NCBI GenBank assembly: GCA_030837965.1
Contig: JAUTXP010000047.1
Coordinates: forward strand, 124,001-188,000
DNA: 64,000 bases
Source of the DNA: Acidimicrobiaceae bacterium
Lineage (GTDB): Bacteria > Actinomycetota > Acidimicrobiia > Acidimicrobiales > JAUTXP01
Direction: 5' to 3'
Both the position numbers and the translations under genes were made by a program. A model generated the notes under the pieces. That model had not been told where the DNA came from and made no database searches. It was given only the letters and a program-made list of their open reading frames with translations. Below are positions 1 to 64,000 of the stretch, in pieces (within the stretch, counting starts at the first letter, position 1; each line of letters opens with the position of its first letter).

Positions 1-1439
1 CTCGGCGTGACCATGCGGCCGTTCACCATACGGGTCGTGGACGATCCCACCAGGACGCAGGTGGTCATGCCCACGCCGGCCGGGTCGAACTGGGCGAGGG
101 TCGAGAGCACCACTCGCTGGCCGGGTCGGCCCGCGTCGGTGACGGCGGCCACCGGGGTGGTGGGCGGCCGGTGCTCGGCCAGGATGGACAGGGCCTGGGC
201 CAACTGCCAGTCTCGCCCTTGCGATCGGGGGTTGTAGAACGACACCACGAAGTCGCCTTCGGCCGCGGCGCGCAGCCTGCGCTCGATGACGGGCCACGGG
301 GTGAGCAGGTCCGACAACGACACCGCGCAGTGGTCGTGTCCGAGCGGCGCCCCCACGGCCGCGGCTGCGGCCAGGGCCGCGGTCACGCCGGGGACGACCT
401 CGATGTCGATCTCGATCGCGGCGTCGTCGGACGCCAGTTCGAGGGCGATGGACGCCATGGCGTACACGCCGCTGTCGCCGCTGCAGACGAGGGCGACCCG
501 CTTGCCCTCCGCCGCCTCGGCCAACGCCTGCTTGGCCCGCACCACCTCGTCGCCGATGGGCGAAGGGATGCGGGTCTGGCCGTCGTGCAGGAGGTCGGCG
601 CACTGGTCGATGTAGGGGCCGTAGCCGATGACGACGTCGGCGTGGCGCACGGCCGCCGCGGCCGCGGCCGTGCGGTGGCGGGACGAGCCGGGGCCGAGGC
701 CGACGAGGGCGAGCGAGCCTTTCGTGGCCCGACGGGCCACCGCCGCGGTGGCGGTGGCGTTCTTGTGCTTCGGCGTCACCAGCGCCGCGCCCGGGCCTGC
801 GGCGAGGAGGGCGGCGGCCTCGGCCACCGATGGCGTGCCCACCGCGTCGAGCACGGCGTCGCTGGGGGACGGCACGTCGACCGCGGCCAACTGCTCGGCG
901 GTGAAGGCGTGCACGGGCAGGCCCAGGGCGAGTACAGCCGGGTGCTCGGCCCGGCGGTCGATGGTGGCCACCGCGTCCGCCCGCCGGCCGGCGAGGGCCT
1001 GGTCGACCACGGCCTGCACGTCGTGGGCCGCGGCGTGCGTCGAGCAGCCCACGCCGACCACGAGACCGTGCCCCAGCGAGTAGCCCACCTCGCTGGCCGT
1101 GGTGATGACGGGCTCGGCGCCCAGGGCCGCGGCCACCGATCGGGCCAGGTCGTTGGCCCCGCCTTGGTGGCCGCCGCACACGGCGATGGCGAAGCGGGCG
1201 GCCTCGTCCACGCAGACCACCGCCGGGTCGGTGCGCTTGTCGGCCAACAGGGGAGCGACGATGCGCACGGCGGCGCCCACGGCGAGGAACAGGACGAAGG
1301 CGTCGACATCGCCTGCCGCCCAGCGACGACGAATGGTGTCGCCCGCCGAGCCGTGCACGTGCTCGTAGGGCAGGCCCCGGGCGTGGGCCGCGCCCGCCTC
1401 GGTGACCGACACCGACAGCACCCTCATGGCATCGCTCAC
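1..1439 (-). CDS. cbiG-cobJ: CbiG-CobJ fusion: cobalt-precorrin-5A hydrolase / precorrin-3B C17-methyltransferase (3' end cut by window)
   Basis: This is a bifunctional corrin ring-contraction enzyme. Residues 1 to about 235 are CbiG-like, with GGHQGGANDLA near residue 88 and VGCSTHAAAHDV after it. From about residue 242 a tetrapyrrole methylase begins with LALVGLGPGS; GDSGVYAMAS and FYNPRS (near residue 397) are typical of CobJ/CbiH. CbiG opens the ring lactone and releases C2 as acetaldehyde in the anaerobic-type route, and CobJ methylates C17. The frame is still open at base 1 just after MVTPR, which is normally close to the end of CobJ, so probably only a few residues are missing. The GTG start at 1439 overlaps the cobL stop as GTGA; an in-frame ATG at 1427 is the alternative. 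It is the last visible gene of the minus-strand operon. Confidence 0.9.
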   Translation of the reverse strand, partial: MSDAMRVLSVSVTEAGAAHARGLPYEHVHGSAGDTIRRRWAAGDVDAFVLFLAVGAAVRIVAPLLADKRTDPAVVCVDEAARFAIAVCGGHQGGANDLARSVAAALGAEPVITTASEVGYSLGHGLVVGVGCSTHAAAHDVQAVVDQALAGRRADAVATIDRRAEHPAVLALGLPVHAFTAEQLAAVDVPSPSDAVLDAVGTPSVAEAAALLAAGPGAALVTPKHKNATATAAVARRATKGSLALVGLGPGSSRHRTAAAAAAVRHADVVIGYGPYIDQCADLLHDGQTRIPSPIGDEVVRAKQALAEAAEGKRVALVCSGDSGVYAMASIALELASDDAAIEIDIEVVPGVTAALAAAAAVGAPLGHDHCAVSLSDLLTPWPVIERRLRAAAEGDFVVSFYNPRSQGRDWQLAQALSILAEHRPPTTPVAAVTDAGRPGQRVVLSTLAQFDPAGVGMTTCVLVGSSTTRMVNGRMVTP

Positions 1440-2602
1440 GGTGTTGGGCCCCACACGACGAACACGGGGTTCTCGGCCGCCAGCCGCCAGCCCCCGTCGG
1501 GCAGCCGCCGCCCTCTGGCCGCGCCGACCTGCACCAGCGACCCCAGCCGGTCGGCGCCCGCCGCGGCCCGGTCGATGGCGGCGTAGGTGGCCACCACCCT
1601 GCCGCCCGGGCGCAGCCGGGCCAGCACGGCGTCGAGCACGTCGATCCCGCCGCCGCCCACAAAGGCCCGGTCCGGGTCGGGGAGCCGGTCGAGGCAGGCG
1701 GGTGCCTCGCCGTGGACCACGTGCAGGGGGTGGGCCAGGGACTCGGCGTTGGCCTCGATCCTGCGCACGTCGTCCCCGTTGCGCTCGACCGCGTAGACCT
1801 CCAGAGCGGGCGCGGCCCGGGCGCACTCGACGGCCACGCTGCCGCTGCCCGCGCCCACGTCCCACGCCACGCCAGGACCGGCGGGAAGGGCCAGCTTCGA
1901 CAGGGCCACGGCCCGCACCTCGGCCTTGGTGATCATCCCGGCCCGGTGGTCGAAGCCGTCGTCATCGAGCACGCCCCAAGCGAGCGACTTCTCAGTTGAG
2001 ACGTCCGGTCCCGCGACCAGGACCACGACCGACAGCGGGTCCCATGTGCCGCCCGCCAGTCCGGCCAGATCGGTGGTCGTGACCGACTCGTCGGGCAGGC
2101 CCAGGCGGCTGCACACGCTGGCCTGCCGATGCGCCGCGCCCAGGCGCAACAGCTCCTTGCCCACCGCCTCGGGCGGCGACTCGGGGGAGACGAGGACGGC
2201 CACCTTGTCGTGATGCGCCGCGGTGTCGGCCGCGTCCGACAGAGGCCGGCCGTGGGCCGAGACGACGACGGCGTCGTCCCAGTTGAGGCCCAGGCGGGCG
2301 AAGGCCACGGCGACCGAGGACGGGGCCGGGTGCACGTCGAGCAGGCCGGGTCCGAAGCGGGCGGCCAAGGGGCGGACGATGCCGAAGAAGCCGGGGTCGC
2401 CCGAGGCCAGCACGCAGACGTCGCCCTCTTCTCGGGCCACGGCGTCGAGGACGGCGCCCACGTCGGCCTCGATGGCGAGGGTCCTCGCGCCGGCGCGCGC
2501 AGCCGCGGCCAGTTGGCGGTGGCCCCCCACGACGAGGTCGCCTGCGACAGGGCCGAACGGCGTGTCGCCCACCATGCCCACCACCCGGATGCGCCTAGGC
2601 AC
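1436..2602 (-). CDS. cobL: Precorrin-6Y C5,15-methyltransferase (decarboxylating), CbiE-CbiT fusion
   Basis: It methylates C5 and C15 of precorrin-6B (or its cobalt form) and decarboxylates the C12 acetate side chain. The 388 residues have the usual two-domain CobL layout. The N-terminal CbiE methylase carries ASGDPGFFG at residues 66-74 and SAHGRP near 115. The C-terminal CbiT Rossmann methyltransferase carries GMITKAEVRA at 222 and the SAM-binding loop DVGAGSGSVAVE at 248. The GTG start overlaps the end of cbiD by eight bases, and its stop overlaps the start of cbiG-cobJ, so translation is probably coupled along the operon. The length is normal for the family. Confidence 0.95.
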   Translation of the reverse strand: MPRRIRVVGMVGDTPFGPVAGDLVVGGHRQLAAAARAGARTLAIEADVGAVLDAVAREEGDVCVLASGDPGFFGIVRPLAARFGPGLLDVHPAPSSVAVAFARLGLNWDDAVVVSAHGRPLSDAADTAAHHDKVAVLVSPESPPEAVGKELLRLGAAHRQASVCSRLGLPDESVTTTDLAGLAGGTWDPLSVVVLVAGPDVSTEKSLAWGVLDDDGFDHRAGMITKAEVRAVALSKLALPAGPGVAWDVGAGSGSVAVECARAAPALEVYAVERNGDDVRRIEANAESLAHPLHVVHGEAPACLDRLPDPDRAFVGGGGIDVLDAVLARLRPGGRVVATYAAIDRAAAGADRLGSLVQVGAARGRRLPDGGWRLAAENPVFVVWGPTP

Positions 2603-3707
2603 CGGCCACCACCTGGTCGCCGTCGAAGTCGACCATCAGCACGTCCACCGACAGCCCGCTGTGGGACTCGCACGCGGCCTTGGCCTTGGCGCACAGCAGT
2701 TGGAGGGGCGCGGGGGCGCGGGCCTCCATGCAGGCCTCGAAGAAGTGCCGGGCCGTGGCCGTCGCGGTGGCCGCCTCCACCACCGCGACGGGCGCGCCGG
2801 CGGCCTTGGCCACGTCGGCCAACAGCTCGCCGTCGACCTGCGAGCGGTGGAAGTGGGTCATCATCACGCCCGCGGCCAGCTTGGCGATCTTGCCCGCCAT
2901 GCCCACGAACACGGCGTGGGTCATGCCCGCCGCGGCCGCATGGCGCAGGGCGATGCCGGTGAAGTCGCCGACCTCGACGAAGCAGACGGCGGGCAGGTGG
3001 GGGAGCAGGCGTTGGGCGGCGGCGTCGCTGCGCGAGCCGGTGGCCAGCACGATGGTGCGCTCGCCTTGGGCCGCGGCCACGTCGACCTGCTGGACCACGC
3101 TGGCCCGGTAGCTGGCCGTGGAGAAGGGGCGGACGACGCCGGTGGTGCCGAGGATGCTGATGCCGCTCACGATGCCGAGCCGGGCGTTGCTGGTCTTGGC
3201 CGCCATGGCCTCGCCGCCCGGGACCTCGAAGACGACGCGCAGGGGCTGGGCCGTAACCTCGGCCAAGGCGGCGAGGATCATGCGGCGGGGGACCGGGTTG
3301 ATGGCAGGGGCGCCGACCGGCAGGCCCAGGCCGGGCATGGTGATGGTGCCCACGCCCGGTCCGGCCACCAACACGGCTTGGCCGTCGGTCGGCTCGATGC
3401 CCGGGGGCAGGGGCTCGACCGTCGCCGTGATGCGGGCCCCGTCGGTGCAGTCGGGGTCGTCGCCCGCGTCCTTGACGACGACGCACCGATTCGGTGCGGG
3501 CCGCTCCGATGCCGACTCGACGTCGAACGTCACCCGCCTCCCGTCGGGCAGGGCCACGTCGACCGTGGCCGGCGCCGCGCCCGTGGTCAGGCCGATGGCC
3601 GCGGCCTTGGCCGCCGCGCTGGCGCACGTGCCCGTGGTCCAGCCCGTGCGCAGCCCGCCGCGCTTGGCGGCCACGTCGGGGGAGAGCGGCGGCTCCGTCG
3701 TTCGCAT
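2595..3707 (-). CDS. cbiD: Cobalt-precorrin-5B C1-methyltransferase CbiD
   Basis: CbiD methylates C1 of the corrin ring and belongs to the oxygen-independent version of the pathway. The 370 residues start with the family hallmark RTGWTTGTCASAA at residues 20-32, a glycine/threonine-rich segment typical of CbiD, and continue with NPVPRRMI and TGSRSDAAA. I placed the start at the ATG (MRTTEPPLSP) only two bases below the cobM stop; the reading frame is open further upstream but has no family similarity there. Its presence beside CbiG, in a cluster that otherwise uses a CobN-type chelatase, makes the pathway a mosaic. Confidence 0.95.
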   Translation of the reverse strand: MRTTEPPLSPDVAAKRGGLRTGWTTGTCASAAAKAAAIGLTTGAAPATVDVALPDGRRVTFDVESASERPAPNRCVVVKDAGDDPDCTDGARITATVEPLPPGIEPTDGQAVLVAGPGVGTITMPGLGLPVGAPAINPVPRRMILAALAEVTAQPLRVVFEVPGGEAMAAKTSNARLGIVSGISILGTTGVVRPFSTASYRASVVQQVDVAAAQGERTIVLATGSRSDAAAQRLLPHLPAVCFVEVGDFTGIALRHAAAAGMTHAVFVGMAGKIAKLAAGVMMTHFHRSQVDGELLADVAKAAGAPVAVVEAATATATARHFFEACMEARAPAPLQLLCAKAKAACESHSGLSVDVLMVDFDGDQVVAGA

Positions 3708-3709
3708 AG

Positions 3710-4489
3710 TTATGCAGGCCGCCCGATAGTCGTGCCGGGGGCTGAACGGCGGCGGAACTTGTGGGCGTACGCGGGCAAGTACAGGTGGCTGCGGGGCGCG
3801 GCGCCGGTGAGGGCCGGGCCCACCAGGACGAGCACCGTCGTCGTGGCGCCGGTGGCCCGCAGGTCGTCGGCCAGGCGGCCCACCGTGCTCAGCACGACCT
3901 GCTCGTCGTCCCACGACGCCCGCACCACGATGGCCGCGGGCGTGTCCGGCCCATAGCCGGTGAGCAGTTCCTCGCGCAGCTCGACGGGCCGGGCCGCCGA
4001 CAAGAACACGGCCATGGTGCAGCCCGTGGCCGCGAAGGCGGCGATGGTCTCGCGCTCGGGCATGGAGGCCGACGTGCGGCCTGGCAGGCGGGTCAGCACC
4101 ACCGACTGGCTGACCCGCGGGATGGTCAACTCCCTGCCGACCAGGGCTGCGGCCGCGGCCAGCGAGCTGACGCCGGGCACGATCTCGAAGTCGCGGCCCT
4201 GCTCGACGCACCAGTCGATCTGCTCCTGGATGGCGCCGTAGATGGACGGGTCGCCGGAGTGGAGGCGCACGATGGCCGCGTCGGGGTTGGCCGCGTAGAC
4301 GCCGAGCACGTCCTCGAGGGTCATGGCCGCCGAGTCGTGCACGGCCGCGTCGGCCCGACAGTGCGACAGGAGCGCCTGCGGCACCAGCGACGAGGCCCAG
4401 ATGACGACGTCGGCCCCCGCCAGCCGGTCCCGTCCCCGCAAGGTGATCAGGTCGGGCGCGCCGGGCCCCGCCCCCACGAACGCAATCAC
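3710..4489 (-). CDS. cobM: Precorrin-4 C11-methyltransferase
   Basis: It transfers a methyl group from SAM to C11 of (cobalt-)precorrin-4. The 259-residue protein is a single tetrapyrrole-methylase domain. It starts with the SAM-site strand FVGAGPGAPDLIT at residues 4-16 and has LHSGDPSIYGA at about 76-86 and the CobM-typical VPGVSSLAAAAALVGRELT. The GTG start overlaps the cobI stop as GTGA, which fixes both ends. Length and motifs are normal. Confidence 0.95.
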   Translation of the reverse strand: MIAFVGAGPGAPDLITLRGRDRLAGADVVIWASSLVPQALLSHCRADAAVHDSAAMTLEDVLGVYAANPDAAIVRLHSGDPSIYGAIQEQIDWCVEQGRDFEIVPGVSSLAAAAALVGRELTIPRVSQSVVLTRLPGRTSASMPERETIAAFAATGCTMAVFLSAARPVELREELLTGYGPDTPAAIVVRASWDDEQVVLSTVGRLADDLRATGATTTVLVLVGPALTGAAPRSHLYLPAYAHKFRRRSAPGTTIGRPA

Positions 4490-5253
4490 GTCGACCCACC
4501 CGGCCCCTCTCCCATCTTTTCCACAGCAGCAGGTGCTGTGGAAAAGATCGGGGGGCGGTTGGCGGGGGGGACGATCACGGTCGCCAGGTAGGTGGCGGGC
4601 TGGTCGGCGGCCTCGGCCACCGGGCCCACGCGCTGGCCCGGCAGTCCCAACAGCTCGCCCACCACGGCCCCGTCCAGCCGCCCGGCGTCGGCCAGCGCCT
4701 TGGCCACGGCCGGAAGGTGACGACCGCCCTTGTAGACGACCACGGCGCGGGCCGGGTCGGCCGCAGCCTCGGCCACCGCGCCGGCCCCGTCCAAAGCGGT
4801 GACCAGGGCCAACGACTCGGACCCGTCCAGCACGACCGTGCCCGACCGGGCGGCCAGGTCCTGAAAGGCCATGATCCCCGGCACCGTCTCGACGGCCAGC
4901 CCCGGCCGCTGGGCCACCACGGCCGCGGCCAGCGAGGAGAACGTGCTGTAGACGTTCGGGTCGCCCAAGGTCACGAAGGCCACCACCTCGCCGTCGTCCA
5001 GCCACGGCAGCAGGGCCGCGGCCGAGTCGGTGTACGAGTGCTCGCCGCTCATGTCGAACACCAGCCGCTCGATGCGCACGTCGGGCACGGCCTGGCGGAC
5101 CACGGACTCGGCCCGGCCCACGGCGTCGACGGCCACGGACGGGGCCACCACCCGGTCGGCGGCGCGCAGGGTGCGCACGGCTCGGGTGGTGAGCAGGTCC
5201 GGATCGCCGGGGCCGACCCCGACGCCGATCAACTTGGCCGCCATGGCCGCCAT
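4486..5253 (-). CDS. cobI: Precorrin-2 C20-methyltransferase with an element-derived C-terminal tail
   Basis: It methylates C20 of precorrin-2 (CbiL/CobI step). The 255 residues carry IGVGVGPGDPDLLTTRAVR at the N-terminus and TLGDPNVYSTFSSL near residues 95-108. The start ATG at 5253 has a GAGGA ribosome-binding site eight bases upstream; a second in-frame ATG lies at 5244. The last roughly 20 residues (FSTAPAAVEKMGEG and onward) are encoded by a repeated palindrome (4514-4548) that also occurs in two intergenic regions, so the natural C-terminus has probably been replaced or extended. The stop overlaps the cobM start. A cobalamin riboswitch lies directly upstream. Confidence 0.93.
   Translation of the reverse strand: MAAMAAKLIGVGVGPGDPDLLTTRAVRTLRAADRVVAPSVAVDAVGRAESVVRQAVPDVRIERLVFDMSGEHSYTDSAAALLPWLDDGEVVAFVTLGDPNVYSTFSSLAAAVVAQRPGLAVETVPGIMAFQDLAARSGTVVLDGSESLALVTALDGAGAVAEAAADPARAVVVYKGGRHLPAVAKALADAGRLDGAVVGELLGLPGQRVGPVAEAADQPATYLATVIVPPANRPPIFSTAPAAVEKMGEGPGGST
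4514..4548. repeat. TTTTCCACA palindrome, copy 1 (inside cobI)
   Basis: Two 15-base arms, ATCTTTTCCACAGCA and its exact complement, flank the five-base loop GCAGG. It lies within the end of the cobI reading frame. Read on the minus strand it matches the copy at 45342-45376, with the neighbouring bases also matching on both sides. It is in the opposite orientation to copies 2 and 3, as judged from the loop. Confidence 0.9.
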
Positions 5254-5265
5254 CCCATTCCTCGG

Positions 5266-5358
5266 GGACGCTTGTGGTCCGGTGTCGGCGTCGGGGTCTG
5301 GCTGGAACACAGTGGCGGGACCGCGCCGGACTCCCACCGGCTTCCCGTCGACGACCGG
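5266..5358 (-). promoter_or_regulatory. Cobalamin riboswitch upstream of cobI
   Basis: On the minus strand the intergenic region between cobB and cobI contains the conserved cobalamin aptamer core. GGGAAGCCGGTGGGAGTCC is followed by GGCGCGGTCCCGCCACTGTG and then, after a very short variable part, the B12-box-like CAGCCAGACCCCGACGCC. The GCCGG/CCGGC helix and the GCGG/CCGC helix can both be drawn. It sits just before the GAGGA ribosome-binding site of cobI, so it probably shuts off the cobI to cbiG-cobJ genes when B12 is plentiful. Exact boundaries are approximate. Confidence 0.85.
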
Positions 5359-5364
5359 GCGACT

Positions 5365-6741
5365 CTAGCGGCCGGCCGCTGCGGCTGCGGCGGCGGCGGC
5401 TGCGGCGGTGGCGGCCACGAAGCGCTCGGCCACCTCGGGCACGGCGGCCAGGTGCAGGTGCAGGTACGACGCCAACAGGGTGGGGCAGGCCCACCCGCCC
5501 GGGCCTCCGCCCAGCCTGCCTTCGAGGGCGAGGGCGTCGCCCGCGGGATCGAGCACGGAGTAGTGGAACTCGTGGCCCCGAAGCACAGTGCCGGCGGCGG
5601 CCAACGGGTTGTCCCTTCCCGCCCCGACCGTCGCCGTGCGGTAGCCGAGGGTGAGCCGATCCGTCATGCGCCCGTCGGCCGGCACCGCCCCCGCCAGGGG
5701 CAGGCCGTCGAGCGACCGGGCCAGCCACAGCAGCCCGCCGCACTCGGCCCACGTGGTGAGCCCGCCCGCGACCCGGGCCCGCACGTCGTCCAGCAGCGGG
5801 CGGTTGGCGGCCAAGGCCTGGACGAAGACCTCGGGGAACCCGCCGCCCGCGTACAGCCCGGCCACGCCTGCGGGCAGGGCGGCATCGCAAAGCGGGTCGA
5901 ACGGGACCAACTCGGCGCCCGCCTGCACGAGCAGTTCGAGGTTGTCGGGATAGGTGAAGCTGAACGCGGGCCCGCCCGCCACCGCGATGCGCACCGGCCC
6001 CCCTGCCACGGCGTCGGTGCGACGGGCCGTCGGCGGGTCGGCCACCTCGGTGCGGACGGGAGCGGTTCGGGCCAGCGCCATGAGGGCGTCCAAGTCGCAG
6101 CCCTGGGCCACGGCCTGGGCCAGTCGATCCAACGACCGGCGCACCGCGTCCGGCTGCTCGACCACGGGGACGAGGCCGAGGTGGCGGTCCCGCCACGCGA
6201 AGGCGTCGTCCCTGCGAAGCACGCCCAGCACGGGCATCTCGAGCGGGGCCAAGGCCTCCCGCAGCAGGGCCTCGTGCCCGTCGCTCCCCACCCGGTTGAG
6301 GATCACGCCCGCCACCCGCACGGCCGGGTCGAACGACATATACCCGTGGACCATGGCGGCCACGGAACCGCTCATGGCCGCGGCGTCCACCACCAGCACC
6401 ACGGGCGCGTCCAGCAGGGTGGCGACCTGGGCCGTGCTGGCCGGGCCGTCGAACAGGCCCATGACGCCCTCGACCACCAGCACGTCGGCCCCCGCCCCGG
6501 CCCGGGCGGCCAGGGGCGCCATGAGATCGGGCCCGCAGATCCAGGCGTCCAGATTGCGGGACGGGCGCCCGGCGGCGAGGGCGTGATAGCCGGGGTCGAT
6601 GAAGTCGGGCCCGACCTTGGCGGGCGCGGCCACCACGCCCCTGCGGCGCAGGGCGGCCAGCAGGCCAGTGGCCACCGTCGTCTTGCCCACCCCCGAGTTG
6701 GTGCCCGCCACAACCAGGCGGGGTCCGAGGGCGGCGGCCAC
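5365..6741 (-). CDS. cobB: Cobyrinic acid a,c-diamide synthase
   Basis: It amidates the a and c carboxyls of (hydrogeno)cobyrinic acid using glutamine and ATP. The 458 residues show the P-loop TNSGVGKTTVATG at residues 14-26, the switch region KVGPDFIDPGYH at 42, and a class-I-like glutamine amidotransferase domain with WAECGGLLWL (Cys334). The end is a run of alanines (ATAAAAAAAAAAGR) from a GCN repeat. The GTG start at 6741 has no clear ribosome-binding site. It is separated from cobI by the riboswitch, so it could share a transcript with the operon yet escape that control. Confidence 0.93.
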   Translation of the reverse strand: MAAALGPRLVVAGTNSGVGKTTVATGLLAALRRRGVVAAPAKVGPDFIDPGYHALAAGRPSRNLDAWICGPDLMAPLAARAGAGADVLVVEGVMGLFDGPASTAQVATLLDAPVVLVVDAAAMSGSVAAMVHGYMSFDPAVRVAGVILNRVGSDGHEALLREALAPLEMPVLGVLRRDDAFAWRDRHLGLVPVVEQPDAVRRSLDRLAQAVAQGCDLDALMALARTAPVRTEVADPPTARRTDAVAGGPVRIAVAGGPAFSFTYPDNLELLVQAGAELVPFDPLCDAALPAGVAGLYAGGGFPEVFVQALAANRPLLDDVRARVAGGLTTWAECGGLLWLARSLDGLPLAGAVPADGRMTDRLTLGYRTATVGAGRDNPLAAAGTVLRGHEFHYSVLDPAGDALALEGRLGGGPGGWACPTLLASYLHLHLAAVPEVAERFVAATAAAAAAAAAAAGR

Positions 6742-6845
6742 GGGGCGAGTCTTGCCGACGCTGTCTGGCCCATTGGACAGGAGCCCGGCGGGCCTGCGTC
6801 GAATCCAGATGAAACCGACAACCCCAGCCAGGAGCCGTCACCGCA

Positions 6846-7886
6846 ATGCGTCGCCCCCACCTGGCCTCTCCGGCCGCGCTCAGCCTGCTTGTCGTCGTCC
6901 TCGCCCTTGTCACCCGCCCCTTCGGCGCGGCCGGTGCGCCGAGCGACCCGCTCTTCGCCAAGCAGTGGAACATCCAGATGGTCAACGCCCCCGCGGCCTG
7001 GGCCAGGGCCACCGGCGCAGGCGTGACCATCGCCGTGGTCGATACGGGCGTGGACAAGGACCATCCCGAGCTGGCGGGCAAGCTGGTCGGCGGCCAGTCG
7101 TGGGTGGATTGCCCCGGTGCCAAGCCGTGCGGGGCATGGGACGACCGCAACGGCCACGGCACCCATGTGGCGGGCATCGCCGCCGCCCCCATCGACGGGC
7201 GGGGTGTGGTCGGGGTGGCCCCCGACGCGCGGATCATGCCGCTTCGCGTGTTGGACGCCGACGGTCAGGGCTTCGCCGACGACATCGCGGCCGGCATCCG
7301 ATGGGCCGCGGACCACGGCGCCGACGTGATCAACGTGAGTATCGGCGGCACCCCCGGCGTGGCGCAGGTCTCAGACGCCGCAGGCGACGACGCCATCTCC
7401 AACGCAGTGCAGTACGCCCTCGTCCACAACGTCTTGGTGGTCATCGCCGCGGGCAACGAGTCGGCCCCCATCTGTGACGAGGAGTCGCTGTCCGGCCGAG
7501 GGGCGAAAGCTCTGTGCGTGGGCGCACTGGACAAGCGCAAGCTGCACTCGTCCTACTCCAACATCGGCTACGGGCTCGACGTGGTGGCGCCCGGCGGATT
7601 GGGCTCGTTCTTCTGTGACGACGCCGAGGACGTGTGGTCGACCTACGCCGTCGATCAGGACACGACCTGCACCAACGGGACCAAGGGCTACGAGACGGAC
7701 TCGGGCACGTCGATGGCCGCGCCTCACGTGGCCGGCGTGGCCGCGCTGCTGGCCCAGCAGGGCGTGCGGGGTGTGGCCGCTGCCGATCGGATCATGGCCA
7801 CTGCGGCCGACCTGGGCGTCCCCCACACCGACCCGGTGTATGGCGCAGGCCTGGTGGACGCGGCCGCCGCCACCGCCCCCCGCTAA
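6846..7886 (+). CDS. Secreted subtilisin-like serine protease (S8)
   Basis: A 346-residue exported protease with a signal peptide at about 1-31 (hydrophobic core SLLVVVLALV, then GAAGAP). The catalytic triad is complete: Asp66 in VVDTGVD, His104 in NGHGTHVAG and Ser289 in GTSMAAPHVAG, with the oxyanion Asn204 in AAGNES. There is no long prodomain; mature-domain similarity starts near residue 36 (KQWNIQMVNAPAAW). Cysteine pairs such as WVDCPGAKPCGAW suggest disulfides. It is divergent from cobB and has no evident link to the B12 genes around it. Confidence 0.93.
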   Translation: MRRPHLASPAALSLLVVVLALVTRPFGAAGAPSDPLFAKQWNIQMVNAPAAWARATGAGVTIAVVDTGVDKDHPELAGKLVGGQSWVDCPGAKPCGAWDDRNGHGTHVAGIAAAPIDGRGVVGVAPDARIMPLRVLDADGQGFADDIAAGIRWAADHGADVINVSIGGTPGVAQVSDAAGDDAISNAVQYALVHNVLVVIAAGNESAPICDEESLSGRGAKALCVGALDKRKLHSSYSNIGYGLDVVAPGGLGSFFCDDAEDVWSTYAVDQDTTCTNGTKGYETDSGTSMAAPHVAGVAALLAQQGVRGVAAADRIMATAADLGVPHTDPVYGAGLVDAAAATAPR

Positions 7887-7903
7887 CCCCACGGCTTTGC
7901 CGT

Positions 7904-7946
7904 CTGGAGGACATGCCCTGTGGTTTCCGCAGGCCATGTCCTCCAG
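7904..7946. repeat. GGAGGACAT stem-loop element, copy 1 (subtype B)
   Basis: CTGGAGGACATG (7904-7915) pairs with CATGTCCTCCAG (7935-7946), and CCTG/CAGG can extend the stem inward. Its minus-strand reading shares CTGGAGGACATGGCCTGCGGA with copy 4. It lies between the convergent protease and cobO genes and could act as a bidirectional terminator there. Confidence 0.85.
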
Positions 7947-7955
7947 TCCGCGATG

Positions 7956-7989
7956 TTGGCTCAGTTGGCTCAGTCGCGCAGTCGCTCAG
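7956..7989. repeat. Short tandem repeats at the end of cobO
   Basis: TTGGCTCAG occurs twice in a row (7956-7973), followed by TCGCGCAG and TCGCTCAG, the last of which includes the complement of the cobO stop codon. It is probably slippage-derived; no function is apparent. Confidence 0.6.
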
Positions 7990-8531
7990 TACTCGATGCC
8001 CTTCTTGGCGCCCACGCCGGTGTCGTACACGTGCTTGAGCTTGCGCATCTCGGTGGCCGTGTCGGCCACGTCGATCAGCTCGGGCGGCGCGTCGCGCCCG
8101 GTGATGACCACGTTGGTCTTGGCCGACCTGCCGGTTACGCCCGCCACCACGTCGGCCACGTCGACCCAGCCGTACTTCACCGCGTAGGTCAGCTCGTCGA
8201 GGATCAACAGGTCGTAGTCGCCTGACGCCAGCTTGGCCGCGGCCACCTCCCACGCGTGCCTGCCCTTGGCCGCGGTCTCGTCCAAGTCGGTGGACTCCCA
8301 CGTGAACCCGTCGCCCAGCGTGTGCCACTCGATGCCCAGGTGGTCGGCCAACTTGCGCTCGCCCGTCTTCCACTTGCCGCCCTTCACGAACTGGACGACG
8401 CCCACCGTCCACCCCCGGGCCCACCCCCTGGCCATCACGCCGAAGGCGGCTGACGACTTGCCCTTTCCGTGACCGGTGTTCAACAGGACGATCGAATCGG
8501 ATCGGGGCACGGCCGCAGAAGGTAATGTCAT
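7986..8531 (-). CDS. cobO: Cob(I)yrinic acid a,c-diamide adenosyltransferase
   Basis: It transfers the 5'-deoxyadenosyl group of ATP to the cobalt of corrinoids (CobO/CobA/BtuR family). The 181 residues hold the family P-loop NTGHGKGKSSAAFG at 18-31, VVQFVKGGKWKTGE, and the Walker-B-like LLILDELTYAVKYGW. It ends with KKGIEY, as in homologues. The start ATG at 8531 abuts the beginning of the divergent riboswitch, so the two transcripts share regulatory DNA. A later GTG (VPRSDS) is a possible alternative start. Confidence 0.94.
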   Translation of the reverse strand: MTLPSAAVPRSDSIVLLNTGHGKGKSSAAFGVMARGWARGWTVGVVQFVKGGKWKTGERKLADHLGIEWHTLGDGFTWESTDLDETAAKGRHAWEVAAAKLASGDYDLLILDELTYAVKYGWVDVADVVAGVTGRSAKTNVVITGRDAPPELIDVADTATEMRKLKHVYDTGVGAKKGIEY

Positions 8532-8625
8532 CGGCGCTGCGCAGGGAACACCGGTGTGAATCCGGGGCTGTCCCGCAACGGTCAGTGGCCCTCGCCACGA
8601 GCCCGATACCTGCGCCGCCCGAGCG
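8526..8625 (+). promoter_or_regulatory. Cobalamin riboswitch upstream of cbiZ
   Basis: This is the textbook cobalamin aptamer order: GCGCAGGGAACACCGGTGTG, GAATCCGGGGCTGTCCCGC, AACGG, then CCACGAGCCCGATACCTGCG. The flanking GGCGC and GCGCC can close the P1 helix. It precedes the GTG start of cbiZ by about 40 bases and so heads the cbiZ-cobU-cobS-cobD-cobC-cobQ series. Its 5' edge touches or enters the first codons of the divergent cobO, so its promoter probably lies inside cobO. Confidence 0.95.
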
Positions 8626-8663
8626 CCACGCAGCCTGCGACTGGCGCAGAGAGAAGGGGACGC

Positions 8664-9323
8664 GTGGACGTCGTATCGGTGCAACTTCGCTCCCGCCGGG
8701 AGGGCGGCCGGGAGCTACCCCTGTTGTTGTGGCGCCTGCCCGCGCCCATGCGCGCCATTGCGACCGCGCCCCACGGCGGCGGCCTTGGTGTGCGCCGCTG
8801 GGTCGTCAACGCCCAGGTGCCCGCCTCCTACGCCCGCCGCGATCCCGACCACCACCTGCATCGGCTCGCCGTCTCCCTCGGGCTGCCCGGCCGCGGCGTG
8901 GGGCTGCTGACCGCGGCCGACGTGCGCCACCACCATCACGCCCACGACCACGGCGTCGAGGTCTTCGCCACCGTCGGCCTCGGCCACCCCATCCAGGCCG
9001 CCGCGCCCCACAGCCACGCGCCCGTCGAGTTGGTCGGCACCATCAACGTGGTTGCCGTCCTCCCCGAGCGACTGTCCGACGCCGCCCTCGTCAACACGGT
9101 CGCCACCGTCACCGAGGCCAAGGTGCAGGCTCTGCGCGACCTGGGCCACCGGGCCACGGGCACGGCCACGGACGCGGTGGTCGTGCTCTGCCCGACCGAG
9201 GGCAGGGCGGCCGACTTCGGGGGGCCGCGATCGGTGTGGGGCAGCCGTTTGGCCCGGGCCGTCTACGCCGCCGTCGCGGCCTCGCCATCCGCGCCATCCG
9301 CCCCAATGGGTCCGACTCGATGA
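8664..9323 (+). CDS. cbiZ: Adenosylcobinamide amidohydrolase CbiZ
   Basis: CbiZ cleaves the aminopropanol arm from adenosylcobinamide to give adenosylcobyric acid, so salvaged corrinoids can re-enter the pathway at CobD/CbiB. The 219-residue protein matches the family through GGGLGVRRWVVNAQVP near residues 38-53, the middle GVEVFATVGLGHP and VGTINVVAVLPERLSDAAL, and TEAKVQAL followed by ATGTATDAVVVLCP. The GTG start has GAGAAGGGGA just upstream; earlier in-frame starts would fall inside the riboswitch. It overlaps cobU as ATGA. Confidence 0.92.
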   Translation: MDVVSVQLRSRREGGRELPLLLWRLPAPMRAIATAPHGGGLGVRRWVVNAQVPASYARRDPDHHLHRLAVSLGLPGRGVGLLTAADVRHHHHAHDHGVEVFATVGLGHPIQAAAPHSHAPVELVGTINVVAVLPERLSDAALVNTVATVTEAKVQALRDLGHRATGTATDAVVVLCPTEGRAADFGGPRSVWGSRLARAVYAAVAASPSAPSAPMGPTR

Positions 9324-9826
9324 TCGTGCTCGTGCTGGGCGGGACGCGCTCGGGCAAGTCGGAGGTGGCCGAGCGCTTGGCCTCGACCCTGCCCCAGCCC
9401 GTCACCTATGTGGCCACGGGCGCTCCCGTGGACGACGAGATGGCGGCGCGCATCGCGGCCCACAAGCTGCGTCGACCGGTGGAGTGGTCCACCGTCGAAG
9501 TTGCGGCCAACACCGCAAGCGCGGCGAGCACGTTGCCCGACGCCTTGCGCCGCCTGCAAGGCACGGTTCTCGTCGATGCGCTGGGGACGTGGCTGGCGGG
9601 GCTGGACGACTTCGCAGCCGACGAGGCCGACGTGGCCGCCGCTTTGCAAGGCCGTGACGGCGACGCGGTCGTGGTGTCCGACGAAGTGGGCCTGGGCGTG
9701 CACCCGTCGACCGAGGTCGGACGGCGCTTCCGCGACCGGCTGGGCGAGGTCAACCGGTCCGTGGCCGACGTGGCCGACCGGGTGCTGCTGGTCGTGGCGG
9801 GCCGCACCTTGGAGCTCGACCGGTGA
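9320..9826 (+). CDS. cobU: Adenosylcobinamide kinase / adenosylcobinamide-phosphate guanylyltransferase
   Basis: CobU phosphorylates adenosylcobinamide and then attaches GMP to give adenosyl-GDP-cobinamide. The 168 residues start with MIVLVLGGTRSGKSEVAE (P-loop at 7-14), followed by TYVATGAP, RPVEWSTVE, VDALGTWLAG and VSDEVGLGVHP, all family signatures. The start overlaps the cbiZ stop and the end overlaps cobS by four bases. It is slightly shorter than most CobU proteins but looks complete. Confidence 0.94.
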   Translation: MIVLVLGGTRSGKSEVAERLASTLPQPVTYVATGAPVDDEMAARIAAHKLRRPVEWSTVEVAANTASAASTLPDALRRLQGTVLVDALGTWLAGLDDFAADEADVAAALQGRDGDAVVVSDEVGLGVHPSTEVGRRFRDRLGEVNRSVADVADRVLLVVAGRTLELDR

Positions 9827-10530
9827 GGCGGGCGCTGTCGTTCCTCACCCCGTTCGCGGGCGCCCACGATCCAGCCCCCACCGCGCTGTTGTGGTTCCCC
9901 ATCGTCGGCGCCCTCCTCGGCGCGACGGTGGGCGCGGTCTGGCTGGTGGCCGACCGGCTGTGGCCGCCCCTCGTCACCGGCGCCCTCGTCGTCGTGGCCG
10001 ACCTGGCCGTCACCGGCATGCTCCACTTCGACGGCTTGGTCGACTCGGCCGACGGCTTGTTGCCTCACCTCGACCCGGACCGCCGGCTGGCCGTGATGAG
10101 TGATCCGAACACGGGCGCCTTCGGCGTGGCCGTCGGCGTCGGCGTGCTGTCGCTTCGGGGCGCGGCCCTGGCCGCCATGCGTCCATCCGTGCTGCTGCTG
10201 GCCGGACTGTGGTGCGCGTCCCGCACCCTCATGGCCGCCACCATCGTGCGGGTGCCCTACGCCCGCGGCGGCGGGGGACTGGCCAGCGCCTTCCTCACCG
10301 CCCGGGTCAGGCCGGTGGCGGCCGAAGGCGTGCTGTCGGCCATCGTGTTGGCCGCGCTGTGGCGGCCGTTTCCGGGCGCGCTGTCCGTCCTGGCCGGGCT
10401 GGCCGCGGGCCTGGGCGTGGTCCGCTTAGCCCAGCGCCGCATCGGCGGGTTCACCGGCGACGTGCTCGGCGCCGCGGGCATGGTGGCCGAGACGGTGGGG
10501 CTGGTCGTGGCCGCCGGGTGGCGCAGATGA
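9823..10530 (+). CDS. cobS: Adenosylcobinamide-GDP ribazoletransferase (cobalamin synthase)
   Basis: This integral membrane enzyme joins adenosyl-GDP-cobinamide to alpha-ribazole(-phosphate). The 235 residues are mostly hydrophobic helices. The acidic motif TGMLHFDGLVDSADGLLPH near residues 64-82 binds the metal-nucleotide, and SDPNTGAFGV follows. A GTG start overlaps the cobU stop and the end overlaps cobD as ATGA. Length is normal. Its nucleotide-loop partner CobT was not found in the window. Confidence 0.94.
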   Translation: MRRALSFLTPFAGAHDPAPTALLWFPIVGALLGATVGAVWLVADRLWPPLVTGALVVVADLAVTGMLHFDGLVDSADGLLPHLDPDRRLAVMSDPNTGAFGVAVGVGVLSLRGAALAAMRPSVLLLAGLWCASRTLMAATIVRVPYARGGGGLASAFLTARVRPVAAEGVLSAIVLAALWRPFPGALSVLAGLAAGLGVVRLAQRRIGGFTGDVLGAAGMVAETVGLVVAAGWRR

Positions 10531-11414
10531 GCCGGCCCAGACGGGGCAGGGGACTGGCCGTGGCCTTCGGGCTGCTGGCCGACCGGGCCTTCGGCGAACC
10601 GCCGGTCACCCCCCATCCCGTCTCGCTGTTCGGACGGGCCATGCGCGGGGTCGAGTCCCGCGTCTGGCGCGACTCGCGCCCGGCCGGCGTCGTGCACGCG
10701 GGCGCGGGCCTGACCCTCGGCGTGGTCGCGGGAGCGGCCACGCGCTCGACCGCGCTGGCGACCTATGTGGCCGTGGCCGGACGGGCCTTGGGCCAAGCGG
10801 CCATGGCTGTGGCCGACGCCCTCGAAGCGGGCGACCTGGACCTGGCCCGTGAACGGCTGCCCGCGCTGGTGGGGCGCGACCCCACGGGGCTGGATGAGAA
10901 GGAGATCGCCCGCGCCGCGGTCGAGTCGGTGGCCGAGAACACGGTCGACGCGGTGGTGGCGCCCGCCTTGTGGGCCTTGGCTTTGGGCGCACCGGGGGCC
11001 GTGGGTTATCGGGCGGTCAACACCATGGACGCCATGGTCGGGCACCGCAGCGAGCGCTATGCCCGCTACGGCTGGGCCGCGGCCCGGTTGGACGACGCCG
11101 CCGGCTTCGTGCCCGCCCGCGTCACCGCTCTCATGGTCGCCGTGGTGCGCCCTCGAGCCGCCCACGCCGTTTGGAGGACGGTGCGGGCCGATGCTCCTGC
11201 CCACCCGTCGCCCAACTCGGGCGTGGCCGAGGCCGCCTTCGCCGCCGCCCTGGGCCTGCGTCTCGGGGGCGAGAGCCGCTATGGCGATCGCGTCGAGCTG
11301 CGGCCGCCCCTCGGCGACGGGCGTCCGCCCGAGCCCGCCGACATCGCGTCGGCCGTGCGCCTGTCGCGTGACGTGACGTACGCGTTGGCCGCGTCGGTGG
11401 CGGTGTTCTCGTGA
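10527..11414 (+). CDS. cobD: Adenosylcobinamide-phosphate synthase (CbiB/CobD)
   Basis: A membrane enzyme that attaches aminopropanol or its phosphate to adenosylcobyric acid. The 295 residues contain the family markers LADRAFGEPPVTPHPV near the N-terminus, GRDPTGLDEKEIARAAVESV in the middle, ENTVDAVVAPALWA, AVNTMDAMVGHRSERYARYG and HPSPNSGVAEAAFAAALG. The start overlaps cobS and the end overlaps the next gene as GTGA. With CbiZ upstream it can rebuild the side chain that CbiZ removes. Confidence 0.95.
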   Translation: MSRPRRGRGLAVAFGLLADRAFGEPPVTPHPVSLFGRAMRGVESRVWRDSRPAGVVHAGAGLTLGVVAGAATRSTALATYVAVAGRALGQAAMAVADALEAGDLDLARERLPALVGRDPTGLDEKEIARAAVESVAENTVDAVVAPALWALALGAPGAVGYRAVNTMDAMVGHRSERYARYGWAAARLDDAAGFVPARVTALMVAVVRPRAAHAVWRTVRADAPAHPSPNSGVAEAAFAAALGLRLGGESRYGDRVELRPPLGDGRPPEPADIASAVRLSRDVTYALAASVAVFS

Positions 11415-12316
11415 TCCCCGCGGGCCGCCACGGCGGCGACGGGGCTCGGCTGGCCGCCGCCCTGGGCATCGATCCCGGCGCGGTGCTCGACCTGTCGGCC
11501 AGCCTCAACCCGGTCGCCCCTGACGCGGGCGACGTGGTGGCCAAGCACCTCGACGCTTTGCGCCGCTATCCCGATCCGGCCCAGGCCACCGTTGCCCTGG
11601 CCGAGGCCATGGGCGTGGACCCCGACTGCCTCCTGCTCACCAACGGCGGGGCCGAGGCCATCGCCATGGTGGCAGCCGATAAGGGGGGCACGGTCGTCAG
11701 CGAGCCCGAGTTCTCGCTGCACCCGCGCCTGGCCGAGGGTGGCAACGGCCCTCATTGGCGGTCCAACCCGCACAACCCCACCGGCCGGTTGTGGACCGCC
11801 CCCATCGACGACGGCAGCACCGCCGGGACGGGCTGGGTCTGGGACGAGGCCTTCTACCCGCTCGCAACCGGTCGGTGGACGGCCGGGCACACGGGCATCG
11901 TCGTCGGCTCCCTCACCAAGCTCTTCGCCTGTCCGGGCCTGCGACTCGGCTATGTCCTCGCCGACGTCGGCTGCGTGCAACGCCTGCGCGACCGACAGCC
12001 CGAGTGGTCGGTCAACGGCCTGGCCGCGTCGGCGCTGCCGGACCTGCTGGCCGGCGCCGACCTGCCCGCGTGGGCCGCGGCCGTGGCCCGCCTGCGGGCT
12101 GCGCTCGTCGATCTGCTCACGCCGTTCAAGCCCCTGCCCTCGGACGCCAACTACGTCTTGTGCACCGACGCCGCGGGCCTGCGCGACCGACTCGCCCCCC
12201 ACGGCGTGCTCGTGCGCGACTGTGCGAGCTTCGGGCTGCCCGACCATGTGCGCGTGGCCGTCCCCGACGAAGCGGGCTTGGCCCGTTTGCAGGAGGCGCT
12301 GTGCGCGGCGGGCTGA
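11411..12316 (+). CDS. CobC-like PLP-dependent aminotransferase / threonine-phosphate decarboxylase
   Basis: A fold-type I PLP enzyme placed where cob clusters keep the L-threonine-O-3-phosphate decarboxylase that supplies the aminopropanol linker. The 301 residues show DLSASLNPVAP at 27-37, TNGGAEAIA at 77, SNPHNPTG at 118-125 and WDEAFYP at 144. The PLP lysine Lys170 lies in GSLTKLFACPGLRLGY. It is shorter than typical CobC/CobD enzymes of about 330-360 residues because the segment between PEFSLHPRL and SNPHNPTG is compressed. The decarboxylase assignment rests on context; a histidinol-phosphate aminotransferase origin cannot be excluded. Confidence 0.85.
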   Translation: MIPAGRHGGDGARLAAALGIDPGAVLDLSASLNPVAPDAGDVVAKHLDALRRYPDPAQATVALAEAMGVDPDCLLLTNGGAEAIAMVAADKGGTVVSEPEFSLHPRLAEGGNGPHWRSNPHNPTGRLWTAPIDDGSTAGTGWVWDEAFYPLATGRWTAGHTGIVVGSLTKLFACPGLRLGYVLADVGCVQRLRDRQPEWSVNGLAASALPDLLAGADLPAWAAAVARLRAALVDLLTPFKPLPSDANYVLCTDAAGLRDRLAPHGVLVRDCASFGLPDHVRVAVPDEAGLARLQEALCAAG

Positions 12317-13791
12317 TGGTGTGCGGGACGACGAGCGACGCGGGCAAGAGCCACGTGGTCACCGGGCTCTGCCGCCTGCTCGCCCGAAGGGGCGTGCGCG
12401 TCGCCCCCTTCAAGGCCCAGAACATGGCCCTCAACTCTTATGTCACGCCGAGCGGCCACGAGATCGGCCGGGCCCAAGGGGTGCAGGCCCTGGCCGCCGG
12501 GGTGGAGCCCGAGGTGGCCATGAACCCGATCCTGCTCAAGCCCACGGGGGAGCGGACCAGTCAGGTCGTGGTGAATGGAAGGCCCCTCGCCCACATGACC
12601 GCGGCCGAGTACCACGAGGCCAAGCCCGGCCTGCTGACCACTGTCCTCGACGCGCTGGCCGACCTGCGCAGCCGCTTCGATGTGGTCATCGTCGAGGGCG
12701 CGGGCAGCCCGGCCGAGATCAACCTGCTCGACCATGACATCGTGAACCTTCGCATCGCGTCGGAGGCCGGACTGCCCGCCATCGTGGTGGGCGACATCGA
12801 CCGCGGCGGCGTGTTCGCCGCCCTCTACGGCACCGTCGCCCTCTTGCCCGACCACTACCGCGCCTTGGTGCGCGGCTTCGTCATCAACAAGTTCCGCGGC
12901 GACCCGGCCCTGCTGGGAGACGGCCTGGCCGACCTCGAACGCCGCACCGGCGTGCCCACCTTGGGCGTGCTGCCGTTCGTGCACGACGTGGCCCTCGACG
13001 CCGAGGACTCGCTGGCCCTCACCGGCCTGCGCCCGCGCGCCAACGCGCCCGCGGTGGCCGACTCGCTCGACATCGCCGCCGTCCACTTCCCCCGGCTCTC
13101 CAACTTCACCGACCTCGACGCGCTGGCCCTCGAGCCCGGCGTGGGCGTCCGCCTGGTGGACAGCCCGGCCGCGCTGGGCGCCCCCGACCTGGTGATCCTG
13201 CCCGGCACCAAGGCCACCGTCGCCGACTTGGACTGGCTGCGGGGCCGAGGCCTGGACCGGGCCATCGCCGCCACCGACGCGTTGGTGCTCGGCCTGTGCG
13301 GCGGCCTTCAGATGATGGGCCGGGTCATCGAGGACCCGGCCCGCGTCGAGTCCGACCGCAGCCGGGTGGAGGGGCTGGCCTGGCTGGACGCGACCACCGA
13401 GTTCGGCCCGGCCAAGGTCACGCTGCAACGCCGTGGCACGTGCATGGGCCAACGGGTGACCGGCTACCAGATCCACCACGGCCGGGTGCACCAAGGGGAC
13501 GGCACGCCCGGCTGGGTCCATCTGGACGACGCCTATGGCCGAGACGACGACGGCGCGGTGGAACCGGTCGAGGCCCGCTTCCTGGGCACCACGCTGCACG
13601 GGCTGTTCGAACAGGACGGCTTCCGCTCGACGTTCCTCACCGAGATCGGGCGGCGGCGGGGCAAGACGTTCGTGCCCGCGGGCGTGTCCTTTCCCGCGGC
13701 CCGGCGGGCCCAGTTCGACCGGCTGGCCGACCTGTTGGAGGCCCACATGGACATGGCGGGCCTGGAAGCACTCATCAAGGAAGGCGTCTGA
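12301..13791 (+). CDS. cobQ: Cobyric acid synthase
   Basis: It amidates the b, d, e and g carboxyls of adenosylcobyrinic acid a,c-diamide. The 496 residues begin with LMVCGTTSDAGKSHVVTGLC and have PFKAQNMALNSYV, VEGAGSPAEINLLDHDIVN, and DIDRGGVFAALYG. The glutaminase part has the nucleophile Cys333 in LGLCGGLQMMG and GYQIHHGR toward the end. I chose the GTG at 12301 because AGGAGG ends four bases before it; the ATG at 12316, touching the upstream stop, is the alternative. Its own stop codon is the first three bases of a Fur/Zur-like palindrome. Confidence 0.95.
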   Translation: MRGGLMVCGTTSDAGKSHVVTGLCRLLARRGVRVAPFKAQNMALNSYVTPSGHEIGRAQGVQALAAGVEPEVAMNPILLKPTGERTSQVVVNGRPLAHMTAAEYHEAKPGLLTTVLDALADLRSRFDVVIVEGAGSPAEINLLDHDIVNLRIASEAGLPAIVVGDIDRGGVFAALYGTVALLPDHYRALVRGFVINKFRGDPALLGDGLADLERRTGVPTLGVLPFVHDVALDAEDSLALTGLRPRANAPAVADSLDIAAVHFPRLSNFTDLDALALEPGVGVRLVDSPAALGAPDLVILPGTKATVADLDWLRGRGLDRAIAATDALVLGLCGGLQMMGRVIEDPARVESDRSRVEGLAWLDATTEFGPAKVTLQRRGTCMGQRVTGYQIHHGRVHQGDGTPGWVHLDDAYGRDDDGAVEPVEARFLGTTLHGLFEQDGFRSTFLTEIGRRRGKTFVPAGVSFPAARRAQFDRLADLLEAHMDMAGLEALIKEGV

Positions 13792-13803
13792 GAATGATTC
13801 TCA
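13789..13803. promoter_or_regulatory. Fur/Zur-like operator candidate, box 1 of 2 before cobN
   Basis: TGAGAATGATTCTCA is a perfect 7-1-7 palindrome, the geometry of Fur-family (especially actinobacterial Zur) sites. It starts on the cobQ stop codon and lies 40 bases before the cobN start. The same 19 bases, TGAGAATGATTCTCATTCC, recur at 40502-40520. Confidence 0.6.
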
Positions 13804-13826
13804 TTCCGACAGCGCCGCGGTGTTGA
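13794..13826 (+). CDS. Ten-codon leader ORF before cobN
   Basis: ATG ATT CTC ATT and onward encodes MILIPTAPRC and stops two bases before the cobN ATG. Its first codons repeat those of cobN (MILV) because a 35-base unit carrying the palindrome is duplicated. It could couple translation or be a by-product of the duplication. No ribosome-binding site is obvious. Confidence 0.3.
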   Translation: MILIPTAPRC

Positions 13827-13838
13827 GAATGATTCTCG
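13824..13838. promoter_or_regulatory. Fur/Zur-like operator candidate, box 2 of 2, overlapping the cobN start
   Basis: TGAGAATGATTCTCG differs from box 1 only in the last base. The cobN start codon ATG (13829-13831) is in its centre, so a bound repressor would sit on the translation start. Spacing to box 1 is 35 bases. Confidence 0.55.
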
Positions 13839-16800
13839 TTCTTACCAACGCGGACACCGAGATCCTGGCTCTGCGGTCGGTGGTCGAAGCCCTGCCCGAG
13901 GGGTTCCCGCCCGTGCGGGCGGCCAACCCGTCGGCCCTGGCCGACGCGCCCGACGTGTCGGAGGCCGATATCGTGCTGGTGCGGCTGCTGGGCGGGCGCA
14001 GGGCGTGGGAGCAGCAGTTCGAACGCCTGCGGGCCCAATGCGTCGAGCAAGGGATTCCGCTGCTCGCCTTCGGCGGCGAGGCCGCACCCGACGCAGAGCT
14101 GACCTCCCTGTCAACGGTCCCGAGCGCCACCGTGGCCACCGCCTTCGAGTACCTCCGCTCCGGCGGTCTGCACAACACCGAGCACCTTCTCCGGTTCGTC
14201 AGCGACACCGTGTTGTTGACTGGGTTCGGGTTCGACGCGCCAGTCGAGGTCCCGGCCGTGGGCGTCTTTCGGGCCCCGCAGCCACGTGGCAAGGACAACG
14301 GCGGCGATGGCGATGGCGATGGCGATGGCGATGGCGATGGCGATGGACGGCGGCGGCTCCTGGTCGGCGTGGTCTTCTACCGGGCCCACGTGCTCAGCGG
14401 CAACACCCAGTTCGTCGACGACCTGTGCGACGCCATCGAGGCCGCGGACCCAGACGGCACGACGGACGCGGTGGCCGTCTACTGCTACTCGCTGCGCGAG
14501 CCGGAGCCGCTCGCCTTGCTGGCCGACCTCGGGCTCGACTGCCTGGTCACGACCGTGCTGGCCATGGGGTCGGCCGACGGCGACCAGTGGGACGCGTCCG
14601 GCCTGGCCGACTTGGACGTCCCCATCGTGCAGGCCATGGCGGCGACGCAGTCGTCGGCCGCGTGGGCCGCGTCCGACAATGGGCTGGCGCCCATCGACGT
14701 GGCCATGTCCGTGGCCATCCCCGAGTTCGACGGCCGCATCGTCAGCGTTCCCTTCTCGTTCAAGGAGACGGTGGACGACGGCGACTCGCTAGGGGCGCCG
14801 GTGACGGCATACCGCACCATGCCGGACCGCGTGCGCAGGGTGGCGGGCATCGCCGTGAAGCAGGCCCGCCTGCGCCACATCGCCAACGCGGACAAGCGCA
14901 TCGCGGTCGTGCTGTCCGCCTATCCGACCAAGCAGAGCAGGCTGGGCAACGCCGTGGCCTTGGACACGCCCGCGTCCACCATCGACCTGCTGCACGCCTT
15001 GCGGGACAAGGGCTATCGGGTCGAGCGCATCCCTGTTGACGGCGATGCCCTCATGCACGAACTGGCCGACCACCTCGACCCCGAGCGGCCCACGGCGTTG
15101 GACCTGGGCCACGTGCTGGTGGCCATCCAACCGCCTCGCGGCTTCGGCGACAACCCGGTGGCGGTCTACCACTCGCCGGACCTGCCGCCCACCGAGCAGT
15201 ACGTGGGCTTCTACCGCTGGCTGGAGGACGAGTGGGGCGCCCACGCCGTGGTGCACATGGGCAAGCACGGGACCCTTGAGTGGCTGCCGGGCAAGGGCGT
15301 GGGCCTGTCGGGGGAGTGCTGGCCGGACGTGTCGCTGGGCGACCTGCCGCTCGTCTACCCGTTCGTGGTGAACGACCCGGGCGAGGGCACGCAGGCCAAG
15401 CGCCGAAGCCACGCGGTGATCATCGACCACCTGTTGCCGCCCATGACGCGGGCCGACACCTACGACGACCTGGCCCGACTGGAGGGGCTGCTGGACGAGT
15501 ACGCGCAGGTGGCGTCGCTCGACCCGGCCAAGCTGCCCGCCATCCGCGCCCGCGTGTGGGACCTCCTGGTGCAGGCCGAACTGCATCGGGACCTGGGCAT
15601 GTCGGCCATGCCGGACGAGGAGGCGTTCGACGACCTCGTCCTGCACGTGGACGGCTACCTGTGCGAACTGAAGGACGCCCAGATCCGCGGCGGGCTGCAC
15701 ACGCTGGGCCGCCCGCCTGAAGGCGACGCGCTGGTCGACCTGGTGCTGGCCATGACCCGGCTGCCCCAAGGGGACGTGCCTCCGCTGCGCCGGGCCGCCG
15801 ACGGCTCGCTGCACGACACCGACGAGGCCGAGGCCGAGGCCCGGGCCGTGGTCGAGGCCCTCGCCGCCGGCCAGTGGAAGACGAGCACGGACGACCCCAC
15901 CCAGCGTTGGGTGTGCCAGACCTTGGTGCCTGCCCTTACCAGGACCACCGACGAGGTGGCCAATGTTCTGCGGGCCTTGGACGGCCGCCATGTGGTGTCG
16001 GGGCCGAGCGGCGCGCCCACGCGCGGGATGGCCCACGTCCTGCCGACCGGGCGCAACTTCTACTCGGTCGATCCGAAGGCGCTGCCGTCGCGTCTGGCGT
16101 GGGAGGTGGGCTGCAAGCTGGCCGACCAGTTGCTGGCCCGCCACCTCGAGGAGGAGGGCAGGTATCCCGACTCGGTGGGCCTGGTGGTGTGGGGCACGGC
16201 GGCCATGCGCACCTCCGGCGACGACGTGGCCGAGGCCCTGGCCCTCATGGGCGTACGCCCGGTGTGGGCCGCGGAGTCGGCGCGGGTGACGGGCGTGGAG
16301 CTGATCCCGGACGAGGAGTTGGGCAGGCCGCGTGTCGACGTCACTCTGCGCATCTCGGGCTTCTTCCGTGATGCCTTCCCGCATCTGATCGAGCTGTTGG
16401 ACGACGCCTGCAAGCTGGCGGGCTTCGACGACGACCCTCGCATCTTCGGGGCCAAGCCCGGCGCCTACGGGTCGGGAATCCTGCCCCTGTTGGAGTCGCG
16501 CGACTGGCGCAGCGACGACGACCTGGCCGCCGTCTACGAGGCCTGGTCGGGCTGGTCCTACGGGCGGGCCGCGCTGGGCGGAGCGGCGGCCCACGACGCC
16601 ATGCGCAGGCGCTTCGCCCTCATCGACGTGGCCGTGAAGAACCAGGACAACAGAGAGCACGACATCTTCGACTCCGACGACTACCTGCAAGACCACGGCG
16701 GCATGGTCGCCACCATTCGGGCCCTCACCGGCCGCCAGCCCAAGGCCTGGTTCGGCGACTCGGCCGACCCGGCCCGGCCCCGCGTGCGCAGCCTGGCCGA

Positions 16801-17155
16801 GGAGGCGGCGCGCGTCGTGCGTACCCGCGTCGTCAACCCCAAGTGGATCACGGCCATGCAGCGCCACGGGTACAAGGGCGCCTTCGAGATGGCGGCCACG
16901 GTCGACTACCTCTTCGGCTACGACGCCACCGCCCACGTGGTGGAGGACTGGATGTACGAGCGGGTCACCGACGCGTACGTGGCCGACCCGGACGTGCGCA
17001 AGTTCTTCGAGCAGTCCAACCCGTGGGCCTTGCGATCGATCAGCGAGCGCTTGTTGGAGGCCCATGAGCGGGGGCTGTGGGATGCGTCCGACGCGGCCTT
17101 GTCCACGCTGCGCTCGGCCCTGTTGGAGGCTGAGGGCTGGGAGGAGTCGCGATGA
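13829..17155 (+). CDS. cobN: Aerobic-type cobaltochelatase large subunit CobN
   Basis: CobN is the large, substrate-binding subunit of the ATP-dependent chelatase that inserts cobalt into hydrogenobyrinic acid a,c-diamide. The 1108 residues show the CobN/BchH family features: VLSAYPTKQSRLGNAVALD, FYRWLEDEWGAHAVVHMGKH, GTLEWLPGKGVGLSGECWP, GRNFYSVDPKALPS and FGAKPGAYGSGILPL. A (Gly-Asp)7 tract at about residues 159-172 comes from a hexanucleotide repeat and is not a family feature. The start ATG lies inside operator-like box 2. The motor subunits CobS/CobT were not found; the fused ChlI/ChlD-type protein at 18365 is the likely partner. Confidence 0.95.
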   Translation: MILVLTNADTEILALRSVVEALPEGFPPVRAANPSALADAPDVSEADIVLVRLLGGRRAWEQQFERLRAQCVEQGIPLLAFGGEAAPDAELTSLSTVPSATVATAFEYLRSGGLHNTEHLLRFVSDTVLLTGFGFDAPVEVPAVGVFRAPQPRGKDNGGDGDGDGDGDGDGDGRRRLLVGVVFYRAHVLSGNTQFVDDLCDAIEAADPDGTTDAVAVYCYSLREPEPLALLADLGLDCLVTTVLAMGSADGDQWDASGLADLDVPIVQAMAATQSSAAWAASDNGLAPIDVAMSVAIPEFDGRIVSVPFSFKETVDDGDSLGAPVTAYRTMPDRVRRVAGIAVKQARLRHIANADKRIAVVLSAYPTKQSRLGNAVALDTPASTIDLLHALRDKGYRVERIPVDGDALMHELADHLDPERPTALDLGHVLVAIQPPRGFGDNPVAVYHSPDLPPTEQYVGFYRWLEDEWGAHAVVHMGKHGTLEWLPGKGVGLSGECWPDVSLGDLPLVYPFVVNDPGEGTQAKRRSHAVIIDHLLPPMTRADTYDDLARLEGLLDEYAQVASLDPAKLPAIRARVWDLLVQAELHRDLGMSAMPDEEAFDDLVLHVDGYLCELKDAQIRGGLHTLGRPPEGDALVDLVLAMTRLPQGDVPPLRRAADGSLHDTDEAEAEARAVVEALAAGQWKTSTDDPTQRWVCQTLVPALTRTTDEVANVLRALDGRHVVSGPSGAPTRGMAHVLPTGRNFYSVDPKALPSRLAWEVGCKLADQLLARHLEEEGRYPDSVGLVVWGTAAMRTSGDDVAEALALMGVRPVWAAESARVTGVELIPDEELGRPRVDVTLRISGFFRDAFPHLIELLDDACKLAGFDDDPRIFGAKPGAYGSGILPLLESRDWRSDDDLAAVYEAWSGWSYGRAALGGAAAHDAMRRRFALIDVAVKNQDNREHDIFDSDDYLQDHGGMVATIRALTGRQPKAWFGDSADPARPRVRSLAEEAARVVRTRVVNPKWITAMQRHGYKGAFEMAATVDYLFGYDATAHVVEDWMYERVTDAYVADPDVRKFFEQSNPWALRSISERLLEAHERGLWDASDAALSTLRSALLEAEGWEESR
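14303..14344 (+). repeat. GGCGAT hexanucleotide repeat (7 units) inside cobN
   Basis: Seven perfect tandem copies of GGCGAT are in frame and encode alternating Gly-Asp. Copy number changes would keep the frame. The tract falls between VGVFRAPQPRG and RRRLLVGVVFYRAH, so it is probably a surface loop between two folded parts of CobN. Confidence 0.95.
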
Positions 17156-17232
17156 GCGCGACCCGTCACACGACCGCGTCGAACCTCGACACTCGCATCA
17201 GTGGAGCCGACCGGCCCCGGCGGGTGCGCTTA

Positions 17233-18348
17233 TCAGGCAGGCGCTTCTTGGGGGATGGATTTGGGCGGCGCGGGTGGCGGCGGCAGCACGGCGCGCACGG
17301 CGGCCGACGTGGCCTCCTTGGCCACCTCGCGCACGGCCCGTCCGTCCGGGGCCACCACGCCGACGGTGCCGGGCGTGTCCAGCGTGCAGCCTTGGCGGGC
17401 CAGGACCACGAGCGATCCGTCGGGCAGCCAGCCCACGGGCTCGGCGTGCTCGGCCATCGTCGCCTTGAGGTCCAGGTACTTGCCGTTGCGCTCGGCCCGC
17501 AACACGGCGCTGCCGCACTGGCCTTGCGTCCACGCCACGCCGCCGCCGCTGAACGGCGACGTCACCACGTGGTCGATGACCGCGGGCTTGGCCACCTCGG
17601 CAATCGTCGTCAGCTTGCCCGCGTCGATCTCCTGGCGGTGGAGCACGTACTTGTCGTCGTGCTCGGCCACGAACAGCAGGGCGCCGCTGGCCGTGAACGT
17701 GATGTTGGCGATGTCGCGGGCATCCGCGGTCTTGGTCAGGAGCCGGGCGTCTTGGCCCTGGTTGTCGGCGATGTAGAACTCCGTCGAGCCGTCGTCGCCC
17801 CGTCCCACCGAGACGATGGTTCGGCCCGCCGGGTGGTAGACGGCCTTTTCGTGCTTGGCCATGAAGGTGATGTCCACCGTGTCGGGCGATCCGAGTTCCC
17901 GCTTGGTGAGCCTGCCTTCGGGCGTAACCCGAAGCACGGCGGTGCCCGTCGGCCGGGACAGCACGCCCGGTCCGTCGAAGGGCTTCACCGGGGCCGACTG
18001 GCCGACCACGACCGTGTCGCCCAGCAGGACGCGGTCGGCCTTGCCGCCCCACGCCGAGACGGTGGTGGCGTGGTCGATCAGACAGCCCGACTCGTCCAGC
18101 AGGCGCCCGCGCGCCACCCACGTGACCGCGCCCTTTTGTGGGGCCGGTCCCAGGCCGTGGCAGTCCGCCGACACGCCGGTGCCGGGGCTGACCGTGCCTG
18201 GGTTGGAGGGCACGGTGCTCGAAGGTGCCGCGGTGGTGGACGAGCCTGCGTTGCGCCCCTTGCCCCCCGCCGCACCCTTGTCCTTGTTGGACGAGCACCC
18301 GCCCGCCACGGCCATCACGGCCAACAGCAATGCCAGCGCCCGCCTCAT
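17233..18348 (-). CDS. Putative lipoprotein with beta-propeller-like repeats
   Basis: The 371-residue protein has a lipoprotein signal peptide (ALALLLAVMAVAGGC, lipobox Cys at about 18), then a Ser/Thr/Pro-rich linker, and then repeated short beta segments such as VDITFMAKHEKAVYHPAGRT and ANITFTASGALLFVAEHDDK that look like propeller blades (TolB/WD40 type). The C-terminus is proline-rich (LPPPPAPPKSIPQ). Its start codon is 17 bases from the divergent chelatase start, so the promoters must overlap coding DNA. Function unknown; it probably sits on the outer face of the membrane. Confidence 0.7.
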   Translation of the reverse strand: MRRALALLLAVMAVAGGCSSNKDKGAAGGKGRNAGSSTTAAPSSTVPSNPGTVSPGTGVSADCHGLGPAPQKGAVTWVARGRLLDESGCLIDHATTVSAWGGKADRVLLGDTVVVGQSAPVKPFDGPGVLSRPTGTAVLRVTPEGRLTKRELGSPDTVDITFMAKHEKAVYHPAGRTIVSVGRGDDGSTEFYIADNQGQDARLLTKTADARDIANITFTASGALLFVAEHDDKYVLHRQEIDAGKLTTIAEVAKPAVIDHVVTSPFSGGGVAWTQGQCGSAVLRAERNGKYLDLKATMAEHAEPVGWLPDGSLVVLARQGCTLDTPGTVGVVAPDGRAVREVAKEATSAAVRAVLPPPPAPPKSIPQEAPA

Positions 18349-18364
18349 GGAGGAAGTATGCCCC

Positions 18365-20131
18365 GTGCCTGATCTGCTGTTTCCCTTCGCCGCGGTGGTG
18401 GGCCAGGGCGAGGTCAAGCTGGCCTTGCTGCTCAACGCCGTCGACCCGGCCATCGGCGGTGTGCTGCTGCGGGGCCAGAAGGGGAGCGCCAAGTCCACCC
18501 TGGCCCGAGCCCTGGCCAAGCTGCTGGCCAAGGACGCGCCCTTCGTCGAGCTGCCGGTGGGCGCCACCGAGGACCGCGTCGTCGGCACCGTCGACATGGC
18601 CGCGGCCCTCACCCATGGCGAGCGGAGGTTCCAGCCCGGACTGCTGGCCGAGGCCCACGGAGGCGTGCTCTACGTGGACGAGGTGAACCTTCTGCCCGAC
18701 CACTTGGTCGACGTGCTGCTCGACGTGGCCGCCAGCGGGGTGAACAGGGTGGAGCGCGAAGGCGTGTCGCACGAGCACCCGAGTCGGTTCGTGCTCATCG
18801 GCTCCATGAACCCGGAGGAAGGGGAGTTGCGCCCGCAGTTGCTCGACCGCTTCGGCCTGGCCGTCGACGTGGCCGCCAGCGTGGACCCGGACGAGCGGGC
18901 CGAGGCCGTCACCCGCAGGCTCGACTTCGACCGCAACCCCATTGCCTTTTTGGAGCGCTGGTCGGGGTCGGACGTGGCCTTGCGCACGCGCCTGGCCGAT
19001 GCCGGACGGGCGACCGTTTCTGCCGAGCTGGTGCGCACGGTGTCGGCCCTCTGCGCGGCGGCGGGGGCCGAGGGCCTGCGGGCCGACCTGGTGATCTGTC
19101 GGGCCGCGGCCGCCCTGGCCGGATGGGAGGGTCGGGCCTCGGCCACCGTCGAGGACGTGCGACGGGTGGCGCCGTTGGCCTTGAACCACCGCCGTCGGCG
19201 CTCGCCGTTCGAGGACCACGGCATGGGCGCGGACGAGTTGGAGCAGGCCTTGGCCGAAGCCACCGGCGAGGCGCCGCCATCGGGCTCGCAAGACGAGGAG
19301 CAGCCTGCGGCCGCGCCCGATGCTCCTACGCGCATCGTCAGGCTGGACGGGCCTCGCTCCGAGGCAGGCGGGAGAAGGGCATCGACCGAAGGGCCAAGAG
19401 GCAGGCTGGTGGGCGACCGTCCGCTGGCCGCGTCCGTCGGCGGCCCTTCGGGCGGCATTTCGGGTGGAGTCGCGGTCGGCGCCACGGCGCGAGCCGCGGT
19501 GGTGCGCAGGGCGGTGGACGGCGGGCCCATGCTGGCGCGTGACGACCTGCGTGAAGCGGTGCGCGAACAGCGGGCCGGGAACTTGATCGTGCTGGCCGTG
19601 GACGCGTCGGGATCGATGGGCGCGGCCCGACGCATGGAGGCGGCCAAGGGCGCGGTGCTCTCCGTCCTGCTCGACGCGTATCAGCGCAGAGACCGCGTCG
19701 CCCTGGTCACCTTTCGAGGCAGCGAGGCCGAGGTGGTGCTGCGGCCGACCGGCAGCGTGGAGGTGGCCAAGGCCCGACTGACCGATCTGCCCACGGGCGG
19801 GACGACGCCGTTGGCCGCGGGCATCGAGGCCGCCCTCGACCTGGCCGACCGCAATCGGTCAGGCCCCCATCAGCCGCTGCTCGTCCTCATCTCGGACGGA
19901 CGGGCCACAGCGGGGCCGCCCGGGGTCGACCCGCTCGACGCGGCACTGGCCGCGGCCGCGCTGGTGAAGCGCAAGGGCGTGGCCGCGGCGGTGATCGACG
20001 CGGAGGACGGCCCGACCCGACTGGGCCTGGCCCGGTCCATCGCCGATGCCATGGGCGCTCGTCTGCTCACCGTGCCCGAGCTGTCGGCGGGCGCCCTGCA
20101 AGGCGCCATCCGACAAGCCGCGGATTCCTAG
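18365..20131 (+). CDS. Fused ChlI/ChlD-type chelatase motor subunit (putative cobaltochelatase partner of CobN)
   Basis: A 588-residue AAA+ plus VWA protein of the kind annotated in actinobacteria as a putative cobaltochelatase subunit. The ChlI-like AAA+ domain (1 to about 330) has Walker A GQKGSAKSTL at 37-46, LYVDEVNLLPDHLVDVLLD and SMNPEEGELRPQLLDRF. A Gly/Ala/Arg-rich linker follows. The VWA domain has the MIDAS motif DASGSMGAA at 413 and TPLAAGIEAALDLA. It would replace the separate CobS and CobT motors. GTG 18365 is chosen because homology starts at once (FPFAAVVGQGEVKLALLLNA) and GGAGGAAG precedes it; an in-frame ATG at 18347 is possible. Confidence 0.9.
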   Translation: MPDLLFPFAAVVGQGEVKLALLLNAVDPAIGGVLLRGQKGSAKSTLARALAKLLAKDAPFVELPVGATEDRVVGTVDMAAALTHGERRFQPGLLAEAHGGVLYVDEVNLLPDHLVDVLLDVAASGVNRVEREGVSHEHPSRFVLIGSMNPEEGELRPQLLDRFGLAVDVAASVDPDERAEAVTRRLDFDRNPIAFLERWSGSDVALRTRLADAGRATVSAELVRTVSALCAAAGAEGLRADLVICRAAAALAGWEGRASATVEDVRRVAPLALNHRRRRSPFEDHGMGADELEQALAEATGEAPPSGSQDEEQPAAAPDAPTRIVRLDGPRSEAGGRRASTEGPRGRLVGDRPLAASVGGPSGGISGGVAVGATARAAVVRRAVDGGPMLARDDLREAVREQRAGNLIVLAVDASGSMGAARRMEAAKGAVLSVLLDAYQRRDRVALVTFRGSEAEVVLRPTGSVEVAKARLTDLPTGGTTPLAAGIEAALDLADRNRSGPHQPLLVLISDGRATAGPPGVDPLDAALAAAALVKRKGVAAAVIDAEDGPTRLGLARSIADAMGARLLTVPELSAGALQGAIRQAADS

Positions 20132-20574
20132 GTCGACCCCGGCCCCGGCCCCGATGGTGGCGACGGCGGCGGCGGCCCGACGCGGCACAAGCGGCGGACC
20201 AGGGCCAGTCCTTCGTCGGTCCCTTGCCAATGCCGTTCGAGCGCGTCCGGCCCCGCGGCCCGCACCACCGACCGCAGCACGACGGCGACCACGATGACGT
20301 CGTCGGCGTAGCCCAAGAGCGGGATGAAGTCGGGCACCACGTCGACTGGGAAGGCCAGATAGGCGAGCAGGAACAACAGCCGCCTGCGCACGGGCCGGGG
20401 CAGCGTGGCGTCGGCGGCCAGGCTTCGCACCAGCCTGGTGACGTCGGGGACCAGCCGGGCCGCGCCCTTGAGATCCATGCCACGTGGGCGCCACAAGGCC
20501 AGCACCAGCACGAAGAGCAGCCAGGTCGCGGCCAGCGCGCCCACCGCGCCGAGGGCCAGGCGCAACACGGGCAC
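20128..20574 (-). CDS. DUF1232 (YkvA-like) membrane protein
   Basis: About 148 residues. An N-terminal membrane helix (LALGAVGALAATWLLFVLVLALW) is followed by the DUF1232 core RLLFLLAYLAFPVDVVPDFIPLLGYADDVIVVAVVL (read in parts), including the typical PxDxxPDxxPxxGxxDD pattern. The C-terminus is a low-complexity PPPPSPPSGPGPGST. The start is uncertain: GTG 20574 precedes the hydrophobic helix, and upstream in-frame starts lack support. The molecular function of DUF1232 proteins is unknown. It converges on and slightly overlaps the chelatase gene. Confidence 0.75.
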   Translation of the reverse strand: MPVLRLALGAVGALAATWLLFVLVLALWRPRGMDLKGAARLVPDVTRLVRSLAADATLPRPVRRRLLFLLAYLAFPVDVVPDFIPLLGYADDVIVVAVVLRSVVRAAGPDALERHWQGTDEGLALVRRLCRVGPPPPSPPSGPGPGST

Positions 20575-20648
20575 GGCCGCAGTCTTGCGCAGCGCGCGAC
20601 CTCGCTCGTGATGCGGCGGTCGAGGCGCCTTCGATAGCCTCTGGCCCC

Positions 20649-21656
20649 GTGCGTCGAGCCGTTGCCGCCGTTGCGGCCCTCGCGCTGCTGGGACTCCTGA
20701 CCCCACCTGCTTCGGCCGCCGACCTGGCCGGGGCCCAGCGGCGCGCCAACGCAGCGGCGGCGCGCCTGGCTGCGGCCGAGACGGCGCTGGCCAAGGCCGA
20801 GGCCGAGGTGTCCCGGCTCAAAGGCCAAGCCGACGCGGCGTCGACCAAGCTGCGGGCGGCCGAGTCGCGCGTGCGGACCGTCGCCGTCCGCCGATACATG
20901 GACTCGGGCCAGCAGGCCACGCAGTGGCTGAACGAGACGGACATGGGGCAGGCCTCGCGCAACCAGGTCCTCCTCAAGTTCGTCCTCGTCGGCAACAGCG
21001 ACTCGGTGGCCGACTACCGAACGGCTCGAGCCGACCTCGACGCCACCAGGTCGGCCATGGCCAAGCAACTGGCCGACCAACAGGGCGCGGTGCGCAAGCT
21101 GCGCCAGGAGGAGGCCGACATCAACGCCGAACTGAGCCGACTGGCCGCCGCGGCCAAAGCCGAGGAGGTCCGCAAACGGGCCGCAGCCGCGGCCGCCGCG
21201 GCCCGGTCGAAGTCGGCCAAGGGGGCGGCGGGCGTACCCGCGCCCAGGGCGGGCGGCGTCATCGTCACCGGCTCATGGGTGTGCCCAGTGCAAGGGCCGC
21301 ACGCGTTCTCCAACGACTTCGGCCAACCCCGCAGCGGCGGCCGACGCCATCAGGGCAACGACATCCTGTCGCCCCGAGGCACGCCGGTGGTGGCCAATGT
21401 CGGCGGCGTGGTGAGCCGCCATCCCAACCACTTGGGCGGGCTGTCGTACTACCTGCATGGGGCGGACGGGAACACGTACTACGGGGCCCACCTCCAGTCC
21501 TACGGCGCTGAGGGGTCGGTCAGCGTGGGGACGGTGATCGGCTATGTGGGCAACAGCGGCGACGCATCGGGCGGCCCGACCCACCTCCACTTCGAGATCC
21601 ATCCGGGCGGCGGCGGGGCCGTCAACCCGTACCCCACGCTCGTCAAGTACTGCTAG
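20649..21656 (+). CDS. Secreted M23 (LytM-type) peptidase with coiled-coil region
   Basis: A 335-residue murein-hydrolase-like protein. The signal peptide (AVAAVAALALLGLLTPPASAA) is followed by an Ala/Glu/Lys-rich coiled coil at about 25-200, like the EnvC/NlpD type of activator. The M23 domain carries the zinc ligands His234 and Asp238 (RHQGNDILSPRGTPV) and His312/His314 (THLHFEIHPGG), so it is probably an active endopeptidase. It likely acts on peptidoglycan cross-links during growth or division. GTG start; divergent from the DUF1232 gene. Confidence 0.9.
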   Translation: MRRAVAAVAALALLGLLTPPASAADLAGAQRRANAAAARLAAAETALAKAEAEVSRLKGQADAASTKLRAAESRVRTVAVRRYMDSGQQATQWLNETDMGQASRNQVLLKFVLVGNSDSVADYRTARADLDATRSAMAKQLADQQGAVRKLRQEEADINAELSRLAAAAKAEEVRKRAAAAAAAARSKSAKGAAGVPAPRAGGVIVTGSWVCPVQGPHAFSNDFGQPRSGGRRHQGNDILSPRGTPVVANVGGVVSRHPNHLGGLSYYLHGADGNTYYGAHLQSYGAEGSVSVGTVIGYVGNSGDASGGPTHLHFEIHPGGGGAVNPYPTLVKYC

Positions 21657-21660
21657 CGCG

Positions 21661-22599
21661 ATGAGCGACGGCGGGCGCGACGCAGAGCCGGCCGCGCTGT
21701 TGCGATCCGTGCTCGACGCGCCGATCGAGAACCTGCGAAGGCTCTCAGGTGGCGCCTCTCGCGAGACGTGGTCATTCGACTGCGGGGGCCGCCCCCTGAT
21801 CTTGCGGCGCGATCCGCCGGGCGCGCCCAAGGAGGGCATGGCCGTCGAGGCCCGTCTGCTGCGGGCCGCGGGGGCGTGTGGTGTCCCCGTGCCCGAGGTG
21901 GTGGCGGCCGAGTCCTCGTTCATCGTCATGGAGCGGGTCGAGGGCGAGACCATCCCTCGCAAGATCCTGCGCGACGACGCCTTCGCCGCCGCCCGGCCGG
22001 CACTGGCCGCCCAGTGCGGCACCGTGCTGGCCGCGCTGCACCGCATCCCTGTCGAGGACTTCGCCGACCTGCCCGACACCGATCAAGTGGCCGAGTGGCG
22101 CGACATCTTGGACTCGCTGGGCCAGCCCCACCCCGCGTTCGAGCTCGGCCTGCGCTGGCTCGGTGAGAATCGCCCGCCCCGTTCGGGCACCACGGTGGTC
22201 CACGGCGACTTCCGCAACGGCAACCTCATCGTCGGGCCTGAAGGCGTGCGGGCGGTGCTCGACTGGGAGCTGGCCCACAGGGGCGATCCGCTGGAGGACC
22301 TCGGCTGGCTGTGCGTCAAGGCGTGGCGCTTCGGCGTGAACGACAAGCCGGTCGGCGGCTTTGGCGACTACGACGAACTGGTGGGCGCATATGAGGACGC
22401 GGGCGGCGGTCATGTCGATCGGGACGCGCTCATGTGGTGGCAGGCCATGGGCACGTTGAAGTGGGGGATCATGTGCATCGTGCAGGGGTCCCTCCACGTC
22501 TCGGGCACGGTGCGGTCCGTCGAGCTGGCCGCCATCGGCAGGCGCGTCTGCGAGAACGAGTGGGACCTGCTCGACCTGCTTCCGTACGGGCGGGACTGA
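21661..22599 (+). CDS. Aminoglycoside-phosphotransferase-like kinase (ACAD10/11-type)
   Basis: The 312-residue protein has the kinase-like APH fold: LSGGASRETWSF (glycine loop), the catalytic loop VVHGDFRNGNLIV (His181, Asp183) and metal-binding LDWELAHRGDP (Asp201). In actinobacteria this subfamily usually sits with acyl-CoA dehydrogenases and is thought to phosphorylate hydroxyacyl-CoA-like substrates rather than antibiotics. The next gene encodes a DUF6285 protein, its usual companion. No acyl-CoA dehydrogenase is present in the window. Resistance function is not implied. Confidence 0.85.
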   Translation: MSDGGRDAEPAALLRSVLDAPIENLRRLSGGASRETWSFDCGGRPLILRRDPPGAPKEGMAVEARLLRAAGACGVPVPEVVAAESSFIVMERVEGETIPRKILRDDAFAAARPALAAQCGTVLAALHRIPVEDFADLPDTDQVAEWRDILDSLGQPHPAFELGLRWLGENRPPRSGTTVVHGDFRNGNLIVGPEGVRAVLDWELAHRGDPLEDLGWLCVKAWRFGVNDKPVGGFGDYDELVGAYEDAGGGHVDRDALMWWQAMGTLKWGIMCIVQGSLHVSGTVRSVELAAIGRRVCENEWDLLDLLPYGRD

Positions 22600-22617
22600 A
22601 GCGGTGGCGCGTGTCGG

Positions 22618-22962
22618 ATGACCGAGCCTCACGACCTGCCGTCCGCGGCCGAGCTGGTGGAGGCCGTGCGCGAGTTCCTCGCCCACGACGTGCTGCCCGC
22701 GGTCGATGGGCGCGTCCAGTTCCACACCCGCGTCGCCGTCAACGTGCTCGGCATGGTCGGGCGCGAACTCGCCCTCGGCCCGGCGCAGGCCGCGGCCCAC
22801 GGCGAGGGCCTGGCCGCGCTGGGCGTGTCGTCCGAAGCCGAGCTGGCGCGCATCATCCGCCAAGGCGGGGCCGACGACCGCATGGACGACATCGGCCGGT
22901 TCGTGCGGGCCACGGTGCGGGCCAAGCTGGAAGTGGCCAATCCCAAGTACCTGGCCGAGTGA
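22618..22962 (+). CDS. DUF6285-type small protein
   Basis: 114 residues, largely helical and without membrane segments. The recognisable part is LPSAAELVEAVREFLAHDVLP followed by RVAVNVLGMVGRELALG. Proteins of this pattern occur next to ACAD10/11-type phosphotransferases, as here, and probably form a functional pair with them; the biochemical role is unknown. The ATG lies 18 bases after the kinase stop. Confidence 0.7.
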   Translation: MTEPHDLPSAAELVEAVREFLAHDVLPAVDGRVQFHTRVAVNVLGMVGRELALGPAQAAAHGEGLAALGVSSEAELARIIRQGGADDRMDDIGRFVRATVRAKLEVANPKYLAE

Positions 22963-22981
22963 GTGGGTAGGAAGGCGACGC

Positions 22982-23650
22982 ATGGCCGACGACCTCGACA
23001 TCAAGCAGCTTCAAAAGACGCTGTCGGACTCGGCCCGGGCGGCCGGGGCCAAGGCGGTGGCGTCGGGCAAGTGGCTCACCGAATGGGTGGTGGACAACGC
23101 GCCCCGCATCCCCGTGCGCGACGCGGCCACCTTGTCCAGCCATCACGACGGCCTGACGGGCGACGCCTTGGGCCAGGCCTTGATCCAGGCCGCCAGTCGG
23201 ACCACGGCCGCGGTGGGCGCGGCCGTCGGCGCGCTGGCGGGCGTGGAGGAGTTGGCCCCGCCCGCCTGGCTCGCCATCCCGTTCGAGTTGGTGGTGGAGA
23301 CGGCGGCCGTCGCCGTGGTGGAGCTCAAGCTGGTGGCCGAGTTGCACGAGGTCTACGGCCACGGCATCCAGGGCCGGGCTCGGGACAAGGGCCTGCTGAT
23401 CGTCCAGGCCTGGGCCGAGCGCAGGGGCATCACGCCCGCCACCGCGGCCACCGACGGCGGCAAGCTCAGCACCAAGGCCGTGCGCGAGGAGGTCGTGCGC
23501 ATGGCCCGGCGCAGGCTGGTGCGCAGAGCCGGTCGCAACCTGTCCAGCCTGGTCCCCATGTTCGTAGGCGCCTTGGCCGGCGCCGAGGCCAACCGCCGGG
23601 CCACCCGCAGCGTGGGCCAGGCCGTCGCCGCCGACCTGCGCGCGCCCTGA
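22982..23650 (+). CDS. Hypothetical protein with two hydrophobic segments
   Basis: 222 residues, not assigned to a family with confidence. A polar N-terminus (IKQLQKTLSDSARAAGAKAV) precedes two alanine-rich hydrophobic stretches around residues 75-115 (TTAAVGAAVGALAGVEELAP and LAIPFELVVETAAVAVVELK). A basic C-terminal half with RRRLVRRAGRNLSSLVPMFV and a further apolar stretch follows. The pattern recalls EcsC-like proteins but lacks a decisive motif. AGGAAGG lies a suitable distance before the ATG. Confidence 0.6.
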   Translation: MADDLDIKQLQKTLSDSARAAGAKAVASGKWLTEWVVDNAPRIPVRDAATLSSHHDGLTGDALGQALIQAASRTTAAVGAAVGALAGVEELAPPAWLAIPFELVVETAAVAVVELKLVAELHEVYGHGIQGRARDKGLLIVQAWAERRGITPATAATDGGKLSTKAVREEVVRMARRRLVRRAGRNLSSLVPMFVGALAGAEANRRATRSVGQAVAADLRAP

Positions 23651-23681
23651 CCCCCCGCCCGTCCCGCCCCTCATCACGTCC

Positions 23682-23720
23682 GGAGGACATAGGCACACCC
23701 AGCCGGTACCTATGTCCTCC
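23682..23720. repeat. GGAGGACAT stem-loop element, copy 2 (subtype A)
   Basis: GGAGGACATAGG pairs exactly with CCTATGTCCTCC around the loop CACACCCAGCCGGTA. The loop matches that of copy 3 when copy 3 is read on the other strand. It is located between two genes that are both on the plus strand. Confidence 0.9.
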
Positions 23721-23725
23721 AGAAA

Positions 23726-23778
23726 CGCAGGGACGGGCCAACCAGCGCAGGGACGGGCCTACCAGCGCAGGGACCGCC
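23726..23778 (+). repeat. 20-base tandem repeat (2.65 units)
   Basis: CGCAGGGACGGGCCAACCAG is followed by a copy with one change (A to T) and by a 13-base partial copy. It begins five bases after stem-loop copy 2 and ends 20 bases before the F420 reductase gene, inside its presumed promoter or leader. Confidence 0.9.
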
Positions 23779-23797
23779 GGTCCTTTACAGTCTGGCC

Positions 23798-24463
23798 GTG
23801 CACGTAGGCATCCTTGGTGGGACCGGCCCAGCCGGCAGTGGACTGGCCGCCCGACTGGCGGACGCAGGCCTTGAAGTGGTCATCGGCTCGCGGTCGAAGG
23901 AGCGGGCCGCGGAGGCTTGCGAGGAGATCTGCAAGCGGTGGCCGGAGCGGGACCTCACGTTGGAGGCGGGGGACAACTCGCGCGCCGCGGCGGCCGAGAT
24001 CGTCATCGTGGCCACGCCGTGGGACGCCGCCGCTTTGACCGTGGCCAGCGTGGCCCAGCGGCTGACCGGCAAGGTCGTCATCTCCATGGCCAACGCCTTG
24101 GCCAAGGTGGGCGACGAGTTCGAGCCCTTGGTCCCGCCCCGCGGCTCGGTGGCCGCCCACGTGCAGAGCGCGGCGCCGGGCGCCATGGTGGCGGCCGCCT
24201 TCCACCACCTTCCCGCCAAGGCGCTGGCCAACCTCAACACGCCCATCGACGCCGACGTGCTCGTGTGCTCCGACCATGTGACCGCCTTCGAGCGCACGGC
24301 AGAGCTGGTCGAGCTCATCCCCAACCTGCGGCCCCTCAACGCAGGATCGCTGTCCAATGCGGCGCCCATCGAAGCGGTCACCGCCGTGCTGTTGCAGCTC
24401 AACGTGCGCTACAAGACCCGTGCCGCGGTGCGGCTCACCGGCATCGAGCTTCCTGGCAAGTGA
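23798..24463 (+). CDS. npdG: F420-dependent NADP reductase (NADPH:F420 oxidoreductase)
   Basis: The 221-residue enzyme exchanges hydride between NADP(H) and coenzyme F420. It begins with the nucleotide-binding VGILGGTGPAGSGLAARLAD and SRSKERA, which fits NADP preference. VIVATPWDAA, VISMANAL, and the substrate segment AAFHHLPAKAL follow, as in archaeal Fno and actinobacterial homologues. A GTG start is used, and the stop overlaps mshC as GTGA, so the two are co-transcribed. Confidence 0.9.
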   Translation: MHVGILGGTGPAGSGLAARLADAGLEVVIGSRSKERAAEACEEICKRWPERDLTLEAGDNSRAAAAEIVIVATPWDAAALTVASVAQRLTGKVVISMANALAKVGDEFEPLVPPRGSVAAHVQSAAPGAMVAAAFHHLPAKALANLNTPIDADVLVCSDHVTAFERTAELVELIPNLRPLNAGSLSNAAPIEAVTAVLLQLNVRYKTRAAVRLTGIELPGK

Positions 24464-25584
24464 TCAGGCTTTACGACACGGCCCGCCAAGAGGTGGTGCC
24501 GTTCGAGCCTGGTCCCACGGTGAAGATGTACACGTGCGGCATCACGCCGTACGACTCGGCCCATATGGGCCATGCCGCTGTCTACCTCTTCTACGACGTG
24601 CTGCGCCGACGGCTGCACGACCTGGGCCACGTCACCCAGTGCGTGCGCAACATCACGGACATCGACGACCCGCTCTTCGCCAAGGCCCGCGAGCTCGGCG
24701 TCTTCTACCTCGACCTGGCCGCCGAGGAGATCGCCCGCTTCGAAGAGTGCATGACCGCCCTGGGCCTGCTGCCGCCTTGGAGCTCGCCGCGCGCCACGTC
24801 CGCCATCCCCGACATCCTCGGCTTCATCGGCATGGTGCTGGAAGCGGGCTACGCCTACCAGTCCGGCGGCAGCGTCTACTTCTCGGTCTCCAGCTTCGAC
24901 CGCTTCGGTCAGGTCAGCCATCTCGACCGCGACCGCATGCTGGCCCTGGCCGCGGAGCACGGCGGTCGGCCGGACGACCCGGACAAGCGCGACCCGCTGG
25001 ACTTCGTCCTGTGGCAGCCCTCGGCCGCCGACGAGCCTGCGTGGGAGTCGCTCTGGGGGCCGGGCAGGCCGGGCTGGCACATCGAGTGCTCGGCCCTCGC
25101 GTTGCGCGAGCTGGGCACCTCCGTCGATCTGCACGGCGGTGGAGCCGACCTCGTCTATCCCCACCACGAATGCGAAGCGGCCCAGTCCGAGGCGGCCACG
25201 GGCGAGCCGTTCGTGCGCCACTGGATGCACGTCGGCATGGTGCGGCTGGGCGGCGAGAAGATGTCGAAGTCACTCGGCAACCTCGTCTTCGTGGGCGACC
25301 TGCTCAAGGAATGGGAGCCCGACGCCATCCGCTTGGCCCTGCTCTCGCAGCACTACCGGGCCTCGTGGGACTGGACCGATGACCTGTTGCCCCAGGCCGT
25401 GGCCCGGCTCGACCGCTGGCGCTCGACGGGCGCCGGCGGCGGCTCGGCCGAGGGCCTGGACGCGGTGCGGGCCGCCTTGGACGACGACTTGGACACACCC
25501 ACGGCCCTCGCCCTCATGGACGGCGAGGCCGATGCCGGCCGCGCCGTAGGTGACGCGGCCGCCCTGCTCGGCGTCCACCTGTAG
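24460..25584 (+). CDS. mshC: Cysteine:glucosaminyl-inositol ligase (mycothiol biosynthesis)
   Basis: MshC links cysteine to GlcN-Ins using ATP, the penultimate step to mycothiol. It is a class-I synthetase fold related to CysRS. Here KMYTCGITPYDSAHMGHAAV carries the GITPYD...HxGHA form typical of MshC rather than the CGPTVYD...HxGNA of CysRS. NITDIDDPLF, WHIECSALA, HHECEAAQSEA (zinc ligands) and EKMSKSLGN follow. At 374 residues it lacks a tRNA anticodon domain, and it is a little shorter than mycobacterial MshC. It implies that the host makes mycothiol. Confidence 0.88.
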   Translation: MIRLYDTARQEVVPFEPGPTVKMYTCGITPYDSAHMGHAAVYLFYDVLRRRLHDLGHVTQCVRNITDIDDPLFAKARELGVFYLDLAAEEIARFEECMTALGLLPPWSSPRATSAIPDILGFIGMVLEAGYAYQSGGSVYFSVSSFDRFGQVSHLDRDRMLALAAEHGGRPDDPDKRDPLDFVLWQPSAADEPAWESLWGPGRPGWHIECSALALRELGTSVDLHGGGADLVYPHHECEAAQSEAATGEPFVRHWMHVGMVRLGGEKMSKSLGNLVFVGDLLKEWEPDAIRLALLSQHYRASWDWTDDLLPQAVARLDRWRSTGAGGGSAEGLDAVRAALDDDLDTPTALALMDGEADAGRAVGDAAALLGVHL

Positions 25585-25691
25585 GCCGTGCCGAGCGCAT
25601 CTGCCCGCGCCCTGACTGCCAGCCCCCGTTTCCCCGGTCCGTCGCGAGACGGCCGTTCTTGTCATCCTCAGTTCGCCATCTCGGACTCACC

Positions 25692-26924
25692 ATGACAAGT
25701 AGGCGGGGAGCGCGGCGCGCCGCTGCGGCGGTGGTGGCGGCGGTGGTCGCGGCGGCGGTCGCGCTTGGCCTTCTGCCCGGGCCGGTGCGGGCTGCGGATG
25801 ATCCGCTGGTCGCGGTACAGCGGCTCCTCGACACGCGGGTGGCGGCGGTGGGGTCGGGGGACAAGACCGCGTTCATGGGCACGGTGGACCCCCAGGCCCC
25901 GGCCTCGTTCAAAGACGCCCAGGCCCGCCTGTTCGACGGACTCCACTCGCTTCCCCTCGCCGTCTACGCGTTGGAGGCCCGCACCCGCGACTCCGGCGAC
26001 CTCAGCCCCAGGGGCGCGGGCACGTTCCTGCCCGAGACCCGTCAGCGCATGCGGTTCAAGGACTACGACGCGACCGACGCGCTCGACAGCCTGTGGCTCA
26101 CCTACGTCCAGCGCGCCGGCCGCTGGTACGTGGCCGCCGACGACGACCTCGGTCCTCTCGGCCTGGACACGGCCCGCGGCCTGTGGGACTTCGGCCCTGT
26201 CTCGGCCCAGCCCACCGCCCACTTCCTGTTGCTGAGTCACCCGGCCCAGGCCGACCGGGCTCGGGCCTTGGGCGCCCTGGCCGAGAAGGCGGTGGCCGTC
26301 TTGTCCCAGCGTTGGCCCCAGCCCTGGCCCGGTCGCATCCCGTTGGTGCTGCCCGGGTCGATCGACGAGTTGGCCGCCATCATCCAGTCGACCGTTGACC
26401 TGACCAAGTTCGTGGCCTTCGTCTCCTACGGCTCCAACCGCGACGAGGGATGGACTCCGACCGCACCCCGCATCTACATCCAGGACCGGAACCTGTCGGG
26501 CTACAGCGACCGCTTCCAGACCGAGACGCTCGTGCACGAACTGGACCACGCGGCCGTCGCCCCCATCAGCGGGCCCTTCGTCCCTGCGTGGGTGCACGAG
26601 GGCGTGGCCGAGTGGGTGGCCAGCGGCAACCCTGTGAGCAAGCGCTCCAACCGTGTGAGTGATCGCTCCGATCACTCACACCTTCCGCGCGACTACTCCT
26701 TCACCACCGGCTCACAAGGTTCGATCGTCCACTCGTACAGTGCGAGCAAGGCCGCCGTGTCCGTTCTGGCCGGGGCCAAGGGCACGGCCGCGCCCGCCGC
26801 CTTCGTCAAGGACTTGGGCCAGGTCAGGGTGGCTGCGGGCAGCGTGGACTACCAGGTGGACGCGGCCTTGCGCCGCTCGTTGGGACTGGGCCTGGCCGAC
26901 CTCGAATCGCTCTGGGGCGGGTAG
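25692..26924 (+). CDS. Secreted HExxH metallopeptidase-like protein
   Basis: 410 residues. After a signal peptide ([20 protein letters not shown]) come a region resembling a tunable stalk or NTF2-like domain (residues 37-160) and a peptidase-MA-like region with [12 protein letters not shown] (His282, Glu283, His286) and [15 protein letters not shown], the second glutamate of gluzincins. Both zinc-site elements are intact, so activity is plausible. Between residues 320 and 335 the segment [16 protein letters not shown] is encoded by a perfect hairpin and an imperfect duplication. An earlier TTG start at 25659 is possible. Confidence 0.8.
26653..26681. repeat. 13-base-pair perfect palindrome inside a coding region
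   Basis: GTGTGAGTGATCG and CGATCACTCACAC flank the loop CTC. Just upstream GTGAGCAAGCGCTCCAAC is an imperfect copy of GTGAGTGATCGCTCCGATC, so the locus looks like a short duplication sharpened into a palindrome. It encodes [14 protein letters not shown] right after the zinc-site glutamate of the host protein. Confidence 0.9.
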
Positions 26925-26950
26925 GCGCGTGCGGGTACGCTCGCACGGCT

Positions 26951-28915
26951 ATGGCCGACCAGCTCACCATCACCCTGCCCGACGGATCGCAGCGCGAGCT
27001 GCCGAGCGGGTCGACGGCGGCAGACCTGGCCGCCTCCATCGGCCGAGGGCTGGCCAAGGCCGCGGTGGCGGCCACCGTGAACGGGGCCCAAGTCGACTTG
27101 AACGCCCCGCTGCCCGACGGCGCCCAGGTCGGCATCATCACCGTCGACTCGCCCGAAGGCCGCTACGTCCTGCGCCACTCCACCGCCCACGTGATGGCCC
27201 AGGCCGTGCTGCAACTGTGGCCGGGGGCCAAGTTCGCCATCGGGCCGCCCATCGAGGACGGCTTCTACTACGACTTCGAGCTGCCGGACGGAGCCCACTT
27301 CACCGAGGACGACCTGGTTCGCATCGAAGACCGCATGCGCCAGATCGTGAAGGAGGCCCAGCCCTTCGTGCGCGAGGAGCACTCGAAGGAAGAAGGCCTC
27401 CAGCTCTTCGCCGACCAGCCGTACAAGGTCGAGATCATCCAGTCGGTGGACGGGTCCGAAGGAGCGGAGGGCGCGGAGGGGGCCGAGGGCCGCGTGGTGA
27501 GCGCATACCGCAACACCGAGCAGTTCGTGGACCTGTGCCGCGGCCCGCACGTGCAGTCCACTGACCGGCTGGGCGCCTTCAAGCTCATGCGGGTCGCGGG
27601 CGCCTACTGGCGGGGCGACGAGAAACGCCAGCAGTTGCAACGGATCTACGGCACCGCTTGGGAGTCGGACAAGGCCCTCAAGGAGCACCTCCACCGACTG
27701 GAGGAGGCCGAACGCAGGGACCACCGCAAGCTGGGCGTGGAGCTGGACCTGTTCTCCTTCCCCGACGAGATCGGCTCCGGCCTGGCCGTGTTCCATCCCA
27801 AGGGCGGGCTGGTGCGCAGGCTGATGGAGGACTACAGCCGCCAGCGCCACGACGAGGCGGGCTACGAGTTCGTCAACACCCCGCACATCACCAAGGAGAA
27901 CCTGTTCCAGACCTCGGGCCATCTGGACTGGTACGCGGACGGAATGTTCCCGCCCATGGAGATGGACGAGGGCCAGCGGTACTACCTCAAGCCCATGAAC
28001 TGCCCGTTCCACGTCTTGATCTTCCGCTCCCGGCAGCGGTCCTATCGGGAGCTGCCGCTGCGGCTGTTCGAGTTCGGCTCGGTGTACCGATACGAGAAGT
28101 CGGGTGTGGTGCACGGGCTGACCCGCGTGCGGGGCATGACCCAGGACGACGCCCACATCTTCTGCACCAAGGAGCAGATGACCGACGAGCTCAAGTCGCT
28201 GCTGGTCTTCGTACTCGACCTGCTGCGCGACTACGGGCTCAACGACTTCTACCTCGAACTGTCGACCAGGCCCGAGCACAAGTCGGTGGGCACCGACGAG
28301 GAGTGGGACGAGGCCACCGAGGCCTTGCGCACCGTGGCCTTGGCGATGGACCTGCATCTCGAGATGGACGAGGGCGGCGGTGCCTTCTACGGCCCCAAGA
28401 TCTCGGTGCAGGCGAGGGACGCCATCGGCCGCACGTGGCAGCTCTCCACCATCCAGGTCGACTTCCAGACCCCGCAGCGATTCGACATCGAGTTCACCGG
28501 CGCCGACAACGCCCGGCACCGGCCCATCATGATCCACCGGGCCCTGTTCGGCTCGGTGGAGCGCTTCTTCGCCATCCTGGTCGAGCACTACGCGGGCGCC
28601 TTCCCGCTGTGGCTGGCGCCCGTGCAGGTGCAGGTGCTGCCGGTGGCGGCCGAGCACGTCGACTACGCCGCGTCGGTCCATGCCCGGTTGCGGTCGGAGG
28701 GCTTGCGGGCCGAGTTGATCTCGGCCGACGAGCCCCTCGGCGCGCGCATCCGGCGGGGCAAGCTCGAGAAGGTGCCCTATGTGCTGGTGGTCGGGGCCGA
28801 CGACGTGGCCGCAGGCACCGCGGGCGTGAACGACCGCAGCGGCAGCGTGGATCGGGGGGTGTCCATCGACGCCTTCGTCGACCGCCTCCGCACCGAGTCG
28901 ACGACGCGTGCGTGA
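26951..28915 (+). CDS. thrS: Threonyl-tRNA synthetase
   Basis: 654 residues with the normal order of domains: N-terminal TGS ([16 protein letters not shown]), the editing domain ([11 protein letters not shown] near 77 and [11 protein letters not shown]), and the class-II core ([58 protein letters not shown]). The C-terminal anticodon domain ([20 protein letters not shown]) closes it. A short [13 protein letters not shown] insertion near residue 177, encoded by a GAGGGCGCG-type repeat, lies before the SAYRNTEQF strand. No T-box leader is visible in the 26-base gap before it. It is first in the conserved thrS-HIT-pgsA synteny block. Confidence 0.96.
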
Positions 28916-28946
28916 CCGAGCCGACCGCACGTGACCGTGTCTGACC

Positions 28947-29546
28947 ATGCCTGACCCCGGGCTGGACCGGCTCTGGGCCGGGTGGCGCAGCGAGTACGTG
29001 GCGGGCGCCACCGACCGCGACGCCCACGCCGACGATCCCCACGCCGACCATCCCCAAGCCGACGCCGACGCCGACGCCGGCTCGGCCGACGAGCCTGACG
29101 CCGATGGCGCGGGGCGCTGCGTGTTCTGCGCGCTGGCCGCCAGCGCCCGGCCCGCGTCGGAGACCCGCGTGGTGTGGCGGGGCACGCACTGCTTCGCGGT
29201 GCTCAACGCCTACCCGTACACGTCCGGGCACGTGTTGGTCATGCCCGTTCGCCATGTGAGCGAGCTCGAGCAGTTGACGCTGGATGAGACGGCCGAGCTG
29301 TGGGCGGGGGTGACCACCGCGGTGGTGGCATTGAAGGCGGCCTATCGGCCGGAGGGCATCAACCTGGGCGCCAACATGGGAAGGGCCGCGGGCGCAGGCA
29401 TCCCCGCCCACTTCCACGTGCACGCCCTGCCCCGATGGACCGGCGACACCAACTTCATGACGTCGGTGGCCGAGGCTCGTGTCATGCCCGAGCCCCTGGA
29501 CGTGACCTGGCAGAAGCTCACCGCGGCGTGGCCGTCGGGCTCGTGA
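28947..29546 (+). CDS. HIT-family nucleotide hydrolase/phosphorylase (Ap4A type)
   Basis: 199 residues. The histidine triad is HFHVH at 155-159 (PAHFHVHALPRW), with a CVFC zinc-knuckle pair at 58-61, INLGANMGRAAGAGIPAHFH and YPYTSGHVLVMPVRHV. The orthologous gene next to thrS in mycobacteria (Rv2613c) is a diadenosine tetraphosphate phosphorylase, and the same role is likely here. An acidic insertion of about 30 residues rich in Asp-Ala (HADHPQADADADAGSADEPD) separates the N-terminal LDRLWAGWRSEYV from the fold. Confidence 0.88.
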   Translation: MPDPGLDRLWAGWRSEYVAGATDRDAHADDPHADHPQADADADAGSADEPDADGAGRCVFCALAASARPASETRVVWRGTHCFAVLNAYPYTSGHVLVMPVRHVSELEQLTLDETAELWAGVTTAVVALKAAYRPEGINLGANMGRAAGAGIPAHFHVHALPRWTGDTNFMTSVAEARVMPEPLDVTWQKLTAAWPSGS

Positions 29547-29609
29547 CCGCAGGCCCGGCCGCCAATGCCGTTTGGGGCCGCTCCGGGCGCTGACGCTACC
29601 GTCGCCCGC

Positions 29610-30128
29610 ATGTCCGACGAGCAGGACGAGTACGCCGACCAACTGCCCGCCGACTTGGACGTGGGCGGCTACGTCGGCCCCTACGCCTTCCCCGACAACA
29701 GCCGCCGCCGCATCCCCGGCCTGATCTACCTCGGTACCGCGGCGGGCTGTCTGGCCTTGTACCTGCGTCGGGGCGACGGCGGCATCCTCGTCAACCGCGG
29801 CTTTCTGGCCGCGGCCGCAGCCTTGGCCGTCATCGGCGTCTACCACCTCACATCAGGCTGGCGCCTGGCTGTGCGCGAGACCGACGCGCTGGTGGCCGCC
29901 ACCCGGCTGGTGGGATTCCCCGTGGGCCATGCATCGGCCCAGTTGGCCTGGCGGGGCCTGCGCAGCAGGCCGACGTGGCGCATCCTGCTGTACTCGGCCG
30001 ACGAGCCGCCCACCAAGCGCGGGCTGGTGCTGGTGGACGGGGTCGACGGGCGGACGGTGGCCCACTTCGTGGAGGACAACCCCGAGGACTGGGCCGCGTA
30101 CTCGACGGGCCCAACGTCCGGGTCGTAG
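29610..30128 (+). CDS. Hypothetical membrane protein
   Basis: 172 residues with two predicted membrane helices (GLIYLGTAAGCLALYL and FLAAAAALAVIGVYHLTS) after an acidic N-terminal tail (SDEQDEYADQLPADLDVGG). The C-terminal cytoplasmic-looking domain has TWRILLYSADEPPTKRGLVL and HFVEDNPEDWAAY. No known family is recognised with certainty. It sits between the HIT gene and a secreted protein, where mycobacteria have pgsA. Confidence 0.65.
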   Translation: MSDEQDEYADQLPADLDVGGYVGPYAFPDNSRRRIPGLIYLGTAAGCLALYLRRGDGGILVNRGFLAAAAALAVIGVYHLTSGWRLAVRETDALVAATRLVGFPVGHASAQLAWRGLRSRPTWRILLYSADEPPTKRGLVLVDGVDGRTVAHFVEDNPEDWAAYSTGPTSGS

Positions 30129-30169
30129 CCTGGTCCCGGGGCCGCACATGCGGTCAAGGGGGATGGGAC

Positions 30170-30832
30170 ATGAACAAGGACCAGTGGCGGCCGCGTCACG
30201 TCATCGCGGTGGCCGGACTCCTGTGCGCGGCGGTGATCGCCGCACCGGTGGCCGTCGGGGCCGCGACCGGGCAGCTCGTGAACATCGCGGATGGCACCAC
30301 GTCGACCCAGATCGCCAAGGTCGACCGCTTCGGCCAGTTGAAGGTGGACAGCTCACAGCTCCGGCCCATCGCAGCCACGGCCGGCTTGAATTCGGGCAAG
30401 TACAACATGGTGCTCCAGCCGAACTCGGCGACCGTTGCCGTGACCGATCTGAGCCTGGCGATCTATCAGTCCGACACCGCGGTCTGGGGATACGACCTCT
30501 ACCAACTCACGGCCACGACGGGCGCCGAGTGCGCGAACGGCGGCACCGGCTCCTATCGCTACTTGGGCCACTACACGGTGCAAGGCGCCACGAGCCTGGC
30601 CCAGAGCTTTTCGACGCCCATCGTGTTGAAGCCGTTGTCCGGCTCGGCCCCGTGGTGTCTGGCCATCTTCGCTGCGAACCAGCCTTCGAGCACGACCTAT
30701 TTCTCATACGCCAACCTGCTCGGCTACGTGGTGTCTGGGACCTATCCGCCCGCGGCCCCCGCGGCCGCGAGCGCGTCGTCTGTCCAGTCGGGCAAGCCCA
30801 ACGCGGCCGTGCAGCAGCAGGCGCAGCCGTAA
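30170..30832 (+). CDS. Secreted protein of unknown function, parent of the adjacent pseudogene
   Basis: 220 residues with an N-terminal signal segment (HVIAVAGLLCAAVIAAPVAVGAAT). A beta-rich body follows, including SLAIYQSDTAVWGYDLYQLT and GSYRYLGHYTVQGATSLAQS, with two cysteines that may form a disulfide. The tail is Ala/Ser/Gln-rich (AAVQQQAQP). AAGGGGGATGGG precedes the ATG. Its beginning and end recur in degraded form immediately downstream. Confidence 0.7.
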   Translation: MNKDQWRPRHVIAVAGLLCAAVIAAPVAVGAATGQLVNIADGTTSTQIAKVDRFGQLKVDSSQLRPIAATAGLNSGKYNMVLQPNSATVAVTDLSLAIYQSDTAVWGYDLYQLTATTGAECANGGTGSYRYLGHYTVQGATSLAQSFSTPIVLKPLSGSAPWCLAIFAANQPSSTTYFSYANLLGYVVSGTYPPAAPAAASASSVQSGKPNAAVQQQAQP

Positions 30833-30840
30833 GCGCGGCC

Positions 30841-31051
30841 GTGAGCAAGGACCAGTAGCGGCCCGCGTCACGTCATCGCAATCGTGGGAGTCCTGCGCGC
30901 GGCGGTGATCTCCTACTCGTACGCGAGCGACACGGGCCACGTGGTGTCGGGCACGTACGACGGAGGGTCAAGCGCGCCAGCCGCGTCCACGTCCGCGCCA
31001 GCCAAGCCCAACACCGCCGTGCCGCAGCAACAGCAACAGCAGCACCCGTAA
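30841..31051 (+). pseudogene. Internally deleted tandem copy of the preceding secreted-protein gene
   Basis: The first roughly 70 bases match the start of the upstream gene. GTGAGCAAGGACCAG is followed by TAG where the parent has TGG, and one extra C after CGGCC shifts the frame. After GGCGGTGATC the sequence jumps to the C-terminal part (SYSYASDTGHVVSGTYDGG, matching parent YFSYANLLGYVVSGTY), ending in PNTAVPQQQQQQHP and TAA. About 440 bases of the middle are missing. A premature stop plus a frameshift plus a deletion make it a clear relic. Confidence 0.85.
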
Positions 31052-31105
31052 GCAGGTCGCAGCGCGCGGCCACTTCGGGGCCGCGCGGCCGGTCACGACC
31101 GCGGC

Positions 31106-33163
31106 TCAGTCCTTCTTCTTGGCCACCTTGTCGTACAGGTGCTGGGGCAGGACGTCGTAGTGGTCGTGGCGAACGCTGAACCGGCCCCGGCCGCCGGTCA
31201 GCGAGCGCAGGTCGATGGCGTAGCGCAGCAGCTCCGACGTCGGGACCATGGCCACGATTATCTGCTCGCCGTCGTTGCCCGACTCGGTGCCCTGGACCCG
31301 GCCCCGCCGGGCGTTGAGGTCGCCCATCACGTCGCCCTGATAGGCGGCGGGCACGGTGACCTCTAACAGCGAGATGGGCTCGAGGATCACCGGCGCGGCC
31401 TTGGCCATGGCCTCGTGAAAGGCCATGGAGCCCGCCATCTTGAAGCTCATCTCGGACGAGTCGACGGCGTGGAACTTGCCGTCCACCAACTCGACCTTGA
31501 CGTCCACCACCGGATAGCCGTAGTGGCCGCCGCGGTCCATGGTCTCGGCGATGCCCTTCTCGACCGCGGGGATGAACTGGCGGGGGATGGCCCCGCCCAC
31601 GATGGAGTCGACGAACTGGAAGCCCGCGCCCCGCTCGACCGGCTCCATCTTGATGACGGCCACGCCGAACTGGCCGTGCCCGCCGGTCTGCTTTTTGTAC
31701 TTGCCCTCGGCTTCGGCGGGCTGCGTCACCGTCTCCCGATAGGCGACGAGCACGTCCTGGGCCTCCACGTCCACACCGAACTTGCGGTGCAGCCGCTCGG
31801 TGACGATGGCCAGATGGGTCTCGCCCATGCCGGACAAGAGGGTCTGGTGCGTCTCCTCGTCCCTGCGCAGGCCGAGCGACGGATCCTCGTCCTGAAGCTT
31901 GTGCAGCGCGGTCATCAGCTTGTCCTCGTCGCCCTTGGACTTGGGCACGATGGCGATGGAGATGACGGGCTCGGACTTGGCCGGCGGCGTGACGGTGACG
32001 GGCGTCCCCTTCGGGGCAAGGGTGTCGCCGCTGAGGGTGTCGCTCAGCTTGGCCACTGCCGCGATATCGCCCGCCGGGACCTCGGTCACGTCGTCGTGCT
32101 CGTTGCCCCGCAAGGTGAAGATGCCGTGGAGTTTTTCGTCCGTGTGCGTGCGCGGGTTGGTGAGCACGGCGTCGGGCTTGACCGTGCCCGACAACACCCT
32201 GAACAGCGAGACCTTGCCCACGAACTGGTCGGCCATCGTCTTCCAGATGTAGACGAGCGGCTGGCCCGCCGGGTCGGGCTTCACCTCCTGCTCGCCGCCG
32301 GGCGAGTGAACGGTGATGCCAGGCCGGTCGAGGGGCGAGGGGCCGATCTCGCAGATGAAGGTGGCCAGGCGGTCGATGGCCACCAACTTCGTGGCCGACC
32401 CGCAGATGACGGGGAACACGGTGGCCGACGCCACGCCGTGGGCCAGCGTCTCCTCCAGCTCCTTGACGTTGGGGATGTCGCCTTCGAGATAGCGCTCCAT
32501 CAAGGCGTCGTCGGCGACGACGATGCCCTCCACCAGGTTGTCGTGGACCTGGTGCTCCATGGCCTCCATCTCGGCCGGGATCTCGCCGGTGACGGGTGAC
32601 CCGGTGTCATAGGTGATGGCCGTGTCGGTCAACAGGTCGGCCACGCCCCGGAACGCCGTCTCCTCGCCGATGGGCAGCTCGAGCGGGGCGATGCCCGCGC
32701 CGAACGTCTCGCGCAACTGGTCGAGGGTGCGCTCGAAGCTGGCCCGCTCCCTGTCCAGCTTGTTGACGAAGATCATGCGGGGCATGTCCCGCTGGGCGGC
32801 CAGCTTCCATGCGATCTCGGTCTGGACCTCCACGCCCTCCACCGCGCTGACCACGAACACGGCCAGGTCGGCCACCGAGAACGCGGCCTCGACCTCGCCC
32901 ACGAAGTCGGCGTAGCCGGGGCAGTCGATGATGTTGATCTTGTGGCCCTCGAACTCGAAGGGGGCAAGGGACGCGGCCAGCGAGATCCGGCGCTTGACCT
33001 CCTCCGGGTCGAAGTCGGTCGTGGTGGTGCCGTCCTCGACCCGGCCCAGCCGGTTGATGGCGCCCGCGCAGAACAGCAGCGCCTCGGTGAGGCTGGTCTT
33101 GCCCGCGCCGCCGTGCCCGACCAAGGCCACGTTGCGGATCTTCGTGGGTGGGAATGACTTCAA
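31106..33163 (-). CDS. Elongation factor G-like GTPase (EF-G2 type)
   Basis: The 685-residue translational GTPase has G1 GHGGAGKTSL near residue 15, G3 DCPGYADF, G4 NKLD and then EF-G domains II to V (HGQFGVAVIKMEP and GDVMGDLNARRGRVQG in IV/V). The starts VALVGHGGAGKTS and ALLFCAGAINRLGRVEDG are typical of the actinobacterial EF-G-like protein (FusA2), distinct from the EF-G encoded in str operons. No ATG fits; TTG 33163 has a GGGGGG-rich ribosome-binding site eight bases upstream. Its precise cellular role is not settled. Confidence 0.9.
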   Translation of the reverse strand: MKSFPPTKIRNVALVGHGGAGKTSLTEALLFCAGAINRLGRVEDGTTTTDFDPEEVKRRISLAASLAPFEFEGHKINIIDCPGYADFVGEVEAAFSVADLAVFVVSAVEGVEVQTEIAWKLAAQRDMPRMIFVNKLDRERASFERTLDQLRETFGAGIAPLELPIGEETAFRGVADLLTDTAITYDTGSPVTGEIPAEMEAMEHQVHDNLVEGIVVADDALMERYLEGDIPNVKELEETLAHGVASATVFPVICGSATKLVAIDRLATFICEIGPSPLDRPGITVHSPGGEQEVKPDPAGQPLVYIWKTMADQFVGKVSLFRVLSGTVKPDAVLTNPRTHTDEKLHGIFTLRGNEHDDVTEVPAGDIAAVAKLSDTLSGDTLAPKGTPVTVTPPAKSEPVISIAIVPKSKGDEDKLMTALHKLQDEDPSLGLRRDEETHQTLLSGMGETHLAIVTERLHRKFGVDVEAQDVLVAYRETVTQPAEAEGKYKKQTGGHGQFGVAVIKMEPVERGAGFQFVDSIVGGAIPRQFIPAVEKGIAETMDRGGHYGYPVVDVKVELVDGKFHAVDSSEMSFKMAGSMAFHEAMAKAAPVILEPISLLEVTVPAAYQGDVMGDLNARRGRVQGTESGNDGEQIIVAMVPTSELLRYAIDLRSLTGGRGRFSVRHDHYDVLPQHLYDKVAKKKD

Positions 33164-33272
33164 CGATGTCCCCCCTGCCTTCGCCAACGGCTCCTGGCTG
33201 CCATCGGGTCGCGGAACTTTAGCCACCCCCCTGGTAGCCTGAAGGAGCCCCAGTAGCCAGAGGAGTTCTCCC

Positions 33273-34061
33273 TTGTTCGACGGACGCTGGCGCAACCACC
33301 TCGATGCGGCCACCCGGCCGGTCGGGTCCACCTTGCGCCGCACCGGCCTCACCGCCGACCATCTCACCGCCATCGGCTTGATCGGCGCGGTGGCGACGGC
33401 CGTGGCGGTGGCCACCGGGCACCTCTTCGTGGGCCTCGTCCTGCTGATCGCCAGCGCCCTGCCCGACCTGCTGGACGGGGCCGTGGCCAAGGCCTCGGGC
33501 ACGGCCTCTCCCCGCGGCGCCTTCTTCGACTCCGTGGCCGACCGGGTGACCGATTCGCTGGTCCTGTGCGGCATCGGGTGGTTCCTCGCCTCGGACCGCG
33601 GCGGCCACTGGCCGCTGTTGGCCATGGGCGTGCTGGGCACGTCGACTCTCATCTCGTATCAGCGGGCCAAGGCCGAGGGCTTGGGCTACGCGGCCAAGGG
33701 CGGGCTCATGGAGCGGGCCGAGCGCATCGTGGCCTTGTGCTTCGGACTGGCGTTCCCCGTCCTGCTCGTCCCGGTGCTTTGGCTGATGCTGGCGCTGACG
33801 TCGTTCACCGCCGTGCAGCGCTTCGTCAAGGTGTGGGGCCAGGCCGAGGCCATCAAGGCCACTCGGCCCGAGCGGACCCCCCGCGTGGCCAGATCGGCGT
33901 GGTCGATGCGCTCGGCGCGCGACCGTGACCGCGACGGCGATCGGGACGAGTCCCGCTGGCGCACGGCCTGGCAGGCCCGTTTGGAGCGCCGGGCGCCTCG
34001 GCCCCGGCACCGGGCCGACGGCGGTGGCCGCTGGCGGCGTCGGGCGGGCACCCGCCCCTAG
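33273..34061 (+). CDS. pgsA: CDP-alcohol phosphatidyltransferase (phosphatidylinositol-phosphate synthase)
   Basis: This integral membrane enzyme makes the phosphatidylinositol (phosphate) core of PIMs from CDP-diacylglycerol and inositol phosphate. The 262 residues carry the family motif D65-LL-D68-G-AVAK, then G82-AFF-D86-SVA-D90. The usual AR is AK here. About five membrane helices follow, and the last 55 residues are very rich in Arg and Asp (RDRDRDGDRDESR). The TTG start has AGAGGAG seven bases upstream. Order with the next two genes equals that of Rv2612c-Rv2610c in M. tuberculosis. Confidence 0.88.
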   Translation: MFDGRWRNHLDAATRPVGSTLRRTGLTADHLTAIGLIGAVATAVAVATGHLFVGLVLLIASALPDLLDGAVAKASGTASPRGAFFDSVADRVTDSLVLCGIGWFLASDRGGHWPLLAMGVLGTSTLISYQRAKAEGLGYAAKGGLMERAERIVALCFGLAFPVLLVPVLWLMLALTSFTAVQRFVKVWGQAEAIKATRPERTPRVARSAWSMRSARDRDRDGDRDESRWRTAWQARLERRAPRPRHRADGGGRWRRRAGTRP

Positions 34062-34070
34062 CGTTTCCGC

Positions 34071-34976
34071 GTGTTCGATCGGACGCGGCGACTGGCGCCG
34101 TACTGGGGCTACCGGACGGCCGCGTCGTTGGCCCGAGCCCTGCCCGCACCCGTCTCGGCCATCGGTGGCGACGCCCTCGTCGTGGCCATGGCCCCGGCCC
34201 TGTGGTCGCGGCGGCGGATGATCGAGCGCCATCTGCGCCGCGCCTCGGGTGGAACGCTCGAAGGGTGGGCCTTGCGGCGCGCTGCGGGCCGGGCGATCCA
34301 GTCGTACGTGCGTTACTGGATCGAGTCGTTCCGCCTGTCGGAGATGACCCCTGCCGAGTTGGACGCGGGCATGGACTACGAAGGGCTCGAACTGCTCGAC
34401 GCGGCCTTGGCCGAGGGACGGGGCGTCATCTTGGCCCTGCCCCACTTGGGGGGCTGGGACTTCGGCGGGGCCTGGTTCGCGTCGCAGGGCTATCAGGCCA
34501 CGGTGGTGGTGGAGCCACTCGATCCGCCCGAGCTGTTTGAGTGGTTCGCCGACATGCGCAGGGCCATCGGCTTGGAGGTCGTTCCCCTCGGACCCGACGC
34601 GGGGACGGCCGTGCTGCGCAGGCTGAAGCAGGGCGGGATCGTCGGGCTTGTGTGCGACCGCGACCTGCCCGGCACCGGCGTGGAGGTCGAGTTCTTCGGG
34701 GAGCGCACCACGCTCCCGTCGGGTCCGGCCACCTTGGCCCTGCGCACGGGCGCACCGCTGTTGCCGGTGGCCGTCTATTTCGAGGGCAGGCACGGGCACC
34801 GCGGCGTGGTGCGACCGCCGATCGACGTGGCCCGGGCCGGAGGCTTTCGCGACGACGTGGCCAGGGTGACCCAGGCCCTGGCCCACGAGCTTGAGGACTT
34901 GATCCGCAGGGACCCTTCGCAGTGGCACATGTTCCAGCCCAACTGGCCCAGCGATCGGGCCGAACCTGCTCGTTGA
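34071..34976 (+). CDS. Phosphatidylinositol mannoside acyltransferase
   Basis: A LpxL/HtrB-type membrane-associated acyltransferase of 301 residues. The catalytic HX4D motif is HLGGWD (His125-Asp130), followed by GLVCDRDLPGTGVEVEFFGE and LPSGPATLALRTGAPLLPVAV. Located between pgsA and pimA, it should acylate the mannose of PIM1/PIM2 from acyl-CoA at the inner membrane face. GTG start, nine bases after pgsA. Confidence 0.88.
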   Translation: MFDRTRRLAPYWGYRTAASLARALPAPVSAIGGDALVVAMAPALWSRRRMIERHLRRASGGTLEGWALRRAAGRAIQSYVRYWIESFRLSEMTPAELDAGMDYEGLELLDAALAEGRGVILALPHLGGWDFGGAWFASQGYQATVVVEPLDPPELFEWFADMRRAIGLEVVPLGPDAGTAVLRRLKQGGIVGLVCDRDLPGTGVEVEFFGERTTLPSGPATLALRTGAPLLPVAVYFEGRHGHRGVVRPPIDVARAGGFRDDVARVTQALAHELEDLIRRDPSQWHMFQPNWPSDRAEPAR

Positions 34977-35039
34977 ACGCTTGACTACGCACACGGTGGC
35001 GGGCGTGCCCGACGCGACGTCAGCACCAGCCAGCGCGCC

Positions 35040-35069
35040 CCCCTTTGCTTTTTCGGTCGGGCAAAGGGG
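35040..35069 (+). promoter_or_regulatory. Hairpin in the pimA leader
   Basis: CCCCTTTGC (35040-35048) pairs with GCAAAGGGG (35061-35069). The right arm contains the only purine-rich ribosome-binding-site candidate (AAAGGGGAG) before the pimA GTG, so the fold could mask it. There is no T-run, which argues against a simple terminator. Confidence 0.5.
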
Positions 35070-35083
35070 AGTAGCGTGCGTCG

Positions 35084-36154
35084 GTGCGCGTGGCCCAGGT
35101 CTGCCCGTACAGCCTGACCATCCCGGGCGGCGTGCAAGGGCAGGTTCTGGCTCTGTCCCGGTCACTGCGGACCCTTGGCCACGAGACCCGGGTCTTGGCC
35201 CCGTGCGACGGTCCGCCGCCGGACGCGGGCGTCACGCCGCTGGGCAACTCCATCCCCCTCGCCTCCAACGGGTCGGTGGCCCCGCTCGCCCCTGACATCT
35301 CCTGCGCCCTGCGCACCATCCGGGCCTTGCGGGACGAGGACTTCGACATCGTCCATCTGCAAGAGCCGCTGTGCCCTGGCCCCACGCTGACCACGCTGCT
35401 GTTCAGCGACCGGCCCATGCTCGGCACCTTCCACCGCTCCGGCGCGTCGAGCGCCTACGCCGCGCTCGGCCCCCTGGTGCGCCGGGCCGCGCAGCGCCTC
35501 TCCATGCGCGCCGCGGTGTCGAAGGACGCGCTGGCCACGGCCCGAGGCGCGGTTCCCGGCGACTACGAGATGGTCTTCAACGGCATCGAGGTGGAGCGCT
35601 TCGCCAAGGCCCAGCCCTGGCCCACAGACGGGCCGACCATCTTCTTCATCGGACGCCACGAGCCCCGCAAGGGATTGGACGTCTTGTTGGCCGCCTTCGC
35701 CGACCTGCCCCCGGACGCGCACCTGTGGGTGGCGGGGGAGGGGCAGCAGACGGCCGAGCTCAAGGCCCGCACCGCGGATGACGCGCGCATCGAGTGGCTG
35801 GGCCGAATCCCCGACGACGAGGCTGCTTCCCGGCTGCGGGGGGCCGACCTGTTCTGTGCGCCCAGCCTGCACGGCGAGAGTTTTGGCGTCGTGCTCCTCG
35901 AGTCCATGGCGGCCCAGACGCCGATCGTGGCCAGCGACCTCCCCGGCTACCGAAACGTGGCCCGGCCCGACGTCGACGCGCTGCTCGTGCCGCCCAACGA
36001 TCCGGTCGCGTTGGGCCTGGCCCTGCGGCGAGTGCTGACCGACAGCGCCTTGGCCGCCGAGCTGGTGGCGGCAGGCGAGGTGCGGGCCAACGAGTTCTCC
36101 ATGGACCGACTGGCCGAGCGCTACGTCGGGCTCTACCAGTCGCTTCTCTCGTAA
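35084..36154 (+). CDS. pimA: GT4 glycosyltransferase, phosphatidylinositol alpha-mannosyltransferase
   Basis: PimA adds the first mannose from GDP-mannose to phosphatidylinositol. The 356 residues begin with VAQVCPYSLTIPGGVQGQVL, and FNGIEVERF, FFIGRHEPRKGLDVLLAAF and the donor-site HGESFGVVLLESMAAQTPIV follow, all typical of PimA/GT4. The position after pgsA and the acyltransferase supports the specific assignment. A 107-base gap with a hairpin separates it from the acyltransferase, so it may be separately tuned. Confidence 0.88.
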   Translation: MRVAQVCPYSLTIPGGVQGQVLALSRSLRTLGHETRVLAPCDGPPPDAGVTPLGNSIPLASNGSVAPLAPDISCALRTIRALRDEDFDIVHLQEPLCPGPTLTTLLFSDRPMLGTFHRSGASSAYAALGPLVRRAAQRLSMRAAVSKDALATARGAVPGDYEMVFNGIEVERFAKAQPWPTDGPTIFFIGRHEPRKGLDVLLAAFADLPPDAHLWVAGEGQQTAELKARTADDARIEWLGRIPDDEAASRLRGADLFCAPSLHGESFGVVLLESMAAQTPIVASDLPGYRNVARPDVDALLVPPNDPVALGLALRRVLTDSALAAELVAAGEVRANEFSMDRLAERYVGLYQSLLS

Positions 36155-36172
36155 CGCCTGCGCACCGAAGGC

Positions 36173-36835
36173 CTACGCGCAGACCTCGACCATGATCCGA
36201 GGCGGCGCTGACAGCGTCCTCACCCGGAACCCGCTTCGCGTCCGCAGGCCGACCACCCACGTGAGCACGGCCTCGAAGTCGCCTGTCTCGACCACCTCCT
36301 CCACCACGGTCGTGGCCGGGCGGATGCGCTTGGGGCCGGTGTAGGTCGGGCCGGACGCGTCGCCCGCGAAGTGGTAGCCGGACGCCGGCTCCATGCGGAC
36401 TTCGAGCACGGCCGCGCCTTTGACCTCGACCTCGCGTCCTGACGCGTCCTCGGTAATGGGCCGCTTGGTGTAGGCCACCCGGTAGCCCGGCGCCGCGTCC
36501 TTGAACTCCCAGACCAAGCGGTCGAACCCGGGCTGATGGGCGGCCCGCACCGCGGTCACCTCGCCTCGGCCGGTTGCGGCCGTCGTCGAGGAGGAAGAGG
36601 GATCGGTGTTGGCCGGGCACGACCCGCCCGGCCCGGTCGGGCCAGGGCCGGCCGTCTCGTCGGCGGGCACCGACAGGCCCGGCTTCTCCGGCGACGTGGA
36701 CGACGTCGACGAGGACGAGGACGAAGTTGAAGACGGCGAGGGCGTGGAGGACGAGTCGTTGTTGCAGCCCGCCAGACCCAGCGAGAGGGCGGCCGTGGCG
36801 ACCACCAGTGTCAGCGCATGCCGGCGTCGTCGCAT
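36173..36835 (-). CDS. Lipoprotein with AMIN-like domain
   Basis: 220 residues. The signal peptide ends in the lipobox LSLGLAGC (Cys near 24). A long Ser/Thr/Pro linker (SSSTPSPSSTSSSSSSTSST) spans to about residue 55, and the beta-rich C-terminal domain has FDRLVWEFKDAAPGYRVAYT and RTRSGFRVRTLSAPPRIMVE, a pattern seen in AMIN-like actinobacterial lipoproteins. It is probably anchored outside the membrane and may bind cell-wall material. The ATG at 36835 gives the shortest signal peptide. Confidence 0.7.
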   Translation of the reverse strand: MRRRRHALTLVVATAALSLGLAGCNNDSSSTPSPSSTSSSSSSTSSTSPEKPGLSVPADETAGPGPTGPGGSCPANTDPSSSSTTAATGRGEVTAVRAAHQPGFDRLVWEFKDAAPGYRVAYTKRPITEDASGREVEVKGAAVLEVRMEPASGYHFAGDASGPTYTGPKRIRPATTVVEEVVETGDFEAVLTWVVGLRTRSGFRVRTLSAPPRIMVEVCA

Positions 36836-36882
36836 GAACGGCAGGGTACGCCCGCATTCGGCGCGCGGCCGGTCACACGCGC

Positions 36883-36912
36883 CGGAGGGCCCCACCGAGG
36901 TGAGGCCCTCCG
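36883..36912 (-). terminator. Hairpin downstream of the sortase-substrate gene
   Basis: CGGAGGGCC (36883-36891) pairs with GGCCCTCCG (36904-36912) around a 12-base loop. It follows the stop of the minus-strand gene at 36951 by about 40 bases and precedes the next minus gene. No T-run follows, as is usual for high-G+C actinobacteria. Confidence 0.6.
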
Positions 36913-36950
36913 CCAGACCCGCGAAGTGCGACGTCAGCTTGAGCTGCGGA

Positions 36951-38696
36951 TCAGATCTCGTACCGCCTGCGGGCCCATGCGGCCGGGAGGGGCATGGCGA
37001 ACCAGCGGCCCAACCCGAGCCCGAGGGCCACCAGCAACAGGCCCAGGGCGGTCAGTTGGGACGACTCTGCACCGGTCGCGGCCAGCGGGCCCTTGGTGCC
37101 GGTGCCCGTGGTGGTCACCGACGGCTTGAACTCGGACAAGGCCAGCACCTCGACCACGTTGACGTTGGCCCCGTCCTGCAAGGCCTGGACGCCCGTGCCG
37201 AGGGTGGTCTCCAGCGTGGTCATGGCCGCGCTCAACTGCGGCACCGTGCCGCCCAGGCCTTGGATGGCCGAGGCGATGGACGTGCCCCCCACGGTCTGGG
37301 CCTTGATGCCGGCGACCAGGGCGGCCAGGTCGGTCGGCGGCTTGATGCTGGCCGTCACGGCCGTGATGCCCGCCGTCGCCGTGTTGTAGCCGTTGACGGT
37401 CGACACGGTCTTGACCGTGGGCTGGAGGAACTTGACGGACACGAGCTTGCTCAGGTCCACCGTCCCGCCCACCACAGGGATCTTGATCTCACCGAGGGTC
37501 TTGCTCAGCGTGTCGTTCACCGAGGCGACGGTGGCGTTGAGCGTGTCCACCGCTTGGCCGAGGTCCAACGCCGCGAACGACAGGTTGCCCACGGTGACAC
37601 CGCCGATCTTGCCGGTGTAGTCGGCCGAAGAGCCGGCCACGGTGTCGACGGCCTTGGTGGTGGCGCTCACGTCCACGCCGTTCAGCTTGAGCAGGGCGGT
37701 GCCGTCGAGCGCGCTGAGGGCGCTGGACAGCACGTCCGACAGGGCCCCTTGCAGGGCGTCGATCAAGGCGTTGGTCTGGGCCAGTGGCGTGGCCAAGGCG
37801 TTGATGGCGTCGATGTCCGCCGTGGGGATGACCCCGCCCAGGCCCAGTGTGGTGACGACGCTGCCCGCGGTGCCGTTCACCAGCCCCGAGTTGCTGTTCA
37901 CGGCGGCGATGAGGTCGGCCACCTTCTGCTGGATGGCGTCGATGGTCGTGTTCAAGTTGGCGGCCGGGTCGAGGCCGGGCACGGGCACCTTGAGGGTGGT
38001 CAACAGGGCGTTGATCTGATCGACGGTGAGGTTGATCAGCGAGATGTCGAGTCCGTCGAGGACGGCCCCCAAGTCGAGAACCGTGAGGGCGTCCACGTTC
38101 ACGGCCCGCGTGCTGGTCGTCTCGGTCGACGTCGTCGCGCCGGCCAGGCTCGTGTTCACGGCCTGGGCGTCGAGCAGGGCGCCCGCCACCTTGGCGTTGG
38201 TGAGCGACGCGTTCAACGCCGACTTGGCCGACGACGCGTCAGCCGCCGAAGTCAGCTTGGCCAGGTTCAAGTTGCCGGAGATGATCTGCCCCAGGCCTGC
38301 GGGGACGGGGCTGCCCGGGTTGGCCAGGTCGACCGAGGACTGCGTGACCTCCGCCTGTCCGCCCGGCTGGCGGGACTCGAGGGAGGTGAGGGTGAGGTCG
38401 AGGGGCTTGGACGTGGTCGGGTCGTTCATGACCTTCGACGACGCCCGTACCGCGGTGAGCTTGCTGAACGCGGAAGGCGCCGCGCTCGTCTTGGTGTCCA
38501 CGGACGACAGGGAGTCGTCGCCGAGCAGGCGCACGTCGAGCAGCGCCCCCGACGTCCCCAGCGCGACGTGCACGACCGTGGTGTTGCCTTTGGCCGTGCC
38601 CACGCCGGTGGTGGCCGCGCCCGCCGAGCCGAGCGACGTGACCGCGCCCAGCAAGAGAAGTGAAGTGGCCGCCGCGGCCACCCTGACGTATCGCAT
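36951..38696 (-). CDS. Large secreted surface protein with LAATG sorting signal
   Basis: 581 residues of low-complexity Ala/Thr/Leu/Asp/Val composition with no recognised domain. The signal peptide RVAAAATSLLLLGAVTSLGS starts at the ATG at 38696. The C-terminus has the tripartite arrangement of sortase substrates: LAATG at residues 538-542, the hydrophobic stretch ALGLLLVALGLGLG, and the basic tail ARRRYEI. LAxTG is the motif used by class E sortases of high-G+C actinobacteria. The repeated hydrophobic-register pattern (LDALTVLDLGAVLDGLDISL) suggests long helices. No sortase gene is present in the window. Confidence 0.75.
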   Translation of the reverse strand: MRYVRVAAAATSLLLLGAVTSLGSAGAATTGVGTAKGNTTVVHVALGTSGALLDVRLLGDDSLSSVDTKTSAAPSAFSKLTAVRASSKVMNDPTTSKPLDLTLTSLESRQPGGQAEVTQSSVDLANPGSPVPAGLGQIISGNLNLAKLTSAADASSAKSALNASLTNAKVAGALLDAQAVNTSLAGATTSTETTSTRAVNVDALTVLDLGAVLDGLDISLINLTVDQINALLTTLKVPVPGLDPAANLNTTIDAIQQKVADLIAAVNSNSGLVNGTAGSVVTTLGLGGVIPTADIDAINALATPLAQTNALIDALQGALSDVLSSALSALDGTALLKLNGVDVSATTKAVDTVAGSSADYTGKIGGVTVGNLSFAALDLGQAVDTLNATVASVNDTLSKTLGEIKIPVVGGTVDLSKLVSVKFLQPTVKTVSTVNGYNTATAGITAVTASIKPPTDLAALVAGIKAQTVGGTSIASAIQGLGGTVPQLSAAMTTLETTLGTGVQALQDGANVNVVEVLALSEFKPSVTTTGTGTKGPLAATGAESSQLTALGLLLVALGLGLGRWFAMPLPAAWARRRYEI

Positions 38697-38762
38697 TCCG
38701 CGCCCCCAAGTTGGTGGAAAAGGAGTCTTCGCCCACTTTCGCCGCTTGAGCGCATCCTGACC

Positions 38763-38807
38763 ATGGCTCGGAAGAGCCATTTGGAAAGCCGGCGCTGACT
38801 AGTCAGC
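38763..38807. other. Structured non-coding leader between divergent genes
   Basis: The 268-base gap 38697-38964 contains the hairpin ATGGCTC-GGAA-GAGCCAT (38763-38780) and the 14-base perfect palindrome GCTGACTAGTCAGC (38794-38807), then stem-loop element copy 3. It must hold promoters for both the surface-protein gene and lemA. I recognise no known riboswitch. Confidence 0.5.
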
Positions 38808-38835
38808 CGGGGGGCGGCACCGTCCTCTTCTTGCG

Positions 38836-38884
38836 CGACTGGAGGACATAGCCACCGACTGGGTGTGCCTATGTCCTCCAGTCG
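38836..38884. repeat. GGAGGACAT stem-loop element, copy 3 (subtype A, inverted)
   Basis: CGACTGGAGGACATAG pairs with CTATGTCCTCCAGTCG. Read on the minus strand the interior, GGCACACCCAGTCGGTG, matches copy 2. It lies between divergent genes, where a terminator is not expected. Confidence 0.9.
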
Positions 38885-38964
38885 GGGTGGAGGTAACGGT
38901 CGGTGGGCGGCCCGGCCCGGTGGTGGGCGAGTGCTGCGGCTCGGCCCCGGTAAGGTGGGCGTCG

Positions 38965-39516
38965 ATGACCGCCCTGCTCGTCGTCGTGGCCATCGTCGTG
39001 GTCCTGGTCCTGTACGTGATCGTCGTCTACAACGGCATGATCCGTCGGCGGAACCGCATCGAGAGCGCGTGGGCCCAGATCGACGTGCAGCTCCAGCGCC
39101 GCCACGACCTCATCCCCAACCTGGTCGAGTCGGTCAAGGGCTACGCCGGGCACGAGCGGGACCTGTTCGAGAAGGTCACGCAGGCCCGGACCCAGGCCAT
39201 GGCCGCGTCCGGCGTGGCCGCCCAGTCCCAAGCCGAGAACCAGGTGACGGGCGCCCTGCGCGGGCTGCTGGCCGTGGCCGAGAGCTATCCCGACCTCAAG
39301 GCCAACCAGAACTTCCTCGCCCTGCAAGAGGAGCTGTCGGGCACCGAGGGCCGCATCGCCTACGCCCGGCAGTTCTACAACGACACCGTGCAGGCCTGGA
39401 ACACCCGCATCCAGGCCTTCCCCGGCAACCTCCTCGCCGGCCTGTTCGGCTTCACGCCCCGCGAGTACTTCGAGGCGGACGACCCCTCCCGCGGCCCCGT
39501 CGCCGTCCAGTTCTAA
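38965..39516 (+). CDS. lemA: LemA family protein
   Basis: 183 residues with an N-terminal membrane helix (LLVVVAIVVVLVLYVIVVYN) and the helical LemA domain: RRNRIESAWAQIDVQLQRRH, DLIPNLVESVKGYAGHE, AESYPDLKANQNFLALQEEL and ARQFYNDTVQAWNTRIQ. The end, GFTPREYFEADD, is typical. Its function is unknown in bacteria, but it is regularly beside an HtpX-type protease, as here (six-base gap), which suggests joint envelope quality control. Confidence 0.93.
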   Translation: MTALLVVVAIVVVLVLYVIVVYNGMIRRRNRIESAWAQIDVQLQRRHDLIPNLVESVKGYAGHERDLFEKVTQARTQAMAASGVAAQSQAENQVTGALRGLLAVAESYPDLKANQNFLALQEELSGTEGRIAYARQFYNDTVQAWNTRIQAFPGNLLAGLFGFTPREYFEADDPSRGPVAVQF

Positions 39517-39522
39517 GCACCA

Positions 39523-40434
39523 GTGTTCGACCAGATCGCCGCCAACAAGCGCCGTTCCGTCCTGCTCGTCGCCGTGTTCGTGGTCCTGATCGTGGCCGTG
39601 GTGTGGGCCGTTGACGTGCTGCTGGGCTACGGCCTCATCGGCCTGGTCATCGCCTTCGTCTTCGCGGGCACCAGCTCGGCCTTGGCCTATTGGAAGTCCG
39701 ACGCTGTGGCCTTGGCCATGAGCCATGCCCGCCCGGCCGACCCCGTCGAGTACGCCCGACTCCACAACGTGGTCGAGGGCCTGTGCATCGCCGCGGGCCT
39801 GCCCAAGCCGCGCGTCTACATCATCGACGACACCGCCCCGAACGCCTTCGCCACGGGCCGGGACCCCAAGCACGCGGCCCTGGCCGTCACCACCGGCCTG
39901 TTGGAGAAGATGAACAGGATCGAGCTCGAAGGCGTGATCGCCCACGAGCTCAGTCACGTGAAGAACTACGACATCCTCGTGTCGACGCTGGCCGTCACCC
40001 TCGTCGGCATCATCGTGCTCATCGCCGACTGGACGCTGCGGGCCATCTGGTGGGGCGGCCGCCGCTCGCGCAGCAGCGACTCGCCCGGCGGCTACGGCGC
40101 GTCGGCCCTGTTGGCCGTGCTCGGCTTCGCCCTGCTCATCCTGGCCCCGATCGTGGCCAAGCTCATGCAGTTCGCGGTGAGCCGCAGGCGCGAGGCGCTG
40201 GCCGACGTGACGGGCGTGTCCCTCACCCGCTATCCGCCTGGCCTCATCTCCGCGCTGGAGAAGTTGCGGGACGACAACACGGTTGTGCACTCGGGCTCGC
40301 GCGCCACCGCCCATCTGTGGATCGAGTCGCCCGTGGCCCGCGAGTCGGACGAGGGGAAGATGGCCTGGCTGGGCCGGCTGTTCGACACCCACCCCCCGCT
40401 CGACGAGCGCATCCAGGCCCTCCGCGAGCTGTAG
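39523..40434 (+). CDS. htpX: HtpX-like M48 membrane zinc peptidase
   Basis: 303 residues with two N-terminal and two central membrane segments. The zinc site is VIAHELSHVKNYD (His141, Glu142, His145), followed by the third-ligand region SRRREALADVTGVSLT and the C-terminal THPPLDERI of the family. It degrades misfolded membrane proteins in related systems. GTG start six bases after lemA. Confidence 0.93.
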   Translation: MFDQIAANKRRSVLLVAVFVVLIVAVVWAVDVLLGYGLIGLVIAFVFAGTSSALAYWKSDAVALAMSHARPADPVEYARLHNVVEGLCIAAGLPKPRVYIIDDTAPNAFATGRDPKHAALAVTTGLLEKMNRIELEGVIAHELSHVKNYDILVSTLAVTLVGIIVLIADWTLRAIWWGGRRSRSSDSPGGYGASALLAVLGFALLILAPIVAKLMQFAVSRRREALADVTGVSLTRYPPGLISALEKLRDDNTVVHSGSRATAHLWIESPVARESDEGKMAWLGRLFDTHPPLDERIQALREL

Positions 40435-40488
40435 CCCACGCGGGCGGTCCACCAGATGGACGCCGGGGGCGGCGAACATGAAGCCGCC

Positions 40489-41508
40489 ATGGATTCGAAG
40501 ATGAGAATGATTCTCATTCCCATGCTGGTCGGCGCGTTGGTCGCCGGGGGCTGCTCCAAGAAGGAGTCGGCCGCGCCCCGCGCCACCACGACCACCCAGC
40601 CAGGGGTGACGACGACCACCACGCCGCCGCCGCCCGCGCTGTTGACCGGCCTGCCCATCGGCGACCGCGACAACCTGGACCGGCCCGCGTTGGTGGTCAA
40701 GATCGACAACGCGCCCGAGGCCCGGCCCCAGGCAGGCGTGGACAAGGCCGACGTCGTGTACGAGGAGGTCGTGGAGGGCGGCGTGGTGCGCTTCATGGCC
40801 GTGTTTCAGTCGCGTGACGCGGGCCTGGTCGGCCCGGTGCGATCGGTTCGGCCCGTCGACCCCGACATCGTCACGCCCCTCAAGGGCCTGTTCGCCTACT
40901 CGGGCGGCGCGCCGCAGTTCGAGCGGCTGATCAAGAAGGCGCCGGTCCGACTGGTGGGCGTGGACCAGTTGCAGGACGCGTACGACCGGCGCAGGGACCG
41001 CAAGGCCCCGCACAACACCTACAGCTCGACCAAGGCCCTCTACAAAGGGGCCAAGAAGGGCGACGACCAGCCGCCCGCGCTGTTCACCTACGGCACGCCC
41101 AGCGGCCTGCCGGTCAAGCACGCCACCGTCGCCATGGGCGCGCTGACCAAGGCGGACTGGGACTGGGACCCCGGCCTGTCCCTGTGGAAGCGCACCACCA
41201 ACGGCATCCCGCACGTGATGGAGGACGGCCCGCAACTGGCGTTCGCCAACGTGGTGGTGCAGTACGTGCGGTACTCGAACACGACGTCGCGCGACCCTGC
41301 GGGCTTCCCTGTGCCCACGGCCGACGTGGTGGGGACCGGCGACGCGCTGATCCTGGCGGGCGGCACGCTCATCAGGGGCAAGTGGGACAAGGGCGCGGTG
41401 AGCGCAGTGACCAAGTACACCGACGCCACCGGGGTGCCCGTGCTGCTCAAGCCCGGCCCCACGTGGGTGATGCTGGCGCCGGTCGGCGCGTCGACCGCCA
41501 CGTCCTAG
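40489..41508 (+). CDS. DUF3048 lipoprotein
   Basis: 339 residues. A lipoprotein signal ([18 protein letters not shown]) is followed by a Thr/Pro linker ([20 protein letters not shown]) and a full DUF3048 domain ([62 protein letters not shown]). This family is related to YerB of Bacillus, and its role is unknown. An ATG at 40501 is an equally good start and would place the operator-like palindrome directly on the start codon, as in cobN. Confidence 0.85.
40502..40516. promoter_or_regulatory. Fur/Zur-like palindrome, third copy, at the DUF3048 start
   Basis: TGAGAATGATTCTCA is identical to box 1 before cobN, and the identity extends to 19 bases. It overlaps the ATG at 40501. The AT-rich 15-mer stands out from the G+C-rich surroundings. 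Confidence 0.55.
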
Positions 41509-41570
41509 CGGGCGCGCAAGCAAAGCAATCGGCGTCCGCTTGGGCGGGCCGCTCCCGTAGAATGCCGGGC

Positions 41571-42455
41571 ATGACTGAGCGCACCACCGGGACCGAGCGC
41601 GTCAAGCGGGGCCTGGCCGAGATGTTGCGGGGCGGCGTGATCATGGACGTGGTCGACGCCGAGCAGGCCAAGATCGCCGAGGACGCAGGCGCTGTCTCGG
41701 TGATGGCGTTGGAGCGGGTGCCTGCCGACATCCGCAGGGACGGCGGCGTGGCCCGCATGAGCGACCCGGCCCTGATCGAGGGCATCAAGGCCGCGGTCAC
41801 CATCCCGGTGATGGCCAAGGCCCGTATCGGCCACTTCGCCGAGGCCCAGGTGCTGGAGTCGCTGGGCGTCGACTACATCGACGAGTCGGAGGTGCTCACG
41901 CCCGCCGACGAGGCCCACCACATCGACAAGTGGGCCTTCACCGTCCCCTTCGTGTGCGGGGCCACGAATCTGGGCGAGGCCTTGCGCCGCATCTCCGAGG
42001 GCGCGGCCATGATCCGGTCGAAGGGGGAGGCGGGCACCGGCAACATCGTGGAGGCGGTGCGCCACCTGCGCTCCATCCTGGGCGACATCAAGGCCATCGG
42101 CCAGGCCGACTCGGCCGAGCTCTACGGCTGGGCCAAGCGGCTTCAGGCGCCGGTCGGACTCGTGCAGGAGATCGCCGAGGCGGGCCGGCTTCCTGTGCCC
42201 ATGTTCTGCGCAGGCGGGATCGCCACGCCCGCCGATGCATCCCTCGTCATGCAGCTCGGCGCGGAGGCGGTCTTCGTGGGGTCGGGCATCTTCAAGTCCA
42301 GCGAGCCCGCCAAGATGGCCAGGGCCATCGTCGAGGCGGCCACCCACTACCGCGACCCGGCCATCGTGGCCAAGGTGTCGCGGGGGTTGGGCGAGGCCAT
42401 GCGGGGTCTGGAGATGGCGGCCGTCGAGACCAAGCTGGCCGAGCGCGGATGGTAG
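41571..42455 (+). CDS. pdxS: Pyridoxal 5'-phosphate synthase lyase subunit PdxS
   Basis: PdxS condenses ribose-5-phosphate, glyceraldehyde-3-phosphate and ammonia into PLP. The 294 residues are highly conserved: [52 protein letters not shown] with the catalytic lysine, and [17 protein letters not shown]. An in-frame ATG nine bases earlier is a possible alternative start. It pairs with pdxT 12 bases downstream. Confidence 0.97.
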
Positions 42456-42467
42456 GGGTGCCCCCAG

Positions 42468-43043
42468 GTGGGCGAGAAGGTCGGCGTCCTTGCCCTGCAA
42501 GGCGACGTGCGGGAGCACGCGGCCGCACTCGCTGAACTGGGCGCGCACCCGGTTGAGGTGCGCACGCCGCAAGACCTGAGCGGCGTGGACGCGTTGATCC
42601 TGCCGGGCGGCGAGTCGACCACGATGTCGTTGCTGCTCGGCTCGTCGGGCCTGTTCGACCCCATTGCGGCGCGCCTGGCCGAGGGCATGCCCGCGTTCGG
42701 CACGTGCGCAGGGATGATCCTGTTGGCCACCGATGTCCTCGACGGCCGGCCCGACCAGCGCAGCTTCGCCGTGCTCGACATCGCCGTGCGCCGCAACGCA
42801 TTCGGCAGGCAGGTCGACTCCTTCGAGACGGGCCTGGACGTGGCGGGCGTGGTCGGCGGCCCGGTCGACGCCGTGTTCATCCGGGCCCCGTTCGTGGAGC
42901 GGGCGGGGGACGGCGTTGAGGTGCTGGCCGAGGTGGACGGCCATCCGGTGCTGGTCCGGCAAGGCCCGCTGATGGCGGCCGCCTTCCACCCCGAGCTGTC
43001 CGACGACTTGCGGGTACACCATCTGTTCCTGGGAGGCTTGTAG
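42468..43043 (+). CDS. pdxT: PLP synthase glutaminase subunit PdxT
   Basis: It supplies ammonia to PdxS from glutamine. The 191 residues carry [25 protein letters not shown], the nucleophile Cys80 in [12 protein letters not shown], and FHPEL with the His/Glu of the triad near the end. The GTG start is preceded by GGGGTG only, a weak ribosome-binding site. The stop is three bases before yebC. Confidence 0.95.
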
Positions 43044-43045
43044 CC

Positions 43046-43795
43046 ATGTCCGGTCATTCCAAGTGGGCGACCATCAAGCACAAGAAGGGCGCGCAGGACA
43101 AGGCGCGGGGCAAGCTGTTCGCCAAGCTGATCCGCCAGGTGGAGGTGGCGGCTCGTGAGGGCGGCGGCGACCCCGAGTCCAACCCGAGCCTGCGGGCCAT
43201 GTTCGCCAAGGCGAGGGACAGCTCCGTGCCCCTCGACACCATCGAGCGGGCCATCAAGCGGGGCACCGGCGAGTTGGAGGGCGTCAAGTACGAGGCCATC
43301 AACTACGAGGGCTACGCGCCCAACGGCGTGGCCGTGATCGTGGAGTGCCTGTCGGACAACCGCAACCGGACCGGGTCGGACGTGCGGTCGATCTTCAGCA
43401 AGAGTGGCGGGTCCATGGCCGAGCCCGGCGCCGTGTCGTGGCAGTTCCACCGCAAGGGCGTGGTCATCCTCCCCAAGAAGGTGAGCGAGGACGACCTCAT
43501 GCTCATCGCCCTGGACGCGGGCGCCGAGGACCTCCAGGACCAGGGGGACACCTGGCAGCTCACCTCGGACCCGTCAGACCTGGGCAGGCTGCGGGAGGCG
43601 CTGGAGGAGGCGGGCATCGAGTTCGACTCGGCCGAGCTGACGCTGTTGTCGACCACCACCGTGCCCCTCGACACCGAGGGCGACGCCAAGCGCGTGCTCC
43701 GGCTGATCGACGCGTTGGAGGACTTGGACGACGTGCAGAACGTCTACGCCAACTTCGACATCCCCGACCACATCATCGAACTGGTCGAGGCCTGA
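43046..43795 (+). CDS. yebC: YebC/PmpR family DNA-binding regulatory protein
   Basis: 249 residues starting with the signature SGHSKWATIKHKKGAQDKAR, then FAKLIRQVEVAAREGG and YEGYAPNGVAVIVECLSDN. The C-terminal DDVQNVYANFDIPD is intact. Family members act as transcription factors or in translation of stalling sequences. In this and mycobacterial genomes it lies between pdxT and ruvC. Confidence 0.95.
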   Translation: MSGHSKWATIKHKKGAQDKARGKLFAKLIRQVEVAAREGGGDPESNPSLRAMFAKARDSSVPLDTIERAIKRGTGELEGVKYEAINYEGYAPNGVAVIVECLSDNRNRTGSDVRSIFSKSGGSMAEPGAVSWQFHRKGVVILPKKVSEDDLMLIALDAGAEDLQDQGDTWQLTSDPSDLGRLREALEEAGIEFDSAELTLLSTTTVPLDTEGDAKRVLRLIDALEDLDDVQNVYANFDIPDHIIELVEA

Positions 43796-43850
43796 GCGGC
43801 TTCCCTTATGTAATCGGTAGTACCAGTCCTCGGAAGGTACGTTCCTGACG

Positions 43851-44273
43851 GTGGGAACGGACATCGACTTCGCACTGCTGTGCTCCGCGGCGACCTTTCG
43901 CGACGGCCTCCTTTCGGTTCTGGAGGCGGGGCTGGAAGTGTTCCAGCCCACTTCGCTTCCGGCTGTGATCCAACCATGGCTGGTGTTCAAGGTCGCCTTC
44001 GGCGATGACGGTCGGGACGGCCCGCAACTCGCTCGCGCGTACGTGGAGCTGCAGGGCAGCGATGCCGTTGAGCCAGAGCGTGTGGCCGATGTCGGTTTCT
44101 CGCTGATCGCCCCGTCGGCATCACCTGACGCCCTGAGCGCCTTCGTGATGGTGATACATCCGTTGCCATTGCAGATACGACGAAGCGGCGTTTACACAGT
44201 GAACCTGGTGCTGAACGGCGAACTGCGCCGGCAATTGCCGTTCAAGGTCGAACGCCTTATCCCGCAAGTGTGA
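43851..44273 (+). CDS. Hypothetical beta-rich protein (DUF6941-like)
   Basis: 140 residues, cytosolic, with no catalytic motif. DIDFALLCSAATFRDGLLSV at the N-terminus and SGVYTVNLVLNGELRRQLPF at the C-terminus suggest a beta-sandwich, as in DUF6941 proteins; the family call is tentative. Its DNA has visibly lower G+C and rarer codons than the neighbours, and it opens a small three-gene insertion between yebC and the peroxiredoxin gene. Confidence 0.6.
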   Translation: MGTDIDFALLCSAATFRDGLLSVLEAGLEVFQPTSLPAVIQPWLVFKVAFGDDGRDGPQLARAYVELQGSDAVEPERVADVGFSLIAPSASPDALSAFVMVIHPLPLQIRRSGVYTVNLVLNGELRRQLPFKVERLIPQV

Positions 44274-44274
44274 C

Positions 44275-44484
44275 GTGGCTGATATCACCGGCTACGCCCG
44301 GATGCGAATGGCCCAGCGAGCAGTCACCGAAGAAGACGTGGAGGCTGCTCTCGAGCAGGAAGTTGCTCCGCCCCGACCTGGCAACCGGCCCGGCCGTCTC
44401 GTCCGGCGCGGCCTGGACGCAAATGGCCGTATCCTTGAGGTCGTTCTCAACGAGCATGGCCAGGTTGTGAACGTCCTCAGATGA
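44275..44484 (+). CDS. DUF4258-like small protein (putative toxin-type partner)
   Basis: 69 residues: ITGYARMRMAQRAVTEEDVE followed by PGRLVRRGLDANGRILEVVL. The arrangement helix-(R/H)A-x-TEEDVE-...-beta resembles DUF4258, a RelE/BrnT-like fold often coded with DUF2283 antitoxin-like partners. GTG start one base after the upstream stop; the end overlaps the DUF2283 gene as ATGA, so the two are translationally coupled. Confidence 0.65.
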   Translation: MADITGYARMRMAQRAVTEEDVEAALEQEVAPPRPGNRPGRLVRRGLDANGRILEVVLNEHGQVVNVLR

Positions 44485-44807
44485 ACTACACGTACGACGC
44501 CGAAGCCGATGCCCTCTACGTCAGCGTCACGGCCGCGCCTATCCACGGTCAGGTTGAGCGAGCCGACGGGGTCATCGTGGATGTTGATGACGCCGGGCAG
44601 GCGGTCGGTTTCGACGTCATGAACCCGGATGCGGGCTGGGACGCCGACGGACTTGCACGGGATTACCGGTTACCCAACGCCGATGAGATGATGCTTCTGG
44701 CGCTACGCCGAGTTCGATCCTGGCGTCAGGACGGGCCTGTGGTGCACCCAGCCGTGTCGCCGGGCGGAGTGCTCCAAGACGTTCGGGCCGTTCGCAGCGC
44801 AGGCTGA
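44481..44807 (+). CDS. DUF2283 small protein (putative antitoxin-type partner)
   Basis: 108 residues. The start YTYDAEADALYVSVTAAPI, then ADGVIVDVDDAGQAVGFDVM, is the DUF2283 fold, common in toxin-antitoxin-like pairs with DUF4258. After about residue 70 an arginine-containing tail (LRRVRSWRQDGPVVHPAV) extends beyond the usual domain length. Coupled to the DUF4258 gene by a four-base overlap. Confidence 0.7.
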   Translation: MNYTYDAEADALYVSVTAAPIHGQVERADGVIVDVDDAGQAVGFDVMNPDAGWDADGLARDYRLPNADEMMLLALRRVRSWRQDGPVVHPAVSPGGVLQDVRAVRSAG

Positions 44808-44858
44808 GGCCTGCGCTCCAACGCCGTCATCGACGCCACCTGACAGAGAGGCAGCACC

Positions 44859-45329
44859 ATGGGCAAGCCGCAAGTGGGCGAGGTCGCACCCGACTTCACC
44901 CTGCCGGGGACGGGCGGGCGTTCCTATTCGCTTTCCGAGTACCGGGGCCACCCCGTGCTCGTCGTCTTCTATCCGGGCGACGACACGGCTGTGTGCACCA
45001 CGCAGCTCAACGCCTACTCCAACGACTTCGAGCAGTTCGAAGGACTGGGCGCGCAGGTGCTGGCCATCAGCCCGCAGTCGGTCGACAGCCACGAGAAGTT
45101 CTCGTGCAAGCAGGGCGGGTTCCGGTTCCCGCTTCTGGCCGATGAGGACAAGTCGGTGGGCGACGCGTATGGCGTGGTGGGTCCGCTCGGCTTCTATCGG
45201 CGGTCTGTGTTCGTGGTCGACGGGGACGGCAGGCTGCGCTACGGCCACCGCTCGGCCCACGGGCTGACCTTCAAGAAGACCGACGAGCTGGTGCGCGTCC
45301 TGAAAGACGCCGCCGCCACCCCCGCCTAG
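44859..45329 (+). CDS. bcp: Peroxiredoxin (Bcp/PrxQ type)
   Basis: 156 residues of the AhpC/TSA family: VGEVAPDFTLPGTGGRSYSL, FYPGDDTAVCTTQL with the peroxidatic Cys46, and ISPQSVDSHEKFSCKQGGFR with Cys83 as possible resolving cysteine. The usual TP.CT is AVCT here (Thr-to-Ala at the position before the Val), a common variant. It reduces peroxides with thiol donors. A palindromic repeat follows its stop codon. Confidence 0.9.
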   Translation: MGKPQVGEVAPDFTLPGTGGRSYSLSEYRGHPVLVVFYPGDDTAVCTTQLNAYSNDFEQFEGLGAQVLAISPQSVDSHEKFSCKQGGFRFPLLADEDKSVGDAYGVVGPLGFYRRSVFVVDGDGRLRYGHRSAHGLTFKKTDELVRVLKDAAATPA

Positions 45330-45341
45330 CCACCCCCCCCG

Positions 45342-45376
45342 ATCTTTTCCACAGCACCTGCTGCTGTGGAAAAGAT
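45342..45376. repeat. TTTTCCACA palindrome, copy 2
   Basis: ATCTTTTCCACAGCA and its complement surround the loop CCTGC. It lies between the peroxiredoxin stop (45329) and ruvC (45421). On the reverse strand it matches the cobI copy over the whole palindrome and several flanking bases (CCC on one side, CGGGGGG on the other). Confidence 0.9.
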
Positions 45377-45420
45377 GGGGTCCACCACCGGGGGCGGGTG
45401 GGGCGCTACCCTGCGAACGC

Positions 45421-45936
45421 ATGTTCGTGCTGGGCATCGACCCCGGGGTGTCCCGTTGCGGCTACGGCGCGGTCCGACGCGACCGGGCGGGCTACCACGC
45501 GGTGCGGGCCGGCGTCATCACCACGCCGCCTGGCGACCCGCTGCCCGACCGGCTGGCCTCGCTGGCCCAGGAGTTGGCCGCCCTGTTGCGCGAGCTTTCG
45601 CCCGACGCCGTGGTCGTGGAGCGGGTGTTCTTCCAGACCAACGTGCGCACGGCCATGTCGGTGGGCCAGGCCAGCGGTCTGGCCCTGGCCGCGGCCTCGT
45701 CGGCCGGGTGCGAGGTGGCCCAGTACACGTCCAACGAGGTGAAGCAGGCCGTGGCGGGCTACGGGGCGGCCACCAAGGAGCAGGTCCAGCGCATGGTCCA
45801 GTCCCTGCTCGGCCTGGCCGAGCGGCCCAAGCCTCCCGACGTGGCCGACGCCCTGGCTCTGGCCCTGTGCCACCTCGCGCAGGCGCCCCGGCTGGCCCGC
45901 ATCGCCCGCATGGACCGACTGGCGGCCGGGCGATGA
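45421..45936 (+). CDS. ruvC: Holliday junction resolvase RuvC
   Basis: 171 residues. The catalytic acidic residues begin with Asp7 in [34 protein letters not shown] (Glu) and the C-terminal [16 protein letters not shown] (two Asp) complete the site. It cuts Holliday junctions symmetrically. Its stop overlaps ruvA as ATGA. Confidence 0.96.
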
Positions 45937-46538
45937 TCGGCTCCCTGCGGGGCGTGCTGCTCGACCGCTTCGCCACCGGCGAGGCCCTGGTCGAGGTGGG
46001 CGGCGTGGGGTACCGAGTCACCATGGTGCCGTCGGCCCTGGCCGGCCTGGGCGACCCCGGCGACCCCGTGTTCCTCCACATTCACACCCATGTGCGCGAG
46101 GACGCCCTCGTCCTCTACGCCTTCCCGAGCAGGGACGAGCGGACCTGCTTCGAGGCCCTCATCACCGCCCACGGCGTGGGACCGGCCCTGGGCCTGGCCA
46201 TCTTGTCGGCCCACTCGCCCGCCTCGCTGGCCCGGGCCCTGGCCACCGACGACGTCGACGCGCTCACCATGATCCCGGGCGTGGGCAAGAAGACGGCGGC
46301 CCGGCTGCTGGTCGAGCTCAAGGCCAAGCTCGACATCGACCTGGGCGCCGACCTGGTGCCGGTCAACGGGAACGGCCTGGCCCCGCAGGCCACCCCCGTG
46401 GCCGAGGTCCGGGCCGCGCTGGCCGGGCTGGGCTACGGCCTGGACGAGGTGCGCCTGGCCACCCAGGGCCTGCCCGACGACGGCGCCGTCGAGGACCTGC
46501 TCAAGTCCGCCCTCCGCCAACTGGCCGTGGCCCGATGA
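45933..46538 (+). CDS. ruvA: Holliday junction helicase subunit RuvA
   Basis: 201 residues: OB fold ([29 protein letters not shown]), helix-hairpin-helix motifs ([17 protein letters not shown] and [18 protein letters not shown]), an acidic/variable linker, and the C-terminal three-helix domain that touches RuvB ([17 protein letters not shown]). Start and stop overlap ruvC and ruvB by four bases each. Confidence 0.96.
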
Positions 46539-47587
46539 GCCCGCGCGAGGAGGTGTTGGTGTCGGCCGCGGCGGCCGACCCGGTGGAGCTGGCCGAGGAG
46601 GTTACGCTCCGGCCCCGCCGCCTGGCCGAGTTCGTGGGCCAGCCCCAGTTGAAGGAGCACCTGGCCATCCTGTTGGAGGCGGCCAAGCGCAGGGGCCAGG
46701 CCGCCGACCACCTCTTGTTCGCGGGCCCGCCTGGCCTGGGCAAGACCAGCCTGGCCGGGATCGTGGCCGCCGAGCTGGGCGTGGGCATGCGGGTGAGCAG
46801 CGGCCCTGCGCTGGTCCGGGCGGGCGACCTGGCGTCCATCCTGACGGACCTGCACGAGGGCGACGTCCTCTTCATCGACGAGATCCACCGCCTGGGCCGG
46901 GCCGTGGAGGAGATCCTCTATCCGGCCATGGAGGACTTCCAGCTCGACATCGTGATCGGCAAGGGCCCGGCCGCCCGCTCCAGCCGCCTCGACCTGCCCC
47001 CCGTCACCCGCATCGGCGCCACCACCCGCATCGGCCTCATCACCGGCCCGCTGCGGGACCGGTTCGGCTTCGTGGCCCGCCTCGACCACTACCCGGCCTC
47101 GGACCTCGAGGAGATCGTGGTGCGGGCCGCGGCCATCCTCGACGTGCACCTCGGGTCCGGCGGGGCCCACGAGGTCGCCACCCGCAGCCGGGGCACGCCC
47201 CGCATCGCCAACCGGCTGCTGAAGCGGGTGCGGGACTTCGCCGAGGTCAGGGGGGACGGCGTGGTCGACCAGGCCTTGGCCGACAAGGCCTTGTCCCTGT
47301 TCGGCGTCGACCACCTGGGATTGGACAAGGTGGACCGGGCCATCCTGGGCGCGGTGTGCAGCCGGTTCGGCGGTGGCCCCGTCGGCCTGTCGACCCTGTC
47401 GGTCAGCGTGGGGGAGGAGACCGAGACGGTCGAGAACGTCTACGAGCCGTTCCTGTTGCAACTGGGCCTGCTCAAGCGCACGCCGCAGGGTCGGGTGGCC
47501 ACGGCCGGGGCCTGGCAGCATCTCGGGCTGACCGCCGTCTCCCGGCCCGACCAGCGCTCGGACCGGCCCGGCCTGTTCGACGCTTAA
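46535..47587 (+). CDS. ruvB: Holliday junction branch-migration helicase RuvB
   Basis: 350 residues. The AAA+ core has Walker [12 protein letters not shown], Walker [21 protein letters not shown], and sensor [17 protein letters not shown]; the C-terminal winged helix has [13 protein letters not shown]. The N-terminal [18 protein letters not shown] is typical. Together with RuvA and RuvC it forms the resolvasome. Confidence 0.97.
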
Positions 47588-47610
47588 AGCTGCTGCGCCC
47601 GGTCCTTCGA

Positions 47611-47625
47611 GGCGGCTTCGCCGCC
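47611..47625. terminator. Hairpin between convergent ruvB and a secreted-protein gene
   Basis: GGCGGC-TTC-GCCGCC forms a short tight hairpin 24 bases after the ruvB stop and about 40 bases before the end of the oppositely oriented gene. It is suited to act on both transcripts, although there is no T-run. Confidence 0.5.
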
Positions 47626-47665
47626 GGGCCGCTCGGGCCACGGGCTCGCCTATCGGCTCGCCCTC

Positions 47666-48343
47666 TTAGCCCAGCGAGTAGGTGATGGAGCGCACGGTCA
47701 CTCGGACCTGCGACCCCTCGACCGACCCGCCGCCCGTGCACGACGCGATCCCGCTGGGCGGGCAGGGGCCGGGCGTGGACACGGCGGTGCCCGTGGGCGA
47801 GTACAAGGTGACCTGGATCGAGTAGGTCGTGTTGGGCACGGCCGAGACGCTGGCCGACAACGACACGCCGTTGCACGAGTTCCCGCTGGGCACCCCGCCG
47901 CCGTACTGGATGGTGAGGCACACCCGGGTGCCGGGGCCGGCCCCGTCGACCGCCGCGGTGGCCCGAAGCTGGCCGCCGGAACCGGAGGTCACGTTGAGCC
48001 CGGTGCCCGAACCAGACCGGCCCACGGTGGCGTGGCCCACGGCCCCGCCGATGCCCTGGCTCTGCACGACCACGCCCATCCCGCCGCTCACCCGCTCACG
48101 GGCCACGGCCAGCACGCCGGAGAGCGCGGCGGCCTCGGGCACGGTTGAGCACCCGTACGGCGTGCCGTCGCCGTAGCCGGCGACATTGGCACTGGCGTCC
48201 TGGTCCAGGCACTGGACGCCGAAGTCGTATGGAGCACTGCGGGTGACCCCTGCGGCCCGCGACGGGCTGGGTGCGATGAAGAGGAGCAGGCAGGCAGCCA
48301 CCCCCGAGATGAGGGCGCGTTGCACGGCCACTCTCTTCCCCAT
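47666..48343 (-). CDS. Secreted protein with cysteine pairs, sigma-factor operon
   Basis: 225 residues. The signal peptide (ALISGVAACLLLFIAPSPSRAA) precedes a Gly/Ser/Thr-rich beta domain with six cysteines, such as FGVQCLDQDASANVAGYGDG, YGCSTVPEAA and VPSGNSCNGVSLSA, probably disulfide-bonded. No known family is recognised. It is the third gene after the ECF sigma factor on the same strand, 112 bases from the second, and may be its target. Confidence 0.7.
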   Translation of the reverse strand: MGKRVAVQRALISGVAACLLLFIAPSPSRAAGVTRSAPYDFGVQCLDQDASANVAGYGDGTPYGCSTVPEAAALSGVLAVARERVSGGMGVVVQSQGIGGAVGHATVGRSGSGTGLNVTSGSGGQLRATAAVDGAGPGTRVCLTIQYGGGVPSGNSCNGVSLSASVSAVPNTTYSIQVTLYSPTGTAVSTPGPCPPSGIASCTGGGSVEGSQVRVTVRSITYSLG

Positions 48344-48455
48344 CGGTCGGGAAATACCCTTTTCTCGCCCAATTCGGGCCACAGACCCGGCCCGGCCCGC
48401 CAGCCCACTGAGCCCGCCAACCTGCCGGCCCCGCGACAGCCGGCGCCTATCCGCC

Positions 48456-48671
48456 TTACGGCAGGGGCAGGCGGTCCGGCAGCGGGTCGGTCTGGCAGTA
48501 GCCGATGTCCGGACCCTGCACGGCCACGCACCACCAGTCCCCGTGGTCGTTCGCGCCGCTGGACTGGATGTGGTGCCCCCCACTGGGCAGGGCACTGGCC
48601 CCGGCGACCGAGCCGGTCAAGGAGGCCACCACGGCCGCGGTCACAATCGCCAGTCGGCGTCGACGGCTCAC
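48456..48671 (-). CDS. Small secreted peptide
   Basis: 71 residues. A signal peptide (LAIVTAAVVASLTGSVAGASA) leaves a mature part of about 45 residues with DHGDWWCVAVQGPDIGYCQ, where two cysteines could form one disulfide, and a proline-rich tail. The GTG start overlaps the sigma-factor stop as GTGA, so it is translated together with it. Confidence 0.7.
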   Translation of the reverse strand: MSRRRRLAIVTAAVVASLTGSVAGASALPSGGHHIQSSGANDHGDWWCVAVQGPDIGYCQTDPLPDRLPLP

Positions 48672-49792
48672 TTCTTGTACTCCTTTGACTGTTGGACGTA
48701 TTCGGAGGCGTCGCCGCTGATGCCGGCGACCACGGCGTCGGGGTCGAGCCCGGCCACAACAGGCCCGGCCTGATTGGCGACGGGCTGGTCGTTGGCCCGC
48801 GGGGCCGCGTTCGGGTCGCCCAGGAACAGGTTGACGCCCGCCACCGGAGGAGCAGCCTGGGCCGAGCCGGAGGGCCGGGCCTGTGGGGCGCGCGCGGCCG
48901 GGGCCGCGGGAGGCGCCACTGCCGCAGCCACGGGGGCGACGGCACCCACGGCCACCGGCCGGTCAATGGACGCGGCCGACGCGATCGGCCCGGCAGCGGC
49001 CGCCACGCTCACGGGACGGGCGTGCCCGCCAGTGGCGGCTGCGCCTGCCAGCCCGACCGCGGTGGACACGACCATGGCCAGCCCGACCCCGTTGGCGGCC
49101 AAGGCGGGCAGGTTGGCCCAGCCCGACGCCCATTCGCCCACGCGCAGGCGCAGCCCGGCGAAGCGCCGGCCCAGGTCGAGTCGGGAGGCGGCCAGCCCCA
49201 GGCCGAAGGGCAGCCCGGCGGCCAGACCGGCTTCGGGCCCGGCCACGACGAGGAACTCGCGGCGCAGGGCTTGGCGGGCTCGGAACAACAGGCCCTCGAC
49301 CGCGCCCATGGTGATGTCGTAGTGCTCGGCGATGCGCTGGTAGGTCCAGCCCTCCCGCTCGCGCAGGTGCAGCACCTCGCGGTGGCGGGGCGACAGCCGG
49401 GCCAGGGCCTGCACGAGCAGGTCGTGGTCGACGGCCGCTTCAAGCCGGTCAGGCCCGACCTCGACCTGGCCGGGGTCGACGTCGGCCGACGGCTCGATGC
49501 GCCCCAGGCGGCGATGGGAGTCGACGCACAGTCGGGAGGCGATGACCGACAGCCACGGGTAGAAGCGGCGCTCCCCGCGCAGCATGGGCATGGCCCGATA
49601 GGCCCGGGCAAACGCCTCCTGGGTCAATTCCTCGGCGTCATGGGGATTGCCGGTTCGTCGTAGGCAGAAGCGGAACAGACGTCCGTAGTACCGCCGGTAC
49701 AAGTCCTCGAAGGCCGCGTCGTCCCCGTCCTGGTGCTGCATGACGAGGGCGCGGTCGCGTCCGAGGTCGACGTCATCTGCACGAAGTGCCAC
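48668..49792 (-). CDS. ECF-type sigma-70 factor with C-terminal membrane extension
   Basis: 374 residues. Region 2 (DDAAFEDLYRRYYGRLFRFC, then EELTQEAFARAYRAM) and region 4 (LARLSPRHREVLHLREREGW, then YQRIAEHYDITMGAVEGLL) occupy the first 185 residues. Beyond these is an unusual extension: a hydrophobic segment near 235-255 (NGVGLAMVVSTAVGLAGAA) and a Pro/Ala-rich tail of about 115 residues, likely outside the cell. A membrane-tethered sigma could be released by proteolysis. No separate anti-sigma gene is nearby. The GTG start at 49792 gives an N-terminus of 17 residues before an ATG at 49741. Confidence 0.85.
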   Translation of the reverse strand: MALRADDVDLGRDRALVMQHQDGDDAAFEDLYRRYYGRLFRFCLRRTGNPHDAEELTQEAFARAYRAMPMLRGERRFYPWLSVIASRLCVDSHRRLGRIEPSADVDPGQVEVGPDRLEAAVDHDLLVQALARLSPRHREVLHLREREGWTYQRIAEHYDITMGAVEGLLFRARQALRREFLVVAGPEAGLAAGLPFGLGLAASRLDLGRRFAGLRLRVGEWASGWANLPALAANGVGLAMVVSTAVGLAGAAATGGHARPVSVAAAAGPIASAASIDRPVAVGAVAPVAAAVAPPAAPAARAPQARPSGSAQAAPPVAGVNLFLGDPNAAPRANDQPVANQAGPVVAGLDPDAVVAGISGDASEYVQQSKEYKK

Positions 49793-49883
49793 TAGCCGCC
49801 CCTACAAGTTCGCTTGGTTGGACAACGACCCCGGTTCTTGTGATTCGGCCCCGACGTGGAAAAGTCCTTCCGTGGCCCCGGGC

Positions 49884-50882
49884 ATGGACGCCTACGACTA
49901 TCCGCTTCCGCCCGAGGCCGTGGCCCAGTCGCCCGCCGAGCCGCGGGACGCCTCCCGCCTGCTCGTCGCCTTGGACCCGGACCCCGACGGGCCGGTGGCC
50001 CATCGCCACACCAGGGACCTGCCCGACCTGTTGGAGCCGGGCGACCTGCTGGTCGTCAACGACACCCGCGTGATGCCCGCCCGCTTGCGGCTGCGCAAGG
50101 CGTCGGGCGGTGCCGTCGAGGTGTTCCTGTTGGAGCCGGGGCCGGAGCCAGATGTGTGGGAGGCGTTGATCCGACCCAGCCGCAAGGTCGCCGCCGGCGC
50201 CGTGCTCTACGCAGCCGATGGCGACGAGGCCGTGGCCGTGGCGGGCGAGGTGCTCGACGACGGCCGCCGCCGCGTCCGTCTGCTGGCCGACCCGGCCGAC
50301 CACGGGACCGTGCCCCTTCCGCCGTACATCACCCAGCCCCTGGCCGACCCCGAGCGCTATCAGACCGTCTACGCCGAGCGGCCCGCATCGGTGGCTGCGC
50401 CCACAGCCGGACTCCACCTCACCCACGAGGTGCTGCAACGGTGCGCGGAGCGGGGCATCGGCCTGGCCCAAGTCGAGTTGGTCGTCGGGCTGGACACCTT
50501 CCGGCCCGTGACCGCGGACCGGCCCGAGGACCACGTCATGCACTCCGAGTCGTACCGGGTCCCGGCCGAGACCATGGACGCGGCGGCTGCGGCCCGTCGG
50601 GTGGTGGCGGTGGGGACGACGAGCGTGCGGGCCTTGGAGTCGGCCGCGGCCACCGGCAGGCTGGCGGGCCGCACCGACCTGTTCATCCACGGCGACTACC
50701 CGTTCAAGGTGGTCGACCTGCTGCTCACCAACTTCCACCTGCCCCGCTCGTCCCTGCTCTTGTTGTTGGCCGCCTTCTGCGGCGACCGCTGGCGGTCGCT
50801 GTACGACACCGCGCTGGCCGAGGGCTATCGCTTCTTGTCGTTCGGCGACGCCATGCTCGTCGCCCGGCGGACCGGGCCGTGA
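49884..50882 (+). CDS. queA: S-adenosylmethionine:tRNA ribosyltransferase-isomerase QueA
   Basis: QueA adds the epoxycyclopentane part of queuosine to preQ1-tRNA. The 332 residues carry YDYPLPPEAVAQSPAEPRDA, VVNDTRVMPARL, GLHLTHEVLQRC, GLDTFRPV and LLTNFHLPRSSLLLLLAAFC. It sits directly before tgt. The ATG at 49884 follows a divergent region shared with the sigma factor; a GTG at 49872 is the alternative. Confidence 0.95.
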   Translation: MDAYDYPLPPEAVAQSPAEPRDASRLLVALDPDPDGPVAHRHTRDLPDLLEPGDLLVVNDTRVMPARLRLRKASGGAVEVFLLEPGPEPDVWEALIRPSRKVAAGAVLYAADGDEAVAVAGEVLDDGRRRVRLLADPADHGTVPLPPYITQPLADPERYQTVYAERPASVAAPTAGLHLTHEVLQRCAERGIGLAQVELVVGLDTFRPVTADRPEDHVMHSESYRVPAETMDAAAAARRVVAVGTTSVRALESAAATGRLAGRTDLFIHGDYPFKVVDLLLTNFHLPRSSLLLLLAAFCGDRWRSLYDTALAEGYRFLSFGDAMLVARRTGP

Positions 50883-50898
50883 TCGACCGAGCGGCCCC

Positions 50899-51993
50899 GT
50901 GCTGACCATGGCCGTGTCGGCCGTGGACGGGTCGGCCCGGGCGGGCACGGTGGAGGTGGCGAGGGGCGCGTTCCACACGCCGTGTTTCATGCCCGTGGGG
51001 ACCCGGGGCGCGGTGCGCACCTTGTCGGCCCAGGACTTGGACGACCTGGGCTGCGAGGTGGCGCTGGCCAACACCTACCACCTCATGCTGCGGCCCGGCG
51101 CGGCCACGGTCGAGCAGTTGGGCGGCCTGACCGGGTTCACCGGATGGGGCGGGCTGTTCCTCACCGACTCCGGCGGTTTTCAGGTCTTCTCCCTCCAGCC
51201 CAAGGTGGACGACGAGGGCGTGGTGTTCCGGTCCACCTACGACGGGTCGACCCACCGGCTCACGCCCGAGTCGGCCGTGGCTGTGCAGGAGCAGTTGGGC
51301 GCGGACATCCAGATGGTCCTCGACGTGTGCCCGCCGCTGCCCTCGCCGCCGGAGGCCGTGCGTCTGGCCGTCGACCGCACTGCGGCCTGGGCGGCCCGCG
51401 CCCGACGCGCCCCTCGCAGCAGGCCCCACCAGGCTCTGTTCGGCATCGTCCAAGGCGGGGTCGACCTGGCCCTGCGGGCCGAGTCGGCCCGACGCACGGT
51501 CGAGCTGGACTTCGACGGCTACGGGATCGGCGGCCTGTCCGTGGGCGAGTCGCGAGATGAGATGCTTCCCGCCTTGGCCGCCGCCATCGAGCACCTGCCC
51601 GCCGACCGGCCCCGGTACCTCATGGGCGTGGGCGACCCCATCGGGTTGGTGGAGGCCATCGCCCTCGGCGTCGACATGTTCGACTGCGTGCTTCCCACCC
51701 GGCTGGCCCGACACGGGACGGTGCTGTCGAGCGAGGGCAGATACCAGTTGAAGAACGCGGCCAACGCCGCGGATGAAGGCCCACTCGACCCGGCCTGCCC
51801 GTGCCCGGTGTGCGCCCGCCACTCCCGCGCCTACCTGCGCCACCTGCTGCAAGTGGCCGAGCCCACCGCGCCCCGACTGCTGACCCTGCACAACGTGGCC
51901 TGGACGCTGGCCCTGGTGGCAGAGGCGAGAGTGGCCATCGGCGCAGGGACGCTGGACCGCCTGCGTCGGGACCTGGCCGCCGTGTGGACCTGA
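50899..51993 (+). CDS. tgt: tRNA-guanine transglycosylase
   Basis: It exchanges guanine 34 for preQ1 in tRNAs with GUN anticodons. The 364 residues contain TPCFMPVGTRGAVRTLSAQD, LTDSGGFQVFSL (active-site Asp), FGIVQGGVDLALR, GGLSVGESRDEM, VDMFDCVLPTRLARHG (nucleophilic Asp) and the zinc site CPCPVCARHSRAYLRHL. GTG start 17 bases after queA. The pair implies queuosine modification, provided preQ1 synthesis or uptake exists elsewhere. Confidence 0.96.
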   Translation: MLTMAVSAVDGSARAGTVEVARGAFHTPCFMPVGTRGAVRTLSAQDLDDLGCEVALANTYHLMLRPGAATVEQLGGLTGFTGWGGLFLTDSGGFQVFSLQPKVDDEGVVFRSTYDGSTHRLTPESAVAVQEQLGADIQMVLDVCPPLPSPPEAVRLAVDRTAAWAARARRAPRSRPHQALFGIVQGGVDLALRAESARRTVELDFDGYGIGGLSVGESRDEMLPALAAAIEHLPADRPRYLMGVGDPIGLVEAIALGVDMFDCVLPTRLARHGTVLSSEGRYQLKNAANAADEGPLDPACPCPVCARHSRAYLRHLLQVAEPTAPRLLTLHNVAWTLALVAEARVAIGAGTLDRLRRDLAAVWT

Positions 51994-52045
51994 ACCTCAG
52001 CTAACCTCACCGTTCGCCTTTGTCCCCCAAGATCGGGAACGGCCC

Positions 52046-52318
52046 ATGGGTCTCGTCGTCCTTCTCATGCTGTTCGCTGCCTCTTGGCTGCTGCTCATTC
52101 GGCCGCAGCAGCAGCGGCTGCGCGCCCAGCGCCAACTGGTCGCGTCGCTCGAGGTGGGGGAGCGGGTCTTGACCGCGGGAGGCATCGTCGGCACCATCAC
52201 CGCCCTCGACGACACTGAGGCTTCAATCGAAGTGGCGCCCGGGATCGTTCTCACGTTCCTGCGGGCCGCGGTCAGCAGACGGCTGCAGGTCGACGCCGTC
52301 GAGGAGGAGGGGGCGTAG
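52046..52318 (+). CDS. yajC: Preprotein translocase subunit YajC
   Basis: 90 residues with one N-terminal membrane helix (LVVLLMLFAASWLLLI) followed by the YajC signature RPQQQRLRAQRQLVASLEVG and ERVLTAGGIVGTITALDD. It associates with SecDF at the Sec translocon. It is followed by secD after two bases. Confidence 0.93.
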   Translation: MGLVVLLMLFAASWLLLIRPQQQRLRAQRQLVASLEVGERVLTAGGIVGTITALDDTEASIEVAPGIVLTFLRAAVSRRLQVDAVEEEGA

Positions 52319-52320
52319 GA

Positions 52321-53748
52321 ATGCGACGAGGACTCGGTGTGTCGCTGGCCATCGTGGTGACCCTGGCCGTGGGATCGCTCGCCGCGACCCTCATCGGGGG
52401 ACACACGCCCAAGCTCGGCCTGGACCTGCAAGGCGGCCTGTCCGTGGTGCTCCAACCCACGCACACCGTGAACGCCGGTGTGCTGAAGCAGGCCGAGGGC
52501 ATCATCCGCAACCGGGTCGACGCCTTGGGTGTGGCCGAGCCCGACATCCACATCGAAGGCAGCTCGATCATCGTGGCCCTGCCCGGCGTGAAGAACCGCC
52601 AGCGGGCCCTGAGCCTGGTGGGCCAGACCGCGGAGCTGCGGTTCCGTCCGGTGCTCGGCGCCCTGCCCGCCTTCGACGCCAGCCCGCCCAGCACCACGAC
52701 CACCACGGCCGCACCGCCGACGTCGGCGCCGCCCACGCCCACCACCACGCCCGCCCAGATCCCCACCACGAACCGGGAGGGCAACACCAAGGACGCCACC
52801 GTCGTGCTGCCGGTGGCCAAGGAGACGGGCCGGCTCCAGTTGGGCCCGAGCGAGATGGACGGCCGGGCCATCAAGACGGCCAGGGCCAACTTCAACCCCA
52901 CCGCGGGCCAGTGGACGGTCGACTTCACCACCACGGGCGCGGGCAGCAAGCTGCTGTCGGCCCTGTCCCAGAAGTACACGGGCAAGCAGGTCGCCATCGA
53001 GTTGGACGGCCAGGTCAAGTCGGCGCCGCAGTTCCGTGAGGCCATCACCAACGGGCAAGGCCAGATCTCGGGATCGTTCAGCGAGAAGGAGGCCAAGGAC
53101 CTGGCCCTCGTCCTGCGCTATGGCTCGCTGCCCGTCGACCTCAAGCGGGCCACCACCCAGGAGGTGTCGGCCACCCTGGGCAAGGACTCGCTGCGCGCGG
53201 GCCTGTTGGCCGGCCTCATCGGCCTGGGCCTGGTGCTGCTCTACATGATCCTGTACTACCGGGCCCTCGGCATCGTCGTGCTGTTCGGCCTGCTGGTGTC
53301 GGGGATGCTGATGTACTCGATCGTCACCTTCCTGGGGACGTCCAGCGGACTGGCCCTGAGCCTGGCGGGCGCCACGGGGGTGATCGTGTCGGTCGGCGTC
53401 ACCGTCGACTCGTATGTCGTCTACTTCGAACGGCTGAAAGACGAGATCAGGTCGGGCAAGACCATCCGGTCCTCCGTCGACCGCGGCTTCTCCCGCGCCT
53501 ATCGCACGATCATCGCCGCCGACCTGGTGTCGCTGATCGGCGCCGTCCTCCTGTACTTCCTGGCCGTGGGCTCGGTGCGGGGCTTCGCCTTCTTCCTGGG
53601 CCTGTCCACCGTGCTGGACATGGGCATCGCCTACTTCTTCACCCGGCCCATGGTGGTGCTCCTGGGCCGGAACCGCCTCTTCACCGAGGCCCGGTTCTTC
53701 GGGGTCGCCCGAGGCCTGGCCGCCGCCCCCGCCGGAGGTCCCTCGTGA
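52321..53748 (+). CDS. secD: Protein-export membrane protein SecD
   Basis: 475 residues. After the first helix come GLDLQGGLSVVLQP (family D1 motif), a large external P1 domain interrupted by a Thr/Pro/Ala linker (PSTTTTTAAPPTSAPPTPTT), and five more membrane helices with FGLLVSGMLMYSIVTFLG and VTVDSYVVYFERLKDEIRSG. The D-x-x-V-Y-x-x-ERLKDE-type motif is typical of SecD/SecF proton channels. The stop overlaps secF as GTGA. Confidence 0.95.
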   Translation: MRRGLGVSLAIVVTLAVGSLAATLIGGHTPKLGLDLQGGLSVVLQPTHTVNAGVLKQAEGIIRNRVDALGVAEPDIHIEGSSIIVALPGVKNRQRALSLVGQTAELRFRPVLGALPAFDASPPSTTTTTAAPPTSAPPTPTTTPAQIPTTNREGNTKDATVVLPVAKETGRLQLGPSEMDGRAIKTARANFNPTAGQWTVDFTTTGAGSKLLSALSQKYTGKQVAIELDGQVKSAPQFREAITNGQGQISGSFSEKEAKDLALVLRYGSLPVDLKRATTQEVSATLGKDSLRAGLLAGLIGLGLVLLYMILYYRALGIVVLFGLLVSGMLMYSIVTFLGTSSGLALSLAGATGVIVSVGVTVDSYVVYFERLKDEIRSGKTIRSSVDRGFSRAYRTIIAADLVSLIGAVLLYFLAVGSVRGFAFFLGLSTVLDMGIAYFFTRPMVVLLGRNRLFTEARFFGVARGLAAAPAGGPS

Positions 53749-54989
53749 GCACGACGCCCACGTCCCCGCCCACGCCCATCGTGGCCGAGCCCAAAAAGCG
53801 CGGGCTCTGGTACCGGCTCTACCACGGCGAGACGGCCTTCGACTTCATGGGCCGCAAGAAGATCTGGTTCGCCGTCTCCGCGCTGGTCATCCTCGTCGGC
53901 TTCGCGTCGCTGTACGCCCGCGGCCTCAACCTGGGCATCGACTTCAAGGGCGGCACCGCGTGGGACGTCACCACGCGCAGCATGAGCGTCAACAAGGCGC
54001 GCGACGCAGTGCGGCCCGTCGGGTTGGCCGAGGCCAAGATCCAGGTGATCGGCCAAGGCGCCAGCCGGGTCGTGCGCGTCCAGCACGATCTGAAGTGCTC
54101 GGAGGAGGCCGAGCAGGCCAAGTGCACCGACATCACCGACCGGCTGGCCAAGGCCGCGGGCGTGAAGTCGAGCGACGTGAGCATCAACACCGTCGGCCCG
54201 TCGTGGGGCAAGGACATCACCAAAAAGGCCGAGCGGGCCCTCCTGTTCTTCTTCATCGCCGTGGCCCTGTACATCTCGCTGCGCTTCGAGTGGAAGATGG
54301 CGGCGTCGGCCCTGGCCGCGGTGGTGCACGACATCTTGGTGACGGTGGGGATCTACTCGCTCTCCGGCTTCGCCGTGTCGCCCGCCACGGTCATCGCCTT
54401 CCTCACCATCCTCGGGTTCTCCCTGTACGACACCATCGTCGTGTTCGACAAGGTGGAGGAGAACACGCGGGGCCTGGCCGCGTCCGGGCGCATGACCTAC
54501 GCCGACACCGTCAACCTGTCCATGAACCAGGTGCTGATGCGGTCGTTGAACACGTCGCTGGTGGCCATCCTGCCCGTGCTGTCGGTGCTCATCATCGGCG
54601 CCTACGTGCTGGGCGCCACCGCCTTGGAGGACTTCGGCCTGGCCCTGAGCATCGGCCTGCTGACCGGTGCCTACTCGTCCATCTTCATCGCCTCGCCGTT
54701 GCTCGCCGTGTTGAAGGAGCGTGAGCCGCGCTACGCCTCCATCCGCCAGCGGGTCATGTCGCGCGGCGGGGCGGGCATGGTGCCCCTCACCCCGGCCGCG
54801 GCGGCCGCCGCGGGCATGGGGACGCTGGGCGGCGAGCCGCGTGACCAACTGCCCGGCCGCGCTGGTGGAACCGGCAGCGGTGGCGGCGGCAGTAGTGGGG
54901 CCAAGGCGACCACGCCCCGTCCGGCTGGTCAGCGCCCCGGCGCGGGCCGCCCCGCGCCCCGCCCCCGCAAGAAGGGCCGCCGCCGCTAA
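53745..54989 (+). CDS. secF: Protein-export membrane protein SecF
   Basis: 414 residues with six membrane helices. GLNLGIDFKGGTAWDV near residues 60-75 and LGFSLYDTIVVFDKVEENTR are the family motifs. The C-terminal tail of about 90 residues is rich in Gly, Pro, Arg and Lys (GRPAPRPRKKGRRR) and probably contacts membrane or ribosomal partners. Partner of SecD. Confidence 0.95.
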   Translation: MSTTPTSPPTPIVAEPKKRGLWYRLYHGETAFDFMGRKKIWFAVSALVILVGFASLYARGLNLGIDFKGGTAWDVTTRSMSVNKARDAVRPVGLAEAKIQVIGQGASRVVRVQHDLKCSEEAEQAKCTDITDRLAKAAGVKSSDVSINTVGPSWGKDITKKAERALLFFFIAVALYISLRFEWKMAASALAAVVHDILVTVGIYSLSGFAVSPATVIAFLTILGFSLYDTIVVFDKVEENTRGLAASGRMTYADTVNLSMNQVLMRSLNTSLVAILPVLSVLIIGAYVLGATALEDFGLALSIGLLTGAYSSIFIASPLLAVLKEREPRYASIRQRVMSRGGAGMVPLTPAAAAAAGMGTLGGEPRDQLPGRAGGTGSGGGGSSGAKATTPRPAGQRPGAGRPAPRPRKKGRRR

Positions 54990-55018
54990 CCCCTCGCCCG
55001 TTCGCGCCCCCTCCGCGA

Positions 55019-55051
55019 CTTTTCCACAGCACCTGCTGCTGTGGAAAAGAT
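55019..55051. repeat. TTTTCCACA palindrome, copy 3
   Basis: CTTTTCCACAGCA pairs with TGCTGTGGAAAAG around the loop CCTGC, the same orientation as copy 2, with a 13-base stem because the outermost bases differ. It lies between secF (ends 54989) and apt (starts 55093), both on the plus strand. Confidence 0.88.
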
Positions 55052-55092
55052 GGAGAGGCGGTACAGCGCAGGGGTCGTGCGATGATGGAGCG

Positions 55093-55623
55093 ATGACGGG
55101 TGCGGGCTGGCTCAAGGACCACATCCGCGACATTCCCGACTTCCCCCGGCCCGGCGTCGTCTTCAAGGACATCACGCCCCTGCTGGCCGACGTGGATGCC
55201 TTCCGCTTCGCGGTCGACTCCCTGTGCGACCACTTCTCGGGCCAGGCCGTGGACAAGGTGCTCGGCATCGAGGCCCGCGGCTTCATCATCGCCGCCCCCG
55301 TCGCCTACCGGTTCGGCTGCGGATTCGTGCCCGTGCGCAAGGGCGGCAAGCTGCCCTGGCAGGTCGAGAAGGAGGAGTACGTCCTCGAATACGGCTCCGA
55401 CCTGCTCGAGGTCCACAAGGACGCGGTGGCGCCGGGGGAGAGGGCCCTCATCGTGGACGACGTGCTGGCCACCGGCGGCACCGCGTCGGCCGCGGTGCGG
55501 CTGGTCGAGCGGCTGGGCGGCGAGGTGGTCGGGCTCGGGTTCGTGATCGAACTGGGCTTTTTGGGTGGCCGGGAGAAGCTGGTGGGCCACGACCTGGCCG
55601 CCCTGATCGAGTACCAGGCCTGA
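55093..55623 (+). CDS. apt: Adenine phosphoribosyltransferase
   Basis: 176 residues. FPRPGVVFKDITPLL, GIEARGFIIAAPVA, VPVRKGGKLP and the PRPP-binding ALIVDDVLATGGTASAAV are standard for Apt. It salvages adenine to AMP. The stop shares a base with the rel start (TGATG), matching the secDF-apt-rel order of mycobacteria. Confidence 0.95.
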   Translation: MTGAGWLKDHIRDIPDFPRPGVVFKDITPLLADVDAFRFAVDSLCDHFSGQAVDKVLGIEARGFIIAAPVAYRFGCGFVPVRKGGKLPWQVEKEEYVLEYGSDLLEVHKDAVAPGERALIVDDVLATGGTASAAVRLVERLGGEVVGLGFVIELGFLGGREKLVGHDLAALIEYQA

Positions 55624-57848
55624 TGCCCGCGGCCGACCGGGTCCGAGTGCTCCCGTGGCGGCGACAGGCCACGCCCGCGGCCGACGACATTGTCGCCCCC
55701 TTGCTGGCCGCCTACCGCAGGCGCCAGCCCAAGGGCGACACGACGTTGATCGTCAAGGCCTACGAGACGGCCGAGGTGGCCCACCGCGAGCAGCGGCGCA
55801 AGTCGGGCGAGGCCTACATCACCCACCCCGTAGCCGTGGCCACCATCGTGGCCGACCTGGGCCTGGACGACGTGACCGTCGCCGCCGCCCTGCTGCACGA
55901 CGCGGTCGAGGACACCGGCGTCACCCTCGAAGACCTGCAACGCGACTTCGGCCCCATGGTCACGGCCATCGTGGACGGGGTCACCAAGCTGGACAGGGTC
56001 GAGTTCGACTCCAAGGAGGCCCAGCACGCGGCGTCCATCCGCAAGATGTTCATCTCGATGGCCAAGGACCCGCGCGTCCTGATCATCAAGCTGGCCGACC
56101 GGCTCCACAACATGCGGACCATCGCGGCCATGCCGGAATGGAAGCAGCAGCGCACGGCCCAAGAGACGCTCGACATCTACGCCCCGCTGGCCCACCGCCT
56201 CGGCATCCAGGACATCAAGTGGCAGTTGGAGGACTTGGCCTTCGCCACCTTGCACCCCAAGCGCTACGCCGAGATCGAGCAGATGGTGGCCCAGCGCGCG
56301 CCCGAGCGCGACATCTACCTGGCCCAGGTGCTCGAGCAGGTGCGGGACCGGCTGGCCGAGGTCCGCATCGACGGCGACGTCACCGGCAGGCCCAAGCACC
56401 TGTGGTCCATCTACGAGAAGATGGTCATCAAGGGCAAGGAGTTCGACGAGATCAACGACCTGATGGGCATCCGGGTCCTGGTCGACTCGCAGAAGGACTG
56501 CTGGGCCGCCCTCGGCGCCATCCACGCCACGTGGACCCCGGTGCAAGGCCGCTTCAAGGACTACATCAACATGCCCAAGTTCAACCTCTACCAGTCGCTG
56601 CACACGACGGTGGTGGCGCCTCAGGGCAAGCCCTTGGAGGTCCAGATCAGGACGCGCGAGATGCACGCCCGGGCTGAACGGGGGATCGCGGCCCACTGGG
56701 GCTACAAGGAGAAGGCCTCTCCCGAGGACATCGCCTGGCTCAACCGGATGCTCGACTGGCAGAGCGAGACGTCCGACCCCAACGAGTTCTTGGAGACGCT
56801 GAAGTCGGACCTGGAGCAGGACGAGGTCTACGTCTTCACGCCCAAGGGCGACGTGGTGACGCTGCCCATGGGCGCCACTCCCATCGACTTCGCCTACGCC
56901 ATCCATACCGACGTCGGCCACCGCTGCATCGGGGCACGCGTCGACGGCGTGCTGGCGCCGCTCGACACCCAGCTCCGGTCGGGGCAGCGGGTCGAGGTCG
57001 TCACGTCCAAGGTGCCTTCGGCCGGGCCTTCACGCGACTGGCTCAAGATCGTTGCGTCGCCCCGGGCCCGCAACAAGATCCGCCAGTGGTTCTCCCGCGA
57101 GCGCAGGGAGGACGCGGTGGAGGCAGGCCGCGACGAGCTGGTCAAGGCCCTGCGCAAGGAGGGCCTGCCCGTTCAGAAGATCGCGGCGTCGGCCGTCATG
57201 GTGAAGCTGGCCGAGTCGATGAACTACCTCGACCTCGACGCCTTGCACGCGGCCATCGGCGACGGGCACGTGTCGGCCAAGTCGGTGGCCCAGCGGGTGG
57301 CCCGCGAGCTGCGGGGCGGGGACCACGACGAGCAGTTGCCCACCACCGTCCAACAGCCGCACCGGCGGCCGTCGCGCCGGGCCGGTACATCGGGCGTCCA
57401 TGTCGAGGGGCTCGACGACGTGATGGTGCGGCTGTCGCGCTGTTGCACGCCGGTGCCGGGCGACGAGATCATCGGCTTCGTCACCCGCGGGCGGGGCGTG
57501 TCGGTGCATCGAGCCGACTGCGCCAACGCCCAGTCGCTGGTCACCGGGCATCAGGACAGGGTCATCGACGTGGAGTGGGACCGCGAGCGGCCTGGCGTGT
57601 TCGCGGCGTCGATCGAGGTGAAGGCGCTCGACCGTTCTCGGCTCTTGGCCGACGTGACCCGCTCGCTGTCCGAGCACCACGTGAGCATCCTGTCGTCCTC
57701 GTCGTCCACGTCCACCGACCGGGTCTCGACCATGCGCTTCGAGTTCGAGTTGGCCGACCCATCGCACCTGGACTCGCTCCTGGCCTCGGTCAAGCGCATC
57801 GACTCCGTGTTCGACGCCTACCGCATCCTCCCGGGACGAGGCGCCTGA
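55623..57848 (+). CDS. rel: Bifunctional (p)ppGpp synthetase/hydrolase Rel
   Basis: 741 residues. The hydrolase HD domain has LLHDAVEDTG (His92, Asp93) and KLADRLHNMRT. The synthetase domain has GRFKDYINMPKFNLYQSLHT (RFKD at 310-313) and RTREMHARAERGIAAHWGYK. TGS (YVFTPKGDVVTLPMGATPID), a zinc-finger-like RCCTPVPGDEI, and a C-terminal ACT domain follow. Both active sites look intact, as in actinobacterial Rel. It sets the stringent response. Confidence 0.95.
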   Translation: MPAADRVRVLPWRRQATPAADDIVAPLLAAYRRRQPKGDTTLIVKAYETAEVAHREQRRKSGEAYITHPVAVATIVADLGLDDVTVAAALLHDAVEDTGVTLEDLQRDFGPMVTAIVDGVTKLDRVEFDSKEAQHAASIRKMFISMAKDPRVLIIKLADRLHNMRTIAAMPEWKQQRTAQETLDIYAPLAHRLGIQDIKWQLEDLAFATLHPKRYAEIEQMVAQRAPERDIYLAQVLEQVRDRLAEVRIDGDVTGRPKHLWSIYEKMVIKGKEFDEINDLMGIRVLVDSQKDCWAALGAIHATWTPVQGRFKDYINMPKFNLYQSLHTTVVAPQGKPLEVQIRTREMHARAERGIAAHWGYKEKASPEDIAWLNRMLDWQSETSDPNEFLETLKSDLEQDEVYVFTPKGDVVTLPMGATPIDFAYAIHTDVGHRCIGARVDGVLAPLDTQLRSGQRVEVVTSKVPSAGPSRDWLKIVASPRARNKIRQWFSRERREDAVEAGRDELVKALRKEGLPVQKIAASAVMVKLAESMNYLDLDALHAAIGDGHVSAKSVAQRVARELRGGDHDEQLPTTVQQPHRRPSRRAGTSGVHVEGLDDVMVRLSRCCTPVPGDEIIGFVTRGRGVSVHRADCANAQSLVTGHQDRVIDVEWDRERPGVFAASIEVKALDRSRLLADVTRSLSEHHVSILSSSSSTSTDRVSTMRFEFELADPSHLDSLLASVKRIDSVFDAYRILPGRGA

Positions 57849-57900
57849 CACGGCCCGGCCCGCCGGTCGTAGTAGAGGGAAAACGACTGGGGAGGCCGGC

Positions 57901-58467
57901 ATGGGTCGGATCAAGCGGGGAGTGGCGGCGGTAGCAGTCTCGGCGGCGACGGCGGTCGGGATGGGGGCGCCGGGGGCGTCGGCCACCAACGTGGGCATCT
58001 CCGGTGCGGTGGGCACCGGGTTCATCTCGTACACGCCGCCGCTCGGGGTCACGCCGGTTCACACCACGTGGAGCTACTCGACGACGATCATCGGCCTGGC
58101 CATCGCCGCGGCCGTCCCGCCGCCGCCCCTGCCCGCCATCTCCCCGACCTACACGGCGGCGTGCACGTTCGCGGGCAGCAGCAACGGCATCCTGGGATCG
58201 CCGCCGGTGGGGGAGGACGCGGCCGTGGGCGGCGGCAGCGTCACCGGCACGTGCGCGGCCGACGCGTTAGGAACCCGCCTGGCCCTGGCGGGCACGGGGA
58301 CCTACGCGCGGGTCGGCAACGTCATGGTGATCACCGGACCGGCCACGCTGACGGTGGGCGGCATCATCGTGCCGGGCAGCATGCGGGCCGTGGTCGTGCT
58401 GCTCCCCAACACCACGTCGCTGAACAACTTCAGCGCCGTGTGGGTGTCGAGCTTCACGATCGCCTGA
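57901..58467 (+). CDS. Secreted protein of unknown function
   Basis: 188 residues. A signal peptide (GVAAVAVSAATAVGMGAPGASA) is followed by a beta-rich, Gly/Thr/Val-rich body with two cysteines (YTAACTFAGSSNG and GTCAADALG). No domain is recognised. GGGGAGGCCGGC precedes the ATG. It is an insertion in the rel-hisS interval. Confidence 0.7.
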   Translation: MGRIKRGVAAVAVSAATAVGMGAPGASATNVGISGAVGTGFISYTPPLGVTPVHTTWSYSTTIIGLAIAAAVPPPPLPAISPTYTAACTFAGSSNGILGSPPVGEDAAVGGGSVTGTCAADALGTRLALAGTGTYARVGNVMVITGPATLTVGGIIVPGSMRAVVVLLPNTTSLNNFSAVWVSSFTIA

Positions 58468-58475
58468 TTTCGTGT

Positions 58476-58518
58476 CTGGAGGACATGGCCTGCGGATAAC
58501 GCGGGCTATGTCCTCCAG
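58476..58518. repeat. GGAGGACAT stem-loop element, copy 4 (subtype B)
   Basis: CTGGAGGACAT pairs with ATGTCCTCCAG. It starts nine bases after the stop of the secreted-protein gene and ends 36 bases before hisS. It shares the inner GGCCTGCGGA with copy 1 read in reverse. Confidence 0.9.
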
Positions 58519-58553
58519 AGCGCGGACGCACCGCCGCTAGCCTCGCCCGCCTC

Positions 58554-59816
58554 ATGTCCCAGCAGTTCCAGGCCCCTCCCGGCACCTTCGACGTCCTGCC
58601 TCCCGACTCGGCCCGCTACACCGAGTTGGTCGCCCGCTTCGCCGGTCATGCCTCGCGAGCAGGCTTCGGCCTCATCGTGCAGCCCATGTTCGAGGACGTG
58701 GGCGTGTTCCAACGCCTCGGCGGGTCGACGGACATCGTGCGCAAGGAGATGTACGACTTCGAGGACAAGGGCGGCCGCCGCATCGCCCTACGCCCCGAGG
58801 GGACGGCACCGGTGGCCAGGGCCTACGTCCAGCACCGCCCGTCGGTGCCGTGGAAGGTCTGGTACCTCACCCCCAAGTTCCGCTACGAGCGGCCCCAGGC
58901 GGGCCGGTTCAAGCAGCACCACGAGGTGGGCGCCGAGGCTCTCGGGACCGACGACGCCGATCTCGACGTCGAGCTGATCGCGCTGGCCTGGTTCTTCTAC
59001 GCCGACCTCGGCCTGTCGCGCGTCCGGCTCCTGCTGAACAGCCTGGGCGACGGGACGTGCAGGCCCGCGTATCGGGCCGCCCTGCAAGCCTTCCTCGAGG
59101 CCCGCCGCGACCAACTCTGTGACGAGCACAAGGACCGCATCGCCGACAACCCGCTGCGCGTCCTCGACTGCAAACGGCCTGCCTGCCAGGAGGCGACCAA
59201 GGATGCGCCCCGTCAGCTCGACCACTTGTGCGAGCCCTGCGCGGCCCACTTCGCCCGCGTCACGTCGGGCCTCGACGCGCTCGGCATCCCGCACACGGTG
59301 GAGACCCGCCTCGTCCGCGGCATGGACTACTACACCCGCACCACGTTCGAGTTCGCGGCCGAGGCGTTGGAGTCGGCCCAGAACGCGGTGGGCGGCGGCG
59401 GCCGTTACGACGGCCTGGTCGAGCAGTTGGGCGGCCCGGCCACGCCCGGCATCGGGTTCGGCCTCGGCATCGAGCGCATCCTCCTCGCGTGCGATGCCGA
59501 GGGCGTGTTCGCCGTGCCCGAGTCGCGCACCGACGTCTTCATCGTGGACACCACCGGCCAGGCCGCCACCCGCCTGGCCCACCGACTGCGCCAAGCCGGT
59601 GTGCGCTGCGACCGGGCCTTCGACGGCCGGTCCATGAAGGCCCAGATGAAGGCGGCCGACCGGGCCGGCGCGCGTCTTGCGCTGATCATCGGCGACGACG
59701 AGGCCGCGGCGGGGACGGTCAGCGTGCGCGGCTTGCAGGGCCTTCGGGGCGAGGGCGGGCAGGAGACGGTGGCCATGGACGATGTGGTCGACTACGTGAG
59801 AGGGCTGCTGACGTGA
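58554..59816 (+). CDS. hisS: Histidyl-tRNA synthetase
   Basis: 420 residues of class-II synthetase: FQAPPGTFDVLPPDSARYTE, RPEGTAPVARAYVQH, FRYERPQAGRFKQHHEVGAE, TRLVRGMDYYTRTTFEF (histidine-A box region) and GFGLGIERILL (motif 3). A C-terminal anticodon domain follows. No T-box leader is seen. The stop overlaps aspS as GTGA. Confidence 0.96.
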   Translation: MSQQFQAPPGTFDVLPPDSARYTELVARFAGHASRAGFGLIVQPMFEDVGVFQRLGGSTDIVRKEMYDFEDKGGRRIALRPEGTAPVARAYVQHRPSVPWKVWYLTPKFRYERPQAGRFKQHHEVGAEALGTDDADLDVELIALAWFFYADLGLSRVRLLLNSLGDGTCRPAYRAALQAFLEARRDQLCDEHKDRIADNPLRVLDCKRPACQEATKDAPRQLDHLCEPCAAHFARVTSGLDALGIPHTVETRLVRGMDYYTRTTFEFAAEALESAQNAVGGGGRYDGLVEQLGGPATPGIGFGLGIERILLACDAEGVFAVPESRTDVFIVDTTGQAATRLAHRLRQAGVRCDRAFDGRSMKAQMKAADRAGARLALIIGDDEAAAGTVSVRGLQGLRGEGGQETVAMDDVVDYVRGLLT

Positions 59817-61537
59817 CCTACAGGACCGACTACTGCGGCGCGCTCCGCGCGTCCGACGCGGGCAGGCAGGTGACGGTGTGCGGATGGGTCGGGCGCCGCC
59901 GCGAGCACGGCGAGCACCTGGCCTTCATCGACCTGCGCGACCACACCGGGATCGTGCAGTGCGTGGTGGCCAATGCCCACGACCTGCGGGCCGAATACGT
60001 GCTGAAGATCACGGGCACGGTGCGACCGCGCCCAGAGGGCACGGTGAACGAGCACCTGCCCACGGGGGACGTGGAGATCGGCGACTGCGAGGTCGAGGTG
60101 CTGTCCACGGCCGAGCCGCCGCCGTTCCCGATCAGCGACCGCATGGAGGCGGACGAGAGCGTGCGGCTGCGCTACCGGTACCTCGACATGCGCCGCGACT
60201 CCATGCAGCGCAACCTCCGTCTGCGGGCCCGGGTCAACAGTGCCCTGCGCAATGCCATGGACCGGCAGGGCTTCGTCGAGATCGAGACCCCCATGCTCAT
60301 CGCGTCCACGCCCGAGGGCGCGCGCGACTTCATCGTCCCCTCCCGCTTGCAGCCGGGCACGTTCTACGCGCTGCCGCAGAGCCCACAGTTGTTCAAGCAG
60401 CTCTGCATGGTGGGCGGGCTCGACCGCTACTACCAGATCGCCCGGTGCCTGCGGGACGAGGATCTACGGGCCGACCGGCAGTTCGAGTTCATGCAGCTCG
60501 ACGTGGAGATGAGCTTCGCCACCCAGGAGGACGTGTTCGAAGCGGTGTCGACTGCGGTCATCGCCGCGGTGGAGGCGGCCGTCGGGGAGACGCCCGGCGA
60601 CATTGCGCGCATGACGTGGCTGGAAGCGGCCGAGCGCTTCGGCTCGGACAAGCCCGACGTGCGCTTCGGCATGGAGCTGGTCGAGCTGACCGACACCTTC
60701 GCGTCCACCGAGTTCAAGGCCTTCCAGGCCCCGTGCGTCAAGGGCATCCGGGTGCCGAGCGGCGGCGACACCACCCGCGGCAGGCTCGACGCCCTGACCG
60801 ACATGGCCAAGCGCTGGGGGGCCAAGGGCCTGGTGTGGATGCGGGTCACCGGCGACGATCCGGGGCTCGACTCGCCCGTGGCCAAGTTCTTGTCCGAGAC
60901 CGAGTTGCGGGCGCTGCGCTCCACCATGCAGGCCGAGGCGGGCGACCTGTTGCTGCTCGTCGCCGACGAGCGGCCCAAGGTCCGGCACGTCCTGGGCCTG
61001 CTGCGACTCGAGCTGGGCAGGCCACCGGTCAACGAGGGCGGGCTCAACTTCTTGTGGGTCACCGACTTCCCGCTGTTCGCGTCCATCGAGGACGGCAGGC
61101 CGGTGCCCGCCCACCACCCGTTCACCATGCCCCACCCCGACGACATGGAGAAGCTGGAGTCGGACCCGCTGGCCGTGCGCTCGCAGGCCTACGACCTCGT
61201 CGTCAACGGCTGGGAGCTGGGCTCGGGCAGCGTGCGAATCCACCGCCACGACGTGCAGCAGCGCATCTTCGGGCTGCTCGGCATCGGGCCCGAGGAGGCC
61301 CAGGCCAAGTTCGGGTTCCTGCTCGACGCCTTCCGCTTCGGGCCGCCGCCCCACGCGGGCTTCGCCTTCGGCACCGACCGGCTGGTGGCCATCCTGGCGG
61401 GCGAGGAGAACATCCGCGAGGTCATCGCCTTTCCCAAGACGCAGTCGGGCCTGGACCCGCTCACCAACGCGCCCACGCCGGTGGACGAGCGGGCCCTCAC
61501 CGAACTGGGCTTGCGCCTCCTGCCGCCCGCAACCTGA
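59813..61537 (+). CDS. aspS: Aspartyl-tRNA synthetase, bacterial type
   Basis: 574 residues: N-terminal OB fold (TVCGWVGRRREHGEHLAFID), class-II core (RYRYLDMRR, ETPMLIASTPEGARDFIVPS, YQIARCLRDEDLRADRQFEF), the bacterial GAD insertion domain (FAST...LVWMRVTGDD), and motif 3 GFAFGTDRLVAILAGEENIR. Whether it is discriminating or also charges tRNA-Asn depends on gatCAB elsewhere. GTG start. Confidence 0.96.
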   Translation: MTYRTDYCGALRASDAGRQVTVCGWVGRRREHGEHLAFIDLRDHTGIVQCVVANAHDLRAEYVLKITGTVRPRPEGTVNEHLPTGDVEIGDCEVEVLSTAEPPPFPISDRMEADESVRLRYRYLDMRRDSMQRNLRLRARVNSALRNAMDRQGFVEIETPMLIASTPEGARDFIVPSRLQPGTFYALPQSPQLFKQLCMVGGLDRYYQIARCLRDEDLRADRQFEFMQLDVEMSFATQEDVFEAVSTAVIAAVEAAVGETPGDIARMTWLEAAERFGSDKPDVRFGMELVELTDTFASTEFKAFQAPCVKGIRVPSGGDTTRGRLDALTDMAKRWGAKGLVWMRVTGDDPGLDSPVAKFLSETELRALRSTMQAEAGDLLLLVADERPKVRHVLGLLRLELGRPPVNEGGLNFLWVTDFPLFASIEDGRPVPAHHPFTMPHPDDMEKLESDPLAVRSQAYDLVVNGWELGSGSVRIHRHDVQQRIFGLLGIGPEEAQAKFGFLLDAFRFGPPPHAGFAFGTDRLVAILAGEENIREVIAFPKTQSGLDPLTNAPTPVDERALTELGLRLLPPAT

Positions 61538-61601
61538 GCGCGACCTGACCGCGGCCTGACCGCGGCGGCACCATCGCCGGGCCGTCGTCGCACCGTGGCG
61601 G

Positions 61602-63251
61602 GTGACGCGCCCGCTAGTCAGATCGGGCCATTTTGCTTTCCGCCCCTTGACTCGGCGTCCACCGGGTTCCGATACGACGACCGTGGCCGCCCCGGTCGTC
61701 GAAGCCCCCGCCACCATGGAGTGGCAGCACGTCTCCTATGACGAGGAGTTCGCGCAGACCGCCCGCATCGTCGGCATCCGCGACTTCGACACCCCTTCGC
61801 TGGAGGCGGTGGAGCGGCGGCGCTCCGAGCTGTGGGTCATCGCCTTTCTGGCCATGTGCGCGCTCGCCGTCGGCCTCGTCCTGCTCACGCTGGCGGGCGA
61901 CCACGACAGCCAGGCCCAACACATCGCCCGGCTCCCTGGCTTTCGCCTGGCCCTGCTCGGCGCCACCGTCGGGCTGGCGGGCTATGTGCTGGAGAAGGAA
62001 CGGCACCTGCGCACACTGACCCGGCTGCTCCTCGAGGAGCGGGTGTTGAGCACGGCGCTGTCGAACCGGTTGAAGGAGCTGTCCACGTTGTGCGAGGTGG
62101 GCAAGGCGGTGAACTCGGTCCTCGCCTTGGAAGACGTCATGTCCATCGTCTTGTCCAGCGCGTTGGAGCTGCTCGAAGCGGGCGTGGGGTCGATCATGCT
62201 GCGCGACGACGACAAGCTCGAAGTCTTCTGTGAGCGCGGCAATGCCGCGGCCCGCGGCGCGCGGGTGCGCATCGGCGAGGGCGTGGCCGGGCAGGTCGCG
62301 GCCCGACGCGAACCGGTCCTGGTGTCGGGGCGGATGACCACGGCGGTCGACGCCGACGGCAACTCACGGGCCGTCCCGGTGGAGAGCGCGGTGTCCGTGC
62401 CCCTGCTCAACCGGGGGGAACTGCTTGGAGTGCTCAACGTCAACGGCACCGTCCAACGGCCCTTCACCGAGTACGACCTGCGGGCCTTGACGCTGTTCGC
62501 CGACCAGGCCTCCATGGCCATCGCCAACTCCCGCCTCTACGAGGCCGAACGGGAGCACGTTTCCCACCTCATGGAGTTGGACCGGCTCAAGTCGGACTTC
62601 GTGGCCACCGTGAGCCACGAGCTGAGAACGCCGCTGACGTCGATCCTCGGATGCGCCCGCACCCTTCAGCGCAAGGAGGTGCCCGCCCAGGTCGCAGGCG
62701 AGTTCCTCCAGATGATCGAGCGCCAGGGCCAGCACCTGCTGCACCTCATCGAGGACATCTTGGAGATGCCGCACACGTCGGCCGACGAGCCGTTGGCCTG
62801 TCGACCCCTCGACGTCACCGCCTTGCTCGAAGAGGTGGTGCGGGTCCAGGCCGTGGCCGGCCGTCGGGTGTCGCTGTACGCCGCGCCTGGCCTGATCGCG
62901 TCGACCGAGCCGGACAGCCTGCAACGGGTCTTCACCAACCTGATCGACAACGCCTTCAACCACGGCGGCGGCGATGTGGAGGTCGAGGCCGTTCCCACGA
63001 CGTGGCAGGACGCGGCCGCGGTGGAGGTGACCGTCCTCGACCGGGGGCCGGGCATCCCTGTCGGTGAGCGGGAGGCCGTGTTCGAGCGTTTCAAGCGGGG
63101 ACAAGACGTGTTCAGCCCAGGGATGGGACTGGGCCTCCACCTCGTGCGCTCGATGGTGGAGGCCATGGGCGGCCGGGTCGGGGCGGACGACCGGCCCGGC
63201 GGCGGCGCCGTGTTCCGCGTGGTCCTGCCCGCGGCCGGGGGTGCTCGGTGA
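61602..63251 (+). CDS. GAF-domain sensor histidine kinase
   Basis: 549 residues if translation starts at GTG 61602; GTG 61683 or ATG 61717 would shorten a featureless N-terminus. Two membrane helices (WVIAFLAMCALAVGLVLLTL and LALLGATVGLAGYVL) are separated by a loop too short to be a large sensor. A GAF domain (LCEVGKAVNSVLALEDVM to LRALTLFADQASMAIANSRL) follows. Then HisKA (TVSHELRTPLTSILG, phospho-acceptor His339) and HATPase (NLIDNAFNHGGGDVEV, DRGPGIPVGE, GMGLGLHLV). The stop overlaps the response-regulator start. Confidence 0.9.
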   Translation: MTRPLVRSGHFAFRPLTRRPPGSDTTTVAAPVVEAPATMEWQHVSYDEEFAQTARIVGIRDFDTPSLEAVERRRSELWVIAFLAMCALAVGLVLLTLAGDHDSQAQHIARLPGFRLALLGATVGLAGYVLEKERHLRTLTRLLLEERVLSTALSNRLKELSTLCEVGKAVNSVLALEDVMSIVLSSALELLEAGVGSIMLRDDDKLEVFCERGNAAARGARVRIGEGVAGQVAARREPVLVSGRMTTAVDADGNSRAVPVESAVSVPLLNRGELLGVLNVNGTVQRPFTEYDLRALTLFADQASMAIANSRLYEAEREHVSHLMELDRLKSDFVATVSHELRTPLTSILGCARTLQRKEVPAQVAGEFLQMIERQGQHLLHLIEDILEMPHTSADEPLACRPLDVTALLEEVVRVQAVAGRRVSLYAAPGLIASTEPDSLQRVFTNLIDNAFNHGGGDVEVEAVPTTWQDAAAVEVTVLDRGPGIPVGEREAVFERFKRGQDVFSPGMGLGLHLVRSMVEAMGGRVGADDRPGGGAVFRVVLPAAGGAR

Positions 63252-64000
63252 ACCGGGGGACGCAGCCGCCCGGCGCCCGGCAGCGGATTCTGGTCGCGGA
63301 GGACGACGCCGATGTCGGCCGCTATGTCGAGGTGAGCCTGGGGGTCGAGGGCTACGACGTGCATCGGGCCGACGACGGCGCCACGGCCGTGGCCAAGGCG
63401 GTCGAGATCCTGCCCGACCTAGTCGTGCTCGACATCGGCATGCCCGGTCTCGACGGACTGGCCGTGTGCAAGGAGTTGCGCCGCGATCCGCGCACCAGCG
63501 CCGTCCCCATCATCATGCTGACGGCGCGCGTACAACAGGCCGACAAGATGGCCGGTCTCAACGCGGGCGCGGACGACTACGTCACCAAGCCCTTCGACCC
63601 TGCGGAACTGGTCGCCCGCATCCAGGCCGCCCTACGTCGGGTCCGCCAACTTCGCGACGTGTCGCCCTTGACGGGGATGCCCGGCAACATCGTGATCTTC
63701 CGCCAGCTCGACGTGCTCTTGGCCGAGGGCGCGTCGTTCGGCCTGGCCCACGCCGACCTCGACAACTTCAAGGCCTTCAACGACCGTTACGGATTCGCGG
63801 CGGGCGACGAGGTCATCAAGGCCACGGCCCGCGTGCTGACCGACACCCTCGACGGCCTGTCGGCCCGGCCTCAGTTCGCCGGGCACGTGGGCGGCGACGA
63901 CTTCATCGTGGTCACCGCCGCGGACGACGCCGAGCCCTTCGCGGCCGCCGCGGTGGCCGCCTTCGACCACGTCATCCCCGCGTATTACGACGACGCCGAT
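63248..64000 (+). CDS. Receiver-GGDEF response regulator (truncated by the window end)
   Basis: 251 codons are visible and the frame is still open. The receiver domain has the acidic pair EDDAD near residue 18, phospho-acceptor Asp62 in VVLDIGMPGLDG, and the conserved Lys in DDYVTKPFDP. From about residue 138 a diguanylate-cyclase-type domain follows (GMPGNIVIFRQLDVLLAEGA, HADLDNFKAFNDRYGFAAGD). The signature is GGDDF at 215-219 rather than GGDEF or GGEEF, so activity is uncertain. GTG start overlapping the kinase stop by four bases, so the two form a phosphorelay pair. Confidence 0.88.
   Translation, partial: MNRGTQPPGARQRILVAEDDADVGRYVEVSLGVEGYDVHRADDGATAVAKAVEILPDLVVLDIGMPGLDGLAVCKELRRDPRTSAVPIIMLTARVQQADKMAGLNAGADDYVTKPFDPAELVARIQAALRRVRQLRDVSPLTGMPGNIVIFRQLDVLLAEGASFGLAHADLDNFKAFNDRYGFAAGDEVIKATARVLTDTLDGLSARPQFAGHVGGDDFIVVTAADDAEPFAAAAVAAFDHVIPAYYDDAD

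Follow-up and report, generated by a model that had tools for sequence, protein, structure and literature searches.

The window analysed here, a stretch of 64 kb from an uncultured actinobacterium, contains a run of cobalamin genes, cobU-cobS-cbiB-cobC/D-like-cobQ-cobN, which is headed by a cobalamin riboswitch and has cobN, the gene for the large subunit of cobaltochelatase, as its final gene (Table 1). The identities of cobQ and cobN are secure. Two palindromes, called boxes 1 and 2 below, are located at the last junction of this run, and their position raises the question of whether cobN is under metal control, separately from the riboswitch. The explanation that we favor, at a probability of about 0.6, is that the boxes constitute a pair of operators of the regulator Zur, which would lower the transcription of cobN when zinc is sufficient.

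The box pair at the start of cobN

A preliminary description of this DNA placed a 15-mer, TGAGAATGATTCTC(A/G), at 13789 and 13824, with the first copy covering the stop codon of cobQ and the second one the start codon of cobN. Both copies are indeed found there, 35 bases apart. The TGA of cobQ (13789-13791) forms the first three bases of box 1, which is located 40 to 26 bases upstream of the cobN start, whilst the ATG of cobN (13829) is contained in box 2; a TTG in frame with cobN is present at 13823. A third exact copy of TGAGAATGATTCTCA at 40502 in the window had been overlooked. The ten-codon open reading frame that was described as a copy of the beginning of cobN does exist between the boxes, but its likeness to cobN is explained by the palindrome, which itself includes ATG ATT CTC. 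The frame is a by-product of the ATG within box 1, and no evidence was found for translation of its product, MILIPTAPRC.

Table 1. Location of the boxes and of the genes and elements discussed, in window coordinates.
Feature	Position	Strand	Remarks
Cobalamin riboswitch	8520..8631	+	RF00174, 41.3 bits; heads the cob run
cobQ, cobyric acid synthase	12268..13791	+	Open frame, true start near its 5' end; NF001989, 596 bits (cut-off 273)
Box 1	13789..13803	.	TGAGAATGATTCTCA, perfect 7-1-7 palindrome; matrix score 28.7, the highest found
Direct repeat, 18 nt	13789-13806 and 13824-13841 (13789..13841)	+	17/18 identical; spacing 35
Ten-residue open frame	13794..13826	+	MILIPTAPRC; between the boxes, ends in the first TGA of box 2
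Box 2	13824..13838	.	TGAGAATGATTCTCG, spans the cobN start; matrix score 24.5
cobN, cobaltochelatase large subunit	13829..17155	+	TIGR02257, 1126 bits (cut-off 822); PF02514
Second chelatase subunit, ChlI/ChlD-like	18380..20131	+	TIGR02442 family; matched part C74:142380-144074 = window 18380-20074
Third exact copy of TGAGAATGATTCTCA	40502..40516	.	Begins at base 2 of the likely start ATG (40501) of a DUF3048 lipoprotein gene

The pair was proposed to have originated from a 35-base duplication. This origin is rejected, as the repeat extends over only 18 bases and the units agree, outside a 14-base core, at 7 of the other 21 positions. This is the random level: 21-mer pairs drawn at random from the cob genes match equally well in 44% of cases. 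A different history is suggested by the relatives. Among the 13 in which the junction was measurable, 12 have a 4-base overlap (xTGA) between cobQ and cobN, whereas here 37 bases separate the cobQ stop from the cobN ATG. Thus, ~41 bases, including box 1, were gained, and the segment up to 13828 is mostly extra relative to the overlap in the relatives. The start of cobN is an easy place for building a box, since its N-terminal Met-Ile-Leu is often written in relatives as ATGATCCTC, which is one synonymous change away from ATGATTCTC.

A similar arrangement is found on another contig, C27 (locus L015, 5472-5507), where two boxes 21 bases apart, i.e., two helical turns, lie at a stop/start junction and overlap both the stop of the first gene and the start of the second, which encodes a lipoprotein, a layout as at cobQ/cobN. 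The 33 bases from position 5493 of this locus are identical to window positions 13789-13821 at 29 positions. Beyond the box, 15 of the 18 following positions are the same, which is expected for 5 in a million random pairs, and such an extended pair occurs at only these two places in the genome. Possibly, a longer piece was copied between the two loci. Upstream of the boxed lipoprotein gene, a RiPP-like cluster (L015 6296-9299, reverse strand) encodes three short precursors with a common GEELPDREAMSLIN and a daptide-type HExxH intramembrane metalloprotease.

Downstream of cobN, no box is present at the gene for the second chelatase subunit, the pieces of which score below the TIGR02442 cut-off when taken apart. 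The forward frame between the two chelatase genes (17152-18372) is probably spurious, as no protein family matches its product and a lipoprotein-like product (MRRALALLLAVMAVAGGCSS...) is encoded on the opposite strand (17233-18345). A second cobalamin riboswitch, just over the gathering score, is located at 5292-5347 on the reverse strand, close to a cluster on that strand that includes cobI and cbiD. The genome combines cobN, which belongs to late cobalt insertion, with cbiD, which is typical of early insertion.

Distribution of the box and its candidate regulator

The boxes did not arise by chance. With up to three mismatches, the 64-kb window contains six strand matches at three places, where 0.49 are expected after dinucleotide shuffling, and the observed number was reached in none of 100 shuffles. 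A pattern search of the whole genome (3.55 Mb) yielded nine places in seven loci at up to two mismatches, whilst a reversed control pattern gave no matches in the same search. At 0, 1, and 2 mismatches, respectively, 2, 5, and 2 places were observed, as compared with 0.00007, 0.006, and 0.24 expected from a third-order Markov model, which was built from 132 kb of the same genome (71% G+C) and left the center position of the box free. Matrix scores were computed on the fetched loci only.

Five of the seven loci are at gene starts, including those of the DUF3048 gene and of a lipoprotein gene with a transglycosylase-like domain. The boxes that overlap a start read xTG AGA ATG ATT CTC, i.e., (M)RMIL, as is also the case at several znuA genes of the order, and this peptide suits the signal peptide of a lipoprotein as well as the N terminus of cobN. 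The codons needed are rare in this genome, with ATT used for 2.3% of Ile and AGA for 0.4% of Arg residues, so it looks as though the boxes were maintained or created at the level of DNA. Numerous copies in unrelated coding regions had been named beforehand as an argument against regulation. The two remaining loci touch on this point: boxes with one mismatch, written in rare codons, lie well inside a TPP-enzyme gene (L013 5032) and a glycosyltransferase gene (L014 4972). Insertion of a mobile piece into the former was considered and rejected, as alignment to solved structures revealed that codons were replaced and nothing was inserted.

The preliminary description had suggested looking for copies before zinc-uptake genes and had called the boxes Zur-type sites. 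Consistently, one box, TGAGAATCATTCTTA, is located on contig C82 between a zur-like gene of the Fur family, 6 bases away, and the znuA gene of a znuABC operon, 28 bases away, in which the ZnuA-family gene is followed by those for an ABC ATPase and an ABC-3 permease. At the level of sequence, the boxes at cobN are identified with that of zur-znuABC. Of the three Fur-family genes in the genome, the one on C82 alone has the box, as a matrix scan found none at the loci of its two paralogues. In the order, a box scoring at least 16 was found at 10 of 29 loci of zur orthologues, against a mean of 0.33 and a maximum of 8, reached by one permutation, for column-permuted matrices. Furthermore, near-exact boxes were searched for in 148 genomes of the order, and in 14 of the 29 loci fetched the box lies where a ZnuA-family gene starts. 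Boxes 1 and 2 also fit tGaNNatSatNNtCa, the ChIP motif of Zur of Streptomyces coelicolor (PMC5472717), except that the last A is a G in box 2. Together, the scan of the whole genome, the box of zur-znuABC, those at znuA genes across the order, and the fit to the Streptomyces motif are the reasons to call this the Zur box of the order, an assignment that is well supported by sequence. As a target for Zur, CobW/COG0523 was dismissed, as the genome lacks a convincing member and has merely weak GTPase matches.

The regulator itself has a Fur-family fold (PF01475, 63 bits) and contains the structural CxxC...CxxC motifs of a zinc site, both of which are shared with its two paralogues. With 21 bits, it does not pass the cut-off of 167 of the curated NCBIfam Zur model NF008646, and its best matches to Fur-family models are likewise below cut-off. 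It is called Zur-like because of its operon context and the box, not by family membership. ZnuA-family proteins bind zinc, and some bind manganese. Since the regulator remains under the Zur cut-off and its ZnuA partners may handle manganese, the designation of zinc as the metal is based on context. The other two paralogues have surroundings of their own. On contig C52, a 10-1-10-like palindrome, TATCAACAATCGTTGTTGATTA (L018 4153-4174), is located just upstream of a Fur/PerR-like gene beside a rubrerythrin-like gene and is probably the operator of this paralogue. On contig C80 (L019 1656-4881), a second ZnuA/ABC-3 transporter locus without a Zur box adjoins the third paralogue.

Does zinc control cobN?

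In the mechanism proposed, the boxes would be operators of the Zur-like repressor encoded beside znuABC on C82. It is very likely that this protein binds the boxes at the cobN junction. At sufficient zinc levels, dimers of metal-loaded Zur would occupy both boxes and reduce transcription into cobN, by forming a roadblock to the transcript driven from the riboswitch, by blocking a local start, or both; when zinc falls, cobN would be relieved together with znuABC. A sigma-70-like promoter was not found near or between the boxes, which favors the roadblock. As metE was searched for in the genome and not found, the cell probably depends on B12 for methionine, and a strong repression of cobN at ordinary zinc levels would be costly. 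A partial effect is, therefore, more plausible than a shut-off.

Parts of this scheme have counterparts in other bacteria. The Zur box of S. coelicolor is likewise a 15-bp 7-1-7 palindrome with the same fixed positions and is found before znuA, which even carries two of them (PMC5472717), and the box described here is close to the footprint consensus, TGAAAATGATTTTCA, quoted for this species (PMC2823685). The boxes differ, however, in that position 4 is a G here, with a C as its partner, the target is a B12 chelatase gene, and the C82 regulator is only distantly related in sequence to S. coelicolor Zur. In Corynebacterium glutamicum, Zur boxes overlap promoters from which leaderless transcription begins at the ATG, which resembles the position of box 2, but the motif there is 21 bp with other flanks, and the listed targets are genes for zinc uptake and allocation with no cobalamin gene among them (PMC2823685). 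In Bacillus subtilis, Zur sites are found in coding sequences and cluster around translation starts, as they do here, and intragenic boxes reduce transcription 3- to 10-fold in cis, whereas in a zur mutant the expression of genes with such boxes was unchanged (PMC4324032); there, no cobaltochelatase gene has a box pair spanning its start codon. The closest parallel for the target is in the PA1922-PA1925 operon of Pseudomonas aeruginosa, where a cobN-like gene is under Zur control, as is proposed here (PMC4542158, PMC13083405). This gene, PA1923, was ~122-fold upregulated in a znuA mutant (PMC4542158). It is located in an operon together with genes for a TonB receptor and ExbD and with the Zur site before the operon, whereas here cobN belongs to a riboswitch-headed run and the box pair is inside it. 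No report of Zur control of cobN in a riboswitch-headed cobalamin operon was found in the open-access literature searched, and neither was a Zur regulon for this order in the literature found.

Metal control of cobN is something that we infer against certain observations. The box was detected at none of 42 other cobN starts, which are mostly from the same order with none from the same family or genus; the best score there was 11.3, vs. 24.5-28.7 here. Thus, the link with cobN is lineage-specific and derives no support from conservation, and it reflects either control newly gained in this lineage or a site that is bound yet neutral. In addition, no promoter-like sequence was found between the boxes, and two loci of the seven are intragenic. 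On the sequence evidence, a real effect of zinc on cobN in this organism has slightly better than even odds.

The neutral possibility is that Zur binds the boxes with little or no effect on cobN, as part of an accumulated scatter of intragenic and near-start sites in this lineage. It would account for the two intragenic loci, which show no operon logic, for three further loci at starts of lipoprotein genes without a known zinc role, and for the lack of conservation both at cobN and at the DUF3048 gene, where none of 29 relatives has the box. There are precedents as well, since 72 of 113 upstream Zur sites of S. coelicolor are within the neighboring coding region (PMC5472717) and 35 intragenic Zur sites of unclear role are known in B. 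subtilis (PMC4324032). However, two near-perfect boxes 35 bases apart in gained sequence, one of them over a start codon, form a strong arrangement, and gene starts host most of the loci, so we consider a neutral scatter rather unlikely. More doubtful is that the regulator senses manganese, iron, or cobalt and that cobN answers to that metal. The failure of family models to name the C82 regulator Zur, the zinc- or manganese-carrying members of the family of its ABC partner, and the presence of another znuABC-like locus, which has a Fur paralogue to itself, would agree with this, but the box matches published actinobacterial Zur motifs, and the rubrerythrin-linked paralogue owns a different palindrome.

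Zur might also act as an activator, or on an internal cobN promoter, and yield more chelatase at high zinc, like for zitB in Streptomyces. Activation from an upstream box is known for actinobacterial Zur (PMC5472717), the distance of box 1 from the cobN start would be suitable, and without metE, repression in zinc-rich cells is less attractive. A box over the start codon, however, fits blocking rather than activating, and the junction lacks promoter-like sequence, which renders activation improbable. It is highly improbable that no regulator is involved at all and that the palindromes came about by chance, represent a short mobile repeat, or form an RNA hairpin that covers the start codon. Chance is excluded by the Markov expectation. 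The extended match between box 1 and C27 hints at longer copying, but apart from this pair the flanks common to the box loci reach only as far as TTC, and codons were swapped in the TPP-enzyme gene. A hairpin can form over the cobN start, but it is weak (z = -1.9) and is not what is conserved: boxes are found in either orientation with respect to the genes, and in a sense-strand variant, TAAGAATCATTCTCA (L096), an RNA pair is disrupted.

A possible role of zinc in B12 synthesis

Of the readings considered, repression of cobN by zinc-loaded Zur remains the one that we prefer. A tentative extension, for which the odds are somewhat less than even, is that cobalamin controls the gene run while Zur, via the two boxes at its last junction, sets the amount of cobaltochelatase and so matches the use of cobalt to the zinc supply, with cobalt insertion as the one step under zinc control. 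Competition between metals in the cell decides which metal enters a protein or a tetrapyrrole. If the proposed control is real, B12 synthesis would be tied genetically and directly to zinc status, through a zinc-responsive operator that acts on the cobalt chelatase gene and is distinct from the riboswitch. Such a tie has so far been suggested mainly by the cobN-like gene in the TonB-receptor operon of Pseudomonas. The analysis also supplies a defined Zur box for Acidimicrobiales-like MAGs.
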